Below, in pieces: positions 1 to 64,000 of a stretch of 64,000 nt of DNA. Made by a program: the position numbers and the translations under genes. Source of the stretch: Plicaturopsis crispa FD-325 SS-3. Lineage: Eukaryota; Basidiomycota; Agaricomycetes; Amylocorticiales; Amylocorticiaceae. The stretch spans positions 96,176 to 160,175 of the forward strand of contig KN832560.1 of assembly GCA_000827205.1 (NCBI GenBank), read 5' to 3'. Positions within the stretch are counted from its first letter, which is position 1, and each line of letters begins with the position of its first letter. The notes under the pieces are model-generated. The model worked only from the letters and a program-made list of their open reading frames with translations. It was not told the origin of the DNA and made no database searches.

Positions 1-411
1 AATCAGCCCCCACCCCGACGTGCGCTTTTGCATAGCCCCCGCATGCAGCATCCGCTGCCCACCTCTTCGTAGCCTGTGCAAGTCCGTGCAGCCCACATGC
101 CTGTGACGAGGCCCGCGGCCATAGTGTAGTGTATGCAGAGCCCCAACAGTGATCCAACTGGCATGCCCAGTCTCCGAGATCACAACCGGGGCTTTTTGCA
201 CCTGCGGTCCGCTTTTGCTAGTACGGTTTCAGTAAGGACCCTATGTAGTAAAAATAGAATACATTATTTTGGTACGAAATGCGCCCAAATGAGAGTGGAC
301 CCTGACCTAAGAATAGTGCAGCACAATTTTGCACGCTATCAATAGTGCATACAGAAGGCTAGAAATCCTATGGAGTCACATGATCTGACCAGAAAAATCT
401 TCTAGTAGACA
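1..411. other. Left-edge intergenic stretch
   Basis: I see no supportable gene here. The only open frame (from about 133) is short and has no recognisable domain. A short phrase around 277-290 (tgcgcccaaatg) recurs in reverse orientation near 3305-3320, which may mean that both places hold fragments of one dispersed repeat, but the match is only about a dozen bases. Confidence 0.4.
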
Positions 412-460
412 TTACAATGTGAAAATGGCTGGCACGTCTGTGGAGCCAGACATTGTAATG
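411..460. repeat. 50-bp inverted repeat (hairpin) at a gene's truncated end
   Basis: An 11-base arm (cattacaatgt, 411-421) is matched by its exact reverse complement (acattgtaatg, 450-460). Inside the loop a second short pairing, tggct with agcca, could extend the structure. It sits exactly where the coding frame of the neighbouring minus-strand family gene loses resemblance to its relatives, so it may mark an insertion or deletion scar. It could also be a terminator-like hairpin or chance. Confidence 0.5.
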
Positions 461-1244
461 CGTTGGGGGGCTACAAAGGGCCACATTACAATTCCACTAC
501 AGGGACGCCTGTCCGCCTTGAACTGATCTGACTCCGCCTCGTACATCGTCTTCGTGACTTGGTTGCGGACGCTGATGCGCGAAGGTTCTTTTTGGTTCTC
601 CCCAGCGGCTTGACTGGCCTTCCACTCCGTTTGAGCAGTCACCCAAGCCTTCTCGAACTCAGGCTTGATACGTGTCTCGTAGTATTTTGTGGAATAAAAT
701 TGCTCCATGCGCATCTTGCGAGGAGGCTTCGGGGCCAGGTGGAACATCTCGTCGAAGAGACCGTTGAGCATCTCGGTGCGCGTGTCGCGTTTGACGATCT
801 TGCGGTACGTGTAACGGTACCACTGTGCAATTTTCTGGAATTGCACGTTAGACCGTTATGATTAACTCAGAAATGAAATGCTCGCACCGTGCGTATTTTG
901 CTGTACTCTGCAGCCCTGAATGCGGCTACCTCCTCGTCGAGGTCTTCCGCGTCAGAGTCTTCCTCGTCGAGGCATTCGTCCGGCGGATCGTCGACGTCTT
1001 CCGCAAGGTCGTCATCATACTTGAGGTCCCACCCATACTTCTTGAAGAATAGTTTGGTGACGTTGGTGTAGAAGGTGCCGGCCTTGTCCGGCCCAGCCTC
1101 CACAGCGCGCTGCCATGCCTCACGGCGAGAATCGAAGAACTTGAGCTTGGTCCCTCTGATCCACGGCACGGGTCCGGGAGGGGCGGTCGATTTGACCTTT
1201 TTAGGCCCCGCCTTCCTCCCTTTACCCTTAGTTTTGCCAGACAT
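412..1244 (-). CDS. Agaricomycete multicopy-family protein, C-terminally truncated copy
   Basis: Two exons are visible (1244-888 and 834-412), joined by a 53-base intron. The start is the ATG at 1244, giving a very basic N-terminus (MSGKTKGKGRKAGPKK). A conserved core follows: WIRGTKLKFFDSRREAW, then FYTNVTKLFFKKYGW, an acidic stretch, then the second-exon block IAQWYRYTYRKIVKRD and FYSTKYYETRIKPEFEKAW. I recognise this core from a large family of unknown function in mushroom-forming fungi, often found in repeat-rich regions. Relatives are much longer, from memory several hundred residues; here homology ends near residue 215 at FKA and about 30 unrelated residues follow to the stop. I read it as a truncated copy that may or may not be expressed. 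No function is assigned. Confidence 0.55.
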
Positions 1245-1424
1245 GAGGAGTTCAGTATACCGAAAGTAGATTGAGCCGGGAAGTTAATCACAGTAAGCTG
1301 ATGCCAGCGCAGAGCAGAGCACGACTCGGAGTCCAGAACTTTGGTCGCCGGTCGTGGTCCGAATATCCGTGTTTCACGTGTTTGCAGTTTATCGATTAAG
1401 GTTCACGGATCTTTTCCCCACCTG

Positions 1425-1432
1425 TATAAATA
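1425..1432 (+). promoter_or_regulatory. TATA box of the RNase H1-N-like gene
   Basis: The sequence tataaata lies 42 bases before the ATG at 1474, preceded by a C-rich stretch. Its position and perfect consensus fit a core promoter for the downstream two-domain gene. Confidence 0.5.
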
Positions 1433-1473
1433 CCCCAAACCCCAAAGTTTGCGTCTCTTCACAACCCACCATC

Positions 1474-2546
1474 ATGCCTCCTCCCCCGCTTTCCTCTATC
1501 TCCTCTCCCTCCTCCCTTTCCTATCCCTCTTCCCTCTCAGTGTCGTCACCCCTCTCTTCACCTTTCACCCCCTCCTCCCGCGCTACCTCTTTCTTCTCTT
1601 GTATGTCGTCTCTTTCGCCTCCGTCATCTCCTCCTCCGCTCGCTCCCATATCCTTGGGGTCTCAGTCTTCTGATGCCGCGTCCTCGTACGGTACTGACGA
1701 TGACTTATGTGCTGCCATGGCCGCGTTTGATATGAGCACTGTGTCCCACCTGATTCCCCGTAAGTCCCGTCTTTCCCTGTGCGTTTCTCAACCTGATGTC
1801 CCGCGTGTTAGCGCCCTCCACACCGCCACGCCGTGCGTGTGACATGTACGCTCAGGTTGATAAGTCAGTGTCGTCGAGTCGCAAAGCTCATGTTGTAGCC
1901 GGTGTGGGCGTCAGCGATGACGAAGATGAGTGAGTCGCGAGCCGCATGCCGGTTACTCTGTTGACTAAGATATTGGTAGCGTGTTTGGTACCCCCACCCC
2001 TACGCGCGCGGCTACCCCTCCTGAGTCTCGTTCGGGTCGTAAGCATTATGTAGTCCTCAAGGGTTATTGCCCCGGTATCTATGACAAGTGGTAAGTGTTT
2101 TTGTTACGATATATGGTATGTATTAATGAGTTATATATCGTAGGCACGTTGCTAAGCCCCATGTTCATGGCGTTCCCGGCGCTATTTTCAAAAGCTTTCG
2201 GGATCTCTCTCGTGCTCAGGAGTACTTCAGGCGTGCCCTCGTCAACAACGACGTGGAGGTTCTGGAGCCTCCCTCATGCCGGCGTTCGGGTTCGTCAGGG
2301 CGTCACAAATGGATTGTTGTCTTTGCGGGCATCAGTCCTGGCGTGTATCCGTCTTGGTAAGTTCAATAGTAAGGCTGTTTTCATTTGCTCATCGCATGTA
2401 TCCATAGGCGGGAGGCCGCGCCCAACGTCATTGGCGTTGCTCACAATCACTGCCTAGGCTATCCCAACGAGTGGGAAGCGCTCGCGGCTTATGAAGCTGC
2501 GCGTAGGGCGGGTGATGTCCATGTGCGCCGTCGTCTCCTTTGTTAG
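1474..2546 (+). CDS. Protein with two RNase H1 N-terminal-like (hybrid-binding) domains
   Basis: Exons are approximately 1474-1806, 1856-1930, about 1981-2092, about 2144-2355 and 2408-2546. The first intron uses a weak GTTAGC donor and is the least certain junction. The N-terminal ~95 residues are a Ser/Pro-rich tail, followed by a short acidic linker. Two copies of a small domain follow: the first begins KHYVVLKGYCPGIYDKW, the second KWIVVFAGISPGVYPSW, each continuing with a ..VxGVxxxxxKSF / ..IGVAHNHCLGY strand and a short final helix (YFRRALV; AYEAARRAG). This pattern (aromatic/basic strand, PGIY, split Trp codon at an intron) is the RNase H1 N-terminal or 'Cauli_VI' fold that binds RNA/DNA hybrids. 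No RNase H catalytic domain follows. Stand-alone proteins of this kind are common in Agaricomycetes. Hybrid or double-stranded nucleic acid binding is inferred from the fold only. Confidence 0.7.
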
Positions 2547-2614
2547 TCGTAGTCGTACTTTGCTTTTTTGTAATCTGCTGTCGTCGCAATGCTATTTTTC
2601 GGTTGTCCTACCTT

Positions 2615-2632
2615 TCTAACCCTAACCCTAAA
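2615..2632 (+). repeat. Short interstitial telomere-like motif (ctaaccctaaccctaaa)
   Basis: Between two and three units of CCCTAA/TTAGGG occur 69 bases after the stop codon of the preceding gene. TTAGGG is the usual telomere repeat of filamentous fungi. This could be an interstitial telomeric scar, or a Rap1/Teb1-type factor site, or chance. Confidence 0.5.
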
Positions 2633-2737
2633 GTGTGTAAATGTCTTGTTAGCGCGTTAACATCGCACGCAGTTATTAAGAAGTTGATTGAGCAAAGTTG
2701 ATCATTCACATATAGTATGTATACTAACTTTGTAAGG

Positions 2738-2995
2738 AGTTTGTAAGTAGTTTCTATCAATGAACGTACCCAGAATGCAAGCATTTCAGTCTCATCCAGT
2801 GGTTTAATAACGAACAACTAGCAAGTTTGTAAGTAGTTTCTATCAATGAACGTACCGAGAATGCACGCATTGTAGTTTCATCGAGTGGTTTATTAACGAA
2901 CAACTAGCAAGTTTGTAAGTAGTATTCATCAATGAACGTACCCAGAATGCACGCATTGTAGTCTCATACAGTGGTTTATTAACGAACAACTACCA
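2738..2995 (+). repeat. Three tandem copies of an 86-bp repeat
   Basis: Units begin at 2738, 2824 and 2910, each with agtttgtaagtag and each containing tcaatgaacgtacc, agaatgca and gtggttta. The period is 86 bp in both intervals and the copies differ at only a few positions. A degraded partial fourth copy may begin just after 2996. The repeat is AT-rich and has no convincing coding frame. Confidence 0.85.
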
Positions 2996-3845
2996 AGGTT
3001 ATCAGTAGTTTCAGTGTATGTATTTATTGTACAATCCAATCTGTATATCACGAGTCAAGCCGTGGACGTCGGCCAGTGGACATTTATGCTCTATGTTTCT
3101 GTATCCGTACTACTGTGCGTTCTCTAGTTATCAAACGGTCGCGCACTCTGTCAAGCCAACTAAATGCATCACTATCTTGTTTGTGAATAGCCACTAGGAG
3201 CGGGGCAAAATAATGGATGCAAGTCGCAAGTCGACTCGGATGATATCCTAAGTATTCAGAAAGTTGACAATCACAGTTTACCGTTTCAAATCTACTACTT
3301 TGGATCCACATTTGGGCGCACAACGTCTTTATAAAGCTCTGCAAACTACACCGGTACGTACTATCCACCAGCTATCCACTGATATTCTCGAAAATGAGGC
3401 GGAGAGGATGCACAAACATGTCGATAAACCCGTCGCGGATCCGCCACATTTGACAGTTTTGCGACCGAACGTTGTTCAAACTTTCTTCGTCTTTTCCTCC
3501 TTCATCCTCTTTCCACCCTCCACCACGTCTCTCTGCCTCCTTCCCCGGTGTTTAAAGTAAGTCTCCGTTGTTCTGTCTACTCTTTTGTATTTCTCTAGCC
3601 CATCTCCCGCGTTGAACGCCCGTTGAGTCTTGCCAAGGCTCTGTGTGGTCGGGACGCGCGGGTGGGCTAACTTTCGGGGCGTCGACGGTCTAAGCACCTG
3701 GCACGGAGCACCCGTTAGGTCTTGCCAAGGCCTTGTGTGGTTGCGATGTACAAGGGGCAGAGACCTCGGCGCTGCACTATACACTTTTCACCGTTGTTGA
3801 TTCTGTTATTGACGCGTACCCTCACAGGGCTACTGTACAAGCATA
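2996..3845. other. Intergenic stretch, no gene seen
   Basis: I found no supportable gene. There is a weak duplication of about 25 bases around 3626 and 3716 (cttgccaaggc..tgtgtggt), 90 bases apart. CT-rich tracts at 3470-3600 resemble fungal promoter DNA and may belong to the 3846 gene. Confidence 0.4.
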
Positions 3846-6003
3846 ATGCAGTCGGTCTTGCAAGTGAGTTTTTAGCCCTTGTAGCCTGTACTGGAACTAA
3901 TGATTTCGTGTCTAAAAGACGCGTAAGACGCGCTCGGGGCGGGAGTTCACGCCGTACGCGTCGTACAGTGCTCTCCCTGCCCTGCAGACGTCGCTGCACT
4001 TGGGTAATCTTCTCGCGAGCGCTCTGCGCGAAGAAGATGCGCGGTTCGACCGCGGCGAGGGCGACACAGAGGGTCAAGATGTTTTGGTGCCCTCCACGCC
4101 GCCCCCCACGCCATCCAATTCATTTTTGTCGCCACCTTTGCCGGCACCCAACCCCCCGACGCCCGCGGCCTTGTCATGCGAGGCGTCTGATGCGGACGCA
4201 GCCTCCGACGTTCCCACTTTCTGCAGCGATCTAGACGACGGGGACAACAACCCGACCGTATGCGGCACGTCGGATGCAAAGGACTCGCCGGGCGTTCCTC
4301 CGTTAAACGGCGATGCGGACAACCAAGAAAAAGCAGCGGTGGCCCTGAAAACGGACCGTGTCGCGAAGGGGCCCAATCACCAGCAAAGATACAACGCTCA
4401 ACGCCGCCGTGCAAAGCGTGCCCAAGCACGGGAGAAGGCAAACCCGTTCGACTACAAACCTCGCTCTTCCCTCTCACGCAAGGCCGTCAAGCCGCTTGCC
4501 GTTCACACATCATTCAACGCCGCGAAACTGCACACCGCGAAAAGCTCTTTCGTTGGCAAGCCGCATATGAAGTACAGCAAGACGCCCCCGACGGTGGAGC
4601 AGTTGCAGGCAAGGGGTTACGAGTTAGTGGAATGGAATGGAAAGTGAGTGGTTTGTGTCGCGCGTCCGGGTGCCACGTACTGATCACAGTGTAGGGATAT
4701 TCGTGTCGTTCTTGATGCCGACGGTAACATCATCGCCGTATTCGCCGGCGAGGCCGATGCAGTGGAGTGGCCGCATGTCATCAACGTCGCAACGGCTGGG
4801 CTGCGTGATGCTCGCTATGAGATTACGCCCATCATCAAGCCGGAGGACGCCGACCACCGCCGTGGCAAATTCTTCGCTATTGATGCCCAAACATATTTTA
4901 CAGCTCGAAAGAATGTGCGGTGGAGCCTGAGGAAAGAGGCTCAACGTTGTCAACAGCCAGCGCAGCGAAAGCCGGCGGAGTTCGAATCTCCGAAACCGTC
5001 GTCGTTGTTGTTTCCTCTTTCCTTGTCGTCGTCGCCCACATCTTCCGCATCCCAGCACGCTGCAACGATGCCCCACCCCCCGCAACTTCACGCGGGGGTG
5101 TCTTTCTGGTTTTTTCATCTACTTGTAAGTTCATTTGTTTTTCTGGCGGTTAGTTCTTGCGCTAACAACGTTTTTGCAGGCCACGTCAGGCCGCTCACTG
5201 CATGCCAACTGCCGCACCACCCCTCCCCACTCCGCACCACAACACATCCAGTCCCGCGCAAATACGCACTCGCCGCGGCCGCCTCCATCTACTCCGCCCA
5301 CACCGCCACCGCGCTGTTTCCATGCGCGCGCCAACACCCTCCTGCCGTATCCACGAACCCGGCTAGTCAGCGACGCGCGCAGGCACAACACGCAGGCCAG
5401 CACACCTCACAGCAGACAGCACCCCATCGCGCTGCCAGCGCACCCCACAGCACGGCCAGCAGATCCCCACACCGCCAGCTCCCCACCCCCACAGTGCTGC
5501 CTGCGCACCCCGCGGCACCGCCAGCTCCCCCCACAGCGCCGCCAGCTCCCCCTACAGCACCCGCTACGCACCCCACAGCAGACCGCACCCCATGGCGCCG
5601 CCAGTGCACACCACCGCGCGGCCTGCGCACCCCACAGCGCGGCCAGCTTCCCCCACAGCGCGGCCTGCGCACCCCGCGGCGTCGCCAGCTTCCCCCACAG
5701 CGCCGCCTGCACAACCCAAAGCAGACGGCACCCCACCGCACCGCCAGCAGACCCCACCGCGCGGCCTGCGCACCCCACGGCAAACAGCCACGGTCCCGCC
5801 AGCGCAACCCGCCGTGCGGCCAGCTCCCCCTGCGGCACCGTCTGCATGCCCCACGGCGCCTGCGTGCTATCCACCGCACGCACCGCCTTTTCATAGCTGT
5901 CCCTGTGGGCAGCGTCCCCTCGCGCGCCGGCCCCGTGGCCATTTTACATTGTATAATATGTAGTAGTAGTTATATACTATGTTCTCCCCCTTGTAGTGAC
6001 TAG
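3846..6003 (+). CDS. Agaricomycete 'TRSGREF' family protein, probably a degenerate copy
   Basis: A six-codon first exon (MQSVLQ, 3846-3863) splices to an exon opening TRKTRSGREFTPYASY, then runs through an acidic/proline-rich region, a basic patch (RYNAQRRRAKRAQARE) and the conserved GYELVEWNGK. A short intron (from about 4648) leads to DIRVVLDADGNIIAVFAGEAD and RRGKFFAIDAQTYF. I recognise these blocks from a repeated family of unknown function in mushroom-forming fungi, in which the 'VVLDxxGRVIAVLAG' block is followed by a longer conserved domain. Here that domain is missing after about residue 300: the frame instead stays open through a GC-rich minisatellite to a stop at 6003, possibly with one more intron (about 5106-5179). 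The upstream two thirds look like a genuine family member. The proline/alanine/threonine-rich tail is probably fortuitous reading through repeat DNA. Function unknown. Confidence 0.5.
5395..5875. repeat. GC-rich degenerate minisatellite
   Basis: Phrases such as cgcaccccacagc, cagcttcccccacagcg and gcggcctgcgcacccc recur irregularly with a unit of roughly 30-40 bases. The tract lacks stop codons in several frames on both strands, which explains the many long overlapping open frames here (Pro/Ala/Thr-rich one way, Gly/Ala/Trp/Arg-rich the other). I treat the strand-symmetric openness as a composition effect rather than evidence for several genes. Confidence 0.75.
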
Positions 6004-6452
6004 CCCTCCCCCCTACCAGATTATAATCAATTTTTTTTTCTTTTTTTCACAAATTTTCAGGAGCAGGGGCTGCTTTCGCACGGCAGGAAATAATCACGTG
6101 ACCCTACGGGTCCGTGCGTATGAGCAAGAGGGTGCAAGAGGTAGGGGGATAGAGATATTTAAAAGTCCGAAGCCAAGCCGGACAGCCAAAGAGTGGCTAG
6201 GGAAAGCCCTGAAGAGTTGTATTGCATTAATGATTGCACCGGCATGATTCGGAATATGGCGCATTAGCAATTTCGGATCATGCCAGAGTTTTAATTTATA
6301 ACACTATAACATCAGGTGCACTTACAGGCTGATATGTACAAGCTGGGGTTTAGGTCCATGGCGAGCTCAAGATAAGGTGCGCCATCTTCCTTGTTTTTCC
6401 TCCCTATGCAGTGGTCCATTGCTTACGGACTATATATGGGTGAAAGGACTCG

Positions 6453-7010
6453 TATCACTGGGACGAGGATAACACCGTGCTGACGCGCAAGGGCATGTTC
6501 AACCATCCGCTCATTCAGAAGCTTTTCTAGATGGAGTGTTGTATCGACGCATACGAGACTGGGTACAAGCTTGACGTCAATTTTCCGGCTGACAATTACA
6601 GATCTGTGTTCGAAGCCTCAGGCTGATCTACGCAAGTTTGAGCGGCTAGACCTGTGACAATCTTTCTATTAGAAGGCAAGCTTGTTGATACGACGCTTGC
6701 TCTCATAGTCAGACGGTTACCAGTCTATCAAGCGGCATGAAGGCGTGCAAAAATACGATCTCACGGGGAAGATACTCGAGAAGCTTCACAACTCTGGCCG
6801 GTGGGATGAATTCCTCTTGGAGAGATTTTCAGCTAACACATTTGATCTCTTCCAGCGTGCATGCGGGGGCGGAACGGCGTACCGCCTCCAGTCCTGAGAC
6901 AATGTCCAGTGCCAAGATCAAAGCGGCTATTAAGTGACAAGGAATATAAAGACAACATCGCAATTGATCTCGACGACTACGAGGAAGGTCCTCCGGGAGA
7001 GGACGTGTGA
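6453..7010 (+). pseudogene. DUF6532-family gene relic
   Basis: Pieces of the DUF6532 domain of Agaricomycetes can be read in order. They are HWDEDNTVLTRKGMFNHPLI (about 6456-6515), ECCIDAYETGYKLDVNFPAD (about 6534-6595), and after a probable intron ending at 6855 the diagnostic VHAGAERRT...IKAA block (6857-6937). The stretch normally joining the first two blocks (WF..F.PIPL..IALVLTA) is missing, leaving a stop directly after LIQKLF. The last readable piece (KDNIAIDLDDYEEGPPGEDV, ending at 7010) looks like an old C-terminus. With a lost middle and broken frame this is a pseudogene. DUF6532 has no known function and its copies are often found near transposons. Confidence 0.5.
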
Positions 7011-8056
7011 TGATTGGTCTCAAGTCAATAGAAAGTTTTAGCCAACTCAAATACATTTTTTTTTCGTTGTCGCTTTACCCTGGTGTTCCGTGCGAGCTGT
7101 GTAATTGAAGATTTCGGTGTGATTCTACGTCCTATCCTTCACCTGTATGCTACCCGCTGCAATACTTCTTAACGTTGATGTACCGAGCTTGCCATTTTTT
7201 TCTGATGTCCGTCTGGGCATGATGTAGACCTGACAGTGACTGATGAATGTACGTGCGACTGCTTCTGCACTGGCTTGGTCTCGCGCTGTTTAGATATTCC
7301 GGTATTCAATAGAATTAATGAATTTGCTCTTTTTTTCCAGCAAGGTGCCTACACAAGACTAAGTAAAGGAAGGGGAGACAAATATGATAGAGAGGAACCA
7401 TCCTAACGCGATAGACAGCACCGAACAAAAATCTGTGTATAAGACAATCAGGGGTTAGAGCCAAAATAGATGCCCGAAGCCTACCCAAGGAGAGGCGAGA
7501 TGCTCAAAGTCAATGCTAGGGGCTAATGGTACAAAAGCGGATGTCCGCGATATGCCCGAGGGAGCGCGGACAAAGTTCGGTCGGGCCTAGGGGCTATGGG
7601 GCTGTTTTTGGAAGCCGAAAAAGCGCCCGAGGAATGGTTTTGAAAATTTCCAAGTCCGAAAGCTAGCCCGCTGACTAATCAGATCTGTTTTGGCTGTAGA
7701 TCGGATCACCGTGTTGCATTGCATTGCCAACAATGGGATAGTGCGTGTTCCTTTGCAATTATCTCACATCAATGGCTGTTCGCCTTAGAGGGTTTCTTGG
7801 AGCCATGATACAGAGAAGTGTTGCGCTCGACTTTTGCTACAGGGAATATGTGTGAGGGCGAGCCTTACCGAGTACAAGCGCGCAAAGTTTGTTCAGTACG
7901 TGCCGGCCGATGTTGCCACTGGAATAAAATCATTTAAATATGAATTAGCATATTCCCACAATTCTACCCAATTTTCGACTTACAGAATCGACACGAGAAT
8001 CGGCCAGAATCGACCACTCTGACGTCCCCTATGGCTTGTAGCTATATTCTAAAATA
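7011..8056. other. AT-rich intergenic stretch, no gene seen
   Basis: About 1 kb without a supportable gene. Around 7985-8020 a short phrase with the core gaatcg (cagaatcgac, gagaatcgg, agaatcgacc) is repeated three times, like the worn end of a dispersed element, but no family can be named. AT content rises toward the 3' end of the following minus-strand gene. Confidence 0.4.
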
Positions 8057-10031
8057 TTATTCAACCTTGTATTCAAAATGGGAAATAGTTCGGCCAGGAA
8101 TAACCAAAAGCAAGAAATGAAAAGGGTGATAGTGTTTGTAGAACTGCTGCCATAAACTATCTTAACAAGACGGGTCAGCATGTTTTCAACAGATAAAATA
8201 CATCTATACATACTGTAGTCACCAAGAATAATCTTAAGTGAAATTGTTTGTTTCTTGTTGAGTTTATATAAGTAGACAAATCATCTTAAGAAATAATTAT
8301 TGTTACCCACCTTGGCAAAGAATGTATCATCTTGATTGTCTAGAAATATGCAAATAGTTTGGTTTGCATCTACTCATTATTAGAAATGCAATACTTAAAA
8401 AGTTTCAGAACTCACAAGGTAGTCGCCAGGGATTTTTCATCCATAACATTATCATAAAAAGAGGAAAATGATTGAATGTGGCAATGGATAAATCTAGGCC
8501 TGCATGAAGAAAAGTAATAGCTAGCTTCATCTTCAACAAAGTGTATATTAGTTGAGTACAACGGCAATATAAAACTACGCACCATGGCAAAATAAAGATA
8601 ATATACTAGAACAGTTGGAAACAAAAAGGCAATCAATGTGAAAAGCATTGTACCAAACAGCAGTTGGTCAATGTCATACTTCCAAGCATCTCTTCTGTGG
8701 CGTAAAACATTATATCTTCTCCCTACAGAAAATGTTAGTATATGATAATCAACAAAACCAAGAGACATACCACAGAACAAATTCCATAATGATTTGAAGC
8801 TATGAAGAAAGCGCCGGTATACCAAGGCAGAAATCAAATGACAAAGACCTATATGAATGGTGGCTAGTTCAAAGAGATCTGCCAATGCTGCCAAGGTCAT
8901 ACTGATGCCACCACAACTCAGTAGACCAATAGAGTATATTGTGTCTGCTAAGTATGGAAGGCTTTTCTGTAGCACTCCTACAAAGTAAGCACATGTTAGA
9001 GTAATTAAGTTGAGAGATTTAAAAACACATACGGCTCCACATTAAAGCACACTCAATGAATGTGTTTGTGTAGAAGCGACTAAGCTCAGTGTTGAGCTTT
9101 AGCCCAGCTGGCCAATCGTTGAGCCATACAAGTCCATCTTGAACAGTGTCCACTAGAATAAACTAGACATAGGCAATTAGCTCCATGAGATGACACGGAC
9201 AGGATCATTCGCACATTGATCCAGGGTCCCAACCAGCTTGCGACTTCGATGTGATGCTGACACAAAAAGGTGCCAACGGCAATGCCAATTATAATGTCAT
9301 TGAGCACAAGCCACACTGAGTTCCAAAATCTGTTCCAGGTCAATGAATATATATCAAAAAAACAAAAGACAGTGTTCGAATCTTACGCGATGTGGTCATG
9401 CGTATATCTGTCACGCTGCCTCCTGATAACGGCGCGTCCCCGGGCGAGAAAAGCTGGTTTGTTGACGTGGGCGTAGATTTGCCGTGCTGATACTTCTCAC
9501 TCAGTAAGATGCTTAGGTCCACCTGTGATGATACACACCGGTCGCAAAGTAGAAATAGTGGCAATCCTTTCCCGACAGCAAATGACTCGCCGACGTTGCG
9601 GGCAACGACCATCGAATGAGGTCTCTCTGAAACCGTGCGCGATAAGCATGTTGCTGCGAAAAACAAAGGCAGGTACGTGCCATTGACTTAGCCATGCCCT
9701 TCGATAGTCGACTACGAAGCCAGGGGGTCGGAAGACACAGGTGAACAGCTGAGATCGTTATGAAGAAGAGGCAAGAGGCAAGAGGCAAGAGGCACGAGCC
9801 ACGTGAGTTTGTGGACCGAGTTCCTCGAGCGAGGCGCGACCGACAACCAGCATCTTCATACTTGTACCTCGCTCGTACCGACCCGCTCTCAGCCTCATCT
9901 GCTCCGGTCATCACACTCACAGGCGCGACGCCCCGCCAAACGATATCGACGCGTGTGTCGTTGTAAGTAGAGCCTTCAAGCTCCAAGTTTCGTGATTGAT
10001 GTGAAGCCTGTCTACAGCTAGCGTTGAACAT
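8057..10031 (-). CDS. GPI1: GPI1/PIG-Q, GlcNAc-PI transferase subunit
   Basis: Gpi1 is a multi-pass ER membrane subunit of the complex that adds GlcNAc to phosphatidylinositol, the first step of GPI-anchor synthesis. Reading on the minus strand gives FWNSVWLVLNDIIIG, then GLVWLNDWPAGLKLNTELSR, then membrane helices around LSCGGISMTLAALADL, HIGLCHLISALVYRR and FTLIAFLFPTVLVYYL. NHFPLFMIMLWMKNPWRLP follows, and a final exon has LWQQFYKHYHPFHFLLL, ending at the stop at 8057. Seven or more introns are needed. Order and spacing match the Gpi1 domain. The N-terminus is the weak part: an open frame reaches an ATG at 10031, only 11 bases from the Rho start codon, and it includes a 7-bp tandem repeat, so a start at 9911 is equally possible. 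The GGI motif usual after WRLP is not visible. The 3' half is strikingly AT-rich for this locus. Confidence 0.85.
9766..9793. repeat. Four tandem copies of the heptamer aagaggc
   Basis: Four perfect 7-bp units in a row. They lie in the proposed first coding region of GPI1, where copy-number change would shift the frame. This argues that the true GPI1 start or a splice site may lie downstream. Confidence 0.85.
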
Positions 10032-10042
10032 CACACCTCCTC

Positions 10043-10832
10043 ATGGACCAACAATACCAGGACGGACAATCCTCGAGGACTTCCCGGAGGCCTGACGTCA
10101 AGAAGAAACTGGTGGTCGTCGGTGACGGTGCGCAGTCTGATGCATTCGTTCGCAGTGCCGGTACTGACAACGATTGTGAAGGCGGCTGCGGAAAGACGTG
10201 TCTCCTGATCGTATATGCCGAGAATAGGTTTCCCGAGGTGTGTACTATCGCCCTATGCATTGTAGCTACCTGGCAGATACAATCGAAAGCCAGGCATACA
10301 TCCCGACGGTTTTCGAAAACTACGTGACACAGGTTCAATTCGAGGGAAAGGCAATAGAGTTAGCGTTGTGGGACACTGCGGGCCAAGAAGAATACGATCG
10401 ACTGCGACCCTTGAGCTATCCGGAGAGCGATGTTATTCTCATCGTGTTCTCGATAGACTTCCCCGTCAGCCTCGGGAATGTCCAAGACAAGGTGAGTTGA
10501 TATACAATTCAACGGATGGAAGGCTAGCTGATATTCTGTAGTGGTACCCGGAAGTCGCACACTTCTGCGAAGGCACTCCTCTTATACTTGTGGGGACAAA
10601 GACCGATCTACGACGCGATGACCAAACACGGCGCATGCTGGGTGCGCAAGGTCAATCGCCTGTCACCCCTGACCAAGGGGCAAGCGTAGCAAGGGAAATT
10701 GGCGCGAAATATATCGAGTGCTCGGCCAAGACAGGCAGTGGCGTCCAAGACGTGTTCTCGTTAGCGTTACGAGAGAGTATGAAGGGCCGGTGGGGGAAGA
10801 TTGTCAAGCAGCGACGCTGTGTAGTATGCTGA
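10043..10832 (+). CDS. Rho-family small GTPase
   Basis: Four exons (10043-10127, 10182-10237, 10294-10491, 10542-10832) give a 209-residue protein, the usual Rho length. The P-loop is [10 protein letters not shown], switch I PTVFENYV, switch [19 protein letters not shown], then the base-recognition GTKTDL and ECSAKTG. A Rho insert region ([10 protein letters not shown]) lies between the last two, marking it as Rho rather than Ras or Rab. The C-terminus is a basic KQRR followed by the CaaX box CVVC, a prenylation site. Rho GTPases switch actin organisation, cell-wall synthesis and polarity at the plasma membrane. It resembles Rho1/Rho2 most, but the Gly in GDGGCGKT (Ala in typical Rho1) and the Cys-ending CaaX suggest a paralogue rather than the main Rho1. 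It sits between two GPI-synthesis genes. Confidence 0.92.
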
Positions 10833-10907
10833 CGACGAGGCGCATGAGGGACACGGACTACTGATATATCTGATCTAACACACGTTGTAATTCAAGCGCG
10901 CATATTA

Positions 10908-11638
10908 TCATTCTGCTTTCGTGTGTGGCGGGTACAAAGACACTCGGCGTGCTACCACCTGAGCGGTGCGCATCACCCAGGCAAACGAGACCAAAATGGC
11001 TAAGACAGTGACCGACTCGACACTACTCGCATCTCCAGCATGACCGATCGGCGTGGAGAATGAAAGGGCTGAGACGTTCGTGCTGTCGACCACAGTGGTC
11101 AACGCCAATGACGACTGATTGAAGAAGGCCAATAAATTGTCTGGCGTGACGAGCAGCGAATGGTTATAGGGCGTGGGGTCTGAGCAAGTATTGTTGGGTC
11201 AACGGCATCAATGATCACCGCTATTCACTCACCAGATGCTCGACATGCACCAAGTACTGTTGGCACAGGTACATCAACAGTGTAATAGCCCGACGCATCG
11301 TCCGGTGCGGGCTCACCGTAGCGCGCGTGTAAGGGTAAATCGACGGTGACGTTGAGCGGGGTGTTTCCTAGGGGTGTAGCTAGGCTCAACAATACGGAAG
11401 ATCCGTTGGGATCGACTGCGGAGACGGGTAGTTCGAGGTTTGTCGATCCATGGAGAGAAAACGAGTACTGGGCGGCGCGGAGAGCGAGCTCGTATGGATC
11501 AACGAATAGCAATGGCGGCAAGTCGAAAAGCAGATGGAGGGAGCAGTTTTGAAGCCAAGAGGGCTCATTTACAAGGATACGAGATGTAAATGAGGTATGG
11601 AACCCTCGGTTTGAGCTAAGCGATATGGCCAAGGACAT
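10908..11638 (-). CDS. PIG-X/Pbn1, GPI mannosyltransferase I stabilising subunit
   Basis: Two exons (11638-11233 and 11179-10908) encode 225 residues. PIG-X is the ER-lumenal partner that stabilises the catalytic PIG-M/Gpi14, which adds the first mannose to the GPI precursor. Family marks are SSNRGFHTSF near the N-terminus, LLFDLPPLLFVDPYEL, LELPV, the late VDLPLHARYGEP and VPVPTVLGACRASG. A single transmembrane helix near the C-terminus (SVTVLAILVSFAWVM) is followed by basic residues, the expected type I topology. No clear N-terminal signal peptide is seen with this ATG, so an upstream exon is possible. It converges with the Rho gene, the two stop codons being 75 bases apart. Its promoter side carries one arm of the 38-nt inverted repeat. 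Confidence 0.85.
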
Positions 11639-11806
11639 GGCCGTCGCAACTTTGGTCGCAGCTGGTCCACTGGCCAGCGGGTCTTGGGCGAGTCAGCAAG
11701 AAAACCAAGATTTGTTGTGTACAGCTTCAAGCTTCAAGTCTTTATCGAGGTTTGAATCGACTCTGCCCTGATTTCCTGTTTCGCTTCTTTGGATAAGGCG
11801 CTCCTA

Positions 11807-12777
11807 GTCTGAACCAACTTATCGGTGGCGCGGTAGGGGGGTACATTCGGTGTCTTTTCGGACACCGGTACGGTGCATGTGGCTGAAGGAACTCAGTGAG
11901 TCGCGCTCACGGTGGCAAACGGGTGGCAGCTGTACTTGATCCTCTCGCGTCCATGAGCTACGACGACGCTCCTACTTCATGAATGTTACGCTAACTGCAT
12001 CCGGTCCGACTTGGACGACCAGCCTGTGGCCGCACGACTCCCAAGTCTGAGCTGTGGACGTCCGAAGGTATGCAGGTACATATGCATTGGATACGCCTTT
12101 GCGAGCTGAACTCTCCCGTCCAGCAGGCCGATGCAATTCGTCGGGGGCAGGTGCCCCCATTCCGACGTCTTCCCGTTATGAATCATTGAAAAAGGCGCCA
12201 CTGGCAGCGTGTACACACGCAAATGAAACCCGTGCACATCCGGCGTGTCGCGCGCCGCACAGGTACGGGAGGTGTATGGCGCGGACAGGGTGACGGTAAT
12301 GCATCAGGGATGGCTCCTAGCTCGTACGGACATATTTTGCATTCGATCGTACGTCTCGTCATCGCTCAGCTATCAGACAGCAAGAACTAATGATTCATTG
12401 CACCAGCCCCCCGCGTCCGCTACCCTCTCTCCGGACGACGACGACTTACGCCATCCATGCAGTGGTCATAAACGACATCCCAGCGAGGCTGCACTCCTAT
12501 TACCTAGGTAGTACCGGGACCATCATCTTTCGGGGACTCAAGACTACTGTACGGTAGATAGGTAGTTAGAATGTTCATAATAAAATATCATAGCCTAATT
12601 GAATGTCTCTGTGCTCTGCACATGCCCTCAAGCTATGAATTCGACAGCATTTTCGTGGGTACAGTACAGTAACATATACATGGCCGCTGCGCCTCCTCGA
12701 GACTCTCGAGAGCACTGTCGGAGGTTCCGAATACCGAATGTACCCCCCTACCGCGCCACCGATAAGTTGGGGCAGAC
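11807..12777. repeat. Inverted repeat: perfect 38-nt arms about 0.9 kb apart
   Basis: The left arm is 11814-11851 and the right arm 12733-12770. The two are exact reverse complements over 38 bases; the core reads cggtggcgcggtagggggg on the left. Similarity extends about 7 bases outward with two mismatches (to 11807 and 12777), and internal sequence next to the arms is not conserved. No convincing target-site duplication flanks it; a 12-base phrase, taaggcgctcct, occurs just outside both ends but not symmetrically. It could be a worn or non-autonomous DNA element, or a pair of identical promoter elements, as each arm lies within about 180 bases of a start codon, facing PIG-X and PFKFB in the same relative orientation. 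Confidence 0.85.
11972..12300 (-). pseudogene. Unrecognised coding relic inside the inverted repeat
   Basis: One minus-strand frame reads VTLSAPYTSRTC, then PDVHGFHLRVYTLPVAPFSM and SEWGHLPPTNCIGLLDGR. A shifted frame then continues VPAYLRTSTAQTWESCGHRL to a stop at 11972. Both pieces have the look of protein-coding sequence, but they are offset by a frame change near 12084-12095 with no room for an intron, and I see no good start. I do not recognise the family. It may be the remains of a gene carried by the repeat-bounded segment, or of a host gene. Confidence 0.25.
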
Positions 12778-12779
12778 CT

Positions 12780-12785
12780 TATATA
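12780..12785 (+). promoter_or_regulatory. TATA box of the PFKFB gene
   Basis: tatata at 12780-12785 lies 91 bases upstream of the ATG at 12877 and immediately downstream of the right arm of the inverted repeat, a normal core-promoter spacing for a fungal glycolytic-control gene. Confidence 0.45.
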
Positions 12786-12876
12786 GAGCATCGACTATCA
12801 TGCTCTATTAGGTCAGCAAAGGAGACTAAGGCGCTCCTGCACGTTCGTTCATAAATATCCTGGACCCTAATCAAAT

Positions 12877-15281
<2,405 letters not shown>

Positions 15282-15365
15282 GCGAGGTCAACAAGTTTTA
15301 CGATCCCATATCAGCTACTTATAATAACAATACGAATACGGTACTATAAATGACCAGGTGTATCA

Positions 15366-17077
15366 TCATGAAGTGGGCGTTTTCGCCGCTGCCATCTTTT
15401 CGTCCGCAAACCTGACATCTGAGATGGTTTCCCATTCCAACGTAGGCCCTGTCCTTTCTTTACTAGGCCTATTCAACCATATCCATTTGAATCCGACATG
15501 GTAGGAGACCGCTGCCCCCCAACGCTGTGTCAGGCTGTTCGTCGGATCCGACCAACCTTCCCATTCAAAGAACCTAGGTGTGCCGTCTAAGCAGTTGCTA
15601 GATAATTTGGATCAGAAAACAGCGAGAGGGATGATCAGAACGAAGCGTGCACTCACAAATGCAAGAGCTTGGGCAACACGGCTTCTCCCCATTGTGGAGT
15701 ATCAAGGAGGTGAACTTGGGATTTGATCTGTTCAGCCTCAGTAGTACGATCGTTTCCCAGCCCAGTGTAGTACATATCCATAAGACAGCTCGACACCTCC
15801 CACTCGAAGCCGAGGTGTTCGGATATATCGGGGTAGTGTTTTACAACAGCCCAGAAGTACCCTTGATCGCCCAAGTGAACCCCTTCATAGTGACCGCTGG
15901 CTCCGGGAGGGCCGTACACGGCCTCAAAGGCGGGCGGCGAGAGCGCGGGAGGATGTTGACCACTGGTATCACTGCGGTAAACGCTTGAGTCCATGAAGCG
16001 AACTGCGCGCAATCTCTCCAAATTCAATAGCATGACGCATGAGCAGATATTCGACGCTAGTAACAATCATCAGTCGGGCGGCTGAATGGGATATGTCAGA
16101 ACGGAGTCACCATAATTCCACTCCTTTTCATTTTGGTCTGAGTGGCTAGGAAGCGCCAACGCCGTCTCAGGCCGTAAGTCGTCGAATTTCTTCCACAGCA
16201 TCGTAGGGTCGGCGATAAAGAAGGCTGTGATATTTGAGTCAGCGACTTTTCATTCGTATGCATTAACAAAGCCAACAATTACCATCAGTGTCCAAAAATA
16301 TGGCTTTCTTTACTGTGTCAGGTAGGATCTCGTGGATAAATAATTTCATGAGGCCAACTTGTACGCGTCAGACAAATTACACAGAGAAAAGTTCGAAAAA
16401 ACCTACAAACTCCAGCGGAATGATCAGTCCAAATTGATCCTTCTCTCTCTATGCGTTTCAACATGCTCTCCCGAGAGACACGATAAAAATAAAAGCGGGT
16501 ATTGTGGGTGGGGCGTGTAACAAGCGACAGAGCGCCCTCTAGATATTCTTGGGCGGCTTGGTCGCAGATGACATGGATGTGCGAAGGACTGGAATTATAC
16601 ATTATGATAGACTGTGCACAGGGCATCAACAAAACGGAGCTACAAGCTAAGAAAACCATGCACTGGACGCACTTTGAGAAGAAGGGCGCCCTCGCTCGCA
16701 GAATCAGCGCTGAACATGATCAGCGCGAAAACAACAGGGTCTACGGGAGCTGGAACTGTCTCATAGACGGTGACAGTTTCTGTTACAGTCGGTATGGGCA
16801 GGGATGTTGCGGTATGCGAAGGCCGGGTCGTCAGATGTCCAAAAGATGCAGATACGCCGACACCTAATTGCTCGGGGTGCGGTCTATTCCAATGGTCCTG
16901 CAACGGACGTCCCAGCGCCAGGAAATCATGGAACACGAGGAACAGGGCAAAGGTTATAGCGAGAGCGGATAATATGACAGTCTTGCGCCTCCTCGGGGAC
17001 AGCCAAGGTGACGAGTGGTGTTCCTGAGATGAGGCGAGACGGTTCAAGATCCTAAATTGAGCACCATCGTTGTCCAT
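15366..17077 (-). CDS. Type II membrane glycosyltransferase, GT8-like
   Basis: The protein has a short cytosolic tail rich in basic residues (LSPRRRK), one signal-anchor helix near residues 35-52 (TVILSALAITFALFLVF) and a Thr/Pro/Val stem (TVTETVTVYETVPAP). The lumenal catalytic domain follows. It shows SIIMYNSSPSHIHVICDQ, LFIHEILPDTVKKAIFLDTD with the DTD metal-binding motif, FFIADPTMLW, SCVMLLNLERLR, and a late GDQGYFW and FEWEGWSDP. Fold and motifs match family GT8 (LARGE/xylosyl- or glucosyltransferase-like). Acceptor and donor sugar cannot be told from the sequence; a Golgi role in glycan assembly is inferred. The final exon ends at the TGA at 15366, 85 bases from the end of the convergent PFKFB gene. 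Confidence 0.8.
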
Positions 17078-17251
17078 TCCTGTCGGACGTGCGATGTGCT
17101 GTGCTCCCTCAATTCAGGGACGCTTGCGGTATAGAGAAAGGGTGTACTTGCCTACGACGCAAAATAAAGAGCGGCAGAGAAAAGACAGACGGGAGTGATA
17201 TAGTCAACGCAAGGAACAGAGAGCAGATATTCGCCACCGCGGTCCTAGTCT

Positions 17252-19240
17252 ATGCAAAATGCCGATAGCCGACAGCGCGTCGCGTCGTTCTTTCCCCTGC
17301 ACGGCGATGTCCTCCGTGCAGCCTTCATCTGCACCAGGCACGTATACACCCTTCCCAAAGGAGGACCCTACTCACTGAGCGATAGTGCCCTCGAGAAAAC
17401 GCGTCCAAAACGATGTTCCTTCAGATGGTCCTCCGGCAAAGATCAACAAGGGTGCGTGCGATTGGCATAAGTAGTTCACGTTCGCGCGGCCCTCTCCTAA
17501 CGTCGAGAACACGCGTTTTCAGTCCATCCTTTCTTCGAGAAACCCCCTACGGAGGTCCAAGCTTTTCAATGGTTGCGGCCGTCTCTTGGTCCAAAACGGA
17601 CCTGTCTGCACGGCACAAATTTGTCTCCCGAGAGCTACACGAAAGTGGCAGCATTTGATCTCGACGGCACAATAATCAAATCCCGGGTCGGCCTAGAATA
17701 TCAGCCTTTGCGATGGGACTGGTGGCACCCAAGCGTACGCGAGAAATTGAAGGCATTATACCAAAGCGGGTGAGTTACTATTCAAGATTGCCTGGAGCTA
17801 TATACTCATCATTGCGTACTCAGCTATTCAATTGTGTTCATTTCCAATCAAGGGCTGTCCCAGAAAAAGTTGGACGATTGGAAGAAAAAGATACCCGTTT
17901 TTGCTACCGCTGTACGTGATGTCCTCATGGCATGTGCATCATACTAAGATGTGACTAGCTTCCAGACGTTCCGTTCCGTATTCTCGCAGCCACCGCCAAA
18001 GATGCATATCGAAAGCCTATGCCAGGGATGTGGTATGAGCTTGAACGAATATTTTCAGAAGACGCCGTTGAAATAGGTCGGTCTCACACTGTGACGACCT
18101 TGCATGCTTTCGATGACCCTCGTAACATTTATCGTGTCAGATAAAGATGCGTCTTTCTTTGTCGGAGATGCCGCCGGTCGTGCTGGCGATTTTGCTGGGA
18201 CCGATCGTAAATGGTCCCTCAACGCAGGAATTCCCTTCTTTACGCCTGAGGTTCGTACTATGCTTATGTGTTCGCCATCTCGAACACATGAGACAACCCG
18301 GCGACCATATCACAGGAATATTTCCGCGGGGAACCGGCGAGACCGTACCAGCTCATGGGCTTCCACGTCTCGTCCTTACCTGACCGTTCGTTTCAACACT
18401 ATACTTCCAACTTTGGTGTGCACTCATCGCCTCGATTATCAGTCCCGTTATTTTCACCCACGTCGTCGCCAATTATATCAGAGCATCATAGAGCAGTCCC
18501 CGAAATAGTGCTTTTAGTTGGTTATCCAAGTTCAGGTCTGCTGCAATTACTTTCGTGCTGCTGTGACACTAACACGCGAGCAGGGAAATCATCCTTTTTC
18601 CGTCGCTACTTCGAGTCCGAAGGCTATGTGCATGTCAATCAGGATACCTTAAAAACGCGCCAAAAATGCGTGAAAGCCGTTGAGAACGCTCTGAAAAACA
18701 AGGAGAGCTGTGTTGTGGGTACGTGTGCCTCCTAACCTTTGAAATCTTCAGCTCCTGTGCATCGATGTTAACCACATACAACGAAGACAATACAAATCGG
18801 GACACAGAAACTCGACGCCACTATTTGGCCTTGGCGAAGAAACTAAATATCCCAGTGAGGTAAGGACTCCGCATCTTACGACCTCATATGAAGAGCACTT
18901 AAATTACTCGGCGCTCTAGATGTTTCATATTCACAGCTTCCATAGAGCTCGCTTGGCATAACAACTTGTATCGTGCATACAACCGGCCTTCGTCTCTCGT
19001 CGCTAACGAGGTAAGCCTGTTGTCGATTATATACTGGGAATCGACGTGATGCTGATCATCGCACGTCAGTCTCAGCGCGACATCGTTCCTTACATGGCGT
19101 TCACTAGTTTCAGAGACAACTATGAGGAACCGCAACTTGGCGAAGGTTTCTCAGAAATCAAACGTGTCAATTGGACCTTTGAAGGTGACGACGAGTGTAA
19201 AAATCGATGGAGGATGTGGCTCCAGATCGATGGAAAGTGA
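17252..19240 (+). CDS. Polynucleotide kinase 3'-phosphatase (PNKP)
   Basis: PNKP repairs DNA strand-break ends by removing 3'-phosphates and adding 5'-phosphates. The first exon (17252 to about 17452) is basic. After an intron, VHPFFEKPPTEVQAF opens the conserved region. The haloacid-dehalogenase phosphatase has AAFDLDGTIIKS (nucleophile DxDGT), SIVFISNQGLSQKK, KPMPGMW and FFVGDAAGRAGDF. The kinase domain starts at LLVGYPSSGKSSFFRRY (P-loop), then HVNQDTLKTRQKC, a DNTN with RRHYLALAK, and VPYMAFTSFRDNYEEP near the end. There are about eight introns. No FHA domain is seen at the N-terminus, as in other fungal forms. The start is the first in-frame ATG; the N-terminal 60 residues are not conserved. 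Confidence 0.92.
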
Positions 19241-19327
19241 GCAGCGCCCAATATCGGGGTGTCGGTGGTCATTGGTATTCAGTTTATCGACATGCCGTGT
19301 TACATACATACCACTTATTCTATTTAT

Positions 19328-20125
19328 TTACTCTTCTTGCTTCTTCAACCCACTGAGGTCCTTCGTTGTCCTGTTGTACGGGATTAGCTCGGGCATGCTA
19401 CAGCCCGGTGCAAATGAAGATGCTCACTCTACGGGAACACCGAATACATCCAAAACGTCGATTCGGGTCTCGTCTTCGCCACCTTGATTTGACGCGACGA
19501 AGATCTGGAAATCGCGTGAGACAACGTTATCGGCTTGATCACGTTCAGGAGCACATACATGCAGACTGTTGACGGCCTGGAACCGTACGAATCGAATCGG
19601 TATGCGTTTCCCGTCTTTCACGTCTTGTTCCGACAGCTCCAGTACCTGTGCAACCTCCGGTTCTACGGCATCCTCGACATCTTCGAATCCAAGGGATGGT
19701 CTATTGGTAAGGAGCTTGATGGTTTTGGGAGCCTGTGGCAGACTCGAAGACTGGATGACAATAGACCGTACGCGGACTGCTTGGTTGAACTATCAGAGCA
19801 TAAGCTGACATTCCCATCGAGCACTGGACCCGGAGTACGAACGGGTACATTCAAAAGCAGCTGCTCGTCCGCGTCACTGAGAAGAAACGAGCCAGAGGAG
19901 TTGCGAGACTTTGTTCCGACTATGGATTTGAAGGAGCGGTCGACCGACTCGTTCAGACAATTTAGCTGGGAGAGATCCAGATATTCGAGCAGCGAGACCT
20001 AATCCAATCGAGCAGCGTCAACGGTCAGTCAGTACTGCAAGTCATTCAAGTTCCGTTCTTACATCCCCAGGGACGACGTCGTCTCGCGATCCAGATGCAG
20101 GCGCGTTTGATTTTGTCGAGGACAT
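19328..20125 (-). CDS. PITH domain protein
   Basis: The start MSSTKSNAPASGSRDDVVPG is followed by an intron, then VSLLEYLDLSQLNCLNESVD, SFLLSDADEQLLLNVP, FNQAVRVRSIVIQ, APKTIKLLTNRPSLGFEDVE, IPIRFVRFQAVNSLHV and NQGGEDETRIDVLDVFG. A short last exon ends LSGLKKQEE. This is a complete PITH (proteasome-interacting thioredoxin) domain of about 210 residues without a thioredoxin domain, like stand-alone PITHD1 proteins. In TXNL1 this domain docks on the proteasome; a similar role here is inferred. Four or so exons are seen, all with good GT..AG junctions. It converges with PNKP, with only 87 bases between the stop codons. Confidence 0.88.
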
Positions 20126-20330
20126 GAGCGTAAGAAAGACGAATGTGCGCCACAACCGACGCGACTCTAATTATCAAGAAACGCGCGTCCCCAGCGCGTC
20201 CCCAGACGCGTCCGAGTCTGATTTTTCGTTTGTTTTCGCGGTGATATATAGTGCTGGAATGATAAACCAAGTCCAGCGGCAGTGCATTAAAGCCCAGGAG
20301 AGACAAGATGAAAAAATAATGGGTATCGTA

Positions 20331-22717
20331 TTAGGAGATAACACACTCGTCCTTCGCCTGCTGACGAGTGGGCCGGGCAATGCTCGGCCCCTTCTTATTT
20401 CCTACCCTCTTCATCTCGGTGAGCCGGTTCATGGCGCGTTTATTGCCTTGAGCTGGAGACCCAATGAGCAGACATCCCATATGGCAGAAGTTGAAGCTTA
20501 CCCGCTGCACGCATATACCATCGTTTGGCGAACTCGACGTCTTGCTTGATACCGATGCCTACTTCGGCGTAGTAGCCGACAGCATATTCCGCTTTGCTGG
20601 ACCCCTTGTTGGCTGCCCTTCGCGCCCATAAGTATGCCTCGGAGTCGCTTTGCTTCAACACGCCCTCGCTTCCCGTCAAATACCATCCACTAAGCGCTAA
20701 CTCCGCCTCTGGGTTGCCCTTCTCCGCAGCCTTCGTATACCACGCGATAGACCTCCGTGGGTCGACAGGGCATGTTAACGAGCCGTATTCGAAACACTGC
20801 CCTAGCTTGTACTGCGAGGCAGTGTACCCAAGGTGTGCAGCTTGTGTATATAAATTTCGAGCATATGCTGGGTCGTAAACAACCAGTTGGGAGTTGGGCA
20901 TTTCGTGCAGGAGGGCGAGCTCGTGAAGTGCGTGTGGATTCTCCTCGTCTGCCTGTTCAGCGGCACGCCGTAACCAGTTGATCGCCTCCCGTGGGTTTCT
21001 CGCCTCGCCGAGGGATCCATTCAAGAGAATCATGCCAAGTTTGTACATGGCGGGAGTGTCGCCCAACGAAGCCGCTTTGCGATAAAACGCAGCAGCACGG
21101 GGCGGTTCTCGTCGTGTACCTGCGCCTATCTCATTGCATACTGCAACCCGGTACGACGCGGCAGCGTGGTTTTGCTTCGCCGCTTGAAGGTACAGATGGT
21201 ACGCTCGCTCGTGGTCCACCTGTAACCCAAGCATACCCGTCCCATAGCAATTCGCCAAAAAGAATTGAGCTTCGTCGTACGCCTGGCCCTGTGTAGCTAG
21301 TCGGCGAATGACTTTCAACGCTTCAGTGATAAGCAGGTCTCGATATTTTTTCACGGCACGCTGATCCTTAGCGTCGGCGCCAATCTTTTTGGCAGCGTCG
21401 ATTAAGTATTTGGCGTAAAGGAAATGTGCCTCGGGATCGGGGTCGGCTTTGATGCGATGACGATACTGGTCAATATACTCCTTCGTAAATGGCGGAGCAG
21501 TCAGATCGACAGCTTTGGTCTTGTCTGTCCGTGGTGTAACGGAAGCGGTGGTTCCCATTCGATTCAATGGTGGTCTCGGGTCGAAATCCCGATCTTCGGG
21601 AAACGTGACGGAGGAAGGCATGGATACCATGGATGCGTTTGAAGGACGCGGTTGCCCGCCATTGTAAGGGGATAAAGCTGGTCCGGGCTGCTGGTAGGGA
21701 CCTGGGGCGGCCTGTTGATACGGTCCGGGCTGCTGATACGTCTGTTGGACATAAGGTGCGGACTGGCTCGACGACAGCGAATATTGGCTACCAGCCAGGG
21801 AAGCATGACTAGCAGAGTAACCCGAGCCGTCGTCAGGATATGTGATGGAAGGAGGTGCTGGAGGGGGGGCCATCCCTAAAACGTCTGAGGCTGCGCTGTA
21901 ATACACGTCGTGACCCGATGGCCCGTTCCAACTCTGCTGTGAGGAAACGCGAGGAGGGTAACGATGACCGTTGGGAGCCATTTGGCCTCCTTGGTCCTCG
22001 TAGGAGTAGTAGCTCGCGTTATCTGAGTCCATTGCGCCATCATATGCCTCGCGAGGATCGCCGTATCCACTATTCTGCCGGCTATTCCCACTGTGACTGG
22101 AATACACCGAGGCGGTATCACCTCTCGACGGGCGACCTTGATTGGGCGCACTCGGTAGAGTATTCGCGTGGCGCGGATGATGTGCATTGTGATGTTGAGG
22201 TGACTGTGCGGATTGCATGGACATGGATGTACCTGCTCGAGGTATTGGATCGTTGAACGACATGGCGCTGGAGCCACGGGGTACAGGGTCACTCAATCGC
22301 ATGGCAGAGAATTTGTCGAGTGCAGATGTGGGGTCAAACGATGGCAATGGCGGCACAGGTTCGTCGGTTTCGTAGGCCGGTGGGCGCTCTGACGGTAACG
22401 ACGGCGCAGAGCGGTTCTGGTGACGCATCATCGGGTTCGCTGCTACCAATTTGAAACGCGTTCGAGGATAAGAAACCAAATTCCACCACAAAATACGCAG
22501 GGCTAATCTTACAAGGGTTGAGAGATTGTGTGTGATGGTCTGGATAGTCGGAGGGCTGATCATCGGGTATTGCACTGAGGTCAGGCGCCCAACCTGCATC
22601 CTGCTGAATGCCCTGCCTACGATTCTGACGTCTATGATTCTCCTGGTTGTTGTCGTGGTACGATGAAGGCGAGGACTGAGTGGAAAGGATATCATGTGTT
22701 GGAGACGAATCGGTCAT
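20331..22717 (-). CDS. Skt5/Chs4-type chitin synthase activator, Sel1 repeats
   Basis: The start MTDSSPTHDILSTQSS is followed by DAGWAPDLSAIPDDQPSDY and one intron. A low-complexity Pro/Gln/Ser/Tyr region of about 300 residues follows. The C-terminal half opens PFTKEYIDQYRHRIKADPDP and carries about seven Sel1/TPR-like repeats, each of the form AxYxLGxxYexG..D..rAxxWYrkAA (for example YKLGQCFEYGSLTCPVDPRR). A last intron leads to a basic tail ending QAKDECVIS. CVIS is a CaaX prenylation box, as in budding yeast Skt5. Proteins of this family recruit and activate chitin synthase III at bud necks, tips or septa; prenylation would tether it to membrane. It lies co-directional with JHD1 and PGK. 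Confidence 0.9.
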
Positions 22718-23112
22718 TATGGTATAGCAGTAGCAGAAGATGCGACGACGGTTCGACTGCGAATCCACGCATTAAATCAGACTTTGTGGACTCGAAGGTG
22801 CAGAGTAGATGCAGAGTACTCACAAGCAGGCAACGAAGAATATAAATTTATAGAGAAAGACAAGAATTGCGACGAGAAACAAAAGGTAGAGAGAGAGACC
22901 GTACGACGTTGAGCAGCGTTGAGCCGCATCCCTTGGCTGCCGCCGATCTTTCCGTACCTTTTTTGGTAACCCCCTCGGTAAAGCGATCCCCCCGCAAGTG
23001 TCCGCTGACCAGCTGTCAGGACAAGTCAAGATAAAATAGCCATGTACATATGCTGCAGTAATAAAAGTACGGTACGTTCGTCAAGTAGATACAAAACAAA
23101 CCAATAAAGATG
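22718..23112. other. Intergenic region between Skt5 and JHD1
   Basis: This gap holds the Skt5 promoter (minus strand) and the JHD1 3' end. Aside from an A/G-rich patch at 22840-22910 I see no gene, repeat or clear core-promoter motif. Confidence 0.4.
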
Positions 23113-25483
23113 CTATGCCTCATCGACTATCATTTTCTCATCAGGCGCCTCAGCTTTCGCCGCCTCATCCCAGGTCCATTCCTCGAGAACACGCTCCACT
23201 CGCTGCCTCTCGACGCCACCCTTCCCTGTCCGTCGCACCTTGACAACAACGTCCCGCCGCCGTGTCACAGTCACCTCTTCACCGTCATCGAAGGCGTCCT
23301 TCCATTCTAGCCAATGTTCGTCCAGCATCTGCTCGTCTGCTGGCTTTTGCGCCCTGGAGATCTTCGTTTCGATTTGTGGTTCCCTCTCTGCTACGCGCGG
23401 CCATTGCTTGGGCACGAAGTTCTTGAACTTAGCAGTATGTTCCTCAATGTCGACGCGTCGCCGTTTGTGAGCAGTACCGTTGAGGCCTTCCTTCTGCGCT
23501 CCGCTGCTTTCATCGTCGCTGTCGTGACCAGCAGCAAGCCTAGCTCGCCATCGGAGTTCGCGCGCTACAGCAGCCGGATCCTTGACACGATCGCCAGGGA
23601 CTTGGTCCTTGGTTTCCTTCTTGGCATGCTCGGTACCCCTCTCGATATTGCGCGCCTCTGACACTAGAAAATTGGCGAGCAACTCGATCGACTCGAGGAC
23701 CCGAGGAGAGAATTCTTCTTTGGCTTTTAGATCGCGAAGATATTTGTCTCCTGCATACCAGCAGAGTCTGTGTATATGTAATAAGCGAGGATCAAATTGA
23801 GTCCAATGTTTGCTTACTTGGAGAAGAATGGGAATCTGAATTTGTTTGGCACACGGGTAGCAATTTCGATGTCGCGTACTCTTAGTTCTGTGGTCATAGA
23901 GTCAGCTTGTATTGCATGTCAAACGCTGTCACTGGATAGTGCACGCACGGGTCCCCATGTTGTAAGAATGTAGGAAGTTTCCTCCGAACACTAAGGAGTC
24001 GACTGAAAGAGAAAAGCGATCGTAAGCATTAGCACCCATCACCACGCATCACGCTCCTCACGACATACCAGGAGTATGCTGGGAGCAGGGAGTTGTGAGT
24101 ATACACGAGTTAGAGGATCTGTGGGAGACATACAACGGCGTGTATCCATCCTGTTGGTATAAACATCGTATTTCCTGCATGCAGGGTAACCTTGATAACT
24201 TCGTCGACGAGATCACCTAGCCATTGATGACTTTGTATTTCTGTACCGGACCATCTCTCGTATGCCGCTAAATTGGCGGGCGTGGGCCGAATGAAATAAA
24301 AGACCTGTAGAGTGCGTGAGTTGGCGTGTAACATCACAAAGAGGAACCACACACTTTGGTGCCATGCAACAAGTGGTAGTATACCGACGAACCAGCGAAA
24401 TCAATGTGCCAATCCTAGGTCCTCGTGGGTCAGTCACACTGAACACTAAATGCTGCTATAAGCGTACCGTCCAGGCCGAAGCGACGCCCATCAAGCAATA
24501 TAATTGGACTTTGGGATATGCATGGCCCTTGCCGCGTCTGGTACTTGGCCAGAATTTCTCTACCCAGTCCAGCTCGCGCACTAGCCGGGGTTGCAGAACC
24601 TGATCGGCCAACTTTGTCCCAGAAATTTCGAGCGATATAACGTTTCTAACTTTGTCGCGCTCTGGTGGTTCGAGGTTGAAGTATTCGGCCCATTTTCCGA
24701 GGGTCCAACCCGGTGCATTCGACTGGGATGCCACATCTAGACTTGGAATGAGCATTCGTTGAGACCTAGCAATTGCACAACACGGACCAATCACTTCTAA
24801 CGGAGTGTCCTCCCCCACAATTTCCGCGATGTCATCGACCGTGAGATCTTGCGGTGGCATCTTCATACCCAGTCCTTCCGGGCTCTCGACCACGAATGGC
24901 TCCCTCATCGCGTCGTCGTCCGTGTCTACCCAGTCCAATGTGACGTCTTTCCCTTTCATCCGCTTGAATCGATCTTCTGAAATGGATTTCTCTTGCAGGA
25001 TTCGCGTCCACCGCGCCGGATCCGACTCGAGACCGGAATTCATATTCGCGTAGTCGCGCTGCGTACGCTTCCGCGCCGACTTGCGTGCCGGAGGCTTAAG
25101 AGTGACGACTCGAGATGGCTCTGCTGTTGTACATTCTTTGCAGAACCTATGTTGCATAATTAATGGCGCGCGGTGCATAGGAGACACGCATATGCGTACC
25201 ATTTGTCGATCGCCTCCAGGTCCGAGCCGTCCCCGGCGCAGCGCCAGTGAAACCACGTTTTGCACGCGTCACAGCGTATCCAGCTTTCTTTTTCCACAGC
25301 ATTGAGTTCTATATCGTTGTTGTCCTTGCATGCTGGACATGTATCCTCTTTCGAGCGCGCAGGCTGTTGCGCATCCGCAGGGCTACCCGGATCCTGCGGG
25401 GTGGCAGAGGAGACCGGAGAAAGAGGGGACTCTGGTGATTTTTGGGGGTTTCCGCGGGTAGAACGACGGCGGGCGCGAGCCAT
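23113..25483 (-). CDS. JHD1 (KDM2-type) PHD-JmjC histone demethylase
   Basis: The N-terminal PHD finger reads [14 protein letters not shown]...[15 protein letters not shown] and ends FCKECT, a complete Cys4-His-Cys3 set. A linker with [20 protein letters not shown] and [14 protein letters not shown] leads to the JmjC domain. Iron ligands are His and Asp of [20 protein letters not shown] and a distal His in [17 protein letters not shown] supplies the usual oxoglutarate-binding region. [20 protein letters not shown] follows, then a basic, charged tail. This order is that of JHD1/KDM2 enzymes, which remove methyl groups from H3K36. No CXXC finger is seen, as in other fungal members. About six introns are present. 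The protein is roughly 650 residues. Confidence 0.92.
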
Positions 25484-25801
25484 TTCAGGGTGTCGCGGTT
25501 TTGAAAGCAGTGAGAGTACGACGCCAGGAGTTGCGTGCAGCAGCAGCAGAGATTGGAAAGTGGGGTGGCTTCCGGAGTCCGAGCCGACGGCTATGTGAAT
25601 GTCGACAGCAGCGAATTTGCGGCGTCATTTCATTCAAAGAACATGACATGCATGCGTCGCTCTGCTGCTCCTTTCATTTTTTCGGGATGTTGCAGAATTC
25701 GATGATGTCGCTAAGTAATTTCGCGTTCTAAGTAAATGCTCCTACGGAATACAACATTTAATGATAACCACTACAGCAGTGCACTTTGTGTCTTCTTCTC
25801 A

Positions 25802-27438
25802 TCACTTCTCACTCAGCTCAGCAACACCAGGCAGAGTCTGTACGAGTCAAACAGGTGCGTAAGCGGATGGATAAGTATAGTTAAAATGCCTCTCACCTTG
25901 CCCTCCAAAAGTTCGAGACTGGCTCCGCCACCCGTGCTAACGTGGCTCAATTTGTCCTCGGCGCCATGTTGTGCGACCACAGTAGCAGTGTCACCACCGC
26001 CTACAATGACTACAGAGCCATTCTTAGCAGCTTCGATGTTGGCATCTAATAGTGCAGTCGAGCCCGCAGCGAAGGCCGGGAATTCAAAGACACCGGGGGG
26101 TCTGCAGCGCGTCAGATAGTGGACTAATTGGATCCACGAGATATATACTCACCCATTCCAGAGAATGGTCTTCGCTTCTAAGACTGTCGTGCGGAAGAGC
26201 TCGCGGCTCTTAGGTCCTGCATCGAGACCCATCCAGCCGTCAGGGATTCCTTGCTCTTTCGTCGCAGAGCCGGTCTTCCGTATCATGGTCAGCATTTTCG
26301 TAGGATACGATATGACACGTGCGATAATGAATTCACCTTCGCGTCCTTGTCGAATTTATCTGCCGTCACGAAGTCCACAGGGAAGACGAGCTTGACGTTG
26401 TTCTTTTTCGCCTTCTCAACGAGACCCGCGACTTTTTCTGCCCCAGGCGCGTCGAAAAGTGAGTTTCCAATCTACGATATCAGATTAGGTAGTGTAAGTG
26501 GCCAATGATCATTTGACATACTGCTACACCCTCGAGGGTCTTCTGGAAGGTGTATGCCATGCCTCCGCAGATGATGAGCGAGTTGACCTGATGAAGCATG
26601 AGTAACAGAGATATTAGCATGTAGAATCCAGATTCACTTTGTCCAACATGTTGTCAATGAGTTGAATCTTGTCAGAGACCTTCGCACCGCCGAGGATGGC
26701 CAAGAACGGCCTGTCCGGGTGCTCCAAAGCCTTGGCGAAAAATTCGAGCTCTTTCTTGACAAGGAAACCAGCGGCTCTTTGGGGTAGTTTAACGCCTACC
26801 ATACTCGAATGAGCACGGTGCGCGGTACCGAAAGCATCGTTGATGTAGACATCGCCGAGCTTGGTGAGCCCCTCGCGGAATGCGGTGACATTGGCGGGGT
26901 CGGCCTTGGTCTTTGTACCGTCCTTGTTCTTGACGGATCCCTCTTCTTCGATGTGGAACCGCAGGTTCTCTAGGAGGATAATCGCGCCGGGTGACGCGGA
27001 GTTGACAGCCTTCTCGACGTCAGGGCCAACACAGTCAGGCAGGAAAGTGACAGGCTTTCCAAGCAGAGCCTCGAGCTCCGCAGAAACCGGTTTGAGGGAA
27101 TATTTCTCGACTACTTTGCCATCGGGACGGCCAAGGTGGGACATGAGCGTGACGACAGACGCCCCTAAGCATTGCAATCGGATGAGCACAACGGAGATTA
27201 GTTACGCGATATGAGACGCACCCTTCTCGAGTGCATATTTTATGGAAGGGAGGGCGGCGACGATACGCTATTGAACTTTTGTCTAAGTTTCCGCTGCATA
27301 GATCGGGGGTGTTTGATTGCTCACGGCGGGGTTGGTAATTTTGCCCTCTTGCATGGGAACATTGAAGTCCACGCGAATAAGGACGCGCTTGCCTTTGAGG
27401 TCAAGGTCTGTGATAGCTAGTTTGTTTGAGAGCGACAT
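25802..27438 (-). CDS. PGK1: Phosphoglycerate kinase
   Basis: PGK transfers phosphate from 1,3-bisphosphoglycerate to ADP in glycolysis. The start [20 protein letters not shown] is followed by [13 protein letters not shown], then [87 protein letters not shown] and [12 protein letters not shown]; the last exon ends [10 protein letters not shown]. Every substrate- and nucleotide-binding motif is intact and the length, about 417 residues, is standard. Eight or so short introns interrupt it. The gene is divergently paired with the RGG protein gene, with 155 bases between start codons. Confidence 0.97.
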
Positions 27439-27593
27439 GGTGGTACGGAGGAGAGATCGATGATGATCTATGTATGCGGTCGCGATACTTCAGTAGAAAG
27501 AGAACCGGCTAAGTCCGCGTCGAGGCACAAGCGCCGCTTGCGGCCGCTAGTCTCGTCGGCTCTGGTACGCTCTTTTCCTCTCGCCGTCAAGCC
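27439..27593. promoter_or_regulatory. Shared divergent promoter of PGK and the RGG gene
   Basis: Only 155 bases separate the two ATGs. The stretch includes a GC-rich block (gccgcttgcggccgc near 27531) and a CT-rich tract before the RGG start. No canonical TATA box is evident on either strand. A single bidirectional promoter is the simplest reading. Confidence 0.45.
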
Positions 27594-28460
27594 ATGGCCA
27601 ACTCAACGCCGTCCAATTCCCTTGGCCTCGATTTTGATTCTCTCAAACTCCAGGAGGACGCAGATCCAAAGTCCGAAAGCGTTACGAGCCCAGATGCTGT
27701 AGAGCAGTCGCCTTCAGAAACTTTGGACCACTCGGTGGCTGATGGGAAGGACAAGAAGAAATCATCACCGTATGTCAATCCAGAGCGTGTGAGGACGGGT
27801 GGGACGCAGAGAGTACGTTCGTATCAATGTCTGTGGAAGACTTTGCAATGGCTCATTGCCTCATAGGATAAACTGAGTGAGCAAGAGCTATCGGAGCGCA
27901 TGGCGCGGATGAAAGAGCAGAATGACAAGATCAAACAACGCAGACTTGTCAGTCTATATTGACGCTCTGTGCATCATTTTCTTTCTAACCGTGATCGCGA
28001 ACCTCAGGATGTTAAAGCAGATGAAGACGCTTTCAAGAAGACCCAAGAGTCTGAACGCCTAAAGCAGGCCAAAATTCGCAAAGAACAGGAGAATGTCGAT
28101 CGTACACGGGAGCAGAACGCGCGGAGGAAGATGGACAAGGTGCAGAGCCGTGAATGGGATTCTGGGAAAGCTACTGGGGACTGGAAGCAAGCTCGGAGAC
28201 CTGCAGGGGACGACGAGGGCGCCGCGGGTGCACCCGCCAGCAGTCTTCCACCTACGGAACAACAAGGCGGGGGATTCCGCGGTGGTCGCGGTAACGGGAA
28301 CCGGGGAAGAGGCCGTGGCAGAGGAAGAGGATCGTTCAACGCACCTAGCAATCCATTTGACAGGAGCGACAAACCCGCGCCTGCAGAAGAAAAGGCACAG
28401 CCTGTGGAAGCAAAACCGGTGACTTCGAGTGCTCCCGTTGCCCCGCCTACTGAAGCTTGA
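27594..28460 (+). CDS. Coiled-coil RGG-box protein, probable RNA binder
   Basis: Exons cover MANSTPSNSLGLDFDSLKL, then a conserved PYVNPERVRTGGTQR, then DKLSEQELSERMARMKEQN and a long charged helix (DEDAFKKTQESERLKQAK to EQNARRKMDKVQSREWDSGK). The C-terminal third has a glycine/arginine box (FRGGRGNGNRGRGRGRGRG) followed by a Pro/Ala-rich end. RGG boxes bind RNA and are arginine-methylation targets; the helical middle resembles mRNA-associated proteins of the SERBP1/Stm1 kind only loosely. I recall clear homologues in other basidiomycetes but no assigned function. Cytoplasmic mRNP or ribosome association is inferred. Confidence 0.7.
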
Positions 28461-29266
28461 TTCCGACCACTCACCTTCCTGGCATCGTACGCCAGCAATC
28501 CAGTCGCGTCCGCGAACTCATCTGTAACAACACTTTCAGTTATCCCACAATGGTGTGTTTTTCTCCGATCTATGTTTTTAATAGTCTAACTAGTTTCCAG
28601 GTTGATATCCTTCTTGACACACGACATATTCACGACCTTCATGTATGCTATGAAACTTCAAACTTTACGAGCGCTTATTTTGAAGTCATTCTTCGATCTG
28701 GATCTGGCGTTCAAATACTTATGTTTGGCTTACTAGCGGTCGTCGCACGCGCCGACTAAAACCTTGCTTGCATGATATTTCCAGTCAAGAGTATGTTTTT
28801 CTATGCTCAGCTAGTAAGTTTCACTGCAGCTGAGCTGTCCAGCAATTCCCCGTCCACAATCCTTTCTGCCAGCAAGGACAGTAAGACCAACATTTTCTTC
28901 CAAATTGGCCTGGACCGTTAGACTCAGAAACGCGCACAAAGAGACGACGGAGGAATTGTGGCGCATAACGTGTTTGTACAGCTTTGTTTTTGGCAGGTCA
29001 CGAGGGCCCGCCACAGATACGACATTTCAAGTCGGTATAACAGTTACGCATGTTTGGTTTATCTTGGTACTCTTTGGTTTTGGCATGCGAGGGTTAACTG
29101 TGCCACAATTGTGACATGGGAAAGACCTTGACAAGCAAGGTGATGTTTGGCTACGCCCACTACGTATTACGTGATCATATTTTGTACGCTTGCTATATCG
29201 TTTTGCAAACTGGGAACCGTTCATTATTTTTCTGCGCCTCCCCCTTGCGGCAGCGAGTTCTAAAAT
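28461..29266. other. Intergenic region before SDA1, no gene seen
   Basis: About 0.8 kb holding the RGG gene 3' UTR and the SDA1 promoter. Open frames here are short and lack domain resemblance. T-rich patches at 28560-28620 and 29225-29240 are the only compositional features. Confidence 0.4.
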
Positions 29267-31941
29267 ATGGGTCGCGGTGTCCTTCTCACCTCGAATCTCC
29301 CGCAGCTGCAAAATTTGATCAAGCGAGACCCGGCAGCCTACAAGGAGGAATTTCTGCAACAATGGAATCACTACAACAGCATACGGCAGATCTTCAAGAT
29401 TAATCCTGACGAGCAGGCGCAGCATTTCAGGGAACTCGTCTCGTTCGTATCGCAGGTCAGTACAACTAAACCGAGGCTTTGCGCTTCTATGCTCACGGAA
29501 CATAGGTAGCGACCTGCTATCCGAAGGAAACGGCAGATTTCCCTACTCATCTGTCGTCGCTTTTGCTGGAGAACTATGGATCACTCTCCCCGGATACGCG
29601 TAAAACGCTGGTTCAAAATCTAGTCATGCTGCGCAACAAAAATGTGATCACATCTATCGAGTGCGTTTAGAAATTTTCGCTTGTTGTGCCGCGTCTTACT
29701 GGTTTTTAGGTTGCTACGATCTCTATTCCCCCTCTTGCCGCGTACAACGTCCTCCACATTGCGCGCCTTCATTCGGAAAACAATCCTCTCCGATATTCGC
29801 AATGCAAACCTCCGAACCAAAAACCACAAGCTCAACCGTGCTGTGCAAGCGATGCTTTTTGGCATGGTAGAGCGCGGTATGGACGGCGAAGTTGTAGGTG
29901 ACAAGGGGAAAGTGAGAGCGCATCATGGTCCTACAAGTGATGGCACAGCAAACAATGGTGAAGAGGCTATGTGGGCCGTCATCTTGACGAAGGAGTTATG
30001 GCGTAAGGGCATATGGTGAGTGAAGAATCGTTACGTCGGGGGCATTGCTCAACGCGCCTTATAGGACGGATGCAAAGCCGGTCTCGATCATTTCCCTTGG
30101 CTGCTTCCATCCGGTTATCAAGGTACAGAGTGCATCCATGCATTTCTTCCTTGGAAGTGACGAGGAAAAGGAGGACAGCGACGATGAACAGGAAGACGTA
30201 TGCCAATTCACCTGGATTTGCTTCCGTCGTCTCATATATCTTACAGCTACCCGATCCCCGGGCGCTTCATCATCGGAGGGAAATTAACAAGAAAACCCGT
30301 AGCGGCGACAAAAAGTTACAGAAAAAACTAACCTCTGTCAAGAAAGTCAGCATAACCGTCTATGTTTGCACTCATCTCTCACTGATCACAACTATCTGAA
30401 CCTTCAGAAACGTGCTAGCAGAAATGGTCCGACCACACCCAATTTCCCCGCTCTCCAGCTCCTCAACGACCCCCAGACATTCGCGGAGCGGCTCTACGAT
30501 ATCGTGAACCGCTATGACAAGCGGTTCTCGCTCGACCACAAAATCCTCATCATGCAGCTCACTTCGCGTGTCATGGGCGCGCACAAGAACTGCGTCCTTG
30601 GATTCTACACGTACATCGTGAAGTATCTTACCTACCACCAACTGCGCGTCCCCGCGATCCTCGTTGCGCTCGCGCAATCTGTGCACGACTTAACCCCACC
30701 AGACGCGTTGACTCCTGTCATCCGTAAGCTGGCGCAGGAATTCGTTCACCCTGGTGTAGGGAGCGAAGTCATCGCTGCTGGTCTGAACGCGATTAGGGAA
30801 GTGTGCAGGCGGCAGCCGTGGTCGATGGAAGAGGATTTGCTCGGAGATCTCATAGAGTATCGGAAGAGCAAGGACAAGGCCGTTACCGCTGGTGCCCGTG
30901 GGCTGCTTCAGCTCTTCCGTGAGGTCAACCCCGGTATGCTAAAACGGAGAGAACGGGTAAGAATATTGGAGTGGAGACGCATGAACGTGGCTGACATATC
31001 AAACAGGGTAAAGACGCTAGCATGGGGATCACCAAGGGTAACCAGCCGTTACCTTTTGGACACAGCGCAAATGCCGCCGTGGACATTGAGGGTCTCTCGG
31101 TGAGTTTCACACGCGATATGTTGGGTCTGTTACTGACCTTTGTCAAAGCTCCTTGAGGATCATCTGAAGAAACTTCGCGAAGAAGATTCTAATATGAAGA
31201 GTGACGATGAAGACGACGAGGCTGCCTGGAACGGCTGGGATGTCGAGTCTGGCTCGTCCGACGACTCTTCGGAAGATGAAGACTGGATAGACGTGGACTC
31301 GGATGGAGAAGATCATCTTGACATCAGCGACAGCGAGGACGAGCAAGACGGGAAAGAAAAAGGCAAAGAAAGGGCGGCTGAGGGAGACGGCGCAACCGTC
31401 GATGATGCTGAGCGAACGTCGACGCTTGCTACGACCAAGGTACTTATTCCGGTGACATTCAACGCATCGTTGCTCACGAGTCGTATAGATCCTCACGCCG
31501 GCTGACTTCTCCATGCTCAATGATCTTCGTATCCAAGCTGCCGCTAAGGCTGTCGAGACTGGTGGCGGCTCGCGGGCGAAGCGGAAGCTCGCAGCCCTCG
31601 AAGCCAACAAGAAGGTCCTTTCGCAGTCGGAGAAAGCTGAGGATACCTTCATTTCAGAACTCGATATACTTGGACCACGCAAAAAGGCCAAGGCCGACTA
31701 CGCAGAGCGGATAGCATCCATTGAAAAAGGCCGCGAAGGTCGCGAGAAATTTGGGTCCGCTAAGGGCAAGAAGAATAAGGAGGCGCCTAGCAGCTCGACC
31801 AACAGGGAGAAGGCGAGGAACAAGCCAATCATGATGATATTGAGCAGTGGTGCGGTGAGGGGGAAGAAGAAGGCGTCTCTGAGGGAGAAGCAGCAGAAAT
31901 TGAGGAGACATATAGACAAGGCGAAGAAATCGCATCACTGA
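29267..31941 (+). CDS. SDA1: SDA1, 60S ribosome biogenesis factor
   Basis: Sda1 is a nuclear HEAT-like protein needed for late maturation and export of the large ribosomal subunit. The N-terminus [20 protein letters not shown] leads to [51 protein letters not shown] and a long conserved middle ([56 protein letters not shown]). Then come the acidic region typical of Sda1 ([19 protein letters not shown]), [18 protein letters not shown], and a basic tail rich in Lys ending [10 protein letters not shown] that should act as a nuclear/nucleolar signal. Six or so introns are visible; an apparently complete gene of about 730 residues. Confidence 0.95.
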
Positions 31942-32184
31942 GTATTCTTATTCCTTTTGTCGATGTCACTGTATGAGCATTCTGCTTCATTATTTTGCCT
32001 CTCACTCAACTGTCAGTCCATAGCATTGTCAACAAACCTCGTACATGACTGTATCAGACCGAATTGGTTGTTGGTGTTGCACGAAATATTGTGCGTAACA
32101 TGGGGGACGGGTATCTGCATACCGTAAGGGTAGAACGTTGTCGTATCGAGAGCTGAGAGCTCTCTGCATGCGATGCGCGTAACG

Positions 32185-32791
32185 TTAGAACATGACGAGC
32201 GCGGGACCGGCAAGGATGCCAAGAATCGCAGATAGAGTCACCGCTGCAGAAGCAAGGCCCAACCCATGTGGACTGGCTCCGTTTGCCGCCGTAGATGAGC
32301 TAGGGATGACAGAGGCAGATGTAGACGTCGCGGACCCTGATCCAGAGGCAGCCGACGAAGAAACTATGAATATATGAATGGCGTGAGGACCGCACAGAGA
32401 ATATAATACAGTATTCTGAGAAACGCACCGGAAGCACATTCACTCTGCTGCAGTTGAAGGGCAGCGGCTTGCTCTACGCTGGAGCAGTTACTTTTCAGAC
32501 AGGACTCTGCGGCGCTCTGGAACGCCGCGGAGCTGCATATGCACGTTAGATCTGACCTAGTGGTACGTTTTGAAAAGGTCACCACGTATATTCGATACGC
32601 ATAGAAGAAGGTAAAACTCACGCAGAGGAGCAGCCCCCTTGGCTCGCTGCTGTTGTCACGCATTGGAGGATACACGGGTCAGAGAGACCGCTAGAGCTCG
32701 GCAAGCTGGCTGCCGCCGAGCTCGATTGTGCAAGAACATTGGTGGCGGCGAACGACGTCAACGCAAACAAAACGGTGGAGACGGAGTACAT
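32185..32791 (-). CDS. Small CFEM-domain GPI-anchored surface protein
   Basis: MYSVSTVLFALTSFAATNVLA is a clear secretion signal. A compact domain follows with eight cysteines in CFEM order: DPCILQC, a Cys after TTAASQGG, VTCICS, then SCLKSNC and a final SEC. The usual acidic residue after the C-x-C pair is not obvious. A Ser/Ala/Thr-rich linker (VSSSAASGSGSATSTS) ends in a hydrophobic tail (AVTLSAILGILAGPALVMF) with no charged residues after it, the sign of GPI attachment. Three exons. CFEM proteins sit in the cell wall or membrane and can bind haem or act in surface interactions; the role here is not known. The product, about 170 residues, depends on the GPI pathway encoded 22 kb away. Confidence 0.8.
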
Positions 32792-33064
32792 CGTGGTCGA
32801 ATTTTGGCCGAAAGGTTGCGAGTATCCCGAATACAAATGTGCATCCGTGCAGGACGACCGAAATATCTATTCTGAACCTGAGAATGAGGAGAGCGCATGA
32901 GCAGCCGCGAACCTGAAAGTTGGAGACTTTGAAACTCAGCGGCGCAGCAACTTCGACTCCGCGTGCGCCGCTGCGACTTCATCCTGTCTTGACTTTCACT
33001 AAACAGCTAGCTTTATCAATATTTCGACAGTGATTCACCTTGGAACTATCTCATCGACTACACC

Positions 33065-35340
<2,276 letters not shown>

Positions 35341-35731
35341 TCTGGGTGTCATATGTTGGTTCGGGTGGGCCTGTACTGTATTTTCTCCCTTTCCTCGTCA
35401 ACTCCTCGTGCTTTCATATATGTCGACACCCCTGTCATTCGAGTTATCGTGGACCGCATACTCATTGCAAGAAAGCTTTCTCGTTCGCAACGTAGCTCAA
35501 GTGAACACACGGCAGGTCCTTGGACTTCACGAATTGGCAGGGCATATGTATCCGACACCGCCGACATGTATGCATGTAAGTAGGCAACGTGGAACAGACT
35601 AGATATCCAAGAGTTCGTTCATTAATGGCGTGTAGCGATGATGTAGTGACAATATAGACATGGATAGAATGACGAGTAAGCACTGAGTGTAGAGATAAAT
35701 AGGATGCAGCGAAAATCTCAAAACCGAGAGC
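35341..35731. other. Convergent gap between DDX41 and RecQ
   Basis: Tail-to-tail intergenic DNA holding two 3' UTRs. No gene or repeat recognised. Confidence 0.4.
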
Positions 35732-38700
35732 TCAGACGATAGTACCCGCTGGCCTGAAGTTCTTCTTCCCAGTTGAGTTGACCGTTGGCGGTAGACGTGC
35801 AGCTGCCACTGGCGTCCGTACGGCCGACGAGGACGCCCCTGGATCCTGATACGAGAATTTCTGGTGCATGGCTTCCTTGTTGAACGAAGGACCCGCAGAT
35901 TTCGGTTTGGATCTATAATGGTGGACATATATCAGAAGCAGTATTTTCTGACGAGCGATCGCACCTACTTGTCATTGCCTTTCGGGCGAGAGGTACCGAA
36001 CTTGTGCTGTATGCACACGTTCAAGATTTGAGTACCGTACAAGTCAAATTTCTCTTCGACTTCTTCCGTCTCGTAGTCGTCAAAGGCTTTACGGAAGTCT
36101 GCGGGATCTACGGAGCGCAATGGCTCAGCAAAGTATTCAATCGTTGATGGAGCCGTAAAGCACGTACCCATAGGGCAGGTCAACGCAAGCATTTCCAAGG
36201 CCTCCTCGTTCCACAGCGTGGTCGGATCGTCTACGTCGGAATCTTTCGCAAGCTATACGAACTGTGTCAACGACTGTCGAAACGACTGTAGATAGCGATC
36301 AGCACACCTGCTCACGAAGGGCGACCAATTTGCGATGAAGCGTTTCTGGTACATCAACCGCAGGTTTTGCTGGCTCAGCTCGTGGTTTCCTAAATGCCGT
36401 CGCGACGTCAAAGTCGATGATTTCCACGCTCGGCTCATAAGACACGGTGGGCCGCGCAGCAGGGCGAGTAGTTCTCGGGGATGATATCTCCACGATATCG
36501 TCGTCGATGTCCTCGGGAGACTGGTCCTCGTCAGACGAGTAAGAGGTGACCGGCTCTTCCGATTGAAACCTCGCAGGAGCTTTCCCCTTCGCGGAAGTCG
36601 ACACAGGCTTATCCTTGGGAGCACGCTTCGAAGCCGGTTCTCTTCGGGACGCGTTTCTCGTCGGGACGGTACGTTTGAATTGCAAGGACATCGTCTCGTT
36701 GCTGCGCAAAAAGTCATCCGCCATCGGTCCAGGCTAAATCATGCGTCAGCGTCTTGAATGGGAGTATAGAACTATGTAGCAATCACCCTTAGGTAGTCGT
36801 TGTGAAAACCGAGGCTATTGGCCAAAGGGTATGTAGAAAGCAAATCACGTTCGATGAGCTCCTCGAACAACCGGTAGGCGAGGCCTTTGTCGAGCGTTTT
36901 GCCGGCGCCATACAAGGGTTGCTGGTCGAGTCTCTTTTCTCTGACCAACTTCGTTTTTCGGCCTTCGAAGGCTTCTAAACATTGCCGCTTGGTGACGTGA
37001 CTTGGTGCCAAGGCCGTCGTGAGCCGCACGATGTCTTTGGCTGCCGTAGTAACATCGACCGTGACGGTGATCCCGGGTGCACGGCAATTGTCGCACATTT
37101 GATGGCAATCCTCCGGCTTGAACTTCTCGTCAAAGTATCGAAGGACTTGCACACGTCGGCACACTACGTCGTTGCGGCAGTACCCAGAGACTTCGTACAC
37201 GAAAGCTATCTCTCGCTCCTTTTCTTCAGGGGCACATGGCTCGCCGTTCTTCTCGCTCTTCTGGATCATGCTGACCAGGCTGTGCACACTCTGTCCAGAG
37301 TATACTGGACCACAATGTCAGCCTTCTGCAGCGTCATAGTCATAAGAAAGCTTGTTTAGCTTACGAAGTAGGCAGTCCGCAGGTTTCCCATCTCGACCAG
37401 CACGACCCGTTTCTTGATAGTAACTAGAGAAAATTAGCGGCGTGTGCAGTTCGGCAGTGATGTAAGCTCACGCGTCCATGCTCTTAGGCAAATCATAATG
37501 AATGACGAATCGTACTGAAGTTGTCATTAGAAACCTAGTTCAACTTCAAGCGTCAAGCGTACCGTCTGCTTTATCGATGCCCATACCAAACGCGATCTGT
37601 ATTGTAAATGATAAGAAAGTCAAAAAAGATAACGTTGAGAAGGACGATGACTTACAGTCGCCACGATAATATCATACTTGCCGTCTTTCCATAACGCTTG
37701 CCTAGCCGTCCTTTCTTCTGGCGGTAGGTCAGCATGAAAATGGACAGCGTTCAGTTTGTGTTTGTCCCGTAAGCATTCAGCAAGACGCTCGCAAGTCTTC
37801 TTAGCCAAGCAATAGATCACCCCGGAATGACCCTCGTGATTTTCGTGGATCCATTTAGCCGTATCAGAATCACTTGTCTTGGGGATGATTTCGTAGTACA
37901 GGTTGGGCCGGTTGAAGGAATGCTTCAGGACGTCGCAGCCTTGGATACCCAGCTGGTCAACGATGTCCTTCATAACCCTGTTGTTTGCGGTAGCCGTCAA
38001 CGCCATGATCGGTACGTGGGGATACTCTTTGCGGAGGACTTTGAGTTCGGGGTACTATAAGCGGAACGCAGTCAGACACCAATCGTACTCTCTAGGGAAA
38101 ATCTTACCGCGTCGCGGAAATTTCTCCCCCAGGTCGATATGCAATGTGCTTCGTCGATGACAAATCTCGCCAACAGCCCTTGGTTATACAGTCTGTTGAA
38201 GGCGGACTTGAGCTTATTGCTCCGTTGAAGTTTCTCTGGCGTCAAGTAAAATAGGCGGTGGGCATGCATGGTCTGCACAAGCTCGTTGCCCGCCTCTTGT
38301 GTTGTATCGCCGTGCCATGATGAGACTGGGATGCCTTTGCTCTTCAGCGCCGCGACCTGATCCTCCATGAGCGCGCGAAGAGGAGAGACCACGACAGTGA
38401 TGCCTTTGGTCTTGCCGGTATCGCACAACGCAGGCAGCTGATAGCATAGACTTTTCCCTCCGCCCGTGGGCATCAGCACGAACACGTCACGCCCTGACAA
38501 CGTCGCGTCGATGGCCTCGAGTTGGTTGGTGCGGAAAGAGTTCAAGCCGAACTTCCTTTTGAGCACACGCATGACTTCGTCCTGGTAGACAGACGTGAAT
38601 GCTTTAGCAGGGATATCGAGGGCAGGAGTAGTCGAAGACGAAGTAATCGTGGAAGATGACGCTACAGCTGTCGCGCTAGACGCGGTCGACGGTGCAAGAA

Positions 38701-39902
38701 TTTCCGCGGTGTCGAATGCTTCCATGGGGATGTCGTCCTGGTCTACCCAGTAATCGTCGCTGTCAGGAACAACGCCTGCTTGAAGACCGACGTCGACGTC
38801 GGGCTCGTCCATAGCAGGCTCCTCCCGCACTGTAGAGGAGGAGCCAAAGGGTATTCCCGCATGCAGCGCTGGACCTGCTACAGAAGTCGGGGTCACATAT
38901 CGGGTTTGACGAGAGAGCACAGGAGAGGGGGAGCGAGGGGGAGGTGCGAAGGGCGCAGGCGCCACCGAGTTGGAGGGTTTATGCTCGTGATGTTTTCCAG
39001 TAGCTCGGTCACAGAGTATCTTGCGTATGGCAGCAATACGGTCATCATATAGTTGACTGGATATGGTGAAACTTAGTCAACGCACATACACATTGGATGG
39101 AACGACATACATGATTGCGTCCAAGACGACGATGTCGTGCTCTTTATCTTCGCCTTTATAGCAGGCGAGCCACGGTTCGTTGGCTTCTTTGCGCCGCTCT
39201 GAGTTGACAAGGAGAAGCCGCTCCAATTCGCTGGTAGATTTCTTTCAACCAGCACGTAAGTCGGGCAGCAGCGGCGATATGACCACTAAGACGTACCAGG
39301 CAGAGATCGCTAACACATTCATCGTAGGTGGATTCAGCAACGCGCTGCGATTTCTTTGGAGATGGGAAATCATTCCTCAGACGTGCAAATGGGTCATCTG
39401 CTGGAGGTTTGACTATTCCTGTTACCTCCCGCCGCTGCGGGGAACGCCTAAGACTGGGAGAAGAATACACTGGCGGCGACTCAGCCCTCCCCTTTCCCTT
39501 ATAGCTTGACGGACCAAAGATATTCTCTTTATCCGTTCCGTCTTTTCGGGTACGCTTGGACGGGTGTGAGGCATCCGACGCATCCGAAGATGTGCGTTTC
39601 AACGGTATGGACGTATACGAGTCGTCAGAAATGTCGATGACATCTCGTTTGGAATTGAGGGCGGAGGGTGCCTTGGTCTTGCCAAACCCAGGCGTAGAAA
39701 AAGACTGTAACTTGGACGAGGAAGCCTTGCGAGCTTGGGAGGCAGATAAGCACAACGTTCCTAGGAGAACATGGCTGCATACCTGTGACGTTGATGGGTG
39801 ACGATGTTCCTACTGGTTTGAACTTTCAGGTCGTGCCTTCAAGTCAGTGGCTACGCCAAAACTTCGGGATCGTGTACGCACCTTTCCTCGAGAGCTCGAC
39901 AT
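35732..39902 (-). CDS. RecQ-family DNA helicase (Sgs1/BLM-like)
   Basis: RecQ helicases unwind recombination and replication intermediates in the nucleus. A long charged, Ser-rich N-terminus precedes the helicase core: [20 protein letters not shown] (motif 0), [18 protein letters not shown] (I), [14 protein letters not shown] (Ia), [19 protein letters not shown] (II), MALTATANN (III) and GVIYCLAKK (IV). The zinc-binding RQC region has [16 protein letters not shown] and [12 protein letters not shown], followed by a winged-helix-like part. The C-terminus has an HRDC-like piece ([22 protein letters not shown]) and ends [14 protein letters not shown] short first exon (MSSSRGK) is the best start but weakly supported. 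The loop after DEAH reads STWGRNF where RecQ proteins normally have SQWGHDF, a notable deviation. At least ten introns. Confidence 0.88.
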
Positions 39903-40110
39903 GTAAACGTTGTCGCTGGCTGCGCAATATACGCAGAATTAATGAGATACACAAACAAGATGAAGAAAAAACGGATATGATGAGAGTCAAGAGCAAGAGG
40001 GAAATACGAGGTGAACTGGAATATCTGTGTTGGCGTCGTCGCTGTTTTAGTCGACTTCCCTTGAGTCGCGTCGGTGCGCGATCACGTGGGCCTTCAACAC
40101 GACCGCTGAA

Positions 40111-40243
40111 ACGACGACGACGCGACTACCGGCTTGCTCTTGACTTTCACGTCGACGACGGCGACGACAGCGACGACGACAACGTCGACGACGGCGACAA
40201 CGACGGCAACGACAGCGACGGCTAGAACAACAACGACAACGAC
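40111..40243. repeat. Imperfect CGA/CAA trinucleotide tract
   Basis: Runs of cgacga, cgacgg and caacga fill about 130 bases immediately before the NUF2 start codon, between two divergent genes. Open frames through it read Asp- or Thr-rich and I regard them as noncoding. Confidence 0.7.
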
Positions 40244-40266
40244 CAAGCTATATCAATTTCGACAAG

Positions 40267-42052
40267 ATGCCTCGAGAGTACTGGTACCCGTCTATGAACC
40301 CGGACGAGCTCATTGCTGCTATCACCGGCTGGGGCTTTCCTGTCAGTCACGAACAACTCCTGCGGCCGACTCCGGACTTTGTGATTGCGATCTACACAGC
40401 TTGTCTAGAGCAAGTCACATCTCTGTCGTACAACGCACTAGACGAACCCCTGCAAAACGCCTTGGCTACTCTCGAGGATCCGAACGCTGTAAGCATGTTT
40501 TTTTCTATGTTAAAGGGGCGTCTCACTAAAGCCTCAGGCAGGACATATACAGCTCCAGTATGGCGCAAAACCTTATACTCTACCACATGTCAGTCGACTT
40601 CATGTGTACTTGCGCCCGTGCTAAAACCATGATCTAGCGCGCGCATGGCCGAAGCAGCCAAAGTTCCCGATTTCAACTCCAGAGATCTGTATATGCCTTA
40701 CAAAGAGCGAACATGCAACTTGCTGTCGGCCTTTGTCAATTTCGTCAAATTCACCGAACAATGTGTCGGATTCGTGTCTGGAGTTCGGGCCAAGTCCCTG
40801 ACGCTGATCGAGGAGCGCCAGAAAGTGGCACGGGAATTGGAAGAAATTCAGCAAAAATGTGACGAGATCAAGTATGTGGGTCGCTGAAATCCATCATGGC
40901 AATACCTCTGACCTAGCTTTCAGGTCGCGACGGGCGGAAGACGGGCCTCGATGCGAAAGTTTGAAGAAGGAGAATGACGCGTTGACAATACACCTACTCG
41001 CAGCGCGCGACAACCAAACCGCGCTTGTGAAAGACATAGAAACGCTCAAAGTGGAGAAGGCCTCTGTGATGCAAAGCAAGGCAAGCTCGACATTCTTGAC
41101 GGGTCCCGCGTATTTTGATCTTACAACGTGTACCCTTAGGAGAACCTCAACAGAGACGTGTCTTTGGCGACGGATTCCATCACCCGTACTCGGTCTCGAA
41201 TCGTCCAATCCCCGGAACGTATCAAGCGCACCATTTCTACGATGGGGACCACCGCGCTCGAAGACAAACGTACTTTAGCCATGCATGAGACTAAGGCGCG
41301 TGATCTACAGGCGAAGATCACGGCGCTCGGGAATATCGAGAAAGTCAGTGATTTGGTCTTTATTTACCTTTAGCAGTCGCTGATTAATGTGTCTCGCCAG
41401 GACGTGCGGGCATGTGTCGAGCAACTGCAGACGTTGGAGAAAGAAATTGTTGCCCTCGATGCCGCGCAAAAGGACCTTGCCGAGCTCAAGGACCACGACG
41501 ACGACAAGAAGATCGAGAAGACGGAATTGAACATGAAGCAAGAGGTATTTGCTTATCATCTAAATACTGTCAGCACGATTTTGACTTGAATGCGTTATCT
41601 AGCGAGTGCAAAAGCAAATGTCCAACGCCGTAGAGAAGTTCGAACGCGCCCAGCGGCATGCAGAGGACAAACGCGTCGCCAACCAGCATACCATTGACCG
41701 CCTACAACGGGAGTACGAAGAAATGGCATTGGAGCGACGTCACAATGACAAGGAGGTAGAGGAGGTCAAAGGTGAAGCAGACGAGGTCGAGGCTAAGGTC
41801 CGTCATCTTCACGACCACTTCGATATCTGGAACTGTGTTGATATGTCAAACGGCTTACATTTATAGATGGCCGAACATCTGCGGAGAAGCGAAGCGGAGC
41901 TCAACGAACTCTTGAGCGAGTATTGGACTTTGCGACATCAAACCGGTAAGTCCACTGACACCCACACTGGACGCGTTGCTCATGCCATTATTGCAGAGGT
42001 CTACATGGAGACCCTCGCAAATAAACTGGGGATGCAAGTGTCCGCCGACTGA
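40267..42052 (+). CDS. NUF2: NUF2, Ndc80-complex kinetochore subunit
   Basis: Nuf2 pairs with Ndc80 to attach kinetochores to microtubules. The N-terminal calponin-homology-like domain has YWYPSMNPDELIAAITGWGF, LLRPTPDFVIAIYTACLE and, after an intron, DFNSRDLYMPYKERTCNLLS and AFVNFVKFTEQ. The rest is a long coiled coil (KVARELEEIQQKCDEIK, RVQKQMSNAVEKFERAQRHA, HTIDRLQREYEEMALERRH), ending YMETLANKLGMQVSAD. Length near 450 residues is normal. Nine or so short introns, several dividing the coiled coil. Its start is 364 bases from the divergent RecQ start; that gap holds the CGA repeat. Confidence 0.93.
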
Positions 42053-42208
42053 TTGCACTGTCTATCAGTTTCTTTCGTGATGCTGCCTAGAGGTGGATCG
42101 GCATGTTGTACACCCCTCGCCAACGCGTTTTGCTCGTCAGATGTATGTATCACAACAAAGTAATAAGGTACATATGTACAAAGTATGTACGCGATATCCA
42201 CACACAAG

Positions 42209-43721
42209 CTATCGTTTCCGCCGCCGCCGGCTTCCCTTATTGTGAGGCAGACAATCGTGGCAATACCACTTCACGTCTTCTGCCGGCGGTTCCGTCAGGC
42301 CAACGCAGCCCAAGTGGAACTGTCAAGTCATCAGTGAGGCGTAGCGAATCACATTAGCAAAACCCGTCTACTCACCCATTCACGCTCGCAGTCTGCATCA
42401 TCGCATGCGACCATCTGAGGAAAATCAGTCGGACAACATAGTCAGACGCAGCAGCAGCGGACGTACCTCTCCGTATGACGGTTGATGGCAATAACAATAC
42501 GGCCGCTCCTCCTCCGTTGGCAATGATAATTTGACTGACTTGACCGTACGTCTACCGCCGCCCGTAGCCGTGGGTGCTGCTTCATTGTCTGTCTTTTTGT
42601 CCTTCCCTCGTCTGGCTACGCCTTTCCGTCTTCGCCCCGGACCAGATGAAACGTTGCCCGTATCATCCGGGACTACTTCACTGGGGTTTTCTGGTCCGAC
42701 GTTTCCCGACGCGTCATCGACACCAAACGAGGGTGTCGGGCTACGCTCGGCATGGGCTGCACGTACCCATCGAGGCACGACGAGTTCGGGAAGAACAATC
42801 GGAGCGGGCTGCGTTCCAGGTCTTATACCCAGAGAAAGCGATGTTTCCTGCTCGCTGATAGATTGGTCAAGAAGGCGAATATGGCGGTCAATCTGGCCGT
42901 TACTCGTTAGCGGGCAATGATGGTAAGCAGATGGGCGGGCGCTTACAGAGTCGCAGGCTGCCTGGGCCAAATTCACCTTTTCCTCCGAGGCCCGTAGCAC
43001 CTCTTCTGACAGCCAGGCAATATGAGATAGCAACTCCCGAGTTGTTTTAGGAGGCTTTGTTTGACCTGGAGGAATCGACGACGATTTCGAGGTAGATCCG
43101 CCGACTGTTTGGGTGGGTTCCGTATGGTTAACACCAACAGGAGGGCGTTGTGGGGATATAGACATCAAATGGGCGGTAGGCTCTGGAGTTTTGGAACCGC
43201 TATCATCCTTCGCCTCGTTCATAGGGACGTCTGGGACCTCTGTAGAGCTCCCAAGCGCGACCGCACCGTCCAAGTACGATACCAAAGATCGCCGTAGGGC
43301 AATGTATTGTTGTATTGAGGGCAATAAGTCCGAGTTGTGTGCTTAAAGGCGGGGAAGTCAGCATACCACAGTGCTTTGAGAATATGCAATACGCACCTTG
43401 CGCTTGGTCGTCCAGTTCGCGCATGAGTATCAGTTGCCGATGTAGACTCAAAGGCAACTGCTCGATCGCTAGACCCTAGTCAATACGAGAGACCGGCGAA
43501 CGCACAGAGAGCTCGCCTTCAAAGTGCTCCTCCCTGAACGCGTCCCAAATCTCGCGTTCCTTTTCTGAGTTCTCTTTCGCGGTCTCTTCGTTGTCCCCGG
43601 TATCTCCCTCCTTATGGTCAGCATTGCTAGATTGGTTCTCCTCGGGGGCGGGTGTCTGTTCCTCCTCTTCTTGCGCAAAGGCTTCAGACCGTCGTCGTTT
43701 GCGGGACCGTCGAGGAGCCAT
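42209..43721 (-). CDS. ING-family PHD-finger chromatin protein
   Basis: The basic start MAPRRSRKRRRSEAF leads to an acidic segment, then the ING N-terminal helix pair: LPLSLHRQLILMRELDDQAQ and LLPSIQQYIALRRSL...TRELLSHIAWLSEEVLRASEEK. A low-complexity middle with a basic patch (GRRRKGVARRGKDKK) follows. The C-terminal PHD finger reads YCYCHQPSYGEMVACDDADC, EREW, FHLGCVGLTEPP, DVKWYCHDC, a complete Cys4-His-Cys3 with the aromatic residues that hold H3K4me3; it ends KGSRRRRKR, a polybasic tail typical of ING proteins. ING proteins guide histone acetyltransferase or deacetylase complexes. The start chosen is the first ATG in frame; the open frame upstream of it lacks ATG. Confidence 0.9.
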
Positions 43722-44099
43722 ACTGAGTGGATCGCGTCCAAGACGCGTGGTCGTTCTTTCGCTGTACTTTGCACGCGTGGGTCCGTGCGCCTGTCCCGCC
43801 ACTACACTCTGATCTTACCTTCGCTCAACGTTAAACCGGCATGTACTGTCGAGTATCGTATATGTCCCACAATCCCATGTCTGTCCATTGTATTCTCGAA
43901 ACTCCCGGATCAGCTCAAAGGAATGCTTAAATCGCCTGGAAGACTATGATTTTCGGACCTGCAAACGAATGCACACGCCGACGGGCCGTTTGTACCCGAT
44001 TTGCAACTGATCAGTATCGGGGCGAAGTTGTATATCTCTGCCAGTCTACAGTGACCACTCGGGGGACAGGGACCTCACACGTTTATCGCAGGTGGTACC
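43722..44099. other. Divergent promoter region, ING / MLKL-like gene
   Basis: No independent gene is visible. A short upstream exon of the MLKL-like gene could lie here because its predicted start is bare, but none is convincing. Confidence 0.35.
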
Positions 44100-46476
44100 A
44101 TGAACAGGGCGTTAGGATTGTCAGTCACTGCGTTATCGATCGCGGGCTCTTTGAGCCCTGTTCCATGGGTCGGTATAGTTGCCACTGTCGTCCAAGAGAT
44201 CCAAGAGTGCTGCCTCGAAGTGGCCAAATATAAGGTGCGTTACACTCGCATATCCACGCATTTGCACTTCCGACTCAATAGACTCAGCGCAAGGCTCGCC
44301 AACTGTCTGACCGCTGCGCCCTCCTCCTGGGCAATTTAAACGACCAGAGCGCGCGGCTCGATGGCAGCGATCTAAATGAATCAGTAGACCAGCTTTACAC
44401 GTTTGTGTGTCTCATTCACACTCAGTGCCGCATCTTATATGTCCGATTTCGTAGCGCCTTGCTGAGAATCCGTGCTCGTGTGAGGGAGTGGTCGCACTAC
44501 AGCCGTGTAAAATGTTTCAGTGAGTACTGGAGAGTATCGGGGCGCGGGCCACTAATATAACAGCCAAGCTTCAAGTAAAGAACAAAGAGATTGAAGAAGG
44601 GCTGGCACTATCCGAGTCTGAATTGGTAGCTGCCATGAACCTATTTCATGTGAGTGTAGCTAGTATCTCTCGTCTACAGCACGATGACTCTCAGTGCTCT
44701 CCAGATCAACGCGCAGATCACGTTGCACCATTCACACCGTGAATCGACATCCATTCACCGCAGGGACAATGAAGAGACGCGAGAAATGCTGCGCGAGATT
44801 TTGACGAATCAACAAGACTTACGAAATATTGTCGAGCTGCAGCGTGCCGGGGAGCATGCCGCTGAATTAGTCATGGAGGCTGGACAAGAGGTGAGCTCAT
44901 GGCCTGCATCGTCCACTGAGTCATACAATGACATGCCTTGTCAGGAATTGCGCTCTATGCGCCAAGATATACACTACACTCACGGGGCTGGCACGAGGAA
45001 ACTGGTAGCCACCGGAAACCAGCGATCCCCCACGTCCATACCTAAGGATCGACGGTATTCAGAGTATAGGCGTGGGCTGGTGGCCCTGCATAATGCGACG
45101 GGCATTCCTCCGACCGTGAAGATCCTCGACGGTGAGGTACAAAAAGAGGGCGAGATCCCCATCCGAGGCGGGACGTATTCCGACATATGGCTTGGAAAAT
45201 GGCTTGGGGAGGAGCAGGCATGCTCACGGAGCGCCCTATCTTATGAAATTGCCTCGCTAACCACGCAAATGTAGGTCGCCCTCAAGGCACTCCGAAATAT
45301 CAAGGTATCAGATCCCAAAGCCAGCAAGGTCCGTGCTCTCGGCATACTTGCCGAACTGTCATTAACGGTGTGGCGTAGCGTTTTCAGCACGAAATGCGCG
45401 TCTGGGCAAACTTGAACGACCCGCATATCCTCCCCTTCTACGGCATCGCTACGGATCTAGGTGTTCATATTCACATGGTATGTCAAATTGCGCCCCTCCG
45501 CTCGTGAGACATTACAAGCCGTCAGCAGGTCTCGCCCTGGCAAGCCAACGGAAATGTTCTCGAGTGAGTGCAAGCATTCTATAAGTATCCGCTTTTCATG
45601 TATTGGATCCGCGGTTGTAGCTTTGTCAAAAGGCGGCCCAACGATAGTGACCGGATTCATTTGGTAAGTAAGCCAAATGTGGGCAATTGGGGATGTTCTC
45701 AGGCTGATTGAGTGGCCAAGCTCGCTGGTGCAGCACAGGGAATCCAGTACTTGCATTCTCAAGGAATCACGCATGGAAACCGTGAGTTTTGCCCTAATCT
45801 TCTGCCCGCATTTCCCCGTGACGCTGACTTGGAAGCGCTTGCACAGTAAAGTGTGTGAGTAGGGTTCATTGGGCTGCTCGGGCTAAGCTCTTACTGTCGG
45901 TTTAAAAAGGCAAATATCCTCGTGCTGGCTAGTGTAAGTGTCAAGCCTCCCTCTTATGGCCCATGGGGTCGCACAGATTTACTTTTACCGCAGGGCGAAG
46001 CATGTATATGCGACTTTGGTATGTCCAAGGTGATTGAAGACGTGACAGAAAAATCTGCCTCTGCCACATTGACTACATCGGCAGGCTCAGTCCGGCAAGT
46101 TCCTTAACCATGACCTATGCTGCGATCTACACGGTACTTACATATAATTTGCAGCTGGCTTTCCCCAGAGATCATCGAAGGGAGCGTATCGTCTATAACG
46201 ACTCAGGCGGATACGTACTCGTACGCTATGGCGACTCTCGAGCTCCTTACCCTGAGGCGCCCATATTCTCACAGAAAACGAGACGCTGCCGTCATCCGCG
46301 ATGTAGTGATAAATAAGGAGCATCCGCCCCGACCTCCCGCACTGCGTAATGACGCTTTGTGGAAGCTGCTGAAGGAGTGTTGGTCGTTTGACCCAGAGGC
46401 ACGCCCTACGATGGCGACTGTCGCCTCGCGCATGCTCAGTTTTGACGCCGGGGACAACGACACAATCCGTGGTTAA
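44100..46476 (+). CDS. MLKL-NTD-like helical domain fused to TKL (pseudo)kinase domain
   Basis: The N-terminal 150 or so residues are helical: MNRALGLSVTALSIAGSLSP, VGIVATVVQEIQECC, KARQLSDRCALLLGNL, LLRIRARVREW and KNKEIEEGLALSES. This matches the four-helix adaptor found in fungal and plant proteins related to the MLKL N-terminus. A linker (LRNIVELQRAGEHAAELVM, RRGLVALHNATGIPPTVK) joins a kinase domain: GGTYSDIWLGKWLGEEQ (loop), VALKALRNIKV (Lys), HEMRVWANLNDPHILPFYG, QGIQYLHSQGITHGNLKCAN, CICDFGMSKVIEDVTEK, WLSPEIIEG and CWSFDPEARPTM. The HRD triad is HGN, so the catalytic base Asp is Asn, while VALK Lys and DFG are kept. About nine introns; the one at 45664-45720 uses the AAG acceptor, which keeps the frame. 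A family of such proteins is expanded in Agaricomycetes. A signalling or cell-death role is inference from architecture only. Confidence 0.75.
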
Positions 46477-47690
46477 TGTCGTCATTGATCTGATAGCTGG
46501 TACACGGCATCCGCGTCCGTCGTAATACAAGGTTCGGACTCTATGGTATTCTGGCGAGTGCTGTACTTCTTCTGACATATGCTCTCTGCTTAGCCCTATT
46601 GAGGGTATACACGCTCCCGTGTACGTTTGCGGACATACAGTAAGAACCATTTTTGTCAGACGCAGTTAGACGCCTGCAGCTGCTCCACGTACCTGCGAAC
46701 CGATCATGGGAGCCGGGGAACGAGATGATGGCTGGGCGGCTGAACAGACAGGGTCGGACACAAAGCACAGCGATATGTGCTACTAGTTGCGCGAAGTCTG
46801 CTGCTCGCCCACGGCACGGGAATGCGCCGGTAATGATTATCATTGGGCTCTGATTATCAAACTGGTGTACGGAGCTGCAGTAAACTCCAGCGAAAGGTTC
46901 CAATTCGTGCACTGTGCGAAGACAGCTTTTGAGAAGGTGGGGCCAGCATACGTTAGGAAACGAGGTTACCTATACTACCAAAACATAAGCGATATCACCC
47001 GCGCCAATGCTTGACCGCTGAATCTTGTCTACGATTTTCTGACGGTATATGCCTTTGCCTTGCATTTGTCTGCGACGGTTCTCGCTGGACGCTGGGTGAG
47101 GACACGTCGTCAGGGGTCTCGTCCAAGTGTGGGAATTGATGGTCGCGGAATGGAAATTTGATCTCCGCGCCTTTGGTCCTTTTGTAGCGAAATTGACAAA
47201 AAGAGTCCACGACTGTGAGTTTCTGTGCAAAAGTGAGCGCTTTTGGACAGAATCCTGGCCAAGTTTCTCATAAATAGCGTGGGGTGGCTCGCGGACTTTC
47301 GTCGTTTTTCTTTCTCCGCCTCCTTTGTCCTCCGCCTTCAAGCTCAGCCATTTGACGGACTGACTGACTCTGAACTGCGCTCAGCGACGCCCGCAACATC
47401 CGTGAGCGCATCTCCGCGATCCTTGGGTCTGGCAATTACTGATTTTCAGCTGCAGTTCCTCTTCCCTGCTCATCGTCGTGCTCGACGTGCTCGACGTGCG
47501 CGACGTCGGGGGCTCCAACAGCTAGCGCCTCCTGTCAGATTTCGATAAGGTTAATTCGCAACACGTGTACACCGGCCAATATACTGAGAAGAAGAGTCCA
47601 GGAACCTGCACGTCGTCCTTGTGTTCCACTCACACCTCTAAGCGTTTCAGCTCCCAGCACGCCTGTTGCTGCTTGGACTTCGCCAATACC
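46477..47690. other. Intergenic region with one unexplained minus-strand frame
   Basis: No recognisable gene. On the minus strand from about 47222 to 46995 a frame reads VVDSFCQFRYKRTKGAEIK and FPFRDHQFPHLDETPDDV, which looks protein-like, but there is no good start, flanking exons or family match. The part from 47280 on is probably the promoter and 5' UTR of the zinc-cluster gene, with repeated cgtgctcgacgtgc phrases at 47476-47505. Confidence 0.35.
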
Positions 47691-48661
47691 ATGTCTACGC
47701 CGGAGAAATCACCCGATGGCGATGAGCCACACGATACACAGTCGAACAACTCCTCCGTTCAGCCCTCGATGACCATCCACCCCATCTCGTATTCGGGCAT
47801 GCCCATGCACATGTTCCCGTACCACACGGTGTCGAGTCCCAATTCGCACTCCCTGCACTCCAAGCGGCGTCAGGTCAAGAACGCGTGCACTAATTGTCAA
47901 AAAGCTTGCAAGAAGTGCGACGATGCGCGTCCCTGCCTGCGCTGCGTCAAGTACGGCTTTAGGGAGGACTGCCATGACTCGCATAGAAAAGAGAGGAAGA
48001 AAGGCATTAAACGGGGACCTTACAAGAAGCGCGATGGCAAAGGTGAGTTTACCGTACCACCATTCGTTGATTCATTTCTTTGCCCGCATACGTTGTGTCT
48101 GATCGTTATCGAGATCGCGCAGGCAGCAGCGTCGACGAACAAGACGCACCCGCACAGACGGGTATGCCAATGCCCCCAAACGGCGGCGTGCCACCCAGCG
48201 CGTCGCCACCGATGGCACCCTACATGGGCGCCATGCCGGGATACCCTGGCTTTTACAGCCAGTACCCGCCTCCTCAGGGTGGACCGGGTCCCAGACCTGG
48301 AGAGGGTGGGCCCCCCTTCTTCCCTCACTACTACATCCCCGTGCCGCACGCCCCGCAGCAACAACCCCCGCAGGAAAACGGCGATGGCCAAGGATATCCG
48401 CCACCCCACGCGCAATTCTACCCCGCCACATTCCTTGCGCCGTACCCGCAGCCGTACCCCCCACCATACATGATGCCCCACCCGGGCGCGCGACAGGACG
48501 GACCAGTACCGATGCAAAGCCCGCATTACGCGCCGTATCCGCCGATGTACTCCAAGGCCCCCTCCGCGGATGACGGTCACGATAACTCGGGACCGGGCGG
48601 TGCCGGGCCAAGCGCGCGAGGTGGCGAGGGTCACGACGGGGGCGATGGGAAAACGGTGTGA
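47691..48661 (+). CDS. Zn2Cys6 zinc-cluster transcription factor
   Basis: Two exons (47691-48042, 48123-48661) give 296 residues. A Ser/His/Met-rich start leads to the binuclear zinc cluster ACTNCQKACKKCDDARPCL followed by RCVKYGFREDC; the six Cys follow C-x2-C-x6-C-x5-C-x2-C-x7-C spacing. A basic patch follows, RKERKKGIKRGPYKKRDGK, which could be part of DNA recognition and nuclear import. The second exon is almost wholly Pro/Tyr/Gly/Met-rich (PGYPGFYSQYPPPQGGPGP) and may be a transactivation region. It lacks the PAS or fungal-specific 'middle homology' domain of larger family members. Clusters of the ERT1/AcuK gluconeogenesis-regulator kind share the DDxRPCxRC arrangement, but I do not assign targets. 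Confidence 0.85.
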
Positions 48662-49723
48662 GAGTTAGTTGAAGGATCTAATATCTTTTCGAACGATGTC
48701 GTGCTTTGTTTCTCTGTTGATCTTTCGGATGTACCATTACCTTCTGCGCCAGCGTTAGCGCCTACTATGCTGTCCTCATCCTGTGCGTTTGCTCTTTTGT
48801 CACCAAATGCTATGCGATCTTGCCGTTTCTTCTGGACGCGAACGAATTGTCCATGCATGAATACTTAGTGTATTTAGTTAAAAATCTAACTACGACGCGT
48901 AGACTGAAATGAGTCGCGTTGAAGGACATATCTGACTTGGCGAAACTCAAAAACCTTCCGTTATGCTGGAAGAAGGACATCAAGATGTAAGTACATACGC
49001 GTTGGCGGGCGTCGCTGACTTGGAAGACGCAGGACTTGCAAGTGCTCTTCCAAAGCTCCGCTTCGAACAACGCTGGCGCGCGGCATTCCCCCGTCGGCGT
49101 CTGGGACAGAGCCCTCTGGTGGACTCGCCGCTCGGACTTTCCAGCTTTTCTGACACTGGGAAAGGGCCGCCGGCATTGAGACGAAGAGCACGAACGAATG
49201 CTCTGCATGCTCTCCAGTATTCACCGTGTCCCGACTCCCAAGCGCGTGTTCTAGTCTTGCCGCTCGATCTAGGTGGTCAGTGAGTCGGTATCACGTCGCT
49301 CACCGCACATTTCAGACCTTGCCAAAACACATTCGTTCATGAGAGCTGGCCATAGGTATTCGTCGGTTGCAAGTTGCGCCCTCTCTCTCGAGATACGCTT
49401 GTAGAAATGTACAATTGTTGAGCTGGTCCAGACAATGCAAGGCGTGCAGCCGACGCCACTGAGTAAACAGGGCCAAAAGAAGACATGGAATCAGTGGGAA
49501 CAGTCTGAGTTTACGTTCAGTTGCTTTCGGTGTTTCCTTCAGTCTTGCGGCGGTCAACTTTGCTGCTGCTCGTTGACCACGACGTTTCCTGTTTATCTGC
49601 TAATCCTCTAGTCTCCAAGGTCCATCTGCCTTTCCGGATTTCTCTTGTTTCTTTTCTTTATTTTTTTCCGCTTTTTCTACGCTTGCTGCTGTCTTTCCTT
49701 TCTGCTGCTCGCTCCTTGACTTG
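48662..49723. other. Intergenic region with CT-rich promoter tract
   Basis: About 1 kb without a supportable gene. The last 120 bases (49600-49720) are pyrimidine-rich, typical of initiator regions of well-expressed fungal genes, and belong to the kinase gene starting at 49724. Confidence 0.4.
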
Positions 49724-52700
49724 ATGTCTGCCCCAAGTACCCCCTACGCTGGCCCTGCCGCCCACGACAAAGCTTTCAAGAAGAGAGAGAGGCCGCCAGC
49801 CCTCGACATCTACGACGAACTTTCCGCGTCAGAGCCAGAGCACCGCTACGAGCACCGTGACGACCATAACACGCATCAGGTACTTATATTGAAGTTGGAC
49901 TTCTACTGCCATGATCATCCACTTACACGCGCAGCAGCCTCAGCTTCACGTCCAGCAAGCATCTGAATCTACCCTGGAGTTGGAAACCGGCGTGTCGCGC
50001 TCTACGTCCGCCACATCGACATTGGATCCGTACTACTTTGGATTGAGGTCTCCGTCAGATTCTCCAGTGCCACCACTCCCAGATCACAACCACCTCAGTA
50101 CGACTCCCGAGACCCGTCCTCTAAACGAGCCAGTTACGCCTGTCAAGGACCCTGCCAACATTGACAGACGCGGTTTGGTTGGGGTTGGGGAGCTTACCAC
50201 TCCTCGATGGACGCGCGCGGAGAGAGATGCTCGGGAACACCCAAGGGATCAGGAACGTGAAAAGGACAACTCAGATCTTCCTCCTGTACCAGATGTAGAC
50301 GAGGACGATCCACCGGACAGTCCATGGACTATTGAAGCCATCGATGGCGAGTCCGATGAGAGGGAGGAGGTATGTCACACTTCAGTCTTTTCGTTTCTTC
50401 CTACACTAATTCAACTCGGTTTTTTTAGGAACCTGCTGAGGTACCTTCTTTTCCGCGCACCATTCGCCCACGCCCGTCTTTAGGAGAGGAGAGTGGAGGA
50501 GAGGAAATTCTATATCCTCGCAAAGCGGACGCGTTGGAATCCGTTCGCTCGAGACCTTCTGGAAACGTCGCTGATCTACCTCACCCCGTTCCCGCGTCAC
50601 CCGTACCGACGACATCCCCACCGACATCGTTCGCCACACCACTTCGCAAGGCGAAAAAGCGGACGTCAGAGGAGTTTGAACTGGACAATACCGGGGCACT
50701 CGTCACCAAGCGCCATGCTTCATCGTCTACTCCCAAAGACAAAGCGAAAGAGGAGAAGGCTTCTGCTCGCAAGCATCGCAGCCTGGGCGTCGGTATGCCT
50801 TCTACCTCGCGCGAGAAAGGGAAAGAACGCCGACGCGACAGTGTAGGGCTGGGAACCAGCGTCAAAATATCGACTACGAAACCCGAAAAGCATACGAGAC
50901 AGACATCCACTAGCTCGTCGTCGGGTATGAGCGATGCCCACCATTCACGACGTGTGCACACCACGGACTTCTCACATCTCCCCCCATCGCCATCCACCTC
51001 CTCGATCAAGCAGTTTCTGCGCCATGCTGGGAGCGCAAATAGCTCTACCAATCCACCTTTGCGCCCTGCATCACAGGAGCACCATTCTTCCCCCAATGTC
51101 GCCCACTCGTTGTTGCGCGGTACACAAGAAGGGTGGTCTGGTATGGATGATGACGCGACAGCGGAGGCCCTACGGAAACTTGATGGACTCGGTGGAAAAA
51201 CGGCTCGCTCACGGGCTAGTGTGGGCAGCCTAGTAGGTCGGCGGTCAAGTTCCAGCCGCCCGGGCACACCGTCCAGTAAATCCGGGACACAGTGGGAAGG
51301 AGTCGGCGGCGAACACGCCAAAGTCTCCCGCCGCACCAGCGTCCGCGACAGTGTGATAAGCCATAAGGATAGCGACAGCGACCCCGCGCACCGCCAGGTC
51401 GTCGGTCTCGGTCTAACTCATGTTGAATCGATTCTCGATACCAAGGACCCTGGCGGTAGTGCAATCGGTAGCAGCGACGACCAAGGATTCAGTTCCACAC
51501 AAGACAGGACTCCCAAGAAATCGGCCACGTCGGGTGTTCGCACGAGTTTCTCCGCCAAACGTGGGTCAGCTTCTTCGACTACGTACACGAGCACGAGCAC
51601 GCCTACCACCAGTTCTCGTGATTCAGCGTCGCTGTCGGCGGCTACGAGTGCGACGTCTGTCTCTGGCCGCCATTCCATTGGCAAGGCGGGAAGGAATAGC
51701 GCTGGAAGTGACGTCTCTAGCATCATGTCCGGCGAACCGACTTCAAAAGACCGTAACTCTTTGCTGGCTGCCGCCGCCAATGACACGCATGACGATGGCT
51801 TGGTACCTCCCGTGCCTCCACTTCCGAAGGACCTGACGGGCTACAAATCGCCACCAACGTCCGCGACAAACCTGACGTTTCCTAGCATGGGTGCTGGTGA
51901 CGATACGGATAACCTGGACCATGAAGAGAGCGATATGGACCGCACAATTTCGCTCGAAGTCCCGCCGTTTGTAAGTCCTTCTTTCAACTCCACCTCCCCC
52001 CAGGCGCATGAAGTCGGCTACGCGCAGAGCCAGTATCAGGCGGCTAGCTATGGTTCTGCGCCGGAATCTATCCCCGTGGTTGTGAAGACGCCTTCGAAGA
52101 AATGGAGTTTCTCTAACGCTTTGAATATTAAGCTTTCGAGTTCCCCGTCCTCCGGGTCGTCCAAGGAATCGCCGGGCTCGAAGTCATCAAACTTCGCTCT
52201 GAGTCCCCGATCGTCAACTTTCAGCCACCATTTGCGGAAAATTGACTCCAAGGAGAAAGTCACGTCTCCCGCAAGTGCGAAGAGCGTCTGGTCACCTCAA
52301 TCAGAGGCCATGACATCCGCTGCATCCCTAGCGTCCTTGTCCTCGGCTGGGTCTACGCGGGTACCGAAGTCCCCAGGAGTTCAATCTCCGCGGACGCCTG
52401 ACCGAGGCGTACCTAGTCGACCCAGCAGTCATTCCAGTGCAAGCACCACGCACACGTCGGGATTGACTGCTCACAATGCCCCGCTCAGCCCATCCTCGTC
52501 TTCGCGACGTGACCAATCTTCCAAGCGCCTCACGCCTTCATCGATCCCCTTCTTCCGCCGATCGTCATCGCAGTCTATGCAGGTTCCTCCTTTACCTTCG
52601 TCATCGCCGCCTCCTTCGTCAGGGTACACGACGTCGCAATCACAGTCACGATCTAGAGCCAGTCCTAATGACTATAGTATGTCAACGCTATCGACGCCGT

Positions 52701-55700
52701 CGACTCCAGGCACTGCGCACAAGAAGTCATCTGTTCTAAGCTTGGGCCTCCCCTCGCTCTTAAAGGGGTCCAGTTCCCGGCGGAGTCTACATGGAGATCG
52801 AAGCGACTCAAAGGAGGCAAAGGAGACACAGCGTGCCGTGCGTGATGCCGAGAAGGAGAAGGAGAAACGCGAGAAGGTCGAGAAAGAGCGGCAGAAGAAA
52901 GAGGACAAAGATCGTAGTGAGAGCAGGATCTCAGTGCTTATGGGTCGGAGGCGGGGCAAGGTACGGGATACTTTGTCTTCAGGGCGTGCAGTGGCTCATA
53001 TGTCGTTGTTGCAGACCATGTCCTCCACGGATCGGAAGATGAAGCCCGTGGAAGACACTGAGTTACCTCCCCTGCATATGTCGGGTATCCCTCCGGCCAC
53101 TCAGCAACGTGTTGCAAGACTGAAGTCGACGACGTCACCGTCGTCGTCGACCTCGTCGATCAGCCAACACACGACCCCTCGGACCCCCTCCACGTCGCGT
53201 ATCACTTCGCAAACCGCCAGCTCAATGCAGAAGGTGTCCGACTCCTCGCTGCGTAGTCGGAATCAGCTTCCTACTATCGCTGGTTCTCCCTCGGTGGGTA
53301 CAAATATCTCACAGGCTTCCAAGGAGCCGAGGGAGCCTCCGCCGTCGACCCTGATGAATTCAGTTTCGGGTACTGTCAAAGAGACACCGACGAAAATACC
53401 GCGCATATCAAGCCGGACTTCGTCGACTGCTTCTCCTGCCTTCAAGAATTCAACATCTGTTCGCCGGACCAGTACCAATACTACGACGAATGCAGCGCAG
53501 TCTAACAATTCGTCGCCGGCCGCCTCGACTAATGAATTCGGTGTTCTGGACAACGTAGAGCCGCCTTCATCGAAGCCGACGCCTGCAAGCACACAACGCC
53601 ACTCCATTCGGTCTTCCCCGTCGACGACATCAAGAGTACCTCGGCAAGTCTCGGCCCCGACTTCCACCACCAACGCGACGCCCCGCAAATCCAACCGCGA
53701 TTCACTTTCGTTCAGCGGTCTTCGCAAGGCGTCTACCAGCTCGGTCGCTACATCGTCGTCGGTGGCACCAAGCGAATCTCAGAGCCATCCATTCTCGGCT
53801 CTGTCACCTTCAAAAGGCTTGAAGCTGCTTAGTCCAAAGATGTCGCTCCCTGCCCCTCGAAGTTCTCATTCGAGCTCGAGGCAAAGCGTCCCACAAAGTG
53901 CAGGTACCCCTTCCTCGAGCCGGCAGTCCTTATCTACGCCTTCTCCCGCACCCAGCTCTGTCGACGAAGAAGAACTCCTGGGTGATGAGGAAATGCTTCA
54001 TTACATCCGGCGGCAACAAGCAAAAAAGATGGCCAATGGTGCAACACAAAGCGAATTGGATGAGCTGTTGCGATTCCCGGAACCTCAACCTCCGGGCATT
54101 CCATTATCGCCGGAAGGTTTGTCTTTAGCACTTTTCGAACGCAGATGCGTCGCTAACTGTTTCTCTTACGCAGCGCTTCTCAAGGGCAGTCAGTCGAAGC
54201 ATCTCTCCGAGTACGAGCGCAAGGAGATCCTCGACTATCCCAACGTTTACTACATTGGCGCCGGAAGTCAGAAGAAACCTGCCACGCCTGATCACTCTAC
54301 TAATAATTATGGGTATGATGATGAACGCGGTGACTACCTCGTAGTCAACCACGATCACCTGGCGTACCGCTACGAAATCATCGATACGCTGGGCAAAGGT
54401 TCTTTCGGACAGGTTCTACACTGTCGAGATCATTGCACTGGGGAGTCTGTTGCAGTCAAAATCATCCGGAACAAGAAACGGTTTCACCACCAGGCGATGA
54501 TTGAAATCAAGATTCTTGATAACCTCCTCAAATGGGCAAGTGGTTTTACATTTTTTCTCCGCTACGTTACTGATCAGTATATCCCTCTCCCTCAGGACGA
54601 GAAAGAGGAGCACCATGTCATTAAGATGACAGAGCACTTCTATTTCCGCAACCACTTGTGTATCGCTATGGAGCTGCTTAGCATCAACCTCTACGAGCTC
54701 ATCAAGGCTAACGGCTTTGTTGGCTTTACGACGACCCTCATTCGGCGATTCACGAGTCAAATGCTCATGTCCCTAATATTGATGAGGAAGCATCGGATCG
54801 TACATTGTGATTTGAAGCCAGAGGTCGGTCGTATCTTCCCGTTGAGCTTCCCTTTTTCTTACTTGTATCCAGAACGTCCTTCTGCGGCATCCTGCGAAGA
54901 GTGCTATCAAAGTCATCGACTTTGGAAGTAGTTGCCTGGAGACGGAGAAAGGTAAGCCCTCCATGTGAACCTTTACCTGTAGCCGTGACCGACTGGCATT
55001 GCAGTCTATACATATATCCAGAGTCGATTCTATCGCTCGCCCGAAGTCATCCTTGGCATGAACTACCACATGGCCATCGACATGTGGAGTTTGGGCTGCA
55101 TTCTTGCTGAGCTTTACACGGGCTACCCAATATTCCCTGGCGAGAACGAGCAGGAGCAATTGTCATGCATCATGGAGGTTCTCGGCATTCCTGATAAAGA
55201 CTTCATAAACCGCAGTACCCGCAAGCGCATCTTCTTCGGTAAGTGCTACCGCTAGCAGCATTTGTGGACTTGGAACTCAATATTGCTTAGACAACAATGG
55301 GACGCCTCGCCCAGTGGTCAACTCGAAAGGCAGGCGCAGACGTCCCGGCACGAAAAACCTCGCGCAAGTGCTACGGAGTAATGACGAGGACTTCATTGAC
55401 TTCATAGCCAAGTGCTTGATCTGGGACCCTGATCGACGGATTAAGCCACAGCAGGCAATCGTGCATCCCTTCGTTACTGGTGGCCGACGCGTCAAGGCGA
55501 CTAACCCTTCGCCTGCGAAGGGATTCCTGTCTTCGGGATCGAGCAGTCGCCATAAAACCGCAGAGACCCCCAAGAAGTCTCAAATCGGTGCACCCACTCC
55601 TTTGACCTCGCGAACATCCCGGACGACAGGCACCGTCCCTACCACCCCGGGCAATTCGTCCACCCACGCAAGTACCCTCGGATCGTCGAGGTCGTACAGA

Positions 55701-55823
55701 CAGTCCCAGCCCCAAGGGATGTCCACATACCATTCGGCCCGCACTCTGGTGAGTAGTTTACGTTCGTATAGAGGGCGGGAGTGTTGACCTACGTCTCTTT
55801 TTAAGACAACTACCGCCAAATGA
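49724..55823 (+). CDS. Very large DYRK-family kinase (Pom1-like)
   Basis: Roughly 1,860 residues, the largest gene here. The N-terminal 1,400 are Ser/Thr/Pro-rich, basic and disordered, including a long segment of [19 protein letters not shown]. The kinase sits at the C-terminal side: [20 protein letters not shown] (Gly loop), [12 protein letters not shown] (Lys), IVHCDLKPE (HCD loop), VIDFGSSC, and activation loop [14 protein letters not shown] with the Tyr-x-Tyr that DYRKs autophosphorylate. [20 protein letters not shown] and a DYRK-homology-like box, [15 protein letters not shown], precede or follow. The last exon encodes only TTAK. About nine introns, one probably GC-AG (54536-54595). DYRK/Pom1 kinases set cell polarity and size control at cell tips; that function is inferred. 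Confidence 0.92.
54536..54595 (+). other. Probable GC-AG intron inside the DYRK kinase domain
   Basis: Between LDNLLKW and [10 protein letters not shown] the genomic sequence has gcaagt at the 5' edge and ctcag at the 3' edge, with no GT donor of equal quality. It is 60 bases and free of stops, so unspliced RNA would add 20 residues between kinase subdomains III/IV. Removing it gives the spacing normal for DYRK kinases. Confidence 0.6.
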
Positions 55824-56294
55824 GCTGGACGGTTCATGGCCTCTTCCTGTTTTATTTGTCACGAACCTGGAATCTTACATGGTATTAGAAACTTACTTAA
55901 AGCTGGCCTTCATACCCATGGTCTGCTGTATTTTTTACCCTTTGACCTGTTGTCTCTTTGGCTTCTTATGCACATCACATCGTCGTAATCTTCACATCGT
56001 CCTGCAATATATAATTCGCTCCTCTTTAACGATTTCATGGTTGCACGTACGACATATACTGCTACTATGATACAAGCCTTACATCTCTGAATCGCAATGT
56101 GGACCTGCAATTGCTGCGACGCGTAGTCGACGTGTGGCGTACCAATGAACATACTTACAGGGATACGTAGTAAGAGTACCGGTCGACGTCGTCTCAGTCC
56201 ACCTCGGAGTCGCCAGCGCACTGCGGTGAGTTCTGCCTAACATCGATTTATCGGGGCGGAGACTCCAGGAAAGCACAGTGAGAAATAGGAGATG
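55824..56294. other. Convergent gap between DYRK and mitochondrial kinase genes
   Basis: Tail-to-tail intergenic DNA with two 3' UTRs; T-rich, no gene recognised. Confidence 0.4.
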
Positions 56295-57892
56295 TCATAT
56301 CTCTGCCTCCCCCGCTTCATCCAGACATCTCAACTTCAAGAACACATCACTGCCTATTACCATTACCGTCAGCTATGAAGGGCTCTGCATAGTAGAGAAA
56401 AATGCATTTACCCCATCCATCGAGTGACAAAAGATCTAGCGAGCCTCCAAAGTATCTGCAGAGGCAACCAGGGCCCGTCAGACAGGACCAACAATTAACG
56501 GTAATGAGGAAGATAGACTTACTTCGCGTACAGCCTGCTCATGGGAAGTCCATACCCCAATCTGGACCAGAGACCGTCAGCATCTTTCGAGGGAAAAGAG
56601 CATGAAAACAAACCCTGCAATTGTGCCCATTCCCATCTGCACGCCTTTCCCGACTATCTCCCCGAAAAGGTTTCCCTCCCCGGCCCCTCCGCTGCCTATG
56701 GCAGCGCTTCCGCCTACATGCTGAGCCGCATAAGGGCCGCCGTCTTCATCTGCTTCGCCCTCCCTGCCACCAGCGGTCGTGAATGCATATGAAAATATTT
56801 TCGTCATGTTCGCCGCTGAAACCCCGCCTCCTTCGTCACGGACTCTCAGAGACATGAATTTCGAGCCAGAGATGCCGGGAATGCTAGGTGGTGGAGAGAT
56901 CGTTACGACCACGGGGGGAAGCTTTTCCGACGAAGAGCTGCCATGTAGTTTATGGTGGTGCTCTACAGTTGCTCGGAACGAGTTCTTCAAAATTTCTGTC
57001 AATATGTACTCCAGGTGAACGGGTACATATCTATCTACGGCATTAGCGCAATGTCAACTATATTATACGAAGACAACAGACCTACACGAAAGTAGCGTCT
57101 GCTTCGCCGTCTATTATAATAGACGGACTGGATCCTAGCGTTGCCTCGCATAAATCTGTAACGTACGAGCCGCACATCTTGATCATGGCCCGAGGCGAGC
57201 ACGCAGTGTCGATGACTCCCGTATGCGTGCTGTCTGGAGGCTGTCTTTGCAGCGCCTGTGACAGCGCTATATGCTGTTCTGCGATTAATCGAACAGATAT
57301 GCGGTTGCGAATGGCTCCATCGAGAAAGTCGCTAATCTGTGCAGACGACATGTACCGCGAGGATTCCTGAAAGCTTCCTGGACTTTTAGCAACGTGAAAT
57401 CTGCATATACAAAAGCACATACCCCTTCGCCATCGTTGGAATGTCATTTGCATGCCGATCTACCAGATACTCTAGCTCCTCAGAGAATGCGGCATTCTCT
57501 TTGAGATCTCGCACGGGTGGGTAGGTAGCTAGCCATTGAAAGCTTTCGCGGTAAGACTTCAGAGTGGTCGCGACATAAGGGTTTGTCCCAACAATGAATG
57601 GGAGCGCCTCTAAGGAGCGCACGCGCATAGCCAGCCTTCGAGGAATCTCAGCTAGCGCATAAGATACCGACTCGAGTACAGATTCTGGAGTCAAGGGGCG
57701 GCCGAAGCGAACCAAGGTCGACAACGAGAGAGGTTTGGGAGCATGCGCCGCATACTTTGTGAGGAGCTCGGTGACCTCAGGCGACGATGGCGCCGGCGCT
57801 CGTCTATAGTAGTTTCTGATGGGCTTTGGTGTATAGCGAGCAGGTGCAAAAAGGCGCGTCCGTACTGCTGCCTGGCAATGGCAGTGGATCAT
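56295..57892 (-). CDS. Mitochondrial PDK/BCKDK-type protein kinase
   Basis: These kinases inactivate pyruvate or branched-chain 2-oxoacid dehydrogenase in the matrix. The start MIHCHCQAAVRTRLFAPARY is Arg-rich and acid-free, a likely mitochondrial presequence. The helical N-domain has PLSLSTLVRFGRPLTPESV, AEIPRRLAMRVRSLEALPFI and FLDGAIRNRISVRLIAEQHI. The GHKL ATPase has the N-box EILKNSFRATVEHH, FMSLRVRDEGGGVSAANM (G1), LGMGLPMSRLYA (G2) and RYFGGSLDLLSLDGWGSDVF, ending RCLDEAGEAEI. The ATP lid contains a long Gly/Ala-rich insertion (GGREGEADEDGG to GEGNLFGEIVG) compared with animal PDKs. I cannot decide between pyruvate and branched-chain substrates. Confidence 0.88.
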
Positions 57893-58019
57893 GTTCAAGG
57901 CCAAGGATGTCGCAGCGTCGCACTAGTCGCGACTTAATTTACTATGTTCGCGCTGACATCACGCGAGTAGAGAAGAAATGTTTTCTGTCATAATATACAC
58001 AACAAGTCCGCGCAAGTAT

Positions 58020-59916
<1,897 letters not shown>

Positions 59917-60110
59917 TATGAACGAGTAGATGGAGAGCGAAAGGGATGAGCAGGACGCGCAACTGCAGCGACGCGTCAGTCACTCAGTCTCGGCAAACGC
60001 CGGCGGACTTTCAAATACTCTGAGATAGTCTGGCTGCCAGACCGTGGCGTGAAATGTGCTGCGACGGCTCGACGGTAATTATATCCTACGTACTGCCTCT
60101 GCTTTGAACG
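59917..60110. promoter_or_regulatory. Shared divergent promoter of RPT1 and VMA1
   Basis: 194 bases separate the two start codons. I see no TATA box and no proteasome-control element (GGTGGCAAA). Short GC-rich blocks near 59955-59970 are the only candidates. Confidence 0.45.
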
Positions 60111-62513
60111 ATGGCTGGCGCTCTCAAAAACGCGAAACGAGACCTCCCCAAGATCAGAGATGAGGACCGCGAGTCCAGCTTCGGGCAGGTCTTCGGTGTC
60201 TCCGGCCCCGTCGTTGTTGCGGAGAACATGACCGGTGCAGCGATGTACGAACTCGTTCGCGTCGGGCACGATGAGCTTGTTGGAGGTCCGTCTGCATCTA
60301 CAGCTGTTGTTGAGAGCTCATGTTAACGTGTGGAATTGTGTGCAGAGGTTATTCGGATTGAGGCTGATAAAGCTACCATCCAAGTATACGAAGAGACTTC
60401 CGGCGTTACTGTCGGTGATCCTGTGCTGCGAACAGGGAAGCCTCTGAGTGTTGAACTGGGACCTGGTATGATCAGCGCATACGCATCATGACCTTCGGAA
60501 ACTCACCTAAGCCTTTCTCCAGGTCTAATGGGTAACATTGTCGATGGAATTCAACGGCCACTACGAGTAGGTCACTTTACTCCACATAAACCGAACAATG
60601 CCTTTGACCGTTGTCATACAGTCTATCCAAGAAATCTCCAAATCCATCTATATACCCCGTGGTATCAATACCGACGCGTTGGATCGGTCACTTCAATGGG
60701 ACTTCAAGCCTACCTTCAAGGTAGCGACCTATCTCATGTTTATATATGTGTCAGTCTCAACAATGTCTCATGCGATAGGTTGGCGATCATATCTCTGGCG
60801 GCGATATCTTCGGTAGCGTATACGAGAACTCGTTAGTAGACGACCACAAGATCATGCTTTCGCCGCGTGCCCTCGGTACCGTCACCCACATTGCCGAGAA
60901 AGGCAGTTACGGCGTCGCGGTGTGTATGCTTTTCCTTATGATCGCCTCGTTTATTGAATTGTGCTCTCGTAGGACACGATCTTGGAAACGGAATTTGAGG
61001 GCAAGACAACCAAGCACTCGATGATGCAGCTCTGGCCCGTTCGCGCCCCTCGACCAGTCACCGAGAAGCAAACCGCAGATCACCCTCTACTCACTGGCCA
61101 ACGTATTCTGGATGCACTCTTCCCGTACGTGCAACGCACCGATCGCTTACAGTTTGATTGTGTACTGAATCCCGGATTAGTTGCGTGCAGGGAGGCACAA
61201 CCGCTATTCCCGGTGCCTTCGGATGTGGCAAGACGGTTATTTCGCAAGCGCTTTCGAAGTTCTCAAACAGCGACATCATCGTGTATGTCGGATGTGGCGA
61301 GCGTGGAAATGAGGTACGTTATCACATCCTGCCATGTTTCATTATTCGTCGCTCACAACGTAGTAGATGGCGGAAGTGCTAATGGATGTAATGTTATTTC
61401 TTGCGATATTACGAGGATATCACTGACGTCACGCAGTTCCCCCAATTGACTATGGAAATCGGAGACCGTCAAGAACCCATCATGAAGCGGACAACATTGG
61501 TCGCCAACACCTCGAACATGCCAGTCGCCGCACGAGAAGCCTCCATCTATACTGGTATCACCCTCTCGGAGTACTGGCGTGACCAGGGCAAGAACGTATC
61601 CATGATGGCGGATTCTACTTCTCGTTGGGCCGAGGCGCTCCGTGAAATTTCTGGTCGGCTGGCTGAGATGCCTGCAGACTCCGGTTATCCTGCTTACCTT
61701 GGAACGAAACTCGCCAGTTTCTACGAGCGTGCTGGGAAAGTTGTCTGCCTTGGAAACCCTCAAAGACAAGGCACGGTCTCAATTGTCGGAGCGTGAGTCT
61801 ATCTCACCGTCTTGAGGTTTGACCACTAACCCAATTTACTTCCAGCGTCTCCCCGCCAGGTGGTGATTTCTCCGATCCCGTTACATCCTCGACTCTCGGT
61901 ATCGTGCAGGTGTTCTGGGGTCTCGACAAGAAACTCGCGCAACGAAAGCATTTCCCGTCCGTCAACTGGAGTTTATCATACTCCAAGTACACGAAGGTGC
62001 TGGAACCATATTACGAGACGACCGAGCCCGGTTTCGTTGAACTGCGAATGAAGACGAAGGAGATTCTGCAGAAGGAGGAGGATCTCGCTGAGATTGTACA
62101 GCTTGTCGGAAAGAGTGCTCTTGGCGAGGGCGACAAAATCACTCTCGAGGTCGCACGAATGCTCAAGGACGACTTCCTACAACAGAATGGCATGAGCGAG
62201 TACGATCGCTATTGCCCATTCTATAAGACAAGCGCAATGCTACGGAACTTTGTTGGCTTCCACGACGCAGCCATCAAAGCTGTCGGACAAGGCGACTTGA
62301 CCTTCAACAAGATCAAGGATGCGGCCGGTGACCTTATGTTTAAGCTCTCCCAGATGAAGTTCGAGGTATGTATTCTGTTTTGTCATGCCCGCACGATATA
62401 CTCAAACGATGCCTTCTGCACAGTCGCCCTCTCAAGGGAAAGAGCCCATCAAGGAAAAGCTGGACGCGCTCCATGCCGAGATTCAGGACAAGTTTAGGCA
62501 GATGGCGGAGTAG
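60111..62513 (+). CDS. VMA1: V-type proton ATPase catalytic subunit A
   Basis: Subunit A carries the ATP-hydrolysing site of the V1 sector that acidifies vacuoles and Golgi. The protein starts [20 protein letters not shown] and has [20 protein letters not shown], the non-homologous region, the Walker [19 protein letters not shown], the [13 protein letters not shown] block, [54 protein letters not shown], and a helical C-terminus ending DKFRQMAE. About 617 residues, standard length. Ten or so introns. The position after GCGKT at which budding yeast VMA1 hosts an intein is uninterrupted. Confidence 0.97.
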
Positions 62514-63024
62514 ATCGACATTTTTCTGCTTTCATCTCCTTCACGGACATGGTCTGCTTCGATACCAGCTCTATTGCATGAACGTGACGATAATGAAAAG
62601 ATTTTGAACAGTGAACTGAACAGTATCCATATATTTTTAGGCCCGTACAAGAATCGCGTCGGTGTTTTTGCTCACTGTAGCGGGGCGCGGTCGGGATTCG
62701 GACATACTAGCGGTCGCCGTCGCCTCGCACTTTTCGGATTCCACTAGGGCAGTCACCAGCGTGCATACTGAAGTTGAAGCTCTACTGTAGCTACTGGGTC
62801 AACTTCAATTAACTGCCATACAACCGCTATTTGAACAGGAAACAAAGATCGTAAACTTCACGATGTCCTATGCCTAAAGGAAGGCGCGTTATCTGCGCAG
62901 TCGTGGCTTGCCAGAAGGTCGGGCGCCGCTGGGGCGTTGCTGCGGACGGGTATGCTATTTAATATCATGGACTGCCCGTATAATTTCTTAACAGTCCCTT
63001 TACCCAGGTCTCCTCCCACGAATA
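62514..63024. other. Intergenic region before the fasciclin gene
   Basis: Holds the VMA1 3' UTR and the promoter of the next gene. No gene seen; a short phrase (gttgaagctctactgtagctactgggtcaact is too long to be a clean repeat) contains the imperfect inverted pair ttgaagc/..gtcaactt. Confidence 0.3.
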
Positions 63025-64000
63025 ATGCTAGTTCGCAGTCTCACTGCTTTTCTGTTGGGTAGCAGGCTCGCTGTCTCTGTGCTCGGAGGGCCCACCCTAC
63101 TCGAGGACGAACCCCTGGAAAACCTCGGTTCATATGGCTATGATGCTTCGGACGTTGAACAGATCATCATAATATCCGACGAGACTCTCCCCTCCAACAA
63201 CTGGAACCAAGAGGATCTAGCAGAATATGGACGGCCTTCAAAACCTGAACGCCCTCCACCTTCTATCCACTCTCATGCGCAGTCTCAGGAGACAACTATC
63301 TATCAATATCTTACCCAGGATCCTGAGTGAGTCAACTCTCTACGTCTTACTTCTACACACTTTCTTTTGCTGATTCTTGGCTAGGTTTTCTCGATTCGCC
63401 AGGATCGTCAGTTTTAGTGATGAGATTGTTTCGCTACTCAACGATACCGCTGCAGGGTAAGTGATATTCGAGCTACTCTTTGGCGCGACTAACCCCTTTT
63501 CAGGGTCACGCTATTTGCTATTCCCAATCGCGCCTTCCCCCACCCTCGCAAGGAAACCCCCAAATCCTCCGAGCTTGCTGACCTTCTGACAAACACTGAC
63601 GATCTGGTGTCTGCACACCATTTTTCCGACATTGTCCGTGCACTCGAGCAGGCCGATTCCACGACTTCTCTCGATTCCACGGACCGCGAGGAGCTGCAGA
63701 AACTGCTGACGGCCGTGTTAGCCTATCATGTCATTCCTCAATCGCTGGATCTTCACCAATTAGGAGAAAACACCACCTATTCTACGAGTCTTACTCTCCA
63801 CGATGGCTCACTCGACGGACAACCCCTCCGTCTCAGAGTAAAGATGCGCGGACCCCATCATCGGGGATCGGTCAATACCTTCAGCAAGCTCCTTCACGAC
63901 AACGTGAAGACCAACAATGGTAAGTTCGTCTTCTGTACATACTTCGTCTCTTGAGCTAATCCGTAGCATAGGATTTATACACGCCATCTCCGGCCCCCTT
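63025..64000 (+). CDS. Secreted fasciclin (FAS1) domain protein, 5' part
   Basis: The gene runs off the right edge. MLVRSLTAFLLGSRLAVSVL is a signal peptide. After a leader (GPTLLEDEPLENLGSYGY) the protein shows TTIYQYLTQDPE, FSRFARIVSFSDEIVSLLND, the FAS1 signature VTLFAIPNRAFPHP and LTAVLAYHVIPQSLDL, the second conserved block of FAS1. Exons are about 63025-63327, 63385-63457, 63504-63919, then the last visible exon beginning about 63971 with GFIHAISGPL. FAS1 proteins act in cell adhesion and wall organisation, usually GPI-anchored in fungi; the anchor region is outside the window. Number of FAS1 repeats unknown. Confidence 0.85.

Follow-up and report, generated by a model that had tools for sequence, protein, structure and literature searches.

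An MLKL-like helical domain joined to a kinase domain with Asn at the catalytic Asp position in Plicaturopsis crispa, and four related genes in the same genome

The Gene and Its Exon Model

The stretch of DNA considered here (the window, 64,000 nucleotides of the mushroom Plicaturopsis crispa) contains a gene for a predicted protein of 534 amino acids, in which a helical N-terminal domain is followed by a linker and a kinase domain. The gene sits on contig C7 of a 33.2 Mb, 49-contig genome. Its features, in window positions, are the following.

44100..46476, + strand: whole gene, 15 exons, 534 aa, three splice choices matched to the related gene on contig C8 (paralogue B)
44100-44234, 44288-44400, 44455-44519, 44576-44649, 44705-44890, + strand: exons 1-5
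44945-45217, 45275-45328, 45379-45477, 45529-45563, 45621-45667, + strand: exons 6-10
45713-45781, 45847-45854, 45910-45933, 45994-46094, 46155-46476, + strand: exons 11-15
44100..44707, + strand: N-terminal helical domain, aa 1-130, a relative of the MLKL four-helix bundle as judged from sequence, with the MLKL_N match at aa 27-112
44708..45166, + strand: linker, aa 131-265
45167..46431, + strand: kinase domain, aa 266-520, PF07714 (PK_Tyr_Ser-Thr), E=6.1e-41
45284..45286, + strand: beta-3 Lys of VALK, aa 286, kept
45391..45393, + strand: alpha-C Glu, aa 305, kept
45772..45780, + strand: HGN, aa 381-383, with Asn for the catalytic Asp, codons CAT GGA AAC
45847..45854, + strand: micro-exon of 8 bases in the catalytic loop, completing the codons for LKC after HGN
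46012..46020, + strand: DFG, aa 401-403, kept, with a Ser/Thr-rich activation segment next

The initial reading ran from the ATG at 44100 to 46476 in 14 exons and 558 amino acids with no stop (11 GT-AG and two GC-AG introns). The coordinates, strand, start and stop proposed in an earlier, sequence-only reading of this DNA are right. Three splice changes were then picked so that the window protein aligns without gaps with paralogue B. The acceptor of intron 1 was moved, so that the first intron is now 44235-44287; an extra intron, 44401-44454, was placed at the position and phase of an intron of paralogue B in what had been open frame inside exon 2; and the third intron received a new acceptor, giving 44520-44575. 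The final model has 14 introns, each of 45-65 bases, with GC-AG borders in two of them. The GC-AG introns are 45218-45274 and 46095-46154. The target of the fitting was paralogue B and not MLKL; some bias is possible, because the look of MLKL-like domains was known to the analyst beforehand. The gene is intact as read, on an exon model predicted from the DNA sequence alone.

The N-Terminal Helical Domain

The N-domain of the window protein, searched alone, has MLKL_N as its first Pfam family with E=4.2e-4 and 20.3 bits, and the whole protein matches the same family with 17.2 bits (E=0.0038); both scores are below the Pfam curated cut-off for MLKL_N of 27 bits. This match hinges on the splice choices, as it is present with the changed exons only, and the N-domain with unchanged exons has no Pfam match at E<=1. 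Paralogues B and E provide support that is separate from the splice choices made in the window gene. In the Pfam scans MLKL_N also ranks first for the N-domains of paralogue E (E=2.2e-6; at 27.7 bits it exceeds the cut-off), paralogue B (E=5.1e-6) and paralogue D (E=0.071), and the Pfam scan of paralogue C has no MLKL_N match.

Profile searches of the PDB point in the same direction. With a profile of all five N-domains, human and mouse MLKL chains are the top seven of the 17 matches, the best with E=3.6e-5; with a profile of three N-domains, MLKL chains occupy ranks 1-6 and 8 of 14 (best E=4.6e-4). A control profile made from the five reversed sequences has nine matches, none of them MLKL, with a best E of 0.31. 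Taken as a five-member group, the N-domains are of the MLKL bundle type at the level of sequence. The sequence-only reading had described a helical N-domain followed by a pseudokinase, in the order found in MLKL, and these Pfam and PDB searches support it. The highest mean hydropathy of any 19-residue stretch in the N-domain is 1.55, and therefore the domain has no clear transmembrane segment. The linker contains the stretch YRRGLVALHNATGIPPTV; by eye, paralogue B has a similar one.

The Kinase Domain and Its Active Site

The kinase half was read earlier as a TKL-type kinase with HGN in the catalytic loop and with the VALK Lys, the alpha-C Glu and DFG in place, and all of these are seen in the present reading. 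The catalytic loop is HGNLKCAN. All HGN codons lie in one exon, and HGN is therefore independent of splicing. Four active-site features were checked, and HGN is the only altered one. Loss of the VAIK Lys, the HRD Asp or the DFG Asp marks a pseudokinase, and the window protein would be one through the HRD Asp alone; its kinase domain has probably lost catalysis. From DFG onward the protein reads DFGMSKVIEDVTEKSASATLTTSAGSVRWLSPE, in which Ser and Thr are abundant.

When the whole protein was searched against the PDB, the best 60 of 2507 matches were ordinary kinases, e.g., Fgr, Src and TNNI3K. MLKL is absent from these best 60, which are mostly Src constructs, and therefore the kinase half is not specially MLKL-like. 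The top match, 9p9u ('EGFR', E=3.3e-44), was set aside, as it adds up two ordinary kinase matches within one chain.

A Five-Gene Family

Five genes in the genome encode an N-domain of this type plus a kinase, and the N-domain precedes the kinase in all of them.

44100..46476 of the window, + strand: window gene, VALK, HGN, DFG
C8:1655-1658 kb: paralogue B, VALR (Lys to Arg), HGD, DFG
C6:375-378 kb: paralogue C (L101 and L029), VALK, HGA, DFY
C21:193-195 kb: paralogue D, VALK, HGD, DFG (canonical)
C1:2058-2060 kb: paralogue E, VAIK, HGE, DFG

The catalytic Asp is missing in three of the five and the beta-3 Lys in a fourth. The routes of catalytic loss in the family include replacement of the Asp by Asn, Ala or Glu, of the Lys by Arg, and of DFG by DFY. 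The window gene is a member of a small in-genome family whose kinase halves are degraded in varied ways. The kinase half of paralogue C is strongly degraded (HGA, DFY) and its N-domain is still recognizable.

A kinase tree made from query-anchored fragments leaves the five N-domain kinases ununited. Paralogues B and C are sisters in it with a support of 0.986, and this is the only well-supported grouping among the five genes. Relatives of the window gene were absent from the viral and prokaryote contig collections.

Additional N-domains occur elsewhere in the genome. Those at C9:1206383-1206652 (L104) and C9:1305011-1305277 resemble the N-domain of paralogue D. The 2 kb read at the first of these sites contains no kinase, and it is therefore probably a stand-alone MLKL-like domain. 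A further weak match lies at C18:556691 (E=0.063). The match at C5:363531 (E=0.022) was rejected as an N-domain; by eye it is an SMC-like coiled coil. Genome searches with PF22215 and PF17111 had zero matches; these searches read exon by exon, and therefore the null result is no evidence of absence.

Catalytic Loops of Other Kinases in the Genome

We took 64 distinct kinase loci besides the window gene, from a genome with 143 kinase matches. Four of the loci are paralogues B, C, D and E. Of the remaining 60, 51 gave a readable catalytic loop; the nine left out are L027, L038, L052, L060, L073, L076, L077, L078 and L081, two of which (L038 and L052) have HRD in the tree fragments. The catalytic Asp is kept in 50 of the 51, the exception being L053. 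This locus (C8:740 kb) has HRH for HRD in an otherwise normal loop, HIKGANVLVN.

HGN is present in none of these 51 loci and in none of the four paralogues. Among the kinases read here it is confined to the window gene, and an HGN family is not demonstrated. The sequence-only reading had described HGN as recurring in related Agaricomycete proteins, as a sign of a conserved pseudokinase family; the recurrence does not hold within this genome, and what stands of that reading is the MLKL-like N-domain followed by a TKL-type kinase domain without the catalytic Asp.

Loss of the Asp is more frequent in the N-domain kinases (three of five) than in the other loci (one of 51), with a Fisher p of 0.0014, or 0.012 with the window gene omitted. 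Against 12 other mushroom-type HGD/HAD kinases (L020, L030-L034, L043, L048, L049, L056, L061 and L071) the values are 0.015 and, with the window gene omitted, 0.05. All of these values are a guide only, because the loci share ancestry and their sampling is uneven. The presence of an N-domain at the 51 loci was judged within flanks of at most 1.5 kb. Three of the loci, L030, L033 and L071, have DYG, DYG and DYD for DFG, and an N-domain was not seen in the flanks examined; active-site decay is therefore not confined to the N-domain kinases.

Neighborhood of the Gene

Ten open frames across the window were scanned with Pfam. The three adjoining frames, 42425-43342 (-), 43476-43814 (-) and 47526-48473 (+), have zero Pfam matches. 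By eye, the first of them contains CYCHQPSYGE, which we take to be PHD-like, and the last a motif that is presumably of the Zn2Cys6 kind. The outer seven frames are helicases (two DEAD, one of them beside RecQ parts), a protein kinase, an AAA ATPase, a mitochondrial dehydrogenase kinase and a V-ATPase subunit. The protein kinase is an ordinary one about 4 kb downstream (50429-54931), in a large protein with a Pkinase match of E=9.3e-15, and beyond this proximity no link to the window gene was found. Read in the open frame, the loop of this kinase is HCDLKPE.

A physically linked NLR is unlikely, as none of the 21 NACHT matches in the genome is on contig C7 and the one NB-ARC match there (of 14 in the genome) is weak (E=0.051, below the cut-off) and about 780 kb away. 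A convincing N-domain was found at none of the 17 NACHT loci examined out of the 21 NACHT matches. In an unspliced reading, five NACHT proteins (L083, L084, L096, L098 and L099, on C14, C22 and C6) have hydrophobic, membrane-segment-like stretches before the NACHT domain.

Possible Function

By analogy with MLKL, the likeliest reading, which we would put at about even chances, is that the window protein is a switch in which a pseudokinase serves as the latch on a membrane-acting or oligomerizing bundle. The pseudokinase would keep the helical bundle inactive. Release may come from a separate active kinase that phosphorylates the Ser/Thr-rich activation segment, TEKSASATLTTSAGS, or from the binding of ATP or a partner. 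The freed bundle would then oligomerize and act at a membrane, and could thereby kill a hyphal compartment when self/non-self or pathogen responses are triggered. Paralogue D, which has canonical catalytic residues and a like architecture, is a speculative candidate for the activator. The switch reading is favored by the MLKL_N and PDB profile results, by a kinase domain that is intact apart from HGN and by the excess of catalytic loss among the N-domain kinases. Against it count the sub-cut-off MLKL_N score of the window protein and its dependence on the splice choices, the absence of an MLKL_N match in paralogue C, the lack of a clear transmembrane segment, the retained DFG Asp, the active-site decay in other kinases, the absence of a linked NLR and the kinase tree. 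An extension of this proposal, that the five MLKL-like fusions form a self-contained necroptosis-like circuit, with one of them as the active kinase and several others as pseudokinase executioners, parallel to RIPK3-MLKL, seems to us unlikely.

Other explanations have to be weighed against the MLKL-like switch. The protein may be a signaling pseudokinase or scaffold, whose N-domain oligomerizes or docks and whose pseudokinase allosterically steers an active TKL kinase, e.g., a paralogue, with no membrane killing. We regard this as possible, if on the doubtful side. Nucleotide binding is plausible from the kept Lys, Glu and DFG, JAK JH2-type pseudokinases are described as allosteric regulators (PMC10211241), and the authors who defined the BaMLKL domains state that the common ancestry of the Goodbye-like and BaMLKL bundles leaves function unsettled (PMC9815663). 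However, the order of bundle and then pseudokinase is that of MLKL, and the HeLo/HELL relatives studied so far are membrane-targeting according to a 2025 review (PMC12881547).

That the protein is a weakly or atypically active kinase, with Asn substituting for Asp and the remaining site intact, is decidedly unlikely, even with the intact Lys, Glu and DFG in its favor. HER3 and the JAK JH2 domains also have Asn at the position of the catalytic Asp, but a change of Asp to Asn generally abolishes catalysis, and paralogue C, with a like architecture, is degraded further (HGA, DFY). The activity of JH2 itself is described as low or impaired (PMC10211241). The same paralogue C, which appears degenerate, would be in line with the view that the window gene is a decaying copy and that HGN is an early step in its loss; we find this highly improbable, as the 15 exons form a single uninterrupted frame with recognizable splice sites and three of the four active-site features checked are unaltered.

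If the MLKL-like switch is correct, mushrooms would have MLKL-type executioners controlled by a pseudokinase. One could then ask if animals and fungi inherited the bundle-plus-pseudokinase switch from a common ancestor or if it was put together more than once. The genome has both intact and degraded kinase halves in five located genes, and this question is therefore testable.

Comparison with Known Systems

Mammalian MLKL shares with the window protein a helical N-domain, similar by profile, and a kinase domain that lacks the catalytic Asp. It differs in that the kinase half of the window protein is not specially close to that of MLKL (best 60 of 2507 PDB matches) and in the 26 residues that precede the MLKL_N match. 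Mouse MLKL has lost the DFG Asp as well (PMC10211241), whereas the window protein has kept DFG. According to the same source, TKL pseudokinases are most numerous in plants and fungi.

The nearest basidiomycete counterparts are the BaMLKL domains, MLKL-like N-domains described in 2022 both at the N-termini of NLRs and as stand-alone domains (PMC9815663). Like the N-domain studied here, they are related to the MLKL N-terminal domain. In BaMLKL the first MLKL helix is preceded by an N-terminal extension, with an additional helix, hG, ahead of the bundle (PMC9815663); in the window protein 26 residues precede the MLKL_N match and may correspond to this extension. However, the window domain is fused to a kinase; this comparison is with BaMLKL as described. 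A 2023 review describes the relation between HeLo and 4HB domains (PMC10197012).

MLKL-related proteins have been reported in other fungi and in plants. Some proteins of the Glomeromycotina have been placed in the MLKL channel family (PMC8778642); unlike the window protein, they have Sel1 repeats, and in that account the Glomeromycotina are the only early-diverging fungi to have such MLKL-related proteins. Plant MLKLs, e.g., Pm13, have an MLKL N-terminal domain and then a kinase domain, as here, but this domain is termed a serine/threonine kinase (PMC10951266). The kinase half of the window protein can also be compared, by description, with the FslK kinases, the Agaricomycete expansion of tyrosine-kinase-related kinases described in 2014 (PMC3937382). 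They resemble it as expanded tyrosine-kinase-related mushroom kinases and are a possible source of its kinase domain; they differ in that they are described as likely active and mostly lack extra domains, which are present in just 16 of 241.

Our search of the literature, made outside most subscription journals, found no published description of HGN-type MLKL-like fungal fusions. Nevertheless, one sentence of the 2025 review states that some fungal HELL domains occur in proteins with a kinase or pseudokinase domain, like MLKL (PMC12881547). The architecture in that sentence, which gives no sequences, catalytic residues or species, is the one found here, and the combination of a bundle with a kinase or pseudokinase is thus already known in outline from fungi.
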